Shown here: in pieces, positions 1-46,899 of the stretch
How positions within the stretch are numbered: the first letter of the stretch is position 1
Layout: every line of letters begins with the position of its first letter
Source: an uncultured Pseudomonadota bacterium
Lineage (GTDB): Bacteria; Bdellovibrionota_B; Oligoflexia; Oligoflexales; CAIMVM01
Assembly: GCA_903844895.1 (NCBI GenBank)
Contig: CAIMVM010000204.1
Span: 1 to 46,899, forward strand
DNA: 46,899 nucleotides
Direction of reading: 5' to 3'
Notes under the pieces: generated by a model
What the model was told of the DNA's origin: nothing
Databases searched by the model: none
Seen by the model: only the letters and a program-made list of their open reading frames with translations
Translations under genes and position numbers: made by a program

Positions 1-116
1 CCAAGTTGGACCCTTTAGAGGTCTATTTAGAGGTTGCGCCGACATTGTATATCTATCCCTCTACGGAAATGGGACTCGATGGCGCTCTAGGAGTTTTGTG
101 GTATTTAGGCACCTAA
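1..116 (+). CDS. C-terminal end of an outer-membrane beta-barrel-like protein (partial)
   Basis: The frame starting at base 3 is open from the window edge to a TAA at 114-116 and encodes about 37 residues. The peptide alternates hydrophobic and polar residues and contains VYLEVAPTLYIYPSTEMGLD, ending in VLWYLGT. This pattern resembles the last strands of small OmpW/OmpA-type barrels, which usually end in an aromatic residue; here the end is LGT, so the match is imperfect. The start and most of the gene lie outside the window. The convergent hairpin at 170-195 is the nearest terminator-like structure downstream but has no T-run in this direction. The call rests on a short fragment. Confidence 0.45.
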   Translation, partial: KLDPLEVYLEVAPTLYIYPSTEMGLDGALGVLWYLGT

Positions 117-161
117 TCAGAATCTTAAGTAATAAGCTTTGAGAATATGAAGTTAAGGCCC

Positions 162-195
162 CAAAAAAACTTCCCCCGAGTAAACTCAGGGGAAG
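162..195 (-). terminator. Rho-independent terminator of the 49-residue membrane protein gene
   Basis: CTTCCCC at 170-176 pairs with GGGGAAG at 189-195, and an inner GAG/CTC extends the stem around a short A-rich loop. On the minus strand the stem is followed by seven T residues (complement of 163-169), so it is oriented to stop transcription of the small gene at 242-391. Confidence 0.8.
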
Positions 196-241
196 CCAAT
201 AAGGGGAGAGGCACAACCTCAAACGGGTTACCCCGTTGGAG

Positions 242-391
242 TTACTTGATAAGGAAATATCCCAGGCATAAGCCTGCAAAGTAGCAAGCGCTGACTACCG
301 TGAGTACGACACCACGACGGATTTTTCCTGCTGGCACATTGGGAAGATTCATTTGACCCGGAAGTTCCGCTATTTTTTCAATAAATCTCAT
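242..391 (-). CDS. Small single-pass membrane protein, 49 residues, unknown function
   Basis: The start ATG at 391-389 is preceded by a perfect AGGAGG (complement of 395-400) at good spacing. The frame runs 49 codons to a TAA, and a terminator follows at 162-195. So start signal, frame and terminator are all present although the gene is very short. The first half is amphipathic and polar (MRFIEKIAELPGQMNLPNVP), then KIRR precedes one hydrophobic segment of about 20 residues with two Cys, ending FLIK. The charge pattern suggests an inner-membrane protein with a cytoplasmic N-terminus. It is divergent from the hydrolase operon at 591. I recognise no family. Confidence 0.65.
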   Translation of the reverse strand: MRFIEKIAELPGQMNLPNVPAGKIRRGVVLTVVSACYFAGLCLGYFLIK

Positions 392-590
392 GTTTCCTCC
401 TAAAAATTACCACCACTTAGTTCAATGCACATACCGTGCCGATGTGTATCTTCTTGTTTGGTCTAATAAAAACAACGTGTTGCGAGATTGATTGCTAGAG
501 TTTTGATGTACAAAGGTGTTAGAATTGTCAAGTAACATGACAGTTTGAATAGCCCACAGGGATCAAAATCGTAAGTCACCCGGAGCTTGA

Positions 591-1493
591 ATGCAGTTTA
601 AAGGCTTTGACCAAATGCCGCCATCGGAAGTCATTTCTGTGAAAGTAAATCACCAGGATGATGTTTTTTCGGTATACGTATGGAGCCCAGAAAAATCAAT
701 AAAACTTCATCCGTTTTTACTTATCCATGACATGGGTGAAGACATGGCTGCATGGACTTACACGATTAAAACTCTAGTCAACGATGGGTATACCGTTTAT
801 GGATTTGACTTAAGGGGCCAAGGCCTCTCCAAAGAGTTTTCTACTGCGGTTCCCTTCAAACAATACTGGCTCGAAGTGGTTCAGATTGTTTCTTGCATTT
901 GCGAACGTCATGAAGGTCGCACTCCATTTATTATGGCGCAAGGACTGGGAGCCCTCATAGCGCTTTCCCTCAATCGCTACAATCATAGGTTTTGTTTTGC
1001 CCTTGTGCTGGCAAGTCCATTGTTTAATCTTTCTGATCAGCTTTCTCACTATCAGATTCTTGGAATCAAGTTCTATGCTAGGTTTATGCCAAATACCAAT
1101 CTCCCGAAATGGCTTTCTCCTAGGTTTACTCGTAACCGCAAGATAAAAGCTGGTGAGGAAGTGATTAAGATTCAGCCCCGTGTAACGGGATATATTGCTT
1201 TAGAACTTTTTGAAGCTATCACCAGGTCCCATAAGATGCTTCAGCGCTCTTTTAACCCTGTGCTTTTTATTTGCCCAGAAGTCAGTCCCGTTCATCGTTA
1301 CGATTTTATTCAACGGGCAACCGTCAAGGGACAAGAAGCCCAGAAAGTTTCTTATGTAAGCATCCAAACTAAGTACCACAGTATTGTAAGCGATCGTGCT
1401 GAAGTTCTTGACACGATTCGTGGCTATATTCTTCCTTGGGCTCATCGCATTGAAAAAGGACTGCCATGGTCTATAGAGGAAAAAAACAAATGA
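591..1493 (+). CDS. Alpha/beta hydrolase-fold protein (lysophospholipase/S33-like) lacking the nucleophile serine
   Basis: This 300-residue protein has the layout of monoacylglycerol lipase/lysophospholipase-type alpha/beta hydrolases. HDMGED near residue 46 stands where HGxGEH carries the oxyanion hole, and DLRGQGLS near residue 74 matches the family DxRGHGxS motif. At the nucleophile elbow, where relatives have GHSMGG, it reads AQGLGA (around residue 116), so Gly replaces the catalytic Ser. A candidate His remains in TKYHSIVSD near the C-terminus. This suggests a pseudoenzyme with a binding or scaffold role, or unusual chemistry. The 3' end overlaps the next gene by ATGA, so the two are probably translationally coupled. 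The fold call is good; the function is unknown. Confidence 0.8.
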   Translation: MQFKGFDQMPPSEVISVKVNHQDDVFSVYVWSPEKSIKLHPFLLIHDMGEDMAAWTYTIKTLVNDGYTVYGFDLRGQGLSKEFSTAVPFKQYWLEVVQIVSCICERHEGRTPFIMAQGLGALIALSLNRYNHRFCFALVLASPLFNLSDQLSHYQILGIKFYARFMPNTNLPKWLSPRFTRNRKIKAGEEVIKIQPRVTGYIALELFEAITRSHKMLQRSFNPVLFICPEVSPVHRYDFIQRATVKGQEAQKVSYVSIQTKYHSIVSDRAEVLDTIRGYILPWAHRIEKGLPWSIEEKNK

Positions 1494-3955
1494 TTAGAAA
1501 TCACTTTCAATATGTATATAAGCTAAAGCAAAAGAGTTTTTTCCTTGAAATTTTGGTTCAGTTTGCAAAAGCACTGACTTTAAGTGCGCTGATGCTTGTT
1601 GTATGGCAGTGGCTTCATCCATTTCAAAACACGCCGTCAGTATTTCTTGCGTTGATAGTTTTTTTAATTACCTTCTTTTGGAAACTGCCAAGGCTGCCCC
1701 ATAAAATAGAACCAGAGTCGGGTCTTTTGGGTTTAGAAATAAAGTACCCAGCCAGCAGATTCTCACCTTTAGATTCTGATGCTATATTAAAGGCTGCGCT
1801 TTCCCCTTCTAGTGAATCAACGCCAAACCCTGCAGCAGAAGCCGAGTGGGCTTCGAATTTAGAGAAAGAAAAGACACTTATTCGTAAGATGGAGTTTGCT
1901 CGCATTCAAATGCGAGTCACCTCGCTTTTTTTACCGCTTTTTTTGGTTTTTGTTTTTTTTAAAATATCTGCCCCCTCTGTCGAAACAACGATGGAACAAA
2001 TTAAAGGAATGGTGAGAAACTTTACGCGTGGCAGTCGCTTGGAAGTGGTTTCAGGCCGCTTTGATGAAGGGGCTCCGCAGGTCTATTCGTTAGGAAAAAC
2101 GCCGTTCCAAGTCGCTTTAACCAGTGAGAATATGCTGCATGTTGTAATCGATACGGGAAGCGACGAAGTAAACCCTATCGTTAAACTCAAAAAAACCACG
2201 CCTGCAAAAAACGAAGAGTTCCAAACGTTTCTCGCTTCACAGGTGCGAAACAAAGGAAATGGACTAAAAGAGCCTGGATTGTTTGAGCTTAGCTTTAGTT
2301 CGCCGGAATCGGCAGATCTTTTTATTCCCTCTCTTTATGGTGAAAAAAAGTTAGCCAGCTTTCTAGTTAAAGCTTCTCCTATACCTGCAGTCCAAGTGGC
2401 GATTGCCACTCAAAATCCAAATGACCCCTGGCACGATGAGGATCCTCTGCCCTTAGCAATACAGGTAGATTCCTTTCATCCGCTAAAATTCATCAAATTG
2501 AAGATATCATCTTCTGGAAAAAGCTCTTATGAAACCGTAGCAAATATATTGAAGGAAGGCGAAGTTAGATATGATGGAATCTATCCTTTTGACGTAAGGC
2601 CCTATGTTGAAAGTGATTTGGCGGAAATAGAGTTGTCTGTATTAGCTGAAGATCGCGCTGTACCTAAGCCCCTTACGGGAGAAAGCAGGGTTATAAAGTT
2701 AAAAGTAGCTTCTGCTTATGGCAGATATCAGATAACGTTGCAAAAGCTGCGCAGAGTGAAACAGTCATTAGATGAAGCCTTAAACTCCTCTAATTTTGTA
2801 ATAAACCCCGACACTTTGAAGTCTTTCAAAGAAGCAGAGAAGATATCAGAAACTTCCCCTTACTTTGATGGTCTCGATCGGATGAATTTAGGCAAAATGG
2901 GAGAGGAGCTTTCGAAGTCATTGGATTCTAAAAAGACGTCGCAACTAGTGACTCTTAATGCCGAGTTGTCTGATTTCCTCTTTGAGCATGAATCTTTAGA
3001 TGACCGTGAGCGGGATCGTGATTTTTTTGTTGTCGCAAGAGCCTTATCTAGAGTGCTAGAAATTGAGGAAGCGTCGCGTCCGACCAAAGCTTCTTTTGTC
3101 GGAAATAAAATCATTGATTTTCTGGAGGGAAGAACCGAGAGATGGAAAAAAAGGCTCGAACGGGTCCCTCAAAATTTGACTCCAAAGGAGGCTCAAAACG
3201 TCGTTTCTAAAAAGATGTTTCAAAAAATGATTCAAAATGTTGTGAGCTTAGGTGAAGGCGCTGGTTCTGAAGTTCAAAAAAATCAGTTGCTCAATAATAG
3301 TTTAAAGCAACTTGCCAATACGGTGTCCAGTTACAAAGATTGGATCGATAGCCTTGAAAAAGCCGAAGATGAGTTGAGAAAGAATCAGCAGCAAGATAAG
3401 CAAAAAGCAATGGCCAATGCGGCTAATAAGCTTAAAGAACTGCAGAGAAATCAAGGTGACATTTCCGCGCGTTTAGATCGTGCTGATGTACGGCAAGATG
3501 AGATCTCAAAAGAGTGGAATGCTACAGCAAGTGCTCAAGAAAAAAACAAAAAAAGCACTCAGTCTCTGGTCTCAGAAATGGCTGCCATGTCTCCGGAGGG
3601 AGCCAAAAGGTTGGAAGCAGCAGCAGATGCCATGGTAGAGACCGTGAATTCTGGCTCTACGAAGAATTTTGCGGCAGCTGAGAGTATGTCTGACATGGCG
3701 GCGCGACTTTTAAATCAGTCTCAAAAATCTCTGCAAGAGAAACAGCAACAGCAGGGACGTGAACCTAGAAAGAGGCGACAAGTTAGTGGAGACAATTCTT
3801 TTGGAACTCAGGTGTCTGGAAATATCGATCTTAAACGTGAGTATGCAGTCGACAAGAAATATCGTGAAGAAATTTTGGATAGTATCAATGAAACCCCTGC
3901 TGCCAAAGATGATTTGCCGCTCATTAATAATTATCTCAGAAAAACAGTTCGCTAG
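1490..3955 (+). CDS. Large membrane-anchored coiled-coil protein, DUF4175-like
   Basis: I start at ATG 1490, which overlaps the upstream stop as ATGA and has AGAGGA upstream; an in-frame ATG at 1466 would sit inside the previous gene. The 821-residue product has two hydrophobic segments near the N-terminus (about residues 23-60) and a third at about 143-162. A long beta-rich, probably periplasmic region follows, then a C-terminal half rich in K, Q, E and A with strong coiled-coil character (about 570-740). This arrangement of N-terminal helices and Gln-rich coiled coils resembles DUF4175 proteins, which have no settled function and often sit near MoxR/Bat-type operons; no such genes are present here. 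The family name is from recall. Confidence 0.6.
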   Translation: MIRNHFQYVYKLKQKSFFLEILVQFAKALTLSALMLVVWQWLHPFQNTPSVFLALIVFLITFFWKLPRLPHKIEPESGLLGLEIKYPASRFSPLDSDAILKAALSPSSESTPNPAAEAEWASNLEKEKTLIRKMEFARIQMRVTSLFLPLFLVFVFFKISAPSVETTMEQIKGMVRNFTRGSRLEVVSGRFDEGAPQVYSLGKTPFQVALTSENMLHVVIDTGSDEVNPIVKLKKTTPAKNEEFQTFLASQVRNKGNGLKEPGLFELSFSSPESADLFIPSLYGEKKLASFLVKASPIPAVQVAIATQNPNDPWHDEDPLPLAIQVDSFHPLKFIKLKISSSGKSSYETVANILKEGEVRYDGIYPFDVRPYVESDLAEIELSVLAEDRAVPKPLTGESRVIKLKVASAYGRYQITLQKLRRVKQSLDEALNSSNFVINPDTLKSFKEAEKISETSPYFDGLDRMNLGKMGEELSKSLDSKKTSQLVTLNAELSDFLFEHESLDDRERDRDFFVVARALSRVLEIEEASRPTKASFVGNKIIDFLEGRTERWKKRLERVPQNLTPKEAQNVVSKKMFQKMIQNVVSLGEGAGSEVQKNQLLNNSLKQLANTVSSYKDWIDSLEKAEDELRKNQQQDKQKAMANAANKLKELQRNQGDISARLDRADVRQDEISKEWNATASAQEKNKKSTQSLVSEMAAMSPEGAKRLEAAADAMVETVNSGSTKNFAAAESMSDMAARLLNQSQKSLQEKQQQQGREPRKRRQVSGDNSFGTQVSGNIDLKREYAVDKKYREEILDSINETPAAKDDLPLINNYLRKTVR

Positions 3956-3966
3956 GAAATTGAGGC

Positions 3967-5280
3967 ATGGGCTTTGGAGCTATTTTTAGACTAGGAATTC
4001 CCATTGCCTTGGGGGCGAGTTCTGGGGTTGCTATGGATCAAATCAATCTTTTGATCACGTCGTCAGCGTCCTCTGCAGAGATAGCAGGCGTTTCTTTTGT
4101 GTCTGGATTCATTATGATCTTTTATTTGGTAACCAGGGGATTTGGTACAGCTCAGTCGCTTTTTATCTCAGAAATGCGCGGGCGTGATCGGCTGGATTTG
4201 GCTTACCAGTATTTTTCGGCCGCTTTGTATCTGCGGCTTGTGATTGCGTCGGTTGGGGCCTTTTTGATCTACCTGGCTGGGTCTCATTTGGAATCATGGG
4301 GACTTTCGAAAGATGTTGCGGATGTTTCACGGGAGTTGATCCTGTTTTTTTCGATAGGCGCTTTTTTTTGTCTCTCATCAAGTATTTTTCGCGACCTATG
4401 GGAGTCTTTTGAAGAGTCTAAGTTTCCTATGTTTGCGATCTTTATTGGTATTGGTGTGAACGGTCTCACAGCCTATATTCTCACCCATAGGTCTATAGCT
4501 TCTCAGTACCCTTCAGCTCTAGCATGTGCTTTCGGTTTTTTAGTGGGTCAAGCCTTAACGTTTCTAATTCTCCTAATCCGTTCGGAAAGCAAGCATAAGA
4601 TATGGCATAAAATGCGGATGTTGCCGGAGAAAAAATATGTGAAAGAGATTCTAAAAGCTGGGAGCCCCATTTCTTTTCAGCAGTTTTGTGAGTGTGCGGC
4701 TTTTGTCACAACCGCCATTTTTATTGGCAATATGGGGACCGACGATTTGGCTGCCAGACAAGTCGCCAATAGTGTCGTAAATATGACGTTCCTCGTGCCT
4801 CTGGGCCTGGCCCAAGCTGCTATGATTCTGCTCGGAAAGCTTGCAGCCCAAAATGAAGTAGCATCAATGCTCAAACTGACCCGGGATGCCTTAGTTCTTA
4901 CTATATCCATTATGACCTTTTTTGCGGTTTTGATTTTCCTCATGAGAATCCAAATCCCAGTGATTTATGGCTTAAATCCGGCTGCTTCTGAAATTGCAAC
5001 GAGCATGCTTATAATAGCGGCTCTTTTTCAGATTATGGACGGCCTCCAAGTTATGGCTTTAGGGATTCTCAGAGGATTTGGTGATATTACGGTTCCTGCG
5101 TATCTTGTTATCATTTCATGGTGGGGGGTTGCCATCCCCCTCGAATGGCTTCTTGGGTTCTATTTTAAGATAGGAACTCTCGGGGTATGGGGTGGTCTTG
5201 CTTGTGGGGTAGCTTGTTGTGCGTTACTATTAAGCCTGAGGTTGCGCGTTGTGGCCCAGAGGTTTCGGGGCCAAGTCTAG
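3967..5280 (+). CDS. MATE family efflux transporter
   Basis: This 437-residue protein is almost wholly hydrophobic, with about 12 predicted membrane helices in two similar halves. The N-terminal LGIPIALGASSGVAMDQIN and the second-half repeat LKAGSPISFQQFCECAAF match the internal duplication of MATE/NorM-type multidrug or metabolite exporters driven by Na+ or H+. The late QIMDGLQVMALGILRGFGD segment is a typical MATE helix 10 signature. The start ATG lies 11 bases after the upstream stop, with AGGA at 3954-3957. It sits third in the hydrolase/DUF4175-like operon, so it may export a substrate connected with those genes. The substrate cannot be read from the sequence. Confidence 0.9.
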   Translation: MGFGAIFRLGIPIALGASSGVAMDQINLLITSSASSAEIAGVSFVSGFIMIFYLVTRGFGTAQSLFISEMRGRDRLDLAYQYFSAALYLRLVIASVGAFLIYLAGSHLESWGLSKDVADVSRELILFFSIGAFFCLSSSIFRDLWESFEESKFPMFAIFIGIGVNGLTAYILTHRSIASQYPSALACAFGFLVGQALTFLILLIRSESKHKIWHKMRMLPEKKYVKEILKAGSPISFQQFCECAAFVTTAIFIGNMGTDDLAARQVANSVVNMTFLVPLGLAQAAMILLGKLAAQNEVASMLKLTRDALVLTISIMTFFAVLIFLMRIQIPVIYGLNPAASEIATSMLIIAALFQIMDGLQVMALGILRGFGDITVPAYLVIISWWGVAIPLEWLLGFYFKIGTLGVWGGLACGVACCALLLSLRLRVVAQRFRGQV

Positions 5281-5342
5281 ATTGCATGGTGCGCCCAAAA
5301 GCCTAAAACGGTCTCAATTTAAAACAGTCAGGAGAGCCCAGA

Positions 5343-5699
5343 GTGAACAAAGCGCCTATCGAGTCCTTTCAATATTGGCGCTCTTTGAGTGATGAAAGAC
5401 TGAAAGCTCTAGCCGTGCAGTTGGGACAGGAAGCTAGCACCGTTCGCCAAGTAGTAAAGCGCGTCAAGGAGCTTTGGGAAATAAAGTTAGTCGAAATCGA
5501 AAAAAGATATGCCTCAAATCAGCCCCGTACTCGTTCCACGAGGCAAGCTTTACTAGACCAAGCTTACTTAGATTCGGTTAAAGAATACTCGGATTTGCTC
5601 CATCAAAGTTTGACCAAGAGGATCCAATATGAGACGAGCATGATGTTGATCACAGCTCGTCGCAGTGAAAGACTTCATAGAAAAGAAAGACTAGCTTAA
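5343..5699 (+). CDS. Small helical protein of unknown function
   Basis: It starts with GTG at 5343, preceded by AGGAG at suitable spacing, and encodes 118 residues. The protein is highly charged and predicted mostly alpha-helical, with a heptad-like run around residues 25-55 (VRQVVKRVKELWEIKLVEIE) and an Arg-rich end. There is no signal peptide or membrane segment, so it is likely cytosolic. It follows the MATE gene by 62 bases and may share its transcript. I recognise no family; the strong ribosome site and coding-like composition support it as real. Confidence 0.6.
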   Translation: MNKAPIESFQYWRSLSDERLKALAVQLGQEASTVRQVVKRVKELWEIKLVEIEKRYASNQPRTRSTRQALLDQAYLDSVKEYSDLLHQSLTKRIQYETSMMLITARRSERLHRKERLA

Positions 5700-6086
5700 A
5701 TTTTGAGCTGTTTTAAATGCCTTTCCCGCTACATGAAACGTAAGCAATCGTGCCCACGCAAGCAAGCGGTTCATTTCCCAATCGACGCTAGTGGGCCCCT
5801 TGGAAAAACTCCAAAGATCCAGAGCAGTCCGCTCCCTGGGCTTCAAATAGGACCTGGCTGGCCCTATGTTTACTAAATTTCTTGAGTCCCACGATGCATT
5901 TCAGTTTCTATCAATGGAAATCCTCCATATTATGCGTCAGTAAAAAGTGCGCATTTCAAATCCAGATCTGCATTCCCCATGGAAACTTGTAGTTTTTAAG
6001 CATTTCAAAAGCGTTTAGATCTTAGGTTGCAATGCTTTTATACTGGCTCGATTGGTAGCTTCACATAAAAAGTTCAGTCAAAAAAA

Positions 6087-6106
6087 GCAACCAACAGCAA
6101 CCAACA
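6087..6106. repeat. Two tandem copies of a 10-bp unit
   Basis: GCAACCAACA occurs twice in direct succession at 6087-6096 and 6097-6106, followed by a degenerate third start (GCAGCC). It is probably simple sequence slippage in non-coding DNA. Confidence 0.75.
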
Positions 6107-6344
6107 GCAGCCATGCGTATGTATTGTTTTGAGGTTACGTGTTTTTTTCCCTCTTTTGAGATATACTTCCCGTAATAGCTTGCAGAAAAACATTGATGGT
6201 TTCTAGAATATCAAATGGGAGAATCTGTTTATCTGATACATTTAGATCCAATTTTGCCCCAGTTGGCGCCCTCGTGATTACAGTCAGTTACAAACCGGAT
6301 GATCAAGTTTGCATGAGATTTCGACTTACTGTTTCAGCGCTAGC

Positions 6345-6378
6345 CAATTTAGTTTATGATACAATTTAGTTTATGATA
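6345..6378. repeat. Perfect 17-bp tandem duplication upstream of the Fe-S oxidoreductase gene
   Basis: CAATTTAGTTTATGATA is present at 6345-6361 and again at 6362-6378 without mismatch. Each copy contains TATGAT, close to a sigma-70 -10 hexamer. The pair ends 37 bases before the ATG at 6416, so it may duplicate a promoter element or a regulator site. The repeat itself is directly visible; the role is inferred. Confidence 0.85.
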
Positions 6379-6415
6379 AGAAGATGTTAAACCTTGACTT
6401 ACTTGGAGCCATTCC

Positions 6416-8425
6416 ATGGGAATAGCAAATGTTATGTTTTTGATCGCCACGGTTTCCGTATTTGGTTACTTTGCATACAACTTAAATGTCACCTGGTCTG
6501 CACTTCACGCCATTGGCAAAGGGCAGGAAGAAGTAAGATCTGATAATTTTCTATCGCGCATCGGTTTTATGCTTACAGGCGGGCTATTACAAAGGCGGAT
6601 GTTTAAAGACATCGTTCCAGGAATGATGCACTTTGTGATTTTTTGGGGATTTGTAACCGTCGGTTTGGGGACCGTGGAAACTTTGCTGTCCGGTGTTTTA
6701 CCTAGCTTAGAGTTTAAGAATCTGTTTGGCGAAGGTCCTCTTCTGAACGCTTTTCTTGTCTCTCAAGATCTCGGCAATTTTGCGGTTATGTGTGCGGTTA
6801 CTTTCGCCATTTGTCGCAGACTTTTTTTTCCACCGGCAAGATTGAAATCATTGGCTAAAGCTTCTAAAAAAGATGCATTTATCGTTTTGGGACTCATATT
6901 TATTTTGATGATAACGGAACTTTTACTGATGGGCGCCAAAACCTTCTTGGAAGGTGACCATCAACTTCCTGCAGCAGCACTGCAAATTTCCTCCGCGATG
7001 GCTGCAGCCTTTGGTGTGATCTTTGGGATTGAGTCTTTGGCGGGGTGGGAGCTGGCCAAGAATAGTTTTTGGTTCGTTCATATTAGTGCCCTATTTGGCT
7101 TTGTCACCTTTCTTCCATTTTCAAAACATCAGCACTTAATTTGGGTGTGGCCCAATATGCTCTTCAAATCCCATAAGGGGAGCGGGCGTCTTAGGCCTTT
7201 TGAAATTAAAGAAGATGCCGAGTCCTTTGGGGTGGGTGCGGTGGAACAATTTACTTGGAAGCAGCTGCTTGATGGAATGACTTGCGTGGAATGTGGTCGC
7301 TGCACCGATGTCTGCCCTGCGAACGGAACTGGAAAGCCGCTAGATCCAAGACTGATCATTCATCATTTAAAAGACGCCATGCAAGAGGCCATTCATGTTA
7401 AGGACCCCGCTCAAAAAAGAGCTTTGATATCCGGCGTGGTGAGCCGTGATGAGCTTTGGTCTTGCACGACGTGTGGTGCCTGTATGGAAGCGTGTCCTTT
7501 ACATATTGAACATATTCCCGCCATTGTAGATATGAGGCGATATATGACGATGACCGAAGGTGAGATTGCGCCCGAATTGCAGCTTACCCTCCAAAATTTA
7601 GAAACCTATTCCAACCCCTGGGGAATCTCTAATGAAAATCGAGCAGATTGGGCTAAAGGTCTTGGGGTTACGACCATGGCTGAAAAAAGTGATGTAGACT
7701 ATCTATTTTGGGTCGGGTGCGCAGGATCCTTTGATGAAAATTACAAGAAGACTACGCAGTCTATCGCAAAGATTCTTAATAAGTCGGGCACTTCGTTTTC
7801 CATCCTTGGACGTGAAGAAAAGTGCAATGGGGATACCGCTAGACGAGTTGGTAATGAGTATTTAGCCAATATGCAAATTTCTGAAAACATAGATACCATG
7901 AAGCGTTATAACGTTAAAAAAATTGTTACAGGCTGTCCTCACTGCTTTAATACCATTAAAAATGAATATCCTGATTTTGGATTTAACGCTGAAGTGATTC
8001 ACCATTCTGAACTTATTGCCGACTTGCTGGATTCTGGCAAGGTTAAGACTGGGGATGTGCCGGAAGCTGCTAAAAATACCACTTTCCATGACTCCTGTTA
8101 TTTGGGCCGTCACAATCAAATCTATAACGAGCCAAGAGTTGCTCTTGAAAATGTATTAAAAAGTCCGCTTAAAGAAATGCCGCGAACGAAAGAAAATGGG
8201 TTCTGTTGTGGAGCGGGCGGAGGAAGAATGTGGATGGAAGAGCATATTGGTGAACGGATCAATGTAAACCGAGCTACCGAAGCTGTTGCGACAGGGGCTA
8301 CCACGATTGCAACGGCATGCCCCTTTTGCAAAACCATGATGAGTGATGGAGTTAAAACGAACGGCGCCCAAGACAAGGTGCAAATTAAAGATATTGCTGA
8401 AATCGTTGCTGACGCCATGATCTAG
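6416..8425 (+). CDS. Membrane Fe-S oxidoreductase, FadF/HdrD-like (electron transfer flavoprotein:quinone oxidoreductase type)
   Basis: This 669-residue protein has an N-terminal membrane domain of about six helices resembling NarI-type cytochrome b subunits (residues 1-230). Two 4Fe-4S binding motifs follow (CxxCxxCxxxCP starting at C290 and C350). Then come two Cys-rich CCG domains, seen as GCAGSFDENY with its partner cysteines and as DSCYLGRH with CCGAGGG and CPFC. This order is typical of the FadF/YwjF and Geobacter-type proteins thought to pass electrons from ETF (acyl-CoA dehydrogenase) to menaquinone. No etfAB or acyl-CoA dehydrogenase gene is nearby. GGAG lies upstream of the ATG at acceptable spacing. 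The exact partner is inferred from the family. Confidence 0.88.
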   Translation: MGIANVMFLIATVSVFGYFAYNLNVTWSALHAIGKGQEEVRSDNFLSRIGFMLTGGLLQRRMFKDIVPGMMHFVIFWGFVTVGLGTVETLLSGVLPSLEFKNLFGEGPLLNAFLVSQDLGNFAVMCAVTFAICRRLFFPPARLKSLAKASKKDAFIVLGLIFILMITELLLMGAKTFLEGDHQLPAAALQISSAMAAAFGVIFGIESLAGWELAKNSFWFVHISALFGFVTFLPFSKHQHLIWVWPNMLFKSHKGSGRLRPFEIKEDAESFGVGAVEQFTWKQLLDGMTCVECGRCTDVCPANGTGKPLDPRLIIHHLKDAMQEAIHVKDPAQKRALISGVVSRDELWSCTTCGACMEACPLHIEHIPAIVDMRRYMTMTEGEIAPELQLTLQNLETYSNPWGISNENRADWAKGLGVTTMAEKSDVDYLFWVGCAGSFDENYKKTTQSIAKILNKSGTSFSILGREEKCNGDTARRVGNEYLANMQISENIDTMKRYNVKKIVTGCPHCFNTIKNEYPDFGFNAEVIHHSELIADLLDSGKVKTGDVPEAAKNTTFHDSCYLGRHNQIYNEPRVALENVLKSPLKEMPRTKENGFCCGAGGGRMWMEEHIGERINVNRATEAVATGATTIATACPFCKTMMSDGVKTNGAQDKVQIKDIAEIVADAMI

Positions 8426-8448
8426 CATCCCACTGGGAAGGATAAAGT

Positions 8449-9927
8449 ATGAAATTACATTTTGGAAACGTGCGCTGCATTCGTGTCTATTTAAAGGCTG
8501 CTTTATCGGCCTTTCTCTTGGCCACGAGTTCCACGATATGGGCAGACGGGCTCTCCTCCTCCTCAGCTTCAGGCACTCCAAAGATGAGCCAGGGCACTGC
8601 TGTAGAAGCCAAGGATTATCAACTCAATCGTCTTGATAACGGGTTGGAGATTGTCACGTATGCTTCCAGTAAGGTTCCTTTAGTTACATTTGTACTTGTC
8701 TTTAGGGCTGGAGCCATGACGGAAACTCCAGAAACCAATGGCTTGACGCATTTGTGGGAGCACATGTTCTTTAAAGGTAATGCGAGACTTCCAAAGCAGG
8801 AAGATTTTGTGCGACGCGTGAGGCAACTTGGTATTTCCTACAACGGAGACACCTCTTCAGAAATGGTCAGGTACTACTTTACCCTTCCTTCGGTACATCT
8901 TGAAGAAGGGATGCAGTTTATGGCTGATGCTATTCGCACGGCAAAGTTAGATAAGAAAGAGCTAGAGAAAGAGCGAGTGGTTGTACTCAATGAATACGAA
9001 AGAAACGCTTCTGACCCAGGTTTTGAATCCCGCACCCTTAGGCGGTTGATGCGCTATGGCGAACTAGCCTATTTGCGAGATCCCCTAGGCACTAAAAAGA
9101 TCATATTATCTGCCACTGTAAAGCAGTTAGAAACCATCAAGAATGAAGTGTTTGTTCCCGCTAACGGCGCCTTAATGATATCAGGGGATTTTAAAACAGA
9201 AAAGGTTCTTGCCTTAGCTAAAACTTATTTTGGAACTTGGAAAAATCCTAAAGGCTGGAAGGCACCCGTAAGACCAAGTTTTGCGCCAATGACAGAGACA
9301 AGAGAGATCATTTCCACTCATAAGTCATTTGAAAATGCTACGATCACCCATTCCTTTTCAGGACCATTGGTAAAGGAAAACCCCAAGGATACTTATGCGG
9401 CCGACTTCTTGAGCGGTTTGTTAAGCCATAGACAAAATCAGTTTTACAAAACTTTTGTAGAGTCCGGACTCACATTCGGGGCCCACTGCTCCTACCATAC
9501 CCAAGCAAAGGCAGGGGAGATTTATCTGAGCGCAGAGATGCCTCCACAGAATATGTTGAAGGTGAAAGATCATCTACTTGCAGAAATTCCTAAATGGGTA
9601 AACGAGTCCTATTTTACAAAAGAACAATTTGAGGATGTTAGAACAGGTATTGAGATTAGTCGTATTAAGGAAACAGCAACTCCAAGCGCTTACATAAAGG
9701 AGCTGGCTTTTTGGTGGGCTGTGCCGAACTTTAGTTACTATGACTCATACAATAGCGAGCTGAAAAAATTGTCTTTTAAAGATATCAAAGAATATGTTGA
9801 AAAGTGGTTGCTAAATAAGCCTCATTTAACCACCGGATTAGTCAATCAAGCAGAAGCAGCTAGTCTCGGAATTAAAGACACAGGTGCGGAGTTGGCAGAC
9901 AAAATGTTAAAAGCATACAGGGAGTAG
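8449..9927 (+). CDS. Secreted M16 zinc metallopeptidase, catalytically complete subunit
   Basis: The 492-residue product has an N-terminal signal-like hydrophobic stretch (about residues 14-32) and an M16 domain. The zinc motif HLWEH is at H101-H105, and the third ligand Glu182 in VVLNEYERN stands at the canonical distance of 76 residues, so the active site is intact. M16 peptidases (pitrilysin, PqqL, mitochondrial processing peptidase) degrade or process peptides in a clam-shell chamber; two-domain bacterial forms work as dimers. The next gene encodes a second M16 chain without the metal site, two bases downstream, so the pair probably forms an active/inactive heterodimer in the periplasm. 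AAGGA precedes the ATG. Confidence 0.92.
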   Translation: MKLHFGNVRCIRVYLKAALSAFLLATSSTIWADGLSSSSASGTPKMSQGTAVEAKDYQLNRLDNGLEIVTYASSKVPLVTFVLVFRAGAMTETPETNGLTHLWEHMFFKGNARLPKQEDFVRRVRQLGISYNGDTSSEMVRYYFTLPSVHLEEGMQFMADAIRTAKLDKKELEKERVVVLNEYERNASDPGFESRTLRRLMRYGELAYLRDPLGTKKIILSATVKQLETIKNEVFVPANGALMISGDFKTEKVLALAKTYFGTWKNPKGWKAPVRPSFAPMTETREIISTHKSFENATITHSFSGPLVKENPKDTYAADFLSGLLSHRQNQFYKTFVESGLTFGAHCSYHTQAKAGEIYLSAEMPPQNMLKVKDHLLAEIPKWVNESYFTKEQFEDVRTGIEISRIKETATPSAYIKELAFWWAVPNFSYYDSYNSELKKLSFKDIKEYVEKWLLNKPHLTTGLVNQAEAASLGIKDTGAELADKMLKAYRE

Positions 9928-9929
9928 CC

Positions 9930-11267
9930 ATGAAATATATTTTGATGCCTTTTATTCTTTATTCCATGGTTTCAAAAGCCGCGCCGCTGGTGTCTGAGGA
10001 AACTATCTCAAGACAAAAAGAGGCGACGAGTGTTCAGTATCTGTCGAACGGAATTCCAGTAATCCTGCGGAAGGAGCCGTCCTCAAAAATAGCACTCATT
10101 AGTGTTCAATTTGACTATGGACTTAAAGATGCCAAGCCTGGAAAGAAATCTATTCCTGAAATTCTACTTCCTGTAATGAGCCGGGCAACAAAGTCTATTT
10201 CTAGGGAAGAAATGAATCGGATACAGGAGAAATACGCATTAAACATAGGATGTGCTAGCAATATAGACGTGTCTTCTTGCGCGATGGAAACAGTTGATAT
10301 GTATTGGGACAATACCCTTTCAATCTTGGGATCCATTGTTCGCGAGCCCCTTTTAGATCCCGTTGATATTAAGCTCATTGCAGACCGAAGTATTGCACAA
10401 GCAAAAAAATTGCAATCTGATCCCGAGGATTATGTGAATGAGATTGCTAATCGCGTTTACTATGAATCTTCCCATCCCTATACAAATCCAGTGTCTAATC
10501 AAATTAAGGAAATCCCAGCTATTGGTCCTTTAGAGCTTTCCAAGGCGCATAAGGAGCTTTTAGATGCAAGTCGGATCTCTTTAGTGGTGGTCTCTCATTT
10601 GGACACTAAGAAAATATTGAAGGATTTGGAAACTCAGTTTGGTGCTATTGCCGCAAGCTCAGGATATGCCCGAGCTACTGTGAGTTATCCCCTCAATCAA
10701 GAATTAGGAAAGCTTGCGTTTGAAAATAGAGACATACCCACATCCTATATGCGCATTAAATTTCCTACCCCAAATGCTACCGATAAAGATGCGGTAGCCG
10801 CAAAGCTTCTTTTTGATGTCCTAGCGGAAGAGATGCACACAGAAATTAGAACAAAACGAGGCCTTTCTTATGCTGCCCACGCCCTTACGAGCCAAATTTC
10901 TATTGGCCATGGGGCCTTGGTTGTTTCCACTCCAAAGCCTAGGGAAGTGGTTCCCGTAATTTTAGCGATTATCAAAAAAATTCAGACTCAAGCCATTCCT
11001 CAATTACAAATAGACGAATACAAAAAAGGATTTGCTACGGCCTTCTTCTCTCGTGGGGAGACTCATAGTTCTGTTGCGGCTGCTTTAAGTAATTCGTTTT
11101 ATTACTTTAATTCGACCAATCCTGCCTACGATTTCCCAAAAGTTCTAGACAATGTCAAAAGTAAAGACATCATGCGCCTTGCCAAACTGTATTTGAAAGA
11201 TATGAAAGTTGGCATCATAGGTCCCGAAAGTCAGTTTGCTAAAGACACCTTTAATGGGCTGCCATGA
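9930..11267 (+). CDS. M16 peptidase-like protein, non-catalytic partner subunit
   Basis: The 445-residue protein has a short signal peptide (through about residue 17) and M16 features, including VQYLSNGIPVILRKEPSSKI near the start and the RTKRGLSYAAHA segment (R/Y substrate-binding region) in the C-terminal half. Where HxxEH should be, it reads GKKSIPEILLPV, so the zinc site is absent. This matches the alpha-type subunit of heterodimeric M16 enzymes, which helps bind substrate. It starts two bases after the active subunit, with GGGAG as ribosome site, and its stop overlaps the next ATG (ATGA), so three genes appear co-translated. Confidence 0.9.
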   Translation: MKYILMPFILYSMVSKAAPLVSEETISRQKEATSVQYLSNGIPVILRKEPSSKIALISVQFDYGLKDAKPGKKSIPEILLPVMSRATKSISREEMNRIQEKYALNIGCASNIDVSSCAMETVDMYWDNTLSILGSIVREPLLDPVDIKLIADRSIAQAKKLQSDPEDYVNEIANRVYYESSHPYTNPVSNQIKEIPAIGPLELSKAHKELLDASRISLVVVSHLDTKKILKDLETQFGAIAASSGYARATVSYPLNQELGKLAFENRDIPTSYMRIKFPTPNATDKDAVAAKLLFDVLAEEMHTEIRTKRGLSYAAHALTSQISIGHGALVVSTPKPREVVPVILAIIKKIQTQAIPQLQIDEYKKGFATAFFSRGETHSSVAAALSNSFYYFNSTNPAYDFPKVLDNVKSKDIMRLAKLYLKDMKVGIIGPESQFAKDTFNGLP

Positions 11268-12427
11268 AGGCTGCTCAGATTTTATATCCGGTCTTTTGCT
11301 TCATAGCTCTCGGTAGCTGTGAGCTTAATAGGCTACATCACAGCACCTCCCAAGAAGGGACAAGGCTTCAGCCAACGCCAAAAATATACCCAGTAGATCC
11401 ACGCGTGCATGTGGATCTACCTAGTACCGATCCACTCGACCCTTCCACTTTTCCGCGAGATATTAGCAATGCATTCGCCTACTCTCGTTATTCTATTGGC
11501 GTGGCAGCGAGTTCCCAGTCGATTCATGACGCCAAGACTAAAAGCGAATTGGGGGAAGGTTTAAAAAACGTCTTGAATTCCTCTCCCATTTCGCCAGAAG
11601 TTATAAGTGAAACGTATAAAACTACGCTAAGTGACGCGGAAAAAATCAAGGCGAGTAAACATGTCAAAGATTTATTTCCAGAATCTTTGTTGGAAGGGAC
11701 CTTATCTGAAAAGTCTTTTCTATTTGCAAAACGTCTAGCTCGCTGTACATCAGGTACGGGAGCCTCGCTGAAACAATGCTGTGAAGCCTTTTTAACTCCG
11801 ATGCTTCTCTTTTCAGACGATGCGATACCACCTCTCTATAGCCAAGCAAAAGAGGCCAAAAAAGTAGACGTGTCAATTTTTCTCAAGGATGATGATCGTA
11901 ACTCCGCAGTTTTTAAACATTCCGGCGCTCGTGTCTGGCTTTCTCAGTGCAACTATCCTGTGACGTCATTTCCTAAGGATCTTGCGAATTTTAAGTCTCA
12001 ATTCGGCGATTACAGTAAATGGAGCGGAGATTTTCACCCATACAGCATGGCCAAGCAGGGCCCTAGGCGGATCTATCGGAAGAGTGTGCCAGCTGTTTCT
12101 GTTGCAGAGACTTTAGGAGAAAATTGTCTGCCTAAAGAAACTGAAGTTGTAATTCAAAGTCTAACAGGCATTACGACATTTGGTGTTTTCGATTCGAAAG
12201 GGCTGCGTATTGAATTTTCAGAGTTTCCAATTGCGAATGGCAGCAACTCAATTCGTCTCGCGCCTGATTCATGTCTAGGTTGCCACTTAAAACTCGATAC
12301 GCGAAAGTTCAATGTTCGAATCCCCAGTTATATAGCTTTGGGACTCGAAGTGATGGAGCATCATAAGATTAAAATTAAGGGAGATCGCGCAGCTTGTGCT
12401 CTACCTGGTGAAAGCATTGTTTGGTAA
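11264..12427 (+). CDS. Lipoprotein with a single c-type haem motif, unknown function
   Basis: The 387-residue protein starts in a 4-base ATGA overlap with the M16 partner gene. The N-terminus has a lipobox ending LGSC with Cys19 as lipid anchor, so the mature protein is expected in the outer or inner membrane facing the periplasm. One haem c motif, CLGCH, lies at about residues 337-341. Other cysteines (CTSGTG, QCCEAF) fall in the middle. I do not recognise a family for the main body. Tight coupling to the M16 pair suggests a joint role in envelope protein or peptide handling, but what a haem would do there is unclear. Confidence 0.75.
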   Translation: MKAAQILYPVFCFIALGSCELNRLHHSTSQEGTRLQPTPKIYPVDPRVHVDLPSTDPLDPSTFPRDISNAFAYSRYSIGVAASSQSIHDAKTKSELGEGLKNVLNSSPISPEVISETYKTTLSDAEKIKASKHVKDLFPESLLEGTLSEKSFLFAKRLARCTSGTGASLKQCCEAFLTPMLLFSDDAIPPLYSQAKEAKKVDVSIFLKDDDRNSAVFKHSGARVWLSQCNYPVTSFPKDLANFKSQFGDYSKWSGDFHPYSMAKQGPRRIYRKSVPAVSVAETLGENCLPKETEVVIQSLTGITTFGVFDSKGLRIEFSEFPIANGSNSIRLAPDSCLGCHLKLDTRKFNVRIPSYIALGLEVMEHHKIKIKGDRAACALPGESIVW

Positions 12428-12698
12428 GATCCCTAAGGCATTCTCCTTTGATACAGAATAAGCTCGGGTAATTGAGCCCCTATCACGGATATGGGTTTAG
12501 GAAGAAGACAAATGCAGTTACCGCTGTGTATGGCGCAAGAGCAAATGAATTTTTTAAGAATCGGTCTTATTTTCAGATAGATGTAAATTTCATTTTTACA
12601 GATTCAATGGCGTCGTTAAATCAATAGTTAGATGGAATATTTGCAATTCTGAATCGAATCTTTTAGCATTAAATTGCTCAATTTAACGGGGAGTTGTT

Positions 12699-13934
12699 AT
12701 GAATTGCAGGTCAAGGTTATCACTATCTATTGCGTGTGCATTCTTTGTGGTGTCAATAGTAGACACGGCCCTATGGTCGGAAAAGGCATATTCCTCTGAG
12801 ATTGCGGACCAACCACTCTATGCTGCAGCCAACGCGGACGCTCCTGATGAGGAAACCTTGGAAGGAGAAAGCATTCCAGCTACGGAATTAGGGAGCAAGG
12901 ATTCTCGGAAGAAAGTGGGTTCCAAATTAAAGAAAGATCTCTTGAAAAAAATGGAACTGCCCCAAGTAGAGATTAAGCTGTTCCCTGATTGGCCGGTACA
13001 ATCATTTGATTACTTCATCAGCCCCATTGTGGGATACGCTGTGGAAAAAAAGTCGATTCCTGGTGGAAGCGTGTCCTCAGCAGTCTATGAGGGAGGCTTG
13101 GGAGCTGCTTTAGTGGGAATTCCGATCCAGCCTTCAAATCCTGGTCTGACGTTGGATCTTTTAGGCGGAAAGGTTTGGGGTGGGGTGAAGAATGTAAGCT
13201 CGTCTGCAGCGAATGGGGACGAAAAATTGGACCTTGATGCGACGAACTATCAAAGATCATATGGCGCCCTCTACTTTACGGGATACTATAAAGCATTAAA
13301 GTTAAGACTAGGATTGAAACGGGGGCAAATCTTATATAGTTCCCAAGAATGGAGAGAGAATAATAATCAGAGTTTTGGCGTTGAAAATGATATAGGCATC
13401 CTAGTCCTTTCATCACTAAGCGGCCACTACACGATCTCTATGGACCGAGTTTGGTTGGACTCATTTAGCGACCCTCTGTTGGTTGAGTATGATCACTGGC
13501 TTCACGGAAAGGTAGCATCGAGCGTCCTGAAGTCTTCGTTCGATATAGGGCCCGGTTATTCGACATCTAGGGAAGTCGAAAAGTCAGGTTCCTCTGCACT
13601 TACTCAATCCGTGAGCTACGCAAAAGCCGAGCTCACATCAAACCCTTTTTGGAAATTTTCTTTAACGGCATCCGCTAAGTATATCCTTACAAAATCGGGT
13701 GAATTAGAGCTAACTGGGGTGAGACTACCTGAAGAAGGGCTTTATGATCCCAAAGAAAAAGGACTTCCGGCGGACAGCCTTTCAGCAAATTGGTTTCTCG
13801 GCTTCCAACGCCTTTTAGGTGGGATGGGAGTTGGCTATCAAGTCAATCTCACTATTACCCAAATGAGTGATAGCGACTTAAAAACTACAACACGAACGAG
13901 TGGATGGGTAGTGAACTACACTATGGGAATTTAA
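12699..13934 (+). CDS. Probable outer-membrane beta-barrel protein, unknown function
   Basis: The 411-residue protein starts after GGGGAG at suitable spacing. It has a signal-peptide-like N-terminus (hydrophobic core about residues 7-25), then an acidic and Lys-rich linker to about residue 95. From about residue 100 to the end it has many alternating strands with aromatic residues (YGALYFTGYY, LHGKVASSVL, WVVNYTMGI). This is the look of an outer-membrane barrel or periplasmic beta-structure. It stands alone between two gaps and has no visible operon partner. No family is recognised. Confidence 0.65.
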   Translation: MNCRSRLSLSIACAFFVVSIVDTALWSEKAYSSEIADQPLYAAANADAPDEETLEGESIPATELGSKDSRKKVGSKLKKDLLKKMELPQVEIKLFPDWPVQSFDYFISPIVGYAVEKKSIPGGSVSSAVYEGGLGAALVGIPIQPSNPGLTLDLLGGKVWGGVKNVSSSAANGDEKLDLDATNYQRSYGALYFTGYYKALKLRLGLKRGQILYSSQEWRENNNQSFGVENDIGILVLSSLSGHYTISMDRVWLDSFSDPLLVEYDHWLHGKVASSVLKSSFDIGPGYSTSREVEKSGSSALTQSVSYAKAELTSNPFWKFSLTASAKYILTKSGELELTGVRLPEEGLYDPKEKGLPADSLSANWFLGFQRLLGGMGVGYQVNLTITQMSDSDLKTTTRTSGWVVNYTMGI

Positions 13935-14280
13935 CATTTCATAGGTTTCAAATCATTCCTAGGCAATCTGAGTTTTCGAATATAGCGTGAGTGAATATAA
14001 AAAAAACAGCATCTCTACTCGGTAATTAGAACAGAAATAGAATCTCCAAGTTTACTTTCAGGTCAGGCGCATTCAGTTGAAATTAAGTTGATTTTACAAA
14101 AATAGGAAATCAATCAAATAACACTTGTGCTCGTATGCAAGGAAGTCCTTCTAGGAATGTGGCAAAAAATAGCGCGAAAACCCTTTACCATCGCCACTTT
14201 TGAAATGTTAGATGGAAAGAGTTTTCGTCTTGGCAGGTAACTTGTCGTGTTTTTGAAGTTAGAAAATCCAGTAGATCTTT
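13935..14280. other. Convergent intergenic region, 346 bp
   Basis: The region lies between the plus-strand barrel gene and the minus-strand M6 protease gene. It is AT-rich, with no reading frame and no clear T-tailed hairpin, so I see no defined terminator. Confidence 0.5.
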
Positions 14281-17200
14281 CTATTCCACAGGTGTCCAGC
14301 GAATCAAAATTTTAGCTCGTGGCTTTCTGTGAATATTTGAATTTTCATCGCTATCTAACGAGTTGTATTGATTTAGAACATTCGAGTCGGGAGAGACGAC
14401 TTTAAAGTTAAACCCTCTCAAATTTACGGTGGCCCGATTGGCTTGAAAGCGTTTGTCTTTCAAATGTGGGGAATCGTTGGTGCTCAATTTGTCTTCAAAG
14501 TCTTCCATCGGGGAAACGCTTTGAGTCGAAGCCGTGAGTTCGTGGTCAATTACCATTTCACCGGCTGAGTTTGCTTTCCAAACTTTCAACGGCGCAAAAC
14601 TGCCCATGTGAGCGTGTCTAAAGGTTTGAATCGCTGAGCGGGTGGCTGTACCCCCTTCTATCATAGCGCCTGGGGAACTGACTACAAAGTGTCTTCGTTG
14701 CTCAGAAGGTAGGTACGAATTTGCACTGTCTCTTCTAAAGCGCAATTTGAGTCCATTAAATGTCAAATCTTTCAAGCCGTCTATATCCTCGAAGTTCTTG
14801 CAGTCTGGAGATTTCCCATCTACATACTTTGCAAATTCGGGATAACCAAAACACTTGAAATCTTGGGTCTGTGCTGCAGATAGGGATTTATAGGATTCTT
14901 TGTTAGTATCATAGAAGCCGTTTTCATCTTTTAAAGAGTCTTGAGCAAATGGTCCTGGTATGCCAACTTCTCGCAAGGCATTGTTTATCGGCAAATAATA
15001 GCCGTGTCCTATTTGAGTTTCTACTTCGGGAGTGTTGCTTCTTCGGTCATAGGTAGAATCAAAGTACCAAGCAAGAACACCAGGTTGATGTTCGAGTGTG
15101 ACCACTCTAAAACGATCTTTTGCGCGGGGACCTGCTTCTGCGCCTAGGAACATTCCCATGCCTTGTGAACCTTGGATATTCAAATCGTTGTTATAAGATC
15201 CAGAATTTTCGAAAGTCTCTGAAGGATCGCGGTATTCAAGCATATAAAATTGTCGGCTTTGGATGTCTCTTTGACCATCTACGGAAGCAGTCCATTCAGC
15301 CCCTGGTATAAAATCATCTTCAAAATCAAATAGCGTTTTGTCCGCTAGCTTAATATTGTCTACAAATATGCCGAATTCATTGTATCCGGAGTCCGTCGCA
15401 TAGTTGATTTCAATTTGCGCTTTTTTGCCTCTAAGTGCAGACAAATCATAGGTTTTATTCAACCACACGGGAACTCGGCAGCCTTTAAGCTTAGCAGAGA
15501 ATTCTTGTTTTTCCTCTTTAGAAATGGCGCCGCTATTGATCTTTGTTCTGAGTTCTAAAACACGGTCGGCTTCGCAAGATGGGTTCTTCTCTGCCAAGGA
15601 ATCATGGTTTTCATCTCCAGAAAGAAGTCTGAATTCTTCACTAATGGCGCCATTAATTTTAACCCGACCGATATCATAGTCTGTTACAACTTTAATCTCT
15701 GCTTCAGAAGACGAAAAATTGGTTTCTGTTTCGATATAGAAAATTGTGTCAAAAGAAAGCATTGCGCTGCCAACCTGTGGAACGTCGACATGGAACTTCA
15801 ATGATTTTTGTCCATTGTCAAATCGTCCAGAATAAGCGGCTTTCTTTTCAGAAGAACTCGGGAAATCAATCTCTTTGGCTTTAGAAAGAGTCGGTTTCAT
15901 TTTTACCATAATTGAACTGTATACAGGTTCTAAAGTCTGAGGAACCAAGGACAAGATGTTGAACTTGTTTTCGAACCCTCTGATGATTTGACTAAAAAAT
16001 TCAGGGCCGGTGAAAGACGAATAAGTTTCTCGCTTCTTAGGTGATACAAAAGCAGAGCTACCTAAATATGCGGAAGTACTTTCGCCCTCGAGTACGATCT
16101 TGGGTGACAGCCAGCCAAGAGCCATTTTGTGAAATGACGACATTTCTTGGCCAAAGTTTCGACCGTTCTGGGCCATAATATCCCAATAGCCAACGTTATT
16201 ATCTCCTTCAATTGCATAGACATCGGGAAGGGTAAGCGAATGGCCGAATTCATGAACAAAAGTTGAAATGTCAGAATATTCTGACTGCATGTTATAGTCA
16301 AAAGCGGATAGTTGATCGTTTATCTTGTAGCCAAGAGCGCTTCTTTCTTCTCCTTCTAATAAAGGACCAGATTTAGGAAAATCAGGGTTGTCTTTTGCTA
16401 AGAAGATACTACTGCGATGAGGCCACAAGCGGTTGAAGCATTCAATAGCTTGTTCGCGTCTTGGGTCGTCTTTGGAAACATCATCCGAACCTGGCTTGGT
16501 TCCATTGGGGTCAAAAATTCTTTGACAGACATTTTGAGGTTTTCCTGCGTAAACTAATACTACGGCGTCGATAAAGCCATCAGGTTCGGAATAGATGCCG
16601 TCTTTGTCGGTGTCATTTAAATCCCAGCGATCAAATTGTTTCCAGAATAAGGTGTTATCTCCGACTTTCTGCTGAACCTTCTTTAAAGCATCAACCACTA
16701 AGGATTCGGCATTGATATCATTCTTTCCTACTACCGCTTTCCCATAAAATGACAGAGGATGTTCTACTGTGACTGGTTCGGTGACTTGTCCTGAAACGTT
16801 TAAAAGTCCGCCCGATGCCTGAAGATAGTAGGAGTGTAAGGAGTTAGGGCCATTGCCAAAAATTTCTTCTTGTGCAAGCCCCGAGGTGAATCGCGAGGGG
16901 TCCTTAAACTTACCATCAAATCGCGGCTCTGCGGCGAATTCGACTGGAATTACTAGTGTATTATAGGACCCTTTAAGGGAGTATATGCTAGTATGATCGC
17001 CCACGGCGCCTTGGATATTAGCTAAGTTAGTCTGAGCCAAGCTGCCGGAAGATATTTTATCAAGAATCTTAGTTTCCAGATTTTCAATGGAACTTCTAAT
17101 GGACTTTAACTTTGCTTCTAGGACTTTGATCTCTTCGGCGTGTTGTGCGCTCATCGCCTTTATTTGTGCGCCAAGTTCAGCAATTTGCGTCTCGAGTTTT

Positions 17201-17475
17201 GAGATTTTGTCAGTGTCGGTTTCCAAGGACATTCTGGAATTAAGTTCTTCAATCTGAGATCTAAGCCTATCAATTTCTTTTTGTTGCTTTTGTTGAAGCT
17301 GAGCCAGTTCATTTAAAGTTTGAGCTTCTTGTGCCTTGCGCTGGCCGTCTTCGTCGTTAAGACGAGCTGTAGGATTCAAATCGGGTGTCTTTTTTTCGTC
17401 AGACTTTCTAATGCAAGAGGCATTGGCCAATGCCAATGTCAGGAAACCTAAAAACATGCTCTTTGAGTAAATCAT
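14281..17475 (-). CDS. Secreted M6 family (immune inhibitor A-like) metalloprotease lipoprotein with N-terminal coiled coil
   Basis: This 1064-residue protein begins with a signal peptide and lipobox (ANASC, Cys20). A charged stretch follows, then a long coiled coil (about residues 45-150, with LQQKQQKEIDRLRSQIEEL). The protease domain has HEFGHSLTLPD, giving H408, E409, H412 and D418 as the M6 zinc site, followed by GYWDIMAQNG, the family Met-turn. An upstream acidic loop, DLNDTDKDGIYSEPDG, looks like a calcium site. The C-terminal half has beta-rich domains, including one with VDNIKLADKTLFDFED, as in MAM/InhA accessory domains. AAAGGAG precedes the ATG. It probably digests extracellular or envelope protein. 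The coiled-coil stalk on a lipid anchor is unusual for M6. Confidence 0.88.
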   Translation of the reverse strand: MIYSKSMFLGFLTLALANASCIRKSDEKKTPDLNPTARLNDEDGQRKAQEAQTLNELAQLQQKQQKEIDRLRSQIEELNSRMSLETDTDKISKLETQIAELGAQIKAMSAQHAEEIKVLEAKLKSIRSSIENLETKILDKISSGSLAQTNLANIQGAVGDHTSIYSLKGSYNTLVIPVEFAAEPRFDGKFKDPSRFTSGLAQEEIFGNGPNSLHSYYLQASGGLLNVSGQVTEPVTVEHPLSFYGKAVVGKNDINAESLVVDALKKVQQKVGDNTLFWKQFDRWDLNDTDKDGIYSEPDGFIDAVVLVYAGKPQNVCQRIFDPNGTKPGSDDVSKDDPRREQAIECFNRLWPHRSSIFLAKDNPDFPKSGPLLEGEERSALGYKINDQLSAFDYNMQSEYSDISTFVHEFGHSLTLPDVYAIEGDNNVGYWDIMAQNGRNFGQEMSSFHKMALGWLSPKIVLEGESTSAYLGSSAFVSPKKRETYSSFTGPEFFSQIIRGFENKFNILSLVPQTLEPVYSSIMVKMKPTLSKAKEIDFPSSSEKKAAYSGRFDNGQKSLKFHVDVPQVGSAMLSFDTIFYIETETNFSSSEAEIKVVTDYDIGRVKINGAISEEFRLLSGDENHDSLAEKNPSCEADRVLELRTKINSGAISKEEKQEFSAKLKGCRVPVWLNKTYDLSALRGKKAQIEINYATDSGYNEFGIFVDNIKLADKTLFDFEDDFIPGAEWTASVDGQRDIQSRQFYMLEYRDPSETFENSGSYNNDLNIQGSQGMGMFLGAEAGPRAKDRFRVVTLEHQPGVLAWYFDSTYDRRSNTPEVETQIGHGYYLPINNALREVGIPGPFAQDSLKDENGFYDTNKESYKSLSAAQTQDFKCFGYPEFAKYVDGKSPDCKNFEDIDGLKDLTFNGLKLRFRRDSANSYLPSEQRRHFVVSSPGAMIEGGTATRSAIQTFRHAHMGSFAPLKVWKANSAGEMVIDHELTASTQSVSPMEDFEDKLSTNDSPHLKDKRFQANRATVNLRGFNFKVVSPDSNVLNQYNSLDSDENSNIHRKPRAKILIRWTPVE

Positions 17476-17894
17476 CGTACACTCCTTTTGGGTTGCTCAG
17501 GCTGTATCGTGAATACATAGATCCTGGCGTCACTCCTGGGGATTACACGCTGCTCTACTTGGGGTCAACCATTTTTGGCGGCAAAAGGCCTTTTGTCCCC
17601 TTAACATGGCTGGAATTCGGCCATATTGTAAAATGTTTCGAAAAATACAAGGTGTTTCTATATTTTGGCTGGTTAATGGGTCTGCTTTCTTCGGATCCTA
17701 GAACACTACGTGAAGGCTCAAAAAAAGATGGTGGTTTGGCTAGAGCTACGACCCCTTACGAAGGTTAGAGGCAGCCCATCTAAGTCAATTGGTGAGAATT
17801 CCAGGGAGATCAGATGGGCTTTACATTGGAATCCTTCCATTTGCATTTGGAAGCGCGCCATGGCTTTAAGAATCCACTAGCAGTTTTGGATTCT
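17476..17894. other. Intergenic region between the two protease genes, 419 bp
   Basis: No convincing gene is present. A plus-strand frame that covers this region begins inside the M6 gene and has no ribosome site. The region includes an inverted repeat at 17773-17820 and an 8-bp inverted repeat (AAGAATCC at 17868, GGATTCTT ending at 17895) that overlaps the stop of the S8 gene. Confidence 0.55.
17773..17820 (-). terminator. Possible terminator hairpin downstream of the S8 protease gene
   Basis: AGCCCATCT at 17773-17781 is the exact reverse complement of AGATGGGCT at 17812-17820, leaving a 30-base loop. There is no long T-run on either side and the loop is large, so it may be a weak terminator or a decayed repeat. 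Confidence 0.35.
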
Positions 17895-19352
17895 TTAAAG
17901 TTTCCGCGGCAACGGTGCAGTTAACAATTTCATCACATTGAGATAGCCTGCGCCGTGCTTTTTAGGATCAAGAGACTTACAAGTCCGATGCCCCTCAGGT
18001 GATTCTATAACTTTGCGAAAGACTTTGTAGATATTCCCTTTGCCATAACGTGTCGCAAGATTTTCCCACCCGTGATAGGAAAGCCAGATTGCGGCAGCTC
18101 CTGCGAGAAGTGGTGCTGAGAAAGAAGTTCCAATACCACGCCGTGAGGCCCAAAGCATTTCGCCATTTCTCCGTTTGTAGGTTGTCGCATGCCAAACGTC
18201 GACACCTGGGACTGTGAGATCAACGGAAGGGCTGAATGTAGCGTCTTCCCAAGGGGCGCATTGAATGGTTCCTGCTGTGGCAAGAATGGTTTCTGAAAAC
18301 TGGCCGGGCCAGGGTTGTATTTTTGAGTTAGCGCCACCGGCGGCCACAACGATGATTCCATCTGCGACGGCGTTTCTGATCGCAGCCCAGAGAAATGGGT
18401 CAGGACGTCCTGCCAAACTTAAAGATATGACTTTGGCTCCTTGTCTTCTTACTTCACCGACTGCATTCGCAACTTCCAAAAGCTTTCCCACCCCCATTAA
18501 AACTGCGCTCGTCGTAGCTCTCATGGGCAGCAGTTTCGCTCCGGGAGCAATTCCTGTGACAAAGGATTGAGCATCTTCATTTGATAGGTCCTGCCCCCTT
18601 GGGCTTACAATGACACTTGCTGTGGCAGTGCCATGGGAAGGGACCGGCTTGTCGCCTTCAGTTACATATGCGTCTACTGCATGAGAAACATTTTTTTCTA
18701 CGAAGTTCTTGGAGCTGTCCCAAAGTATTTGGGGGCTGAAGTTTCCCTCCACTTGAATTTCTGGATGAGGCAAAAGTCCTGTATCAATTTGCCCAATCAA
18801 CACACCTTCACCAGGAAGCTTTCCTTTTTCAGACTTCAATTTGTCCCATGCTTTAAAGACGTCCATAAAGGTCAGATGCCACTCAGGATTTTTGGTACTA
18901 AGCCCTGCATACTCAGGAAATTCTTCAGTTACACTTGAAAAGGTTTCAAAGCTAGCAAGTTGATGATGGTAGGCGAGTTCAGATGCTTTAAGATTGGCTG
19001 GGTTTAGCTTCTCACGAATCTTTAAGAGTGCACCTTCAAGTTGGTCTTGGGAGGCTCCCTTCTTAGAAACAAGAAACCCCCTACGAAAGCTTCCAAAGGG
19101 ATCTACGTGCCAGTCGTCTCCTAAAACATCAGGAATCGCTTGATCTAAGTACTGGTATGCCATTACAGCGGTCTTGCCGGGGCCCATATCGACGGAAACA
19201 GCAATACCAATAGCTTTCTTTAGGCTTTGAAGGTGGGAATCTGAAGGAATGCTAGAATCAGCTATATACTTGCAGGAGAGACACCCGAATAATATTGAAG
19301 CACTACCACTCATTTGCCAGATCCATTTCCATGTAGCAATTCGTTTCGTCAT
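17895..19352 (-). CDS. Subtilisin-like (S8) serine protease lipoprotein
   Basis: I start at the ATG at 19352, which follows AGGAAAG and gives a lipoprotein signal ending CLSC (lipid Cys at residue 27, 485 residues in all); an earlier in-frame start lacks a ribosome site. The catalytic triad is visible: Asp190 in IGQIDTGL, His240 in PSHGTATAS and Ser410 in GTSFSAP. The segment before residue 160 probably contains a propeptide. The oxyanion region reads AAGGANS where subtilases usually have AAGN, so the oxyanion Asn is shifted or replaced. It lies upstream of the M6 protease in the same direction, separated by 419 bp, so the two are likely independent transcripts with related secreted roles. 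Confidence 0.9.
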   Translation of the reverse strand: MTKRIATWKWIWQMSGSASILFGCLSCKYIADSSIPSDSHLQSLKKAIGIAVSVDMGPGKTAVMAYQYLDQAIPDVLGDDWHVDPFGSFRRGFLVSKKGASQDQLEGALLKIREKLNPANLKASELAYHHQLASFETFSSVTEEFPEYAGLSTKNPEWHLTFMDVFKAWDKLKSEKGKLPGEGVLIGQIDTGLLPHPEIQVEGNFSPQILWDSSKNFVEKNVSHAVDAYVTEGDKPVPSHGTATASVIVSPRGQDLSNEDAQSFVTGIAPGAKLLPMRATTSAVLMGVGKLLEVANAVGEVRRQGAKVISLSLAGRPDPFLWAAIRNAVADGIIVVAAGGANSKIQPWPGQFSETILATAGTIQCAPWEDATFSPSVDLTVPGVDVWHATTYKRRNGEMLWASRRGIGTSFSAPLLAGAAAIWLSYHGWENLATRYGKGNIYKVFRKVIESPEGHRTCKSLDPKKHGAGYLNVMKLLTAPLPRKL

Positions 19353-20152
19353 GGGGTTCTTTCCTAAAAGAGTCCTTATTTTTCGACACAAGCTATTTTA
19401 AAATACCTGTTAAAGATAGGAAAGGTATGGCGCAGGATACTTGCACCTCCCAGGGTCTTAGGCGCGCGGCTAGACAGATAAGTCATCTTCTTACGCTATT
19501 AAAAAGATTTTAATTTTGGTGAGATTTTATAGAAAGTGTTTACCTGTCTCGCGTAAAATCCCAGTGTTTCCTCTCTCCTACTCAGTTCCTAAGCAATGAC
19601 CGAACCCGCTCGATTTGTACTATCCCTATGTTTTGAAATCCCTAAAGAATCCGAGGTTTGTAATGAACCGTTTTTACGAACCTTTGTTGGTAGTCCCAAA
19701 ATTGCCTTTCACTAAAACCATAATAATATGAGGTTACATGCCCTTACCTTTATGGTTCCTCCCACTTTTATGAAGTAACGCTACTAGCGTTGGTAGTTAG
19801 TGTGAGAACTATTTGTACTCATGAGTTAGAAATGAGCCAATTTCTCTATTCGGGAGTGCGTAATTTTCGGATCATGCGAGTCGGACGTCGAATGGGGTAG
19901 AGCTCGCATTTTCGCAAATGTAGCAAGGTCACTTATGATCTTGGGCATTCCATTTTTTCTTCACAGGCGCTCCCCTCAAAAGCGGACCACAATTCGAGCC
20001 TTATTGGGGCCTAACAAAAATCGCGAGTGTCTAACCTTAAAGAAACCGCAAAGAACTTTTTTAGATTGATTAAGAAGGAATTAATTGCTGGTGAATGGTC
20101 TTCTCTAAACGTTTCTAGGATGCAAATCTAGTGAAGGAATGAGAGAGGTGCT
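19353..20152. other. Divergent intergenic region, 800 bp
   Basis: This gap separates the minus-strand S8 gene from the plus-strand acyltransferase pair. I see no RNA gene. A 39-codon plus-strand frame begins at ATG 19596 and stops at 19715 but has no ribosome site. An inverted pair ATGCGAG/CTCGCAT flanks a GC-richer patch near 19874-19911. The promoters of both flanking genes should be here but none is clear enough to call. Confidence 0.5.
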
Positions 20153-20968
20153 ATGAAATATTTAAAATTTCTACTTGTTACTACATCGATTCCAGTAGCG
20201 CTTGGCGCTCTGGTTATACTCCATGCTGTCTATTGGTTGTTTGATGTGACTGATGCTAAAAGCAGGATTCTTGGGATTGCCTTTTGCCGAAAAATGTATC
20301 TTAGAGTTGTTTGTGCCATTTTAGGTATAAGGATACAGAATTTTCTTTCAGACCGATTAAGTAAGTCACCGCATTTGACTGTCGCCAATCACCACAGTTT
20401 TTTAGATATTTTTGTCTTAGGAAGAGATTTTAATGGCTGGTTTCTCGCTAAATCAGAAGTTAAAGACTGGCCCATAGTTGGGCTATTAGCCAGATTTTCT
20501 GGTGTTATCTTTGTCGACCGAAGTGACTTGGGGAGCAGGGTGAGGGCAATTCACACGCTTCAGAAGCTGGCTAGTTCTGGCGGAGTTTGTGTTTTTCCGG
20601 AAGGTACAACTACGGCAAACTACTATCCAGATAAATCAGCCTGGGCAGCTGGAAGCTTCGCGTCAATTCTAAAAAATCCTCATGCTTTAATCGCCTCGCA
20701 CGCGATTTCCTACCAAGACCATAAGTTTCATGCGTGGGTAGGAGATCAGGGGTTCCTAACTCACCTTTTCAATATTTGCTCTCTATCCTCCCATGAGGTC
20801 TATGTTACTTCGAAACAATACTCAAAAAAAAATCTGCCAAAATCGACTCGAGAAACCTCTGTTTTTGTTCGCAATTGCGTAATGAAACATTGCCTTTCCA
20901 ACCACGCCATGATCGAAGAAGAGCTCAAGAACGCCTACTTAAGTTTAAATCCCGCAGTCAATTTCTAA
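20153..20968 (+). CDS. 1-acylglycerol-3-phosphate acyltransferase family protein, OlsA-like
   Basis: The 271-residue protein has an N-terminal hydrophobic segment (residues 5-30) and the PlsC acyltransferase motifs in order: NHHSFLD at 79-85 (HX4D catalytic), VIFVDRSD near 118-124 and FPEGTT at 148-153. PlsC proteins move an acyl chain from acyl-ACP or acyl-CoA to a lysolipid at the inner membrane. The next gene, 15 bases downstream, is an OlsB-like GNAT. Together they match the OlsA/OlsB arrangement of ornithine-lipid synthesis, where OlsA adds the second acyl chain. A role as a standard PlsC cannot be excluded. GAGG precedes the ATG. Confidence 0.88.
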   Translation: MKYLKFLLVTTSIPVALGALVILHAVYWLFDVTDAKSRILGIAFCRKMYLRVVCAILGIRIQNFLSDRLSKSPHLTVANHHSFLDIFVLGRDFNGWFLAKSEVKDWPIVGLLARFSGVIFVDRSDLGSRVRAIHTLQKLASSGGVCVFPEGTTTANYYPDKSAWAAGSFASILKNPHALIASHAISYQDHKFHAWVGDQGFLTHLFNICSLSSHEVYVTSKQYSKKNLPKSTRETSVFVRNCVMKHCLSNHAMIEEELKNAYLSLNPAVNF

Positions 20969-20983
20969 TCTAAAGGAGCTGAA

Positions 20984-21805
20984 ATGTTCAATCATTTGAT
21001 GTACCTCGATCGCAATTTCTATCGGACCTTCGCAGCGAATCAAATTGTGGATGTAGGTATGGATCTTCAGATTCGTAGTGGCAATTTGAGTGTGCGAATT
21101 GCAAGTTCTGAAGAGATAAAAGATGTTATCAGTCTCAGGACAGCAGTTTTTGCTAGAGAGTACAAGAGGCAGATTTTTGCTCTTAAATCAGACTTAGACC
21201 GATATGATCGCAAGGCTCGTCATTTGATTGTTAAAGATGAATCTACAAATAAGGTTGTAGCGTGCTATAGGCTCATTGAAGGGCACTCAGCAGATCAATA
21301 TTATTCTTCTTCTGAGTTTGATATTGCTCACCTAATGGCTATTAACGGAAGAAAGCTGGAACTATCTAAAGCTGTAGTACACAGAAACTATCGCACTGGC
21401 AAAACTCTCCAACTTCTTTGGAAAGGCTTGCTCAAATACGCTGAGTACCGCAGGATTGATTTTCTATTCGGAATTCCCTCGGTTCAAACAACGTGTCAGC
21501 AGGAAGCAAACTCCATATTGGACTGGTTCCGATCCAATGGGCATTTTTCAGAATCAATAGCTGAGCCGCATGGGGCCTTCAAAGTTTCTGGAAAACTTAA
21601 GTTGAATTACTCTGAGGTCTCTGAAGTCATTCCAAGTTTGCTCAAGGTCTATTTAAAATCCGGCGCTAGAATTGTGAGCGGCCCAGCAATTGATCTAAAA
21701 TATAAATGCACCGACTATTTGATGGTTCTCCCTCTAAATCAGCTCGGAGAAAAATTTAGAAATAAATTTCAATCTAGAACGAATCCACTCGTAGTGAATG
21801 GGTAG
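20984..21805 (+). CDS. OlsB-like GNAT N-acyltransferase (ornithine-lipid or related aminolipid synthesis)
   Basis: The 273-residue protein matches the GNAT-type acyltransferase family of OlsB and autoinducer/hemolysin-like proteins (Acetyltransf_5). Features are the early SEEIKDVISLRTAVFAREY segment, then ELSKAVVHRNYRTGKTLQLL, which is the acyl-donor loop (ELGR-x-V-HPxYRGG in relatives), and LFGIPSVQTTC after it. OlsB joins a 3-hydroxy fatty acid from ACP to the amino group of ornithine. It is coupled to the PlsC gene with AAGGAG before its ATG. A hairpin at 21821 closes the operon. The amino-acid substrate (ornithine, lysine, glycine or other) cannot be told from the sequence. Confidence 0.8.
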   Translation: MFNHLMYLDRNFYRTFAANQIVDVGMDLQIRSGNLSVRIASSEEIKDVISLRTAVFAREYKRQIFALKSDLDRYDRKARHLIVKDESTNKVVACYRLIEGHSADQYYSSSEFDIAHLMAINGRKLELSKAVVHRNYRTGKTLQLLWKGLLKYAEYRRIDFLFGIPSVQTTCQQEANSILDWFRSNGHFSESIAEPHGAFKVSGKLKLNYSEVSEVIPSLLKVYLKSGARIVSGPAIDLKYKCTDYLMVLPLNQLGEKFRNKFQSRTNPLVVNG

Positions 21806-21820
21806 CTTTAAACTGAAACA

Positions 21821-21847
21821 AACCTACCTAACATGGTTAGGTAGGTT
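21821..21847 (+). terminator. Perfect 12-bp hairpin after the acyltransferase pair
   Basis: AACCTACCTAAC at 21821-21832 pairs fully with GTTAGGTAGGTT at 21836-21847 across a 3-base loop. It begins 16 bases after the stop codon. The T-run is weak (CTTC follows), but position and stem strength fit a terminator or 3' mRNA-stabilising structure. Confidence 0.65.
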
Positions 21848-21940
21848 CTTCAGGAAAGCCTTGAGCAGAAATTAAATTCTGTTTCCACTCGTTAGGCGCT
21901 TAGGTGGCGGTTTCGCGGTTCTGATTTCTCAGCGGGAGTA

Positions 21941-23128
21941 CTATTTTTTCAGAATGAATAGGTGATTGTCTGTAGTTTTGGGAAGAGACTTCTTGTGGAT
22001 TTTAGCCACCTGGAGTTCTACATTGAAGTCATTATCATTGAGAATGGCAAAGCTACCATCTGGTAGTGCTGCGAGTCCTTCTAGTTTTTCAAACTCACCG
22101 GTAGCTAGCGACCCAAGAGAGGCAATTTTGATTGATTTTACGACTTCCATTTTTGCCCCTTCGGGGGCCGAATTTAGGAGGTTCGTGGCTTTAGAAAAAT
22201 CGAGTTCATATAGAGATTGGTGTCTAGCCTTCGTCTTTTTATCGACACCTTGCTCTAAAACGACAATATTTCCATTGCTGTCGAGTGTAGCGTCTCCTAG
22301 CTTTGCTCCGGCCGTAGACATCTCATACAAGTAAATACCCTTTGGTTTCTCTGTTTTGAGATCAAATTCTAATACCCTTACTCGTAAAGGACCATCGATT
22401 TTCTTAATGGGACTCTGCAGAAATGCAAAAAGACTATCGCCTTTGATAGTTAGGGCCTCAAATCCTCTATTGGGTTCTCTTTCCGCAAATATACTAGGTA
22501 AGGATCGCACCCCTGCTCGCTCCTTGGGAGACGACTCAGGTAAAAAGCGAGACAATATACGTCCATCTCGGGCCATCTTTAGGATGGAGGGGCCATATTC
22601 TTCCCCTAACCAAAGAAACCCTTCGGCGTCAGCTGCCAATGACTCGGTATCAATCCCCCAAGGGTCCATGGCAAGCGGTACTTTTTTTGAATCTACAATA
22701 CCTTCATCGACAATTGTCTCTGTTCCTCGGGGGTTGACATTCGATCTACCCGTAGTTGCGCTGCCATTGGGCGTCCTCATGGGAATTGTTTTGCCGAATC
22801 TTGCCAATCGCTTCTTTGGATCAAAGGCAATTTCCACTAATAGGGGACTATAAGTTGGAAGAATCAAGATTCTATCTAAAATGCCGTCGTTTCTATAGTT
22901 CTCCGGCTCTGAATTTAAACCCCTGTCCGTAAAACTTAAAAAGTGATAGACCCCGGTTTTTGGATCAACTCTTTCTAGGAGAAGGCCAGAAAGGCCTCCT
23001 AATGGAATTTTTCCATGGCCTGGAATCGTCCCGATAGATGGCGGATTTGCGATTTTAAAATCATTTAACTCTTCCGCATATGCTGGATGAAATACAAGAG
23101 TCGTTAACAACGCAAATAGAATTTTCAT
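21941..23128 (-). CDS. Secreted phytase-like esterase family protein
   Basis: The 395-residue protein has a signal peptide cleaved after AYA (about residue 18). GGLSGLLL near residue 43, then FLSFTDRGLN, DTESLAADAEGFLWLGEEYG and EGLAALPDGSFAILNDNDF are the recurring strand motifs of the esterase-like activity of phytase family, a six-bladed propeller-like fold. Several acidic residues suit calcium binding. In this family the phosphatase or phosphodiesterase substrate is rarely known, and some members act on phosphate esters in the periplasm. The gene is convergent with the OlsA/OlsB-like pair and stands alone. It starts at ATG 23128, with AGGAA in front. Confidence 0.8.
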   Translation of the reverse strand: MKILFALLTTLVFHPAYAEELNDFKIANPPSIGTIPGHGKIPLGGLSGLLLERVDPKTGVYHFLSFTDRGLNSEPENYRNDGILDRILILPTYSPLLVEIAFDPKKRLARFGKTIPMRTPNGSATTGRSNVNPRGTETIVDEGIVDSKKVPLAMDPWGIDTESLAADAEGFLWLGEEYGPSILKMARDGRILSRFLPESSPKERAGVRSLPSIFAEREPNRGFEALTIKGDSLFAFLQSPIKKIDGPLRVRVLEFDLKTEKPKGIYLYEMSTAGAKLGDATLDSNGNIVVLEQGVDKKTKARHQSLYELDFSKATNLLNSAPEGAKMEVVKSIKIASLGSLATGEFEKLEGLAALPDGSFAILNDNDFNVELQVAKIHKKSLPKTTDNHLFILKK

Positions 23129-23420
23129 AGAGTTCCTTTAATCTATTATTTCGCGATGAAAAAGTAGCATACTATCTTTCTTTTGAAAAGATGGAGATAT
23201 AATTGTACTGTTTTCAGTTGCAAGGCGTCTTAATGAGAAGGCGCGTTTCTCCAAGCCAGAAGGTGCCTATAGAGTCGCAAATTGAAGGGGCTGGTCAGCT
23301 TGCATATAACAGAGGTTAAAACACATTGTATTCTTTGGGAGTGCCGTCTCCTTAAGGCTTTTTGTTCTTTTGTGAATAGAGAGCCTCTAGTCTCATGGTG
23401 TTAACTGGCTTAGTCCTAAG

Positions 23421-24278
23421 TTATAAGTTTTGATTTAGAAGGATATGGTTTTTTAGGGATGCCTCTAGAGTTGGGTTTACTTCTGGGTTGGGCCTTATGT
23501 CTACTAGATTCAAACTCTTGATAATATCACAGGCGCCTTCTGAAAACTCTAAATCCGAAGATTCGTCCGATTTTTGCAATTCAATCGTAAAGTCATCATC
23601 CATACATGACTTGCTGCAGTAGTTTTTAGAGAAGGTTACACTCAACTCGATTTTTTGCCCAGAAGCGCCAGTCATGTTCGTTTTATATTTGACCTTCGAG
23701 GATGCATAGCTAGCCACGAAGCCATCATCTATGTCGAGCTCCTTAAGCTGATTTTTAATTTTAAATTTCAAATCCTTATATTCCATACCTAGGCTTTCTT
23801 TTGTGGCACTGTATTCCTCACGATCAAGACTGTCGAACTCCGCAAGCATGTTTGAGTGCAGATGAGCCAAAGCAGTCAATTCAGCGTCTTTAAATCCTTG
23901 TTTGTTTTCTTTATCTTCGGTCTCGTAGACGGTCTTAGTTTGGGCGCGCAGTTTTAACTGGTTGCATGAAAATTCCAGCCTGCGAGTTAATTTTGAGGTT
24001 TGAAGTTTATGTGACTTTTGGTCGGTAACCATGAGTCTGATTTTAAAGGGAGCTGTCTCTTTAGAAAGTTGAAAGCGCCCATCCCTATAGAAATCAAAAT
24101 AGCGGTCCTGTCGAGCTATTTTTTCCATTTTATACTTTCTGACAATTGCGTGCGCCTCTGCTCGTCCAATTTTTACAGAAACTTCCGTTTGTTCAGACGC
24201 AGCAAAGCTTAAGCGGCTAACACCGATAGTAATTAGGAACATGGAAAAAACACGACAAAGTTTCAACAACGATTTCAT
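23421..24278 (-). CDS. Secreted protein of unknown function
   Basis: I choose the ATG at 24278, which has GAGGA eight bases ahead and directly begins a signal peptide (MKSLLKLCRVFSMFLITIGV, cleavage near SFAAS); the frame extends upstream without a better site. The mature 260-residue part is charged and beta/alpha mixed. It repeatedly uses KIGRAEAHAIVRKYKMEKI-like segments and has a Cys pair in SKSCMDD, plus other cysteines that may form disulfides. No family is recognised. It stands alone on the minus strand between the phytase-like and desaturase genes. Confidence 0.65.
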   Translation of the reverse strand: MKSLLKLCRVFSMFLITIGVSRLSFAASEQTEVSVKIGRAEAHAIVRKYKMEKIARQDRYFDFYRDGRFQLSKETAPFKIRLMVTDQKSHKLQTSKLTRRLEFSCNQLKLRAQTKTVYETEDKENKQGFKDAELTALAHLHSNMLAEFDSLDREEYSATKESLGMEYKDLKFKIKNQLKELDIDDGFVASYASSKVKYKTNMTGASGQKIELSVTFSKNYCSKSCMDDDFTIELQKSDESSDLEFSEGACDIIKSLNLVDIRPNPEVNPTLEASLKNHILLNQNL

Positions 24279-24574
24279 GGCGCAGATCCTCATGTTGAGC
24301 CTAGTGTTGTTTAAATGATACAGCATCTTACAATTATGTATGATTAAATATTATCTTTTATTTAAGAAATTTTCATATAAATATCCGGCTCTAATCCGCC
24401 CGACATGTCTTCTAGTAGTGTCTAAAGAATTCTTTTGTATTGGAGACTTACGAGTTTTTGGAGGGGCGCCGCTATATTTTTGGGCCTAGCGGGGGCTTTT
24501 ACTAGAGTAGGAGCTAGCTCTGCCTTATGAGATCACTTTCGCAAAGGTGGCGTTATCCATTCTAAAGGGCACGC

Positions 24575-25693
24575 TTAACTGGGATTATCTCTAACTTCAT
24601 AGGCTAGTGTATCCAAAGACTTCGGATGATTTGCTTGAATGCGATTTGCTTTAGCTCTTTGGTAAAGCTTGGTGAGGCTAGAATAAAGGCTTTTTTCCGT
24701 AGTTGGGCCATAGATTTGGGACCACGTCGGATGGGCAATAAGCCGACGATGGATTTCTGGCATGGCGTGATAGGGCATGTGGGGTAGAAGATGGTGGATG
24801 CTGTGCAAGTTAGAATGCAAGGGCGCCCAAACTGGTGTAACTATTTTTGAAATCAGAGAATGGTCATCTATTATTGAAACCGAATCAAAAAACTGAGCCC
24901 CTGCACCCTGCTTTTCAAATTTGGATTGATACCGGTGATTGCCAAGCGCCCTAAAAGAGAACAGTCCATTAGAAAGTACAAAAATCGAGTAGTAACCTAA
25001 AAAACCAACGAAAGAAAAATGAAAGGACGCCCAAATTAAAAAGCTCATTAAGGCATATAAAAGACAAAATACATCACTTTCCATCATTTCGTTAAGTTGC
25101 TCTTCCGTAAAACTCGATCTAGCATAGGAAAAATTCATAACAATGCTGGAAAGGTGCACAAATACTTGTTGCTGAAGTCCTATGCCGCGAACCAAATAGG
25201 CAAAGGTAATAAATACCATTCTAAAAAACAATAAGAAGGGCGATATAAAACATGCGACAAGTGGTCTAAAGACATTCCATTCATGGCGGTGTCCCCAAGG
25301 CGCATACTCGGGGTCGAGTTTTGTGCCAAATTTCGCTGCCGAATGATGATCTCTATGAGAGTCTCCTAGGTAAGCAGGAACTCTCAAGAAAAAGCCAAAA
25401 AGTATGTTATAGGCCGTTTTGAAGCTATTTAGTTCCCCGTGACTATGTGAGATGTCATGAACAAAATTGGCACCTCTATAGAAGGCTAATGTAGCCACCA
25501 GCAATGAAAGTATCTGAACCAAACCACCATTAGGGCTATGAAAAGATATATAAAGAAAGGACCAAGCTACAATAGCTGCAATAATAAGGTCCGCCCAAAA
25601 CCGCTTTAGGTTTAACGGTAGCAAATCTTTTGTCAATGCTTGCAGTTCTTTAAGGTCTTTTGCAGAATAATGTACTGGTATTTGGCTCATCAT
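24575..25693 (-). CDS. Membrane fatty acid desaturase
   Basis: The 372-residue protein, starting at ATG 25693 (GAGGA ahead; a second ATG follows directly), has the three His boxes of diiron membrane desaturases. These are HDISH (about residue 79), HRDHH (about 113) and HSNLHSIHH in the C-terminal part, spaced by hydrophobic helices that cross the inner membrane. Such enzymes introduce a double bond into fatty-acyl chains of lipids or acyl-CoA, using O2 and a reductant. The gene is followed by no redox partner. It is upstream-adjacent to a GNAT-like gene in the same direction (78-base gap), so it may share its transcript and act on the same lipid. Confidence 0.9.
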   Translation of the reverse strand: MMSQIPVHYSAKDLKELQALTKDLLPLNLKRFWADLIIAAIVAWSFLYISFHSPNGGLVQILSLLVATLAFYRGANFVHDISHSHGELNSFKTAYNILFGFFLRVPAYLGDSHRDHHSAAKFGTKLDPEYAPWGHRHEWNVFRPLVACFISPFLLFFRMVFITFAYLVRGIGLQQQVFVHLSSIVMNFSYARSSFTEEQLNEMMESDVFCLLYALMSFLIWASFHFSFVGFLGYYSIFVLSNGLFSFRALGNHRYQSKFEKQGAGAQFFDSVSIIDDHSLISKIVTPVWAPLHSNLHSIHHLLPHMPYHAMPEIHRRLIAHPTWSQIYGPTTEKSLYSSLTKLYQRAKANRIQANHPKSLDTLAYEVRDNPS

Positions 25694-25771
25694 TTCGGTC
25701 CTCAAAATACGCACTCGATCATCAAAGCTAGCATGGGATTCCGGAGGAACGGGAGTTCCCCGGTCTAGCTT

Positions 25772-26386
25772 TTATCCGCGAAATTTCAGCACTTCCATAA
25801 AAGCAAGAAAAGCAAACCCTTTAGACAAGCTCAGCTTGCTGGCTACTTCAACAGCTTCAATCGTCTGTTGACTCATACCAGAAAGCATCTTAACTGGGCC
25901 TTCATAAAGAATGGATTCGCGAATGTAGTTGAATACATTTTTGCGAAGAGTTGGTTTAGATGCATCAACGGCATAAACAATGTACCGTGACTTTGAAGCT
26001 AAGGCGGTTCCAATGACGAAAGACCAAAATCTAAAGCGATGGACACCACTTCCAACTTTTGAAAATACAGCAGTGAGTTCACAAAGGCATTCCAATAGCT
26101 CTTCATTGGGAACCACAGGTATTTGTTCGATAGACCTTAGAGGACAATTCTCAATGAGGGCAAATCCTGCAGTAACATCATTATTTCTATTGAGAAAGAC
26201 AAATGATTTTCCACTTTCAAGGTACTCAATCGGGAGTTCAGTGCCATCATGATACTTAAAGTGGTGCTGTAAAATTTTTAATTCGTCATGGGTTGTTAGT
26301 TCGAGGGCCCGAACAGAATTCTTAAGTAAAAACTTGTTGATTCCATTGGACAAACCTATCAAGGCGGTACCGGCAACTTTATACAA
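25772..26386 (-). CDS. GNAT-like protein of unknown function
   Basis: The best start is a TTG at 26386 with GGGGAGGG six bases ahead; the longest frame begins at TTG 26407, which puts the ribosome site inside the gene. The 204-residue product shows alternating strands and helices. FVFLNRNNDVTAGFALIENC and VNFYIRE-like patches resemble an N-acetyltransferase fold, and the Q-rich MLSGMSQQTIEAVEVASKL end fits an extra helix. Catalytic residues cannot be named. It sits between the desaturase and the XRE gene. The function is not recognised; its neighbourhood suggests a lipid or small-molecule acyl-transfer role. Confidence 0.55.
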   Translation of the reverse strand: MYKVAGTALIGLSNGINKFLLKNSVRALELTTHDELKILQHHFKYHDGTELPIEYLESGKSFVFLNRNNDVTAGFALIENCPLRSIEQIPVVPNEELLECLCELTAVFSKVGSGVHRFRFWSFVIGTALASKSRYIVYAVDASKPTLRKNVFNYIRESILYEGPVKMLSGMSQQTIEAVEVASKLSLSKGFAFLAFMEVLKFRG

Positions 26387-26737
26387 TGTTTTCCCTCCCC
26401 AACGCAATTGAGCCTTTGAAAACTTCTAAACCCAGCAGAGTTAAAACATAGATTCAATGGCGCGTGTTAGCGATTTTTGCGATGGTATCTGGTAATGATA
26501 CTTTTTGATAGCAAAACTATTCCTCTGTATTTACAGGTACATAAATAAGGCGTCTGTTGGTGGGAGGGCGTTTTCAGCCTGTTTTCAAGCCTTTGCGCGC
26601 CATTTTGGCGGATTATTTCCGAATCGAAAATCGCCACCATATGCATTTCGGCAGCTATGGAGAAACGGCACGATGTCGCATAAACAGCAGGAATTCAAAG
26701 GTAATAGCCAAGCTTGACTTTGATTGCCCTAAAATTG
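26387..26737. other. Intergenic region, 351 bp
   Basis: The region separates the XRE gene from the GNAT-like and desaturase genes. Two plus-strand frames (26505-26717 and 26557-26745) are open but have no ribosome site, so I do not call them. No clear terminator or promoter is seen. Confidence 0.45.
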
Positions 26738-27511
26738 CTATTTAGAGCCGTTTTTTGGTGGCCCTAACAAGGTTATAGCTATGGTTTCCATCATGCTGCC
26801 CGTCATAGGGCGAAAGGAACTGATGAACCACATAAAGGGATCATTTCTTTTGAGGGCTGATTTTTTTTGAAGAGCTAATTGATCAAGAATTTGATCTTGT
26901 AGGGCATCAAATTTCTTTTGGATCTCATAAATGGAATCCTTGGAAAGTCTGCCAATCGACATCCTAAAAAACTCATTCTCACGGGTGAAGTCAGTATTAA
27001 AGTAGTGAAGCGCACCATTTTTGCTGTACTTCCTCCATATGGGCCCCGTTGGGTGAATAGCAGCACTGCTGCTGACCAAAGCCTTAAGCTCTTTTTGAGT
27101 TTTGAATTCGATGAGAGAATGCGACTCGAGGTCTCTCAGTATCCTCAGAGTTGTTTGACGTTCATGATCGTCTGCAGATTCAAAAAGTTCGGCGAATTGA
27201 TAGCCGCGTGCGATTTTGAAAAAGACTATGGCGTTTTGGTCGTCTTCAGTCAGAAACTGTTCTTGCTCATAGGTGAAAGATTGCTTTTGGCTCTTTAATT
27301 CTTCTTTTCTATCATTTAGGAGCTCGGTAATTTCTACATTAAGTACACGGCAAATGTCATCTAAGGTGTCTAATGTCATTCTTTCTTCTGAAAAGTATCT
27401 TTTCACGGTCACTTCGCTAACGCCTAGTTTTTCTCCGAGTGCCGCATAGGTCATGTTGAGTGATTTCAGACGAAGCCGAATCGCTTGCAGAAGTTTGCTT
27501 TTTTGATTCAA
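26738..27511 (-). CDS. XRE family transcriptional regulator
   Basis: The 257-residue protein has an N-terminal HTH_XRE domain: IRLRLKSLNMTYAALGEKLG, then VSEVTVKRYFS and LDTLDDICRVLNVE. This is the five-helix Cro/CI-type DNA-binding module. A C-terminal region of about 180 residues follows, with a mixed alpha/beta feel (IAITLLGPP near the end), and may sense a ligand. It lies 22 bases after the HHxxxDG-type acyltransferase gene and so is probably its co-transcribed regulator. The ATG at 27511 is preceded by AAGGAAATC. The target genes are inferred, not shown. Confidence 0.85.
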   Translation of the reverse strand: MNQKSKLLQAIRLRLKSLNMTYAALGEKLGVSEVTVKRYFSEERMTLDTLDDICRVLNVEITELLNDRKEELKSQKQSFTYEQEQFLTEDDQNAIVFFKIARGYQFAELFESADDHERQTTLRILRDLESHSLIEFKTQKELKALVSSSAAIHPTGPIWRKYSKNGALHYFNTDFTRENEFFRMSIGRLSKDSIYEIQKKFDALQDQILDQLALQKKSALKRNDPFMWFISSFRPMTGSMMETIAITLLGPPKNGSK

Positions 27512-27533
27512 AAGTGATTTCCTTACTAGAGAT

Positions 27534-28541
27534 TTAGGTTGTCGTTTGTTCTCTACTGGACTGACTTAGGTGGAACGTGGACCCAAGATCATCAGACATA
27601 GAAGTTAAAATTTTGTCCAACAGATCTTCATGAAGATCGTCTCGGTCAACTAGGCAAGGATGTAAACGCAAACAAATTGAAATCCTTCCTCGCCATGTGA
27701 TGATCCCTACTCCAATAGGAAAGCATGGAGTTCCTGCTGGAGGGGCTAAAGATACGGCAGATGGGAAGTTTTGAGCATGATTTATCTCTGAAAAGTCCCA
27801 ACGCCCAACATTGGAAAAAGAACCTACCCACATATTCTTTTGCCCGCGTGCAATGGCCAGCTTTAGGAGCCATGATTCGGGTAGGGAGGCGACACATTTA
27901 GCTAGAAAATGACTTGCTTTGATGCGACTGGCAATTAAAGAGGTTTTATAGTGAGCCTTAAATATTTCAAGAGAATCCCCTCTATTGAGAGTTAAGCCCA
28001 CGGAACTTGTAAAGTTACTTTCAAGTGATTGTTCTTCGATTGTCGATCTGACGTTTGCAGGAAACAGCCACCGAAATTTTGTTTCGTCATCAGCTGCCAG
28101 TGTTTCTGCTACAATTTGATTGATTATAAATAATAGCCAGGCATTGAAAGGTAGCTTCCGCTCTTTGAGGGAGGTCAACAAGTTCCTGGTAGATTCCTGA
28201 CCGAGGACACGAAACCCCCGAGCTCCCGGGTGACTTCCCCAATCTTTCTCGAATTTTTTCCATTTTATAATACTCGGTGAAAAATCACTTAGCATCGCAA
28301 AAAGACCGACAAAATATCTAAAAATTCCTCCCGATTTCATTCCGAATCGTGGGAGTAGCAATCGGTATTGATGGAGGTCCCATAGGGAACTTTTGAGAGC
28401 CCCTAGCCCATCCTTTTCTTCGTGATGAAAGGACCTAACAACATCAGGGCGACCATCATAGTGGAAATTAATCTCGAAGACATCGGAGCGGCCGAGGCTT
28501 TTTTCAATTTTAAAAATACGCCCTAAAGCATCTCGCGTCAT
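27534..28541 (-). CDS. Acyltransferase-like protein with an HHxxxDG motif (condensation/WES-CAT superfamily-like)
   Basis: Starting at ATG 28541, which overlaps the upstream stop as ATGA, the gene gives 335 residues. HHEEKDG at about residues 39-45 fits the HHxxxDG catalytic signature of condensation, PapA and wax-ester synthase acyltransferases, and SFSNVGRWD near residue 245 resembles the second-half SNVPG-type motif. In known members the His motif lies at about residue 120-140, so this protein lacks most of the usual N-terminal part, or the motif has moved. It is coupled to a GNAT-like gene upstream and an XRE regulator downstream. The fold is a guess from short motifs; the substrate is unknown. 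Confidence 0.55.
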   Translation of the reverse strand: MTRDALGRIFKIEKSLGRSDVFEINFHYDGRPDVVRSFHHEEKDGLGALKSSLWDLHQYRLLLPRFGMKSGGIFRYFVGLFAMLSDFSPSIIKWKKFEKDWGSHPGARGFRVLGQESTRNLLTSLKERKLPFNAWLLFIINQIVAETLAADDETKFRWLFPANVRSTIEEQSLESNFTSSVGLTLNRGDSLEIFKAHYKTSLIASRIKASHFLAKCVASLPESWLLKLAIARGQKNMWVGSFSNVGRWDFSEINHAQNFPSAVSLAPPAGTPCFPIGVGIITWRGRISICLRLHPCLVDRDDLHEDLLDKILTSMSDDLGSTFHLSQSSREQTTT

Positions 28542-29644
28542 GACATCACCCACTCAAAGGTGGCTGTGTGTGCTGGCCTAAGGAATCCATCGACGAATCC
28601 TTCCAAGGACGTGTGGTCACGATGAAAAACGCGGTAGATATCACCTTTAGTTGCAACTTTTGTTTTAAACAGCAGATGAGAATCTACTTCAATATCATTT
28701 TCCACCTGCATGTATCCTAAAACTTGGGACTTGAGACAGTATGATTTTAAGATGGCTTGCTTTAATAGTGTTGATTTTACTTCGGACTTTCGCTTATGAC
28801 TTATCTTCTTGGCGACTCTTAAAGCAAAGACTTGAGTGCTCGTAAGTGACACGTTGAGATTCATATTCTTAAATAGAACCTTCATTTCTCTAAGACGGTT
28901 CATGTCGACCAATAAACAAAACGCAATGCCAGTCCCATGTTCCCTCAGGCAAAGAGGCTTAGAATACCCCCAAAGACGTTCTATATCTTTTGGATCTAGG
29001 TCATACATAGAAGACCCAAGTTCGGTATTGTAGAATGCAAAGACTTCTTCTTTAGTTGGGATATCGAAGGATTGAAAGGAGGAAAGCAAACCTAAACCTG
29101 GAATTTTTGGAAAAATCCATGCTTGGTATGAGAAAAGTTTTGAATACTCCAATGTAAAACGCTCTCGTGACAGCGCTGCTTTAGCGGGTGCATTGTTACT
29201 TAGTATCGCGGTATAGAAATATTTACAAAAATTCAAATCAGGCAAACTTGGACTTAATCGAACAAATTCAGTAAAAAATTCATAATATTTTTGTCTTAAA
29301 CTAGCATTTACTGTTTTTGAGACCCTGAGGTCTTGCAAGTAACCGACGACTGCGGGTTTGCCTCTGATAAAAGAAGATCTTGTGGTTAAGGAACCCACGG
29401 CCAAGAGTGCATTTTCTGAGTTTCTAATGCACATCGTGATCGAACGTTCCCCTTGGACCGCGAGGAGGCCAAAATAATCTGAACCGCGGGTAAAAGTTAC
29501 TTCAAGGGATCCGGTCGACATGGAGTGCTCTTCCATAAATACTGCCAGCTCTTTACCCTGTGTGGAAGTCGCTAGTGAAAGCATCGGAAAGGATTGAAGT
29601 AGTTGCACGAGTCCTGGTGAGGCATTTTCCATGCAGATGATCAA
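28538..29644 (-). CDS. GNAT-like N-acetyltransferase domain protein
   Basis: The 368-residue frame starts at TTG 29644 with GAGG five bases ahead; an ATG at 29632 is the alternative. The middle-left part has strands and a loop, VVGYLQDLRVSKTVNASLRQ, that resemble the acetyl-CoA binding region of GNAT proteins (LRVxPxxRGxG), though the glycines are missing. The C-terminal half may be a second GNAT lobe (TFEWVMS end). It overlaps the HHxxxDG-type acyltransferase gene by ATGA, so the two products are likely made together. I cannot name its acceptor. The weak acetyl-CoA motif is a reason for caution. Confidence 0.6.
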   Translation of the reverse strand: MIICMENASPGLVQLLQSFPMLSLATSTQGKELAVFMEEHSMSTGSLEVTFTRGSDYFGLLAVQGERSITMCIRNSENALLAVGSLTTRSSFIRGKPAVVGYLQDLRVSKTVNASLRQKYYEFFTEFVRLSPSLPDLNFCKYFYTAILSNNAPAKAALSRERFTLEYSKLFSYQAWIFPKIPGLGLLSSFQSFDIPTKEEVFAFYNTELGSSMYDLDPKDIERLWGYSKPLCLREHGTGIAFCLLVDMNRLREMKVLFKNMNLNVSLTSTQVFALRVAKKISHKRKSEVKSTLLKQAILKSYCLKSQVLGYMQVENDIEVDSHLLFKTKVATKGDIYRVFHRDHTSLEGFVDGFLRPAHTATFEWVMS

Positions 29645-29987
29645 TGAAACCTCACATTCTAATTTCAGCGACTCAGAGCGGAATGGTGGCGATTCACAAT
29701 CTCATGAACTACTGTTCAAATGACAATCGATTGGCTGATTATAAAGCCTTGATCTCCCTAAGACAAGGCTTAGCTTAAGGCTCGGCATGCTAGAGGGTGG
29801 CTCTTCTTTGTCTCAAGGAGTCCTTTGGCCGGGGATGTGCTTAGACTTCAAAAGCAGATATCGCTAGGTAAGTCACTGGAGATAACGATGAAAGAATTCC
29901 TTTTGGAGGTCTCCTGTGTATCGCGTGAATTTTCTGCCTGCTGTTTTTTCCATTCCAAGCTCAACCTGCTGTTACTCGTCAGAGTGA
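29645..29987. other. Intergenic region, 343 bp
   Basis: This gap separates the GNAT-like operon start from the tetrahaem gene end. No gene, repeat or clear hairpin is seen. It should contain the promoter for the minus-strand GNAT operon. Confidence 0.5.
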
Positions 29988-32648
29988 TTATTTAGGGTAT
30001 CTTTTTTCGCAGGCGCTAGGCGTTTCTTGAAGGCGATCAGGGAGGCTGTCTTTTAAATACTTAAAAATGGCATAGCCCACATTTATGGCAGCCTTGTCGG
30101 CCCAGGTATTTAGCTTTTCTTCATTTACAGGTTCATCGGTTTCTGGGTCATATTGAATTTCTTTTGTATTGGGGTTTCCATTTTTATAAAAGCATATGTC
30201 TTTAAAAACAGCATAATCAATCATACGATCCGACAGTTTTTGGGGCGCGGTTGCGATGAGGCCCTTACAGCGTTCTCGTAGCTGATTTAACATTTGCGCC
30301 TTATGCTTTCCTAGGTAGGGCTCAAATTCGGGAGGAAAGTTTACCTTAGTGCCTTCCATCGCCATCCAAATAAGGTAGTTAGGGGCAAGCGAAACTTTTC
30401 TTTGACCTAAAACCACTGGTTTGGTGACTTCAAATTGCTCGAGATTATCTCCAGCGGCTCCAAAAAGCCCGTCCTTGAAGCTCGGCACTCGAATGCTACC
30501 GCCGGAAATCGTGAGGAGATTGGATGCTAAGGCGCTTTTGCTTGAGGCATCTTGGCCATGGCATTTAGAACAGGTAGAGTTATAGGCCCAAGCACCTGGT
30601 GTTGTAAAATAGGCTTCGCCAAAAGGTCGCTTAGCTTGACCTTGATCATCTAACATCCAACGGAGTGGATTTCTTGGGAGTGGCTTACTGGGGAATCGAC
30701 ATAAGTCCTCTTTGCCGCTGGTTTCATAGTATCCAGCGGGAACCCAGCGTGCTGCCAAGGTTTCAAGTCCCTTATCGAAAGTAAGGTTTTTGTAACTTTT
30801 GGGCATGCCGGTATCTTCTTTCCAGTCACTGCGCCGCGGCACGTAGCTTTCAGACTTTGGCCAGGTCAGGTCCCGATCTACCCAATAGAAATCGTTGTTT
30901 GGTTTACAGTCCACATTAAAATCTGAAGGAGACTTGTTCCCCAGGCGGTATATCCATTTTCCGGTAAGATTCAAGAGTCGACAATTCGCATCTCCCGGGG
31001 TGTGTAGCGGCATAGGCAGTGAACCTTCTCCAGGATTAACACCCACCTGGCCCACACGTTTATACAAGTAGGATCTTGCTGTATCCCCTGCACGGACAAA
31101 ATAAGTGGGCTTATCGCGATTGGAATTTTTAGAAATGCTATTGATATTAAACTGAAACAATTTTCCAGGGCTTAAATCAAGCTTCACCTGATTGTCTTTC
31201 ATAGCAAAACCGTCTGGACTATGACAATGGGAGCAGTTTCCTATCATATAGCCCTGTAACGCGAGCTCTTCAGCGCTTGCAGGAGTGCCATAGTCAGTTT
31301 CAAGTTTAGGATATGATTTAGAGTCCGAGCTTAGAAATCCATACTCCTGAAGTCTTTTCACTTGCCCCAATTCATCAGAGTTCACTGGAAGATCTCGGCC
31401 TCCTTCACCAAAAGCTCTTCGATTGAGTTGTAAGGGGGTAAAGCCAAGAACTAGGTCCCGATTTACCTTGTGGCATTCTATACAGCGCTCAGATCCAGGT
31501 ATGGCGTACTTTCTTGTGGCCTTTGTTTGAGTATTGACTTCGATGTTAAAAATATCATCTTTAAATCCGCTACCATCTCTGTAAGGGGCGTCTATTAAAA
31601 TCGCATTGGATTCATCATCGTTCCACTTGTAGGTGCCAAAAAGACTTTCCCGTTTTAGATCGCGAGTCACAATAATGCGAGTCTCAATTATTTTATAGCG
31701 AACCGTGCCGTCAGAGGTTTGTATGGCTTTATAAAAGTTCTTATAGAATCTTGCATTTGCAGGAAGAACAAAGGAATTTGAGCCGCTTGCTAGAATCGCC
31801 TGAGATCTCTTGCCTTCCGGTGTTTCTGGGAAATGGACATACCGTCCTTTTTCAGCATTGTCTGCCCAGAGGGGATACTCAACAGAATAGGACACCGTCC
31901 CAGACTTGGCTAATGCTTTTGAGTCCAAGGTGTATAAGTCAGTATCTTTTAGCGACTTGGGAAGAGTTTCCATATTCGCAAAGAAACGATCTTTGTTTTT
32001 ATCAGAGCCAAGGATTTCTGGCGAAGGTATGCAGCTGCCGAGCTCGCTGAGGGTATTAGAAGTAGGCACGCGAGCGCCTTCTTCCGTTCCGGCATTATAG
32101 GTGTCACTTGGAAGGCCAGAAGCTTCCCAGCTTCTGAGCTCCTGTGCTATTTTTTTATAGTAGTCGGTATTTTGGGTTTTGGCCTGAGGAGGCATGGCGC
32201 CACTTTCCATGGTGCGAATCATGTCTTTATAGGCATTTTTTAGTCCACGGATTTCTTTTTTTTGCCCATCTGAGAATACGGTTTTGTTTTCAAGTTGTGC
32301 CACAAAGCTAAAGCCACCTACATTGGCAGCTGGTGCTAAATGACATCCTCCACACGTTTTTTCAACCTGAGTTACAAGATCAGAGACATTCTTTAAAGAA
32401 ACTTTAGGATTTTCATTTTCTACGATGAGGCGTTCAAACGGAGCTGAGCTGGGCTTACGACATTCTTTGTCATCGTTGCTTTCATTGCCAGCTTGGTTTT
32501 GGTCGCCCTCATTTGGGCGGGAGGGATTAGATTGGTCGCCTCGAGAGGGCGGGGTTTGAGGGGGGGTGGGAGCCTTAGAATTGTGTTTGGGGCCGCAAGA
32601 AATTAATACATTTGTGGCTATGCAAATGAATAAAAATTTGAGCACCAT
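29988..32648 (-). CDS. Multihaem c-type cytochrome lipoprotein with four CxxCH motifs, SO2930-like
   Basis: The 886-residue protein begins with a lipobox (LISC, Cys18) and a Pro/Asn-rich linker. Four haem c sites are visible: CGGCH at 99-103, CIECH at 389-393, CSHCH at 472-476 and CSKCH at 693-697. The central segment (YPLWADNAEKGRYVHFPE, then FVLPANARFYKNFYK and LGFTPLQLNRR) resembles the SO2930-type cytochrome family, where the haem lies next to a beta domain. The protein should be anchored on the periplasmic face of the envelope and move electrons, but its partner is not shown. GGAGAG precedes the ATG. It lies downstream of PstS, beyond a strong terminator. Confidence 0.85.
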   Translation of the reverse strand: MVLKFLFICIATNVLISCGPKHNSKAPTPPQTPPSRGDQSNPSRPNEGDQNQAGNESNDDKECRKPSSAPFERLIVENENPKVSLKNVSDLVTQVEKTCGGCHLAPAANVGGFSFVAQLENKTVFSDGQKKEIRGLKNAYKDMIRTMESGAMPPQAKTQNTDYYKKIAQELRSWEASGLPSDTYNAGTEEGARVPTSNTLSELGSCIPSPEILGSDKNKDRFFANMETLPKSLKDTDLYTLDSKALAKSGTVSYSVEYPLWADNAEKGRYVHFPETPEGKRSQAILASGSNSFVLPANARFYKNFYKAIQTSDGTVRYKIIETRIIVTRDLKRESLFGTYKWNDDESNAILIDAPYRDGSGFKDDIFNIEVNTQTKATRKYAIPGSERCIECHKVNRDLVLGFTPLQLNRRAFGEGGRDLPVNSDELGQVKRLQEYGFLSSDSKSYPKLETDYGTPASAEELALQGYMIGNCSHCHSPDGFAMKDNQVKLDLSPGKLFQFNINSISKNSNRDKPTYFVRAGDTARSYLYKRVGQVGVNPGEGSLPMPLHTPGDANCRLLNLTGKWIYRLGNKSPSDFNVDCKPNNDFYWVDRDLTWPKSESYVPRRSDWKEDTGMPKSYKNLTFDKGLETLAARWVPAGYYETSGKEDLCRFPSKPLPRNPLRWMLDDQGQAKRPFGEAYFTTPGAWAYNSTCSKCHGQDASSKSALASNLLTISGGSIRVPSFKDGLFGAAGDNLEQFEVTKPVVLGQRKVSLAPNYLIWMAMEGTKVNFPPEFEPYLGKHKAQMLNQLRERCKGLIATAPQKLSDRMIDYAVFKDICFYKNGNPNTKEIQYDPETDEPVNEEKLNTWADKAAINVGYAIFKYLKDSLPDRLQETPSACEKRYPK

Positions 32649-32680
32649 GTCTCTCTCCTCATGAAGTTAGTAAAAACATA

Positions 32681-32720
32681 AAAAATAGGAAAAGGGTTGC
32701 ACGATGCGGCGTGCAACCCT
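32681..32720 (-). terminator. Strong terminator after the PstS-like gene
   Basis: GGGTTGCACG at 32694-32703 pairs exactly with CGTGCAACCC at 32710-32719 across a 6-base loop. On the minus strand the stem is followed by TTTTCCTATTTTTT (complement of about 32680-32693). It lies between the PstS-like gene and the cytochrome gene, so the latter probably needs its own promoter or readthrough. Confidence 0.88.
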
Positions 32721-32729
32721 TAATGGAAA

Positions 32730-33542
32730 TTAATCTAAAGTGATGAAGTCATTATTTTGAACGATAGGATCTAGGAAAGTTCTATCAGCCAATTTTTCCA
32801 CAAGCGACTTTTCCGCTGAAGTTAGCTTTTCAGGTACTTCGTAGACATAAAGAAATCTAGAAAATGGGTATTTGAAAGAACGAATGTTAACTACGGTTGG
32901 TGAAGTTCTGCCAGAAGCGTCGGAATAAAGAGGAATAATTTTGTTCGCGGCTCTTTTTCCAGATAGTCCCGAATAAGCTAGTGCAGTGTCATCTGTCGAT
33001 GTTTCTACAGCTAGTTCGTCGGTGCTTTCAAGGGCTGTAACACACGCGCCAAATTCCTTAAGTCCTGTGAAATGCTTGAAAGCATCCGTCGTGCCAGAGG
33101 CATCGTTGCGACGAAGTACCCGAATGGTGCCTGTCTTTTTAGAACCAGGAATAGAAGCCCAATCGGTGATTTTGCAAGTGTAGATTCCCCTGATGGTTTC
33201 AAGGTCTAGTTGTAAAGGAAGTCCGCCTTGGTCCTTAGCGATCATGGCAAGAGCGTCTAAAGCTATTTTGTGTTCTACAACAGTTAAACCTTTTGCAGCA
33301 AGCGCCGCTTTGACTTCAGGCTTCATTTCTCTTGACATGGGAGCGATCGCTTGCTCGCCAGCAGCAACAGCCTTTTCGCCGTTTCCAGAGCCTGTTCCTA
33401 GGTAATTCAATTCACCTTCAAGACCTGCAGCTACGATAGCGTCTGTCATGAGGCCTGCTAGAGTGTCGGAGCCTTTAATACCAACCGCTGAAAATGCAGA
33501 GGAGCTGATGATTGCAGAGAGAACTGCCAGTTTAAGTTTCAT
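32730..33542 (-). CDS. Phosphate ABC transporter substrate-binding protein, PstS-like
   Basis: The 270-residue protein has a signal peptide (cleavage near SAFSA, about residue 18). PstS/SphX-type features follow: GIKGSDTL, the GTGSGNGEKAV anion-binding loop, then SREMK, and the VLRRNDASGTTDAFKHF segment with R, D and T residues that contact phosphate. It is a shorter class than the 340-residue PstS of E. coli. No pstCAB or phoU is nearby, so it either serves a distant transporter or acts as a phosphate-binding periplasmic protein. AAAAGGAAAA precedes the ATG. The specificity for phosphate is from family knowledge. Confidence 0.88.
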   Translation of the reverse strand: MKLKLAVLSAIISSSAFSAVGIKGSDTLAGLMTDAIVAAGLEGELNYLGTGSGNGEKAVAAGEQAIAPMSREMKPEVKAALAAKGLTVVEHKIALDALAMIAKDQGGLPLQLDLETIRGIYTCKITDWASIPGSKKTGTIRVLRRNDASGTTDAFKHFTGLKEFGACVTALESTDELAVETSTDDTALAYSGLSGKRAANKIIPLYSDASGRTSPTVVNIRSFKYPFSRFLYVYEVPEKLTSAEKSLVEKLADRTFLDPIVQNNDFITLD

Positions 33543-34127
33543 TTTTTTTCCTTTTAAAAGAAATTTGAGTTCAGTTACAGCCGATCTTGTACCGAAAGCC
33601 TAGAAGGAAGACCATTTAGCGCGGGTTAAGTTTTTTAAATATTAAGTAAAGATAAGAAGAGAAGCTGTGTAAGATAGGGCAAGTAGGGAGTTTGCCTAAA
33701 TTTAAGGCCGAGAATTTGTTCTAGATACGCTCTTATGGAAATCTGGATATTCAAGCTACTCTTTTGAGAGTGCGAAGAAATTTTTGAAAAGAGGTTCTGT
33801 ATCAGTCCAAGGAAGCCTCATTTCAACTTGAAGTGCCACTTTGATTTGCTTTACCTTTTTGCGACTTTCATGAAGTTTTCTTTCCCAAGCATCTTGGTCA
33901 CTTTTTCATGCCTATCAATTTTAGCTCCATCAAAAAAAGCTATAAGGAATGTATCAATAGCGTGAGTTTTCCTGACGAATTGCGAAGGGCCTTAAGAGTC
34001 TATTTTTAGCTGTTCATAGCTCAAAATCAAACCAAGGACTCCCAAAAACTCTGGTCTAGGTATATAGTGTCCAAGTCTGATGTTTAGGCGCTCAAAACCT
34101 AACGATATTCATTGCTAAAGGAGAGTT
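33543..34127. other. Divergent intergenic region, 585 bp, with a possible gene remnant
   Basis: The region lies between the PstS-like (-) and DUF1003 (+) genes. It should contain both promoters. Apart from the possible frameshifted fragment at 33756-33980 I see no gene, and no Pho-box pair is convincing. Confidence 0.5.
33756..33980 (-). pseudogene. Possible frameshifted short gene remnant
   Basis: On the minus strand one frame reads FVRKTHAIDTFLIAFFDGAK and on to DRHEK, then the open frame switches at a run of five A residues (complement of 33902-33906). The next frame continues with SDQDAWERKLHESRKKVKQI and ends in FFALSKE and a TAG. Joined, they give about 75 protein-like residues with no stop. 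There is no start codon or ribosome site and an in-frame TAA lies just upstream. It may be a decayed gene or a sequencing error in a poly-A run. No family is recognised. Confidence 0.3.
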
Positions 34128-34685
34128 ATGGACATTAAGAGCCTCTTTGCCGATGAAAAAATGCAGTTGAAGAAGCTGGAAGAACTTGTCGAAGGATCTC
34201 TCAGTGAAGAGAGGCTTTTAAGTACTAGGCTTCTTTCATTAGAAAACGACCCTGAAACTAGTTTCGGACAAAGGCTTGCCGATCAGGTCGCTGACTTTGG
34301 GGGGAGCTGGGCTTTTATAGTACTTTTCTTTGGTGTCATTACGGTATGGATTGGTCTTAATCTCATGGAGTTCGCATTCGGAAAGTGGGATCCCTATCCC
34401 TTTATACTTTTAAATTTACTACTATCTTGTACTGCAGCTCTACAAGCTCCCATTATTATGATGAGCCAGAACCGACAAGAAGAAAAAGATAGGCGACGGG
34501 CTAGAGGCGATTTTATGATCAACATGAAAGCGGAAATGGAAGTTAGAAATCTCCATGGCAAGATTGACCTCCTTCTTACTGAACAAATGCAGTCCCTATT
34601 TAGAGTCCAAGAAGCCCAGTTAGAGTTATTAAACGAGATCTCTCAAAAGTTGGAATCTTTTTCCACTCCGACTAAAGAATTCTAA
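34128..34685 (+). CDS. DUF1003 domain membrane protein
   Basis: The 185-residue protein has the DUF1003 core: RLADQVADFGGSWAFIVLFF, a helix to WIGLNLMEF, the DPYPFILLNLLLSCTAALQA helix, then the conserved APIIMMSQNRQEEKDRRRA motif. Two membrane helices are flanked by charged segments, with a cytoplasmic C-terminal helix (about 120-180). The family is common but has no assigned function. AAAGGAG precedes the ATG. It stands alone, with 119 bases before the next gene. Confidence 0.88.
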   Translation: MDIKSLFADEKMQLKKLEELVEGSLSEERLLSTRLLSLENDPETSFGQRLADQVADFGGSWAFIVLFFGVITVWIGLNLMEFAFGKWDPYPFILLNLLLSCTAALQAPIIMMSQNRQEEKDRRRARGDFMINMKAEMEVRNLHGKIDLLLTEQMQSLFRVQEAQLELLNEISQKLESFSTPTKEF

Positions 34686-34804
34686 CTCTGGCCTCTCCCC
34701 TGAGGCTCGCTTCTAAGTTACCTGCCCTCGTTTCATTTCAAATGGCCAGGATACCTCGCGGATTCAGGTTTGAAATGGTGGCTACTTAGGATACTATTTT
34801 CGTC

Positions 34805-35164
34805 ATGTACAAACTGTTATTTGCCATATTAGGTTGGATATTTGTGGTGGTGGGAGTGGTAGGAATTTTTCTTCCCTTGCTTCCGACGACTCCATTCCTC
34901 TTGCTTGCTGCCTATTGTTTTAATAAAAGCTCCGATCAATTCCATAGCTGGTTGCTGAGTCATAAGATTTTAGGACCTCCCGTAAAAAATTGGCAAGATT
35001 ACAGGATCATATCTAGAAAAGCTAAATGGACAGCGACTGCTCTGATGTCGAGTTCCGCCGTTTATTTGTTATATAAGGATTCCATACCCCTCTATGCTAG
35101 GCTTGCAGCGCTCTTATCCCTCACTCTCGTCACAGTATTTTTGTGGCGTCAAAGAAGTGTTTAA
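34805..35164 (+). CDS. DUF454 (YbaN-like) inner-membrane protein
   Basis: The 119-residue product has the conserved DUF454 start: GWIFVVVGVVGIFLPLLPTT then PFLLLAAYCFNKSS, followed by FHSWLLSHKILGPPVKNW and two more helices. About four membrane segments are expected. The family is widespread and uncharacterised, sometimes found near haem or iron genes in other bacteria. Here it lies 22 bases upstream of a thioesterase gene and is likely co-transcribed with it. Confidence 0.9.
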   Translation: MYKLLFAILGWIFVVVGVVGIFLPLLPTTPFLLLAAYCFNKSSDQFHSWLLSHKILGPPVKNWQDYRIISRKAKWTATALMSSSAVYLLYKDSIPLYARLAALLSLTLVTVFLWRQRSV

Positions 35165-35186
35165 AATTTAAATGTAGGTGATCCTT

Positions 35187-35645
35187 ATGAATGAATTAAG
35201 ACCAAGAGAGTTAAAGATGACCGTTCTAGCGACACCTGACATGGTGAACTTTTCAGGCAATATCCACGGGGGCTCGGTCTTAAAACTTCTAGACCAGGTT
35301 GCCTACAGCTGCGCCGCACAGTATTCCAAAGAATATTGCGTGACTCTTGCCGTGGAACGAGTTGTTTTTAGAGGGCCTATCCATGTGGGAGAGCTTGTTA
35401 GTTTTCTGGCTCTCGTCAATTACGTCGGCCGGACTTCCATGGAAATAGGAATTAAAGTCATCGCTCAAGCTCCTAGAGAAGATTCCGTGCGACACGTCGT
35501 ATCCTGCTTTTTCACCATGGTGGCTGTTGATGAAAACAGGCGCCCTACTCAAATCGAGCCCTTTACTCCTTCCACCCCAGAAGAGCGAAGACGCTGGCAA
35601 GCTGCGGAAGGAAGAAGACAAAAGACAGGCAAAAGAAATGATTAA
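35187..35645 (+). CDS. Acyl-CoA thioesterase, hotdog fold (YciA-like)
   Basis: I start at ATG 35187, after AGGTGA at 5 bases; a GTG at 35178 is inside that ribosome site. The 152-residue protein has the hotdog motif NFSGNIHGGSVLKLLDQVAY, with the conserved HGG and LDQ used by YciA/acot-type acyl-CoA thioesterases, then RVVFRGPIHVGELV. It hydrolyses acyl-CoA to free acid and CoA, and such enzymes are usually hexameric. The Arg/Glu-rich tail is not conserved. It overlaps the start of arfB by 8 bases. Confidence 0.9.
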   Translation: MNELRPRELKMTVLATPDMVNFSGNIHGGSVLKLLDQVAYSCAAQYSKEYCVTLAVERVVFRGPIHVGELVSFLALVNYVGRTSMEIGIKVIAQAPREDSVRHVVSCFFTMVAVDENRRPTQIEPFTPSTPEERRRWQAAEGRRQKTGKRND

Positions 35646-36054
35646 AATTACCGAAAAGATCATCATTCCTGAGTTTGAATTTGAGTTTACCTTTGCCAGG
35701 TCCAGCGGTGCTGGCGGACAAAACGTCAATAAAGTAAGCTCAAAGGCTTACTTAAGGTGGAACCTCTTTAACTCTCAAAGCCTTTCCCCTGAAGTCAAAG
35801 ATAGGTTTCTAAGTGCCTTTCAAAGTCGAATTACAGAATCAGGAGATGTGGTTCTCTATAGCGATGAATATCGAGATCAACCCAGAAATATTCAGTGCTG
35901 CAAAGACAAGCTTCGAGACATGATCCTTCAAGTTTTCTTCCCTCCCAAGCCTAGAAAGAAAACCAAACCTACCTACTCTTCCAAGCAAAGACGTCTCGAA
36001 GGTAAAACCATACAAAAGAAGCGTAAGCAGGATAGAAAATCAGTTGTTTGGTAG
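35638..36054 (+). CDS. arfB: Alternative ribosome-rescue factor B (peptidyl-tRNA hydrolase)
   Basis: I start at ATG 35638, inside the 3' end of the thioesterase gene; a longer frame from 35527 has no ribosome site and would run far into that gene. The 138-residue product matches ArfB (YaeJ) length. The GGQ catalytic motif (residues 26-28 in SSGAGGQNVNK) hydrolyses peptidyl-tRNA on ribosomes stalled without a stop codon. The C-terminal tail is very basic (KKTKPTYSSKQRRLEG, then KKRKQDRK), as needed to enter the empty mRNA channel. GAAGGAAGAAGA upstream may serve as ribosome site. The overlap suggests coupled translation. Confidence 0.92.
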   Translation: MIKITEKIIIPEFEFEFTFARSSGAGGQNVNKVSSKAYLRWNLFNSQSLSPEVKDRFLSAFQSRITESGDVVLYSDEYRDQPRNIQCCKDKLRDMILQVFFPPKPRKKTKPTYSSKQRRLEGKTIQKKRKQDRKSVVW

Positions 36055-36170
36055 ATGGTATTTTTGGAAGCGTCTTTCCAGAAAGCAGCGCTTCTTCTAA
36101 AACTTTTCTTAATCTTAGCTTTGGTTTTTGAATATTCATAATACGTAAAAAATTTAAATTTAAAGACAAA

Positions 36171-36194
36171 AAAAGAGGCTTTTCAGCCTCTTTT
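36171..36194. terminator. Bidirectional terminator between arfB and the porin-like gene
   Basis: AAAAGAGGCT at 36171-36180 pairs with AGCCTCTTTT at 36185-36194 across the loop TTTC. It is followed by T residues on the plus strand and by seven Ts on the minus strand. It can end arfB (+) and the porin-like gene (-), which converge here. Confidence 0.88.
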
Positions 36195-36216
36195 CTCATT
36201 CACATAAATTCAGGTC

Positions 36217-37530
36217 TTAGAAATTGTAAGCAAGCTTAACAAATGCTGAAGACGCCTTCTTTGACTTTTTAGCGCTGTCGCTGGAGTCATCAAATACTTC
36301 ACCTTTAGCAGTGTCCATACGGTAAACCAAGCTTCCAGTGAAAGCTTCGTAAGTGTACTTTCCGTAAAGCTCAATGCGCTGAAGCGACTCGTTTGCAAAG
36401 TTTGTCTCATCAGCAGTGTTAGCTTCTGGAAGATCCGCTTTTTGAGTGGAGTTTTTAACTTTGATACCAGGAGTTACAGAACCGCCTTTGTACATGTCAG
36501 CCATTTTGTAGCCAACATCGACGCCAAATCCGCTAAGATCGTACTTCATCTTGGCAGTTTTTTGATCTTCAGAAGCCATTTTGTAGTCTACTGAGTAAAC
36601 AACAGAATTTGTGCCCATAGGTTGAGCGCCCGAAACTGTTAAAGCTGTCCATGTTTCATTGACTTCATTAGCTGTTTCACCATCGGCTTTTTTGTAAGCG
36701 CCAACTTTTGTGCCGTCTTGAGTAGCTTTGTAGCTTTCTTGTTTTGACATGATGTATTCTAAACCGACTTTAACTGGGCCAACTGGAGCTGAAACAGCTA
36801 AGCGAGTGTCGCCGCGATCTGCCTGGGCAGGGCTGGTGCCAGTAGCTGCAACCGCGCCTTTTACTGTAGCAGTACTTACTTCAAGGGCTGCTGGGCCAGC
36901 TTCGCCCTTAACAAATACGCCATAAGCATTAGTTCTCTCATCAACGCCAACAGAGCCAAAGTTTAGGCCAATGTTCCAACCAGCGACGGGTGCTTCAAAT
37001 GTCACGCCGGTGCTTTCAAGGGCAGAGAAGCCATCATCAAACCAGTAAAATCCTCTGGCAGCAGTACTGCGGCTTGTTGCATCATAGTCTGGGCTGTAAA
37101 ATCCAGTGGCTTGCTTGTTACCACCCGTTACTTTAACTACACCAAAATCAACACCGACGAAGAATTTATAGAGATTTACAAGGGCAACGGTTTCGCCTGC
37201 TTCAGGCTTGCCATCACCGTCGGTATCGCTACCCATTTTTGTTCCAGTAACGATTTCAAAATCAGTGCTGCCGTGATGTTTAGCAAGCGTTTCAAATACT
37301 ACACCAGCAAACGTGTGGTCCTTAACAGCGTTAATCGCAAGATTTACGTTTAGTTCTTCAGTTCTTGCAGCGGGAGTTGCTTTCGTTTTTGAGTTAAGCA
37401 AATACCATCTCGCTTCTACAGCACCGGTAGCACTAAGTTTCGCACCTTCATCTGCTGCCACAGCTTGTGTTGAAGCTAGAGCAACGGCTACAAGTGGAAG
37501 ACTCAAACTCTTCTTTAGACGAATTTTCAT
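36217..37530 (-). CDS. Porin-like outer-membrane protein
   Basis: The 437-residue protein has a clear signal peptide (cleavage after AVA, about residue 25). It continues as alternating beta strands and ends in KLAYNF, where the final Phe is the signal for outer-membrane insertion by the BAM complex. An acidic loop DTDGDGKPEAGE could bind calcium. Length and strand density fit a 16-stranded trimeric porin. The gene is rich in preferred codons, consistent with a high-abundance protein. AGGAG precedes the ATG and the bidirectional terminator follows. I cannot name its substrate. Confidence 0.88.
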   Translation of the reverse strand: MKIRLKKSLSLPLVAVALASTQAVAADEGAKLSATGAVEARWYLLNSKTKATPAARTEELNVNLAINAVKDHTFAGVVFETLAKHHGSTDFEIVTGTKMGSDTDGDGKPEAGETVALVNLYKFFVGVDFGVVKVTGGNKQATGFYSPDYDATSRSTAARGFYWFDDGFSALESTGVTFEAPVAGWNIGLNFGSVGVDERTNAYGVFVKGEAGPAALEVSTATVKGAVAATGTSPAQADRGDTRLAVSAPVGPVKVGLEYIMSKQESYKATQDGTKVGAYKKADGETANEVNETWTALTVSGAQPMGTNSVVYSVDYKMASEDQKTAKMKYDLSGFGVDVGYKMADMYKGGSVTPGIKVKNSTQKADLPEANTADETNFANESLQRIELYGKYTYEAFTGSLVYRMDTAKGEVFDDSSDSAKKSKKASSAFVKLAYNF

Positions 37531-37615
37531 AAACTTCTCCTGTCATTTATTCTTTAGTGACTCATAAGTGAGCCATGTTAATGGGTATACTTTGGCACCC
37601 TTTTTATATGAAGTA

Positions 37616-37637
37616 AAGAGTTCTTATCAGAATTCTT
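37616..37637. promoter_or_regulatory. Inverted repeat in the porin/oxygenase divergent promoter region
   Basis: AAGAGTTCT (37616-37624) and AGAATTCTT (37629-37637) form a nearly perfect 9-bp inverted repeat with a 4-base spacer. It lies 86 bases before the porin start and 147 bases before the oxygenase start. The form suits a dimeric repressor or activator site; nothing else supports it. Confidence 0.4.
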
Positions 37638-37783
37638 AAATAACTTTAAATAGTTGGAGCTGTTTTTGTTTTAATCAGATATCTTGAACTCATTGAAGCT
37701 CAAGGTCTGTGGGATTGTGGAACCACCTTTTTGGGATCGTCTAGGCTCTATTAAGATTGTATTAATTGTATAAAAGGCACCCA

Positions 37784-38395
37784 ATGAAACCAGCTTCTCA
37801 ATTGGAAACGATAGAATCACTTTGTTCCCAACTCTTGATAAATGGTTATGCAGTGGAAACCATAGAACCTTCTCTAGTGGAATCATTAGATGCCGCACTT
37901 CAGATACATCGCATAGAAAATAGATTTCATTCTGCAAGCATCGGACGGGGGCTTCATAAGGGAGTCAATAAAAGTATTAGATCTGATGAAATCTCATGGA
38001 TCGAAGACTGGAGTGGGGCGCATTTAAGTGAGTTTTTTAAATTTCTTTGTGAACTGCAAAAAGAATTATGTCAAAAATGCATGTTGTCGCTTAAACGATA
38101 TGAAGGACATTTCGCTCTTTATCAAGAAGGCGAATTCTATGAAAAACACTTAGATAATCATCAAGGCAGAAATCATCGTCAAATTTCCACTGTGGTCTAT
38201 TTAAATGCTTGCAGGGGAGGTGAGCTTTTGATTTATGGTGAAGAAGATCCGACCCAAGTAGTTAAAACCATTGCCACTACCCCAGGGCGTATAGTTCTGT
38301 TTGACTCTAAGCGCGTTTGGCACAAAGTCAGTCCTGCCCATTCGGAAAGACGAAGTCTCACCGGCTGGTTTCGAGATGACGAGGCTATTTTTTGA
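37784..38395 (+). CDS. 2OG-Fe(II) oxygenase (prolyl-hydroxylase/PKHD-like)
   Basis: I use ATG 37784, with AAAGG seven bases ahead; an earlier TTG has no ribosome site. The 203-residue protein has the double-stranded beta-helix residues of the 2-oxoglutarate/Fe(II) dioxygenases: His122 and Asp124 in FYEKHLDN, His180 in RVWHKVSP and Arg190 in RRSLTGWF, which binds 2-oxoglutarate. It hydroxylates a protein or small molecule; PKHD-type bacterial relatives may act on ribosomal or translation proteins. It is divergent from the porin-like gene. The substrate is unknown. Confidence 0.88.
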   Translation: MKPASQLETIESLCSQLLINGYAVETIEPSLVESLDAALQIHRIENRFHSASIGRGLHKGVNKSIRSDEISWIEDWSGAHLSEFFKFLCELQKELCQKCMLSLKRYEGHFALYQEGEFYEKHLDNHQGRNHRQISTVVYLNACRGGELLIYGEEDPTQVVKTIATTPGRIVLFDSKRVWHKVSPAHSERRSLTGWFRDDEAIF

Positions 38396-38523
38396 TTTTC
38401 ATCTTTCATGGTGTCGCGTAAGGTATTGTTATTTATGGCTTCTTAAATTTTATTTGTAAAAAACCTAAAGACCTTTTGCCGCCTGCCGAGACCTTGATTG
38501 TAACTGGCTCCAAGGAGGATAGC

Positions 38524-38805
38524 ATGGCCGATAAACAAGTGAAGGCTGCAGAAACGTCACCTGCAGAAAAGAAGACAGTCGCTAAGAAACGTCCCGTGGT
38601 TGGTGTAACCGGGGAGACCGAAAGACCTCAAAAAGTCGAATGGACACTGAAGCGCGTACAAAAGTATGCCCGTCGGTTTGCTTCGACTACGGAATGGTCT
38701 GAAAGTCATCCTTCCAGCTGGAAAGCTGCACTTGCCCATGGATGGGACAAAAAAGTAGCCTTTAAATCTGCGAAGCAAACTCGCAGCCTTCCGTTAGCTA
38801 GTTAG
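38524..38805 (+). CDS. Small basic protein with a short Trp-rich, possibly nucleic-acid-binding motif
   Basis: I start at ATG 38524, preceded by a perfect AAGGAGG at 5 bases; the longer frame from 38476 is not needed. The 93-residue product has a Lys/Ala/Glu-rich disordered N-terminus (about residues 1-40), like histone-type tails, and then a compact segment KYARRFASTTEWSESHPSSW, followed by KAALAHGWDKKVAF. The spacing of Y, F, W, S and GW resembles the short helical repeat found next to homing and GIY-YIG nucleases (kYxSrxeWxxxxPxaYxaAxxxGW). This likeness is from recall and could be chance. A strong terminator follows at 38828. Confidence 0.7.
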   Translation: MADKQVKAAETSPAEKKTVAKKRPVVGVTGETERPQKVEWTLKRVQKYARRFASTTEWSESHPSSWKAALAHGWDKKVAFKSAKQTRSLPLAS

Positions 38806-38827
38806 TTTTAGTACCTCTCTCTAGTTA

Positions 38828-38861
38828 GGTCGCCTTCTGCTTACAGGGGGCGACCATTTTT
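38828..38861 (+). terminator. Rho-independent terminator after the small basic protein gene
   Basis: GGTCGCC at 38828-38834 pairs with GGCGACC at 38849-38855 and is followed by ATTTTT. It starts 23 bases after the stop codon. Confidence 0.88.
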
Positions 38862-38932
38862 CGTCAAGGCGCTAGGGATTTATGAGGCAGCATGTGATAT
38901 TCTATAGTCTATTCTTCTATATCAGGTGACCT

Positions 38933-40123
38933 TTGACCGGGCTGAATCCAAAAACTAAGCAGCTGATCTTTGGCAGCATGATATCGCAAGTCTTGCCAGC
39001 TTCTTTTTTTGCACTTTTCAATTTGTATTTAGTTAAGCTTTCTTTTTCAGCAGCCCAAATCGGTATTTTTAATTCCTATCGCTATCTCGTAGTCTTTTTG
39101 TTTTCGGTCCCCTTAGCTCTTTTTATTTCAGGTCCCCTTGCCAAAAAATACCTGGCCTTCTCAGGAGTCTTGATGTCTCTATCGGGAGCATTGATTCTTT
39201 ACGCCACGGCTCGGATGGAAACAACTCTCATGACTGCTGGCATGTGGCTTATGGGGATAGCTCTCCTGGTGCAGCAGTCAAGCATCATCCCTTCTATATT
39301 GGAACATGAGTCCGAAGCTAGCTCTGCAAAGGCTTTATCCTGGCATTTTGCTATGCTGAGTGCGGCGACCTTGGTGGTAGGGCTGGTAAGCCTGATCTTG
39401 TCATGCCTGCCGGGGCCGCAACATCCGGTGGAGTATGTCCTTTGGGGAAGTGTGGCGGTTTCTTGCCTGGGTGCTCCCTATTTGTTTTTAGGGGTTCAGT
39501 CGGCTTTACCCCAGCATTCGAAACAAGTTTCCAATCCTTCTAAAGATATTTGGCTTAAAATTACCAAACTCATCATTCCCCAGTTTTTAATAAGTGTCGG
39601 TGCGGGACTATCCATTCCTTATTTAAATCTTTTCTTTCATGAAAAATGGAGTCTTGGTCATCAAGGCTTTATGCTCATCACCACTTTTTCCACTCTGGCA
39701 GTCATTGTGGCAAGTCTATGGGCCCATCGTTTGGCGGTCATCAGAGGGGAGCGAGCTTTGTGTGCCGGGAGTCAGTATCTTTCTGTTGCTTGTTTGATCG
39801 GACTTGGCTTTTGTGGAGGTCCCATCGGACTCCCTATTGCTTTAGTGCTATTTTTTATGCGGCAACCTCTCATGAATATGGGAAGCCCTATCTTAAGCAA
39901 GTTCATGATGAATTATGTGGGAGAACCCCATAGAAGATTGCTAGGTGCCTTGTCCCAAATGTCCTGGGGGCTGGGTTGGTTTGTGTCCTCGGTCGGCTAT
40001 GGTATGATGAGATCGAACGGATTTACTTGGACGGATATTTTTTTTGCGACGGGAGCCTGCTACCTTGTGGCAGGACTTTGGTATGCAGAGCTTATGAAGG
40101 CGCCCAACCCTCAAGTCGCCTAG
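38933..40123 (+). CDS. MFS transporter
   Basis: The 396-residue, very hydrophobic protein has about 12 predicted helices in two halves. GIFNSYRYLVVFLFSVPLAL and SLWAHRLAVIRGERALCAGS are the half-specific loops after helices 2 and 8 of major-facilitator transporters. The start is a TTG at 38933 with AGGTG only 4 bases ahead, which is tight; an in-frame ATG lies 14 codons further on. The next genes, a GNAT and an XRE regulator, follow on the same strand. The substrate is unknown. Confidence 0.85.
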   Translation: MTGLNPKTKQLIFGSMISQVLPASFFALFNLYLVKLSFSAAQIGIFNSYRYLVVFLFSVPLALFISGPLAKKYLAFSGVLMSLSGALILYATARMETTLMTAGMWLMGIALLVQQSSIIPSILEHESEASSAKALSWHFAMLSAATLVVGLVSLILSCLPGPQHPVEYVLWGSVAVSCLGAPYLFLGVQSALPQHSKQVSNPSKDIWLKITKLIIPQFLISVGAGLSIPYLNLFFHEKWSLGHQGFMLITTFSTLAVIVASLWAHRLAVIRGERALCAGSQYLSVACLIGLGFCGGPIGLPIALVLFFMRQPLMNMGSPILSKFMMNYVGEPHRRLLGALSQMSWGLGWFVSSVGYGMMRSNGFTWTDIFFATGACYLVAGLWYAELMKAPNPQVA

Positions 40124-40228
40124 TAGAAGCTGAAGGAGAGCATTCCAAGATGGAGCCGAAAACGAGAAAGAAACTCATGTCTACGATTTTTGTATTTTGA
40201 GTCTTATCACCTTTCAAAGTGCATTTGG

Positions 40229-40885
40229 ATGGAAGTGGAAGAAGTCATTTCAACAACTCGATTAGATCTCCCCCGGCGGTTTAGCCTTTGGCATAACCAG
40301 GAGCTCGTGACGTTTAAAATGGCATCCAGGGACGATGCCGGAGATATAGTAGCTGCCCTTAAGGAGTCTAAAGAACACCTGAGTTCTCACTTTGATTGGG
40401 TTTCTCTTCCTCAAACCTATGCCGCACAACATGCGCGCCTCAAAACCTTAGAGCAAGCGCAGTTTCTTAATGAAGCCTACAACTTTCATCTCTATAGGAG
40501 CTCTAAGTTGATGGGCTCATTTTCTATTCACTGCCGGCAAACAGGCGAGGGTCCTGATTGGGAAATGGGTTACTGGATTCATCCAGAATGCCTTCGCCAA
40601 GGATTTGGTACATTGGCATTGTGCAGTGGGCTATGGCTTCAAAGAGAATTTTTAACGGGCAATGTCTATCTTCAGGTCCACATCCATAACCAAAGAGGAC
40701 TGCAGTTTTTGGCCAAAAACAATTTACGGGCGGAATCCATGACAACGCGAACCAACCTTTTAGGCGTTCAGGAGGATATGATGATCTTTCGGCCATGGAA
40801 TATAAAAAAACCAAATTTTGAAAGTTCGGCGGTTGATTATATGATAGAGAGATGGACATTAAAGCTTATTGAGGTGGAGTGGTGA
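40229..40885 (+). CDS. GNAT family N-acetyltransferase, RimJ/RimL-like
   Basis: The start is uncertain: ATG 40229 has only a weak ribosome site, and the open frame reaches back to a TTG at 40190. From 40229 the protein has 218 residues. The GNAT core is clear: LMGSFSIHCRQ, then DWEMGYWIHPECLRQGFGTL, which carries the acetyl-CoA loop (here RQGFGT), and NQRGLQFLAKNNLRAE, the Asn-rich end helix of RimJ/RimL types. These enzymes acetylate ribosomal-protein N-termini or free amino groups. It ends in a short overlap with the next (XRE) gene. Confidence 0.85.
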   Translation: MEVEEVISTTRLDLPRRFSLWHNQELVTFKMASRDDAGDIVAALKESKEHLSSHFDWVSLPQTYAAQHARLKTLEQAQFLNEAYNFHLYRSSKLMGSFSIHCRQTGEGPDWEMGYWIHPECLRQGFGTLALCSGLWLQREFLTGNVYLQVHIHNQRGLQFLAKNNLRAESMTTRTNLLGVQEDMMIFRPWNIKKPNFESSAVDYMIERWTLKLIEVEW

Positions 40886-41394
40886 AACGTTGGGCAGGAT
40901 TAAAGCAGTTAACAGAAGCGAAGGCGTTGAAGGTTCAAAAGCGTTTGGCCCACTATTTACGTGGATATCGTAAACGATCAAGCCTTACTCAAAATGTTTT
41001 AGCAGACCATCTGGGCTATACGGAGCTTCACTATCGTCGCCTAGAAGGCTCTCAGACTGATAATATCGTCGTCAAAGCCGTAGACACTCTCGGGTTCTTT
41101 GCAGATCTTCAAGATATGACTGCTATGGATTTTTTGGCATATTTAGAGCACCGGACGCCAGACAACAAAGGGGAGTTATTCCCATGGGAAAAAACTCTCA
41201 TTCAAGCCTTTCATGAACTGGAACTAGAGACACGCATGGGATTTGTTCACAAGCTTTGTGGAAAAGCTAAGACAAAAGATGGCCGCGAGCGACTTCGACT
41301 TATCATGGAAATTGCCATATCTCTTGAAGACCATCTCACTGAGGATCAACTTCAAAACTCCCTGAACTTTATAAAGAGTCTCTCCAAGAAATAA
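40879..41394 (+). CDS. XRE family DNA-binding protein
   Basis: The start is GTG 40879 or the adjacent GTG 40882, which has GAGG at 7 bases. The 171-residue protein has an HTH_XRE domain near residues 22-60 (LAHYLRGYRKRSSLTQNVLA, then DHLGYTELHYRRLEG). The C-terminal 90 residues are helical and charged. It overlaps the GNAT gene and is likely co-translated with it, perhaps as local regulator. The target is not known. Confidence 0.82.
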   Translation: MVKRWAGLKQLTEAKALKVQKRLAHYLRGYRKRSSLTQNVLADHLGYTELHYRRLEGSQTDNIVVKAVDTLGFFADLQDMTAMDFLAYLEHRTPDNKGELFPWEKTLIQAFHELELETRMGFVHKLCGKAKTKDGRERLRLIMEIAISLEDHLTEDQLQNSLNFIKSLSKK

Positions 41395-41421
41395 ACGGAG
41401 TGCGACGAGGAAAGGAGTCTC

Positions 41422-42039
41422 TTGGGGCGAAGTGTAGTGAGTAAAGCAAGCCTGAGATGCTCTGGATGCGCGCAGATACCCCGTTGGTGCATTTGTGACG
41501 CGATGCGCCAGCTCGTACTTCCCCTGGACTTAGCGGTGATGATTCATCATGCAGAATTTTACAAACCGACAAGTACAGGTCAGTTAATTCATAGAATTTT
41601 TCCAGCTTCAGATCTCATTCTTTTTAAGCATGACATTCCCCTACCTGAATCCAGTCTTGTGAAACAAGATCGAGAACTCCTCATTCTTCATCCATTTGGT
41701 GAGTCCCTGTCGCCTTTTGAAGATTTGTCTCAATCACGATTCTTGCTTCTAGACGGCAATTGGAGTCAAGCTGCCGGAATGTTGAAGAGATTTGACCATC
41801 TGGGACGAAAAGTCTCTCTGCCCATGCAAGGAGCGTCCAGGTTTTGGCTGCGGGAAAAACAAGCTGGTACTCGTTACAGTACTATAGAAGCTTTAATTTT
41901 TTTACTGAATCACTTCGGGCATTTAGAGTTGGCGAAGCAGTGCCAGGTCATCTTTGAAAGGCATGTTTATGCCGGCCTGCTGGCCCGGGGCAAAAAAGAG
42001 CTGGCAGCAGAGTATAAATGGGGAATGCCTCAACTCTAA
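41422..42039 (+). CDS. DTW domain tRNA-uridine aminocarboxypropyltransferase family
   Basis: The start is TTG 41422, with AAAGGAG at 4-5 bases. The 205-residue protein has the Cys cluster CSGCAQIPRWCIC (Cys13, 16, 23, 25) and the core signature LLLDGNWSQA. In DTW proteins such as TapT (YfiP) this motif normally reads DxTW; here Asn113 replaces Thr. The family transfers the 3-amino-3-carboxypropyl group of S-adenosylmethionine to uridine in tRNA (acp3U). The rest of the protein (VMIHHAEFYKPTSTGQLIHR, SRFWLREKQ) fits the family. The activity is probable despite the variant residue. Confidence 0.88.
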   Translation: MGRSVVSKASLRCSGCAQIPRWCICDAMRQLVLPLDLAVMIHHAEFYKPTSTGQLIHRIFPASDLILFKHDIPLPESSLVKQDRELLILHPFGESLSPFEDLSQSRFLLLDGNWSQAAGMLKRFDHLGRKVSLPMQGASRFWLREKQAGTRYSTIEALIFLLNHFGHLELAKQCQVIFERHVYAGLLARGKKELAAEYKWGMPQL

Positions 42040-42251
42040 TTGTCTAATTCCCCGTTCGAAAAGTGTCAGGGAGCCAAGGAGATGGTTTATCTTGCTAATA
42101 ATATTACAGATTTCCTCGGGGAGTCGGCTTTTAAAAATACATGAAAACCCTCTCAAGTGTTTGATGGGCTAAGCCGAGGTGGTATCTAGAGCCAAAAGTT
42201 TTGGCAATGAAGCTTCCCCTGAGGGCAGTTAGCTCTATTAAAGGAGTACTC

Positions 42252-42605
42252 ATGAAAGCCATTCGTCTTGATGCAAGAACTGCCCAAGAAATCTTAGGTG
42301 GGAGAGCGACTTGGCTTATGTCTTCATCAGCTGATTGGCCGAAAGGTCATGTAGCGATATTACAGTCGTGTAGTGATCTCATTTTAGGTCAAATATTTGT
42401 GATGGAATCTCGAGGACAAGTAAGTCAAGAGATTTTGCTTGAAAATCAACATCTTCTTTCCCAGAGCGAGCGTGATAACCTTCTTGCCGGGAAGTTTTCG
42501 AGCGGTGACTATTATGTTATTGTCTTTCGAACGCCTTTAAAATATTTTTCAGCTGTTCCTTACCAAGATGTAGAAAAGGAAATACCTTTGCTGGATGCTG
42601 CATGA
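42252..42605 (+). CDS. Small protein of unknown function, possibly ASCH/PUA-like
   Basis: I start at ATG 42252, with AAGGAG at 5 bases; the long frame from 42201 has no site. The 117-residue product is a small alpha/beta protein. GHVAILQSCSDLILGQIFVM and SGDYYVIVFRTPLKYFSAVP resemble strands of the ASCH/PUA RNA-binding fold, but the match is weak. It overlaps the YkgJ-like gene by ATGA-type contact, so they are co-translated. Confidence 0.65.
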   Translation: MKAIRLDARTAQEILGGRATWLMSSSADWPKGHVAILQSCSDLILGQIFVMESRGQVSQEILLENQHLLSQSERDNLLAGKFSSGDYYVIVFRTPLKYFSAVPYQDVEKEIPLLDAA

Positions 42606-43123
42606 AAAACCCTGACTATCTTGCTTTAAGAATTAAAGTTCAGGAAAAAACCCAAGAAATCGAGCAACGCAATCAAGCCGACATTTTATGTAAAAAGGGC
42701 TGCAGCGGATGCTGTCGATCTGGACTTTCCGTGTCCCCCATAGAGTTTGACTTTATTTCTAGTTTTTTAACAGAAAGTCCTGAGGCCTTGAAGGAAGCTT
42801 TAGACGCAGAACGCGATTTAAGGAAGTCCCCTGAAAGCTGCGGATTTTTAACTCTAAGCGGCTCGTGTTCCATTTATGAAGTCAGGCCGATCATTTGTAT
42901 GTCCCACGGCATTCCTATTCAAGCTAGAATAGACGAACAGATTCAAAAAAGTGTTTGCCCATTAAACTTCAAAGAAGGTTTGGATCATATTGAGAGTTCT
43001 AACTTTATAAATCTCGACCTTATCAATTCGATTCTAAGTCTGATTAATGCTCGAGACTATGAAAAATCTGCAGAACGAAAATCTCTGACTCCGTCTCAGT
43101 TTTTACATAGAGAATTAAAGTAG
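42602..43123 (+). CDS. YkgJ family Cys-cluster protein
   Basis: The 173-residue protein starts in a 4-base overlap with the previous gene. The family Cys cluster is visible: CKKGCSGCC (residues 30-38), then SCGFLTLSGSCSIYEVRPIIC with MSHG after it, and a final Cys in SVCPLNF. YkgJ/CxxCxxCC proteins are predicted Fe-S or zinc-binding proteins with roles in oxidoreduction or methyltransfer, not proven. No membrane segment is present, so the protein is probably cytosolic. Confidence 0.88.
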   Translation: MKNPDYLALRIKVQEKTQEIEQRNQADILCKKGCSGCCRSGLSVSPIEFDFISSFLTESPEALKEALDAERDLRKSPESCGFLTLSGSCSIYEVRPIICMSHGIPIQARIDEQIQKSVCPLNFKEGLDHIESSNFINLDLINSILSLINARDYEKSAERKSLTPSQFLHRELK

Positions 43124-43236
43124 CAATACACCTTGTCGGATTTTCAGGTTTAATCATCTAAAGCATTATAAAGATGAAGTGCGTTTGGAACTCTGTTCTA
43201 GAATTTGTTGGTCCTAATCTGCGAAAATGACCCAGG

Positions 43237-43569
43237 CTATAACTTGTCTCCTAGATCTGGCCGATAATCGCAGACTTCACTACAAATAGAGATGGATTCA
43301 TGCCCATTTGTCCACCGGCACTGTTTGTGGCAATAGGCAGCGACTTGCAGGCAATCGCCGCAAAGGCACTCCGATGCTTGCGCAGTGCGGCATTGGTCAA
43401 GTGCCTTTTGGCATGCGTCGAGTTTGTGGTCTCCCATTGCTGTCCCAGAATAGGTCCAATGGGAATCACGCCGGCCGCTAACTGAACATTGGAACTTTTG
43501 TTCTTCAGCAAGGGCGTTCGTGGCGTTGATAGAGACGATGCATACTAACAAAGACCGTAAGAATCTCAT
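43237..43569 (-). CDS. Small Cys-rich secreted protein
   Basis: The 110-residue protein has a signal peptide (cleavage after ALA, about residue 21). The mature part has about 12 Cys, arranged as CSVSGRRDSHW, DACQKALDQCRTAQASECLC, DCLQVAAYCHKQC, and SICSEVCD. This suggests a disulfide-locked periplasmic or exported protein. AAGGAAAACC precedes the ATG. No family is recognised. It is next to a decayed isochorismatase gene on the same strand. Confidence 0.7.
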   Translation of the reverse strand: MRFLRSLLVCIVSINATNALAEEQKFQCSVSGRRDSHWTYSGTAMGDHKLDACQKALDQCRTAQASECLCGDCLQVAAYCHKQCRWTNGHESISICSEVCDYRPDLGDKL

Positions 43570-43627
43570 AAGGTTTTCCTTCTGTATTCTGGTGCCGTGG
43601 TTGCTGATCTACACAATACAGATGTGA

Positions 43628-44014
43628 TCACGGCATTGTTAAAAGTTTTTCGGTTTGGGTGATACAGGCAAATTCTCCTTCGAGGCTTGCAAGGGCGATG
43701 CGGTGGACTGCATCGGCTTCGATGAGATGGCCTTCATAGTCTCGTCGCGGAAAGGTCGCTGTAGCGTCGGTGACGACTGTAGCAGTAAAGCCAAAATTCG
43801 CGGCCATGCGAACTGTTGTCGATACGCAATGGTCGGTGGTTAGGCCTGCAAATATAAGTTTTCTAGCATTCAGATCCGTGAGAAGAGCCTGGAGGCTAGT
43901 TCCTATAAATGCGCTATTTAACTTCTTTTTTATGACAGGCTCATGGCTTATAGGTGATGCGCATTCCATAAAATCATTGCCGACCTGGCCTGCCCGCAGC
44001 GGTGATAGAGATTA
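43628..44014 (-). pseudogene. Isochorismatase-family hydrolase, N-terminal half lost
   Basis: The 113-residue frame from ATG 43969 covers the C-terminal half of the family: EPVIKKKLNSAFIGTSL holds the catalytic Lys, and GLTTDHCVSTTVRMAANFGF holds the nucleophile Cys. In-frame upstream codons still encode SLSPLRAGQVGNDF, matching the SPLRPGQxGN loop of intact relatives, up to a TAA at 44012-44014. The N-terminal half with the catalytic Asp is missing, so the gene is most likely inactive. The next 20 codons upstream (MQTLMPMFEKDSRSGVAFR) do not look like the missing domain. Confidence 0.75.
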
Positions 44015-44094
44015 CCTAAAAGCTACACCGCTACGTGAATCTTTTTCAAACATAGGCATGAGCGTTTGCATAAACTTGATGTAGTGGCTAGAAT

Positions 44095-44508
44095 TCAAGA
44101 AGTTTTTTTGATAGAGCCATGATGACTGAATTCAGAGTATTTCATATCAATACCCCGAATATGAGCCTTTAGCCAGAGATGAAGAAAGAGGAAGAATTTT
44201 TCTTCAAGTTTGCCTTTTTGTTTAAACTCCGTTGCGTATCCGTCTAGTTGACTCAAAAGACTGACATGAATGGCTTTATGTACCGAAAGGCCCGGAAAGC
44301 CGATACGGTCCATATAGGTTTCTTCATCTTGGAAGTGTTTGACGGTGAACGACGCTAGCTTGCCGACTGATTCGGCAAGCTCAGATGTCGACGCATTTGC
44401 TTTCCACTGATCTTCGAGGTGGTTCATTAGGTTGATAAGGGTTTTGTGCTCGTCGTCCATTTCAGCCACCTGTAGACTGAGAGACTGGTCCCATATAAAA
44501 GTTCCCAT
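44095..44508 (-). CDS. Bacteriohemerythrin
   Basis: The 137-residue protein has the hemerythrin diiron ligands: DDEHK with His21, KHFQDEETYM (His and Glu), HKAIHVSLL (two His) and WLKAHIRGIDMKY (His and Asp). It folds as a four-helix bundle that binds O2 reversibly and may act as an O2 store or sensor in the cytosol. GGGAGGAATAGGCG before the ATG serves as ribosome site. It stands alone, next to the isochorismatase remnant. Confidence 0.92.
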   Translation of the reverse strand: MGTFIWDQSLSLQVAEMDDEHKTLINLMNHLEDQWKANASTSELAESVGKLASFTVKHFQDEETYMDRIGFPGLSVHKAIHVSLLSQLDGYATEFKQKGKLEEKFFLFLHLWLKAHIRGIDMKYSEFSHHGSIKKTS

Positions 44509-45605
44509 CGCCTATTCCTCCCTATATTGTCTGCGAAAAACACCGACGCTTGGGTTGTCGGTAACTCTTGTCGAAGATTTAATTGAGTATATTCCTGTAT
44601 TTCATTTTTTGGTTTAAAAAGCAGGTAGATACACCTTTGAAAGTAGGGAAATCAAGCCAAGCATCATTTCTAAGGATTAGCTTTTTAAACTGGCTGTGTA
44701 GATTTGTCTGGAAATGGGTTAATCGTGCGCTGTCCCAGCGCTTTGAGGCCTAGAAAAATGAACCTGTCTGTTTGCAACTTATATAAGACCATGAATGTGT
44801 CATTCGTCAAGTCTATGGCACCTGTCTTTAAATTTCTAAGAAAGCACTGAAGTCCCTTTAACAGGAGAATTTCTTTATAGTATCTAAAACATGATCCGAT
44901 CCTAGTCACTTTCTGACCACCGCTAGGAGCAAAAGTAAATTTTCCTACAATGGACGAACAGGTAGCCTTGGCCCAAAAATCATGGCATCTAAAGAAACTG
45001 TCACTAAGGGGCAGAAGTCTCTTTTCTTTCAGCTAAAGGCAACTGCCGGCTATTATTGACGGCTTTTGCAGAGTAGGCCTAAAGATCCATAGGCTGGAAG
45101 CCCTTACTTTAGAAAAACATCAAACTCTTTAATCACATTGGTTGTCAAAGGTTGTCCTTTCATTTTTCTATCGGCGATAAAGCGCCTAGGTGATTTTGAA
45201 AAATTCAGTAGCACAAATTAAGCTCCGGGCGCGCCCCAGTAGGTAATGGGTTTTGGTTTACTGGTAGCTACCCTAGGCGAGTTATGTGCCAAACGGGACC
45301 CTCGGTGTAGAAGTGAAAAAATACCGCTGGTGTAACGGTGGCATGGCCGGAATTGCCAATGATACTATGGATTCACTAGTATGCCAGTGCAATGGGGCTT
45401 TAACTAGGTCAAGGAAAGTATTTAAAAATTAAATGCCATCTATTTTATCTCTATCATTTATTGGATTTCAAGGAGTAAACTAAATCATTGAAACTTCCTT
45501 TAATGATCGAACTTAGAGGTATTTCAAGAGATTTCAGGCAGGGTAGTTAGCTGATTTTTTAGTTAACTTTTTATCTGTTTTTCCTCGGAAGGCGAAGGGA
45601 AATTT
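44509..45605. other. Long intergenic region, 1,097 bp, no firm gene
   Basis: Three weak candidates are seen. A minus-strand frame at 44685-44909 (74 codons) has no ribosome site. A 36-codon minus-strand frame at 45104-45214 starts at GTG with GGAG eight bases ahead, reads VLLNFSKSPRRFIADRKMKG and on to DVFLK, and could be a small protein or gene end. A plus-strand frame near 45280-45430 is Cys-rich but has no site. A perfect palindrome GGTAGCTACC lies near 45265. The region may be a decayed locus. Confidence 0.45.
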
Positions 45606-46899
45606 ATGACACTTAGCGAAGATTTTAATTTAATGATTAAAGAGGGTGAAAGTCTGACCGTTGAGTTTAAAGAAAAGTATACTTCTAAGATCGATCAGGA
45701 TATGGTTGCATTTGCAAATACGATTGGCGGCAAGATTATCCTCGGGGTGACTGATCTTGGTGCAGTGAAGGGCGAGGCTCTCTCTAATAGGATGAAAGCA
45801 GAAATTACTGATTTGGCGCAAAAATGTGACCCATCCATCGATGTTAAAATCTCTCAATTAGATAAAGTAGTCGTGATTGAAGTCAAAGAAGGTGGTGAAA
45901 AGCCATATTCCTGCTCTTCAGGGGCCTTTAAGCGTCTGGATGCAGTTACCCAAAAGCTAAAGCAAAAAGACTTGCGTATTTTATTTGACGCGTCAACAGC
46001 GAGAAGCTTTGAACAACGACCCTGTCCCGGTGCTACGATAAACGACTTGTCCTTAAAAAAAGTTAATGAATTTTGCAAAAATGCTGGAATTAAGATTCTG
46101 GTCACGGGTAAAAATATATCTAATATCATGCGAAGTTTTAGTCTGGTAAGTCAGAATGAACTGAATCATGCTTCAATTTTATTCTTCGCTTCGAGAATTG
46201 ACAGTTTTGTCCTTCACTCCCAAATACAGCTTCTTGTTTTTAAGGATCTAGTTGGAGTAGATTTTTTTGATCGAAAAGATGTAAGAGGAACCTTGCTAGA
46301 ACACTTTCAGGAGGCGGATTTTTTTCTCAGGCGTCACTTAAGCCACGGGGCCACTATCGTGGACATGAAGCGAATTGATGAGTATGAGATTCCTTCGGTG
46401 GCCTGGCGTGAAGTGATTGCAAACGCAATTATTCATAGAGACTATCGAATGTCAGGCACAGGAATTCAAGTTAAACTTTTTCCAGATAGGCTCGAGGTTG
46501 TTAGCCCAGGTGGCCTTCTAGATCATGTTACCCTAAAGAATTTCAGTGCCTTTTCCAATCGGCGCAATGAAATTATTGCGGATATGTTTGCCAGGCTGAA
46601 AATTGTTGAAAAAGCCGGTACAGGCATTGCTCGTATTCTGTCTTCCTCCAAGAAGGCCGAACTGAAAACCCCGCTTTTTGAAGATCTTGGCGGTTTTTTC
46701 AAAGTGACTTTGTATCGCCCTGTTATCAAAGCAGAAATTGGCGATTTGTCCAATAAAGGGAGTCCCAAAAGTTCACCCAAAAGTTCACCCAAAAGTTCAC
46801 CCAAAAGTTCACCCAAAAGTTCACCCAAAAGTTCACCCAAAAGTTCACCCAAAAGTTCACCCAAAAGTTCACCCAAAAGTTCACCCAAAAGTTCACCCA
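45606..46899 (+). CDS. AlbA_2 / HATPase_c_4 (RecG C-terminal-like) putative DNA-binding protein with SSPK repeat tail, partial
   Basis: The frame from ATG 45606 (AAGGG six bases ahead) is open to the window end; 431 codons are visible. Residues 1-130 form an AlbA_2 (Schlafen-like) domain: GESLTVEFKEKY then MVAFANTIGGKIILGVTDLG. A HATPase_c_4 segment follows at about 250-360: WREVIANAIIHRDY, with Asn273 in the ATP-binding N-box, and EKAGTGIARIL. From residue 389 the tetrapeptide SSPK repeats without break to the edge. Relatives place a winged helix after such a spacer, so the true C-terminus lies beyond the window. The protein is a putative transcriptional or DNA-related ATPase. Its function in the cell is not known. 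Confidence 0.9.
   Translation, partial: MTLSEDFNLMIKEGESLTVEFKEKYTSKIDQDMVAFANTIGGKIILGVTDLGAVKGEALSNRMKAEITDLAQKCDPSIDVKISQLDKVVVIEVKEGGEKPYSCSSGAFKRLDAVTQKLKQKDLRILFDASTARSFEQRPCPGATINDLSLKKVNEFCKNAGIKILVTGKNISNIMRSFSLVSQNELNHASILFFASRIDSFVLHSQIQLLVFKDLVGVDFFDRKDVRGTLLEHFQEADFFLRRHLSHGATIVDMKRIDEYEIPSVAWREVIANAIIHRDYRMSGTGIQVKLFPDRLEVVSPGGLLDHVTLKNFSAFSNRRNEIIADMFARLKIVEKAGTGIARILSSSKKAELKTPLFEDLGGFFKVTLYRPVIKAEIGDLSNKGSPKSSPKSSPKSSPKSSPKSSPKSSPKSSPKSSPKSSPKSSPKSSP
46758..46899 (+). repeat. 12-bp tandem repeat encoding SSPK, continuing past the window
   Basis: AGTTCACCCAAA begins at 46770 and repeats 10 full times plus a partial copy to the edge, all identical by eye. A degenerate copy GGGAGTCCCAAA precedes it at 46758. 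Each unit is 12 bases, so copy-number change adds or removes SSPK in frame. The total number of copies is not visible. Confidence 0.95.

Follow-up and report, generated by a model that had tools for sequence, protein, structure and literature searches.

A tandem repeat within an AlbA_2/HATPase gene as a predicted operator array for the winged helix encoded directly downstream

The array and the gene that carries it

Why does the gene of an AlbA_2/HATPase protein carry a run of identical 12-bp units within its coding sequence? The window analyzed here, 46,899 bp in length, is the complete contig C204 of a 4.23-Mb genome in 372 contigs, and the gene in question (positions 45606-46899, plus strand; 431 codons seen) is incomplete at its 3′ end, where the contig stops. 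Pfam searches identified in its product an SLFN_AlbA_2 domain (residues 15-118, plus-strand positions 45648-45959; E 3.8e-15) and a HATPase_c_4 domain (residues 284-369, plus-strand positions 46455-46712; E 4.8e-25), both of which exceed the Pfam cut-offs. The protein falls in the same ATPase family as DIP2311 (PDB 3LMM; E 3.2e-9). About 17 residues after the end of HATPase_c_4 begins a tandem array (46764-46899, plus strand) that TRF resolved as 11.3 copies of a 12-bp period, spanning 136 bp with a 100% match, and that family evidence (see below) marks as a predicted intragenic operator array. Exact AAAAGTTCACCC 12-mers, each composed of an A-tract, the core GTTCAC and a final CC and coding for KSSP, number 11 (46767-46898, plus strand); in the AGTTCACCCAAA rotation the same array counts 10 complete units plus 10 bases. 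A degenerate edge unit, AAAGGGAGTCCC, lies 5′ of the perfect units at 46755-46766 (plus strand). The open reading frame (45606-46898, plus strand) crosses the array in frame as (SSPK)n and exits the contig. The in-frame array of identical SSPK units described in the first-pass annotation is therefore real, given the perfect TRF match and the 11 perfect units, and its caution about the contig end was correct: the contig stops within the array, the 3′ part is unseen and the copy number is a minimum. Even so, with at least 11.3 copies this is the longest array in our set (2.2-8.7 copies in relatives).

Chance is excluded as the origin of the repeat, as only 2 of 537 control windows from related loci reach even a far lower periodicity. 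The copies are identical and rapid slippage turnover is likely, in agreement with the slippage origin proposed earlier. Two adjacent units were absent from all other contigs of the 4.2-Mb genome. A genome-wide search found AAAAGTTCACCC at two isolated places, as many as for the reversed control, neither of them adjoining a winged helix-turn-helix (wHTH); no motif cluster or second array of the window unit occurred elsewhere in the genome and there was, therefore, no sign of a regulon. Searches of the bin with the repeat, the wHTH protein and the wHTH profile did not recover the missing 3′ half of the gene. Paralogues in the same genome include one on contig C208 with the linker repeat peptide GKTS and one on C29 with a GVKY helix and without an array.

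Tandem arrays in the linkers of relatives

Homologues with 28-56% identity mostly end in a C-terminal wHTH that closes with G-x-x-K-G-G-x-W, and many carry directly 5′ of it a short tandem repeat whose peptide varies (NVLE, GSEK, NVPI, KFGE). Thus, the earlier placement of the array between the ATPase domain and a winged helix agrees with its position after HATPase_c_4 and with the winged helix seen in relatives, and short linker repeats do recur in this protein class. Searches with the wHTH recovered the same layout on plasmids, on viral contigs and in whole genomes belonging to the same phyla as a gammaproteobacterium, a micrarchaeon and an FCPU426 bacterium. The window protein matched nothing when the viral contigs were scanned with it; the wHTH profile recovered useful loci there. 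Our family sample comprised 103 usable genes with a matching C-terminal wHTH from bacteria, archaea, plasmids and viral contigs, or 92 nonredundant genes after removal of wHTH pairs with more than 75% identity. Strong arrays with a period of 10-14 bp were found in 58 of the 92 linkers (against the 2 of 537 nearby control windows) and 34 linkers lacked one; arrays were thus almost confined to the roughly 100 bp that precede the wHTH. Cores of a gene's own class were concentrated just before the reader, with 115 in the 100 bp 5′ of the wHTH, whereas the remaining 100-bp bins between -1500 and +1500 had 0-7 each; on the antisense strand, the bin 5′ of the wHTH had 8. The window gene shares with these relatives the place of its array, the A-tract, the length of the unit and the order of domains, and its linker is of the same 11-13-bp sense-strand type with A-tract and core; we therefore regard it as a probable case of this arrangement and infer that its unseen C-terminus would be such a wHTH.

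The arrays also leave a mark on assemblies. Among 67 contigs, 4 ended in the 130 bp upstream of the wHTH and none in the 1000 bp downstream of it. The window and L012 stop inside their arrays and a run of N splits the array of L176. The break of the window contig thus fits the family, as contigs of relatives also break at arrays. Copy number differs between related genes, with one unit in L194 and eight in L196 (one genome per species), and a Klebsiella Fic gene had no copy in the E. coli genomes searched. Two further HATPase_c_4 genes (L036, 1-2161; L054, 1501-2318) carry 12-bp arrays (RPES, AHDV) followed by a different C-terminal helix and then PDKP-SR-QK, which may represent a second reader type with the same layout.

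When the units were aligned by class, each consisted of an A-tract followed by a core of about 6 bp (CTACCC, CTAGGG, GTTCGG, (C/T)G(T/C)CGG, GTTCCC or CGCC(C/T)C). The window core, GTTCAC, has no exact fit to any common class. The reading frame of the core differs between genes and, in some, within a single gene. Frame rotation accompanies 11-bp arrays in L213, L232, L222 and L241; the four CTACCC cores of L213, for example, give unrelated peptides (...ETTQKLPRNYPETTQK). Likewise, L157 and L117 read GTTCGG alternately in two frames, as SSV and KFG, with steps of 13 and 20 bp. As the same DNA yields unrelated peptides, selection on the peptide is not the expected cause, and a helical or spacer peptide function was rejected as the main cause because the frames differ. 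The conserved entity in the linker is the DNA (A-tract plus core) and not the peptide.

These observations bear on the suggestion that copy number tunes linker length, with the array as a neutral or adaptive spacer that sets the distance between the ATPase and the winged helix. The in-frame 12-bp unit and the variable copy number among related genes agree with it, and there is a precedent in the HsdS subunits of EcoR124I/II, where an in-frame interdomain coding repeat of 12 bp, TAEL, varies in copy number and acts as a four-residue helical spacer that matters (PMC3874165). Unlike TAEL, with its conserved repeat peptide and kept frame, the relatives conserve neither: their peptides differ (SSEK, KFGE, NVLE, KTTQ, GDVT) and the DNA core is common across frames, follows a helical-turn spacing and varies in concert with the recognition helix (see below). 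Linker length as the selected trait is therefore unlikely, and such tuning would be a by-product at most. The related claim that the gene could not be switched off by a change in copy number is right for the window, where adding or losing a 12-bp unit does not shift the frame as in phase-variable simple repeats, but does not extend to relatives with 11- and 13-bp spacings or to L174 and L225, in which the N-terminal domain and the wHTH do not share a reading frame. The frame break in these two genes lies at the array, where phase variation or decay is possible.

The spacing of the cores follows the helical repeat of DNA. Among 190 consecutive core distances in 68 genes, 152 were 10-13 bp, 26 were 20-25 bp, 7 were 31-36 bp and 5 were 40-45 bp, and none fell at 14-19, 26-30 or 37-39 bp, gap windows that were set post hoc from the histogram. 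Spacings of 15 and 18 bp were missing though equally in frame, which also argues against a protein spacer. The longer spacings fitted a period of 10.9 bp best, and none of 2000 random sets was equally periodic. Some spacings of 22-26 and 33-36 bp may be two or three steps of 11-13 bp with a decayed middle copy; those of 20-21 bp (n = 17) cannot be two such steps.

Helical phasing makes action at the RNA level less likely. Here the protein would bind the repeats in its own mRNA, leading to translation repression or transcript targeting. The AlbA_2/Schlafen fold is connected to RNA in other proteins and the arrays occur in sense orientation only, although this bias may reflect the hydrophobic residues or stops that the antisense would encode. 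The phasing at about 10.9 bp, with its gaps at 14-19 and 26-30 bp, speaks against an RNA element, as do the Fic members that carry the same arrays without AlbA_2 and the covariation that maps to helix 3 of the winged helix. Taken together, we regard this reading as distinctly improbable.

Covariation of the core with the recognition helix

The hypothesis that core and recognition helix are matched was recorded before we retrieved the larger gene set. Cross-tabulation of helix class and core over all genes gave a nearly diagonal result, with off-diagonal entries mostly near zero: K[YWF] helices went with ACTACC in 13 of 17 genes, E[YWF] with CTAGGG in 3 of 4, EK with GTTCGG, GTTGGG or GTAGGG in 19 of 22, KK with GTTCCC in 2 of 3, ER with TGTCGG, CGTCGG or CGCCGG in 16 of 19 and GR with ACGCC(C/T) in all 8, counts in which the core sets of some classes were built on partly the same genes and the ER set was partly post hoc. 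In a held-out set of 60 nonredundant genes that were unused in forming the rule, ACTACC was found in 9 of 12 genes with a K[YWF] helix and in 3 of the 48 others (p=2.8e-6), GTTCGG in 6 of 9 EK genes and 5 of 51 others (p=6e-4), and CTAGGG in 1 of 2 E[YWF] genes and 0 of 58 others (p=0.033). A first pairing of ER/KR with TGTC failed on the held-out genes (p=0.58), the ER class being broader.

Because array and wHTH are adjacent and co-inherited, the association between core and helix is inflated. This raises the alternative of a neutral slippage array passed on by shared descent, with motif and helix correlated but without any recognition between them. The two elements do move jointly, and linker similarity correlates with identity over the remaining wHTH (r=0.28). 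At equal wHTH identity (0.3-0.4), however, core sharing rose from 2.6% to 12.7% and 23.8% with increasing identity at the two positions after the conserved Val/Ile (V+1 and V+2); antisense core sharing was about 1%. A partial Mantel test in which the remaining wHTH was controlled for gave r=0.33, a value reached in 0 of 5000 permutations, with the control for relatedness being approximate. An unsupervised column scan, with rest-of-wHTH identity controlled, ranked V+1 (column 28) first and V+2 (column 29) third; columns 13 and 26 were also high. Frame-independent conservation and helical phasing would, in addition, be unexpected for a neutral coding repeat. Shared descent alone is thus an explanation to which we attach little probability.

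In a confident structure model of the wHTH (pLDDT 93.7), the third helix comprises residues 25-37 and holds the variable residues. The wing is nearly invariant (R42, G44, K47, G49 and W51, in the motif R-x-G-x-x-K-x-G-x-W) and may pair with the invariant A-tract. Foldseek searches with the 53-residue wHTH yielded only winged helices of a generic kind, and no match had an E value under 0.001. The association on the sense strand of Lys with CC and of Glu with GG is what contacts of Lys to guanine and of Glu to cytosine on the other strand would produce. The core GTTCAC of the window suggests an unseen helix with Lys at V+2 and a residue other than Glu at V+1.

A portable array and reader

N-terminal domains of several kinds share the same core classes. 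Cores of the KY type are found with AlbA_2-HATPase_c_4 (L129, L126, L239) and with Fic (L128), and EK cores with AlbA_2-HATPase_c_4 (L169, L199), with Fic (L122, L084, L235) and with HATPase_c_4 in a gene with no AlbA_2 detected (L157). Two genes on plasmids of the Arcobacter group, L088 and L155, are near-identical as far as the linker and once more from +146 on; between these points L088 has GTTGGGTG with AIEK and L155 has ACTAGGGTA with GIEW, so that the array was exchanged together with the greater part of the wHTH. This natural exchange of array and wHTH (L088 versus L155/L087) adjoins hsdR. A comparable break is seen in L185/L194 and L126/L184, with flanks less alike. Further, L121 and L223 carry a second array-wHTH unit of another class just 3′ of the stop codon of the complete gene (about +190 to +419 from the wHTH start in L121; -223 to +165 in L223), which suggests that such spare units are stored alternative specificities. 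Many plasmid members lie within type I restriction operons, commonly directly before hsdR, and a Fic member from Azotobacter is a hit to the SoFic defence model (E 4e-47). In PADLOC, the AlbA_2-HATPase part of P0001 and L129 is similar to segments of certain defence models for prokaryotic Argonautes (E 4e-12 and 1e-14).

Computation established DNA-level conservation, frame independence, phasing, covariation and cassette replacement. We consider it likely that the array serves as a tandem operator read by the wHTH encoded directly downstream, the two forming a portable cassette; across the family, self-recognition of the array by its own wHTH is strongly indicated by these comparisons. The wing R-x-G-x-x-K-x-G-x-W would probably contact the constant A-tract, and the recognition helix would read the core of about 6 bp, chiefly through the two residues after the conserved Val/Ile. 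Spacing by one helical turn would place several monomers head-to-tail on one face of the DNA; binding and this assembly are both inferred from sequence. Operator and reader would be swapped jointly under AlbA_2-HATPase_c_4, HATPase_c_4 alone or Fic, with the match between them kept. Negative autoregulation would be the likeliest use: the bound protein could block transcription of the gene that encodes it and, where this lies in a type I restriction operon, of the downstream hsdR, although we see autorepression in cis as about evenly balanced between true and false. A similar balance applies to the broader proposal of a mobile cassette with a two-residue code that recombines under several effectors, occasionally with a spare, and may switch specificity while keeping its autoregulation.

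The proposed mode of binding has a parallel in small winged-helix proteins. On direct repeats, BldC molecules lie roughly one turn of DNA apart, and both BldC and RdfS assemble head-to-tail on DNA (PMC5859096, PMC11963761). Their sites are in promoters or attachment sites, however, and not in the coding sequence of their own linker. A precedent for sites within the reader's own gene is already known in phage lambda, where direct-repeat sites for the DNA-binding domain of O lie inside the O coding sequence; each unit has an A-tract, and extra iterons lengthen the protein, by 13 residues in Stx phages (PMC7466680, PMC4488673). The family described here would resemble it if its predicted sites are read by the protein's own domain; relatives of the window gene show covariation, phasing and frame independence. 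Yet lambda O has an N-terminal DNA-binding domain, 19-bp iterons, an AT-rich region and a replication origin and belongs to lambdoid phages, whereas the arrays of our family have 11-13-bp units before a C-terminal wHTH, occur in bacteria and archaea and follow unrelated N-terminal domains. The shared anatomy, with sites in the coding sequence of the presumed binder, an A-tract per unit and a unit number that changes protein length (PMC7466680, PMC4488673), could nonetheless indicate a self-encoded replication or partition site like the lambda origin inside gene O. Members are, however, Fic and AlbA_2-ATPase proteins in restriction operons and not generally replication modules, which makes such a site very improbable.

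The predicted operator arrangement is apparently widespread and undescribed. In the open-access papers searched, we found no account of the family, of an operator in its coding sequence or of a helix-matched array; such an array is likewise not described in the literature searched for the related HATPase_c_4 proteins (PDB 3LMM, DIP2311) and SoFic. If binding is confirmed, the presence in two domains of life, the readable code and the exchange of cassettes under unrelated effectors would go beyond the lambda O/ori precedent. Many genes annotated as 'ATP-binding protein', 'Fic family protein' or 'RNA-binding domain-containing protein' would then contain an operator of their own, from which each DNA target could be deduced. 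A winged-helix code could be tested on this natural collection, in which Glu would pair with GG and Lys with CC, and Tyr/Trp/Phe with CTA and Lys with GTT. The arrangement would also account for the repetitive linkers, the assembly breaks and a one-step swap of specificity without loss of self-control, and it offers a hypothesis for the self-limited expression of restriction and Fic defence operons.

The window and its genome hold other features of note. An Isochorismatase domain at 43628-43969 (minus strand) is represented by its C-terminal half only (profile positions 86-162 of 175), and the gene is probably truncated. A 17-bp perfect tandem duplication, CAATTTAGTTTATGATA, is located at window positions 6345-6378, and a further perfect 12-bp tandem repeat, CTTTCCTTGGCC, lies at the end of another contig of the same genome (L257, G000:C334).
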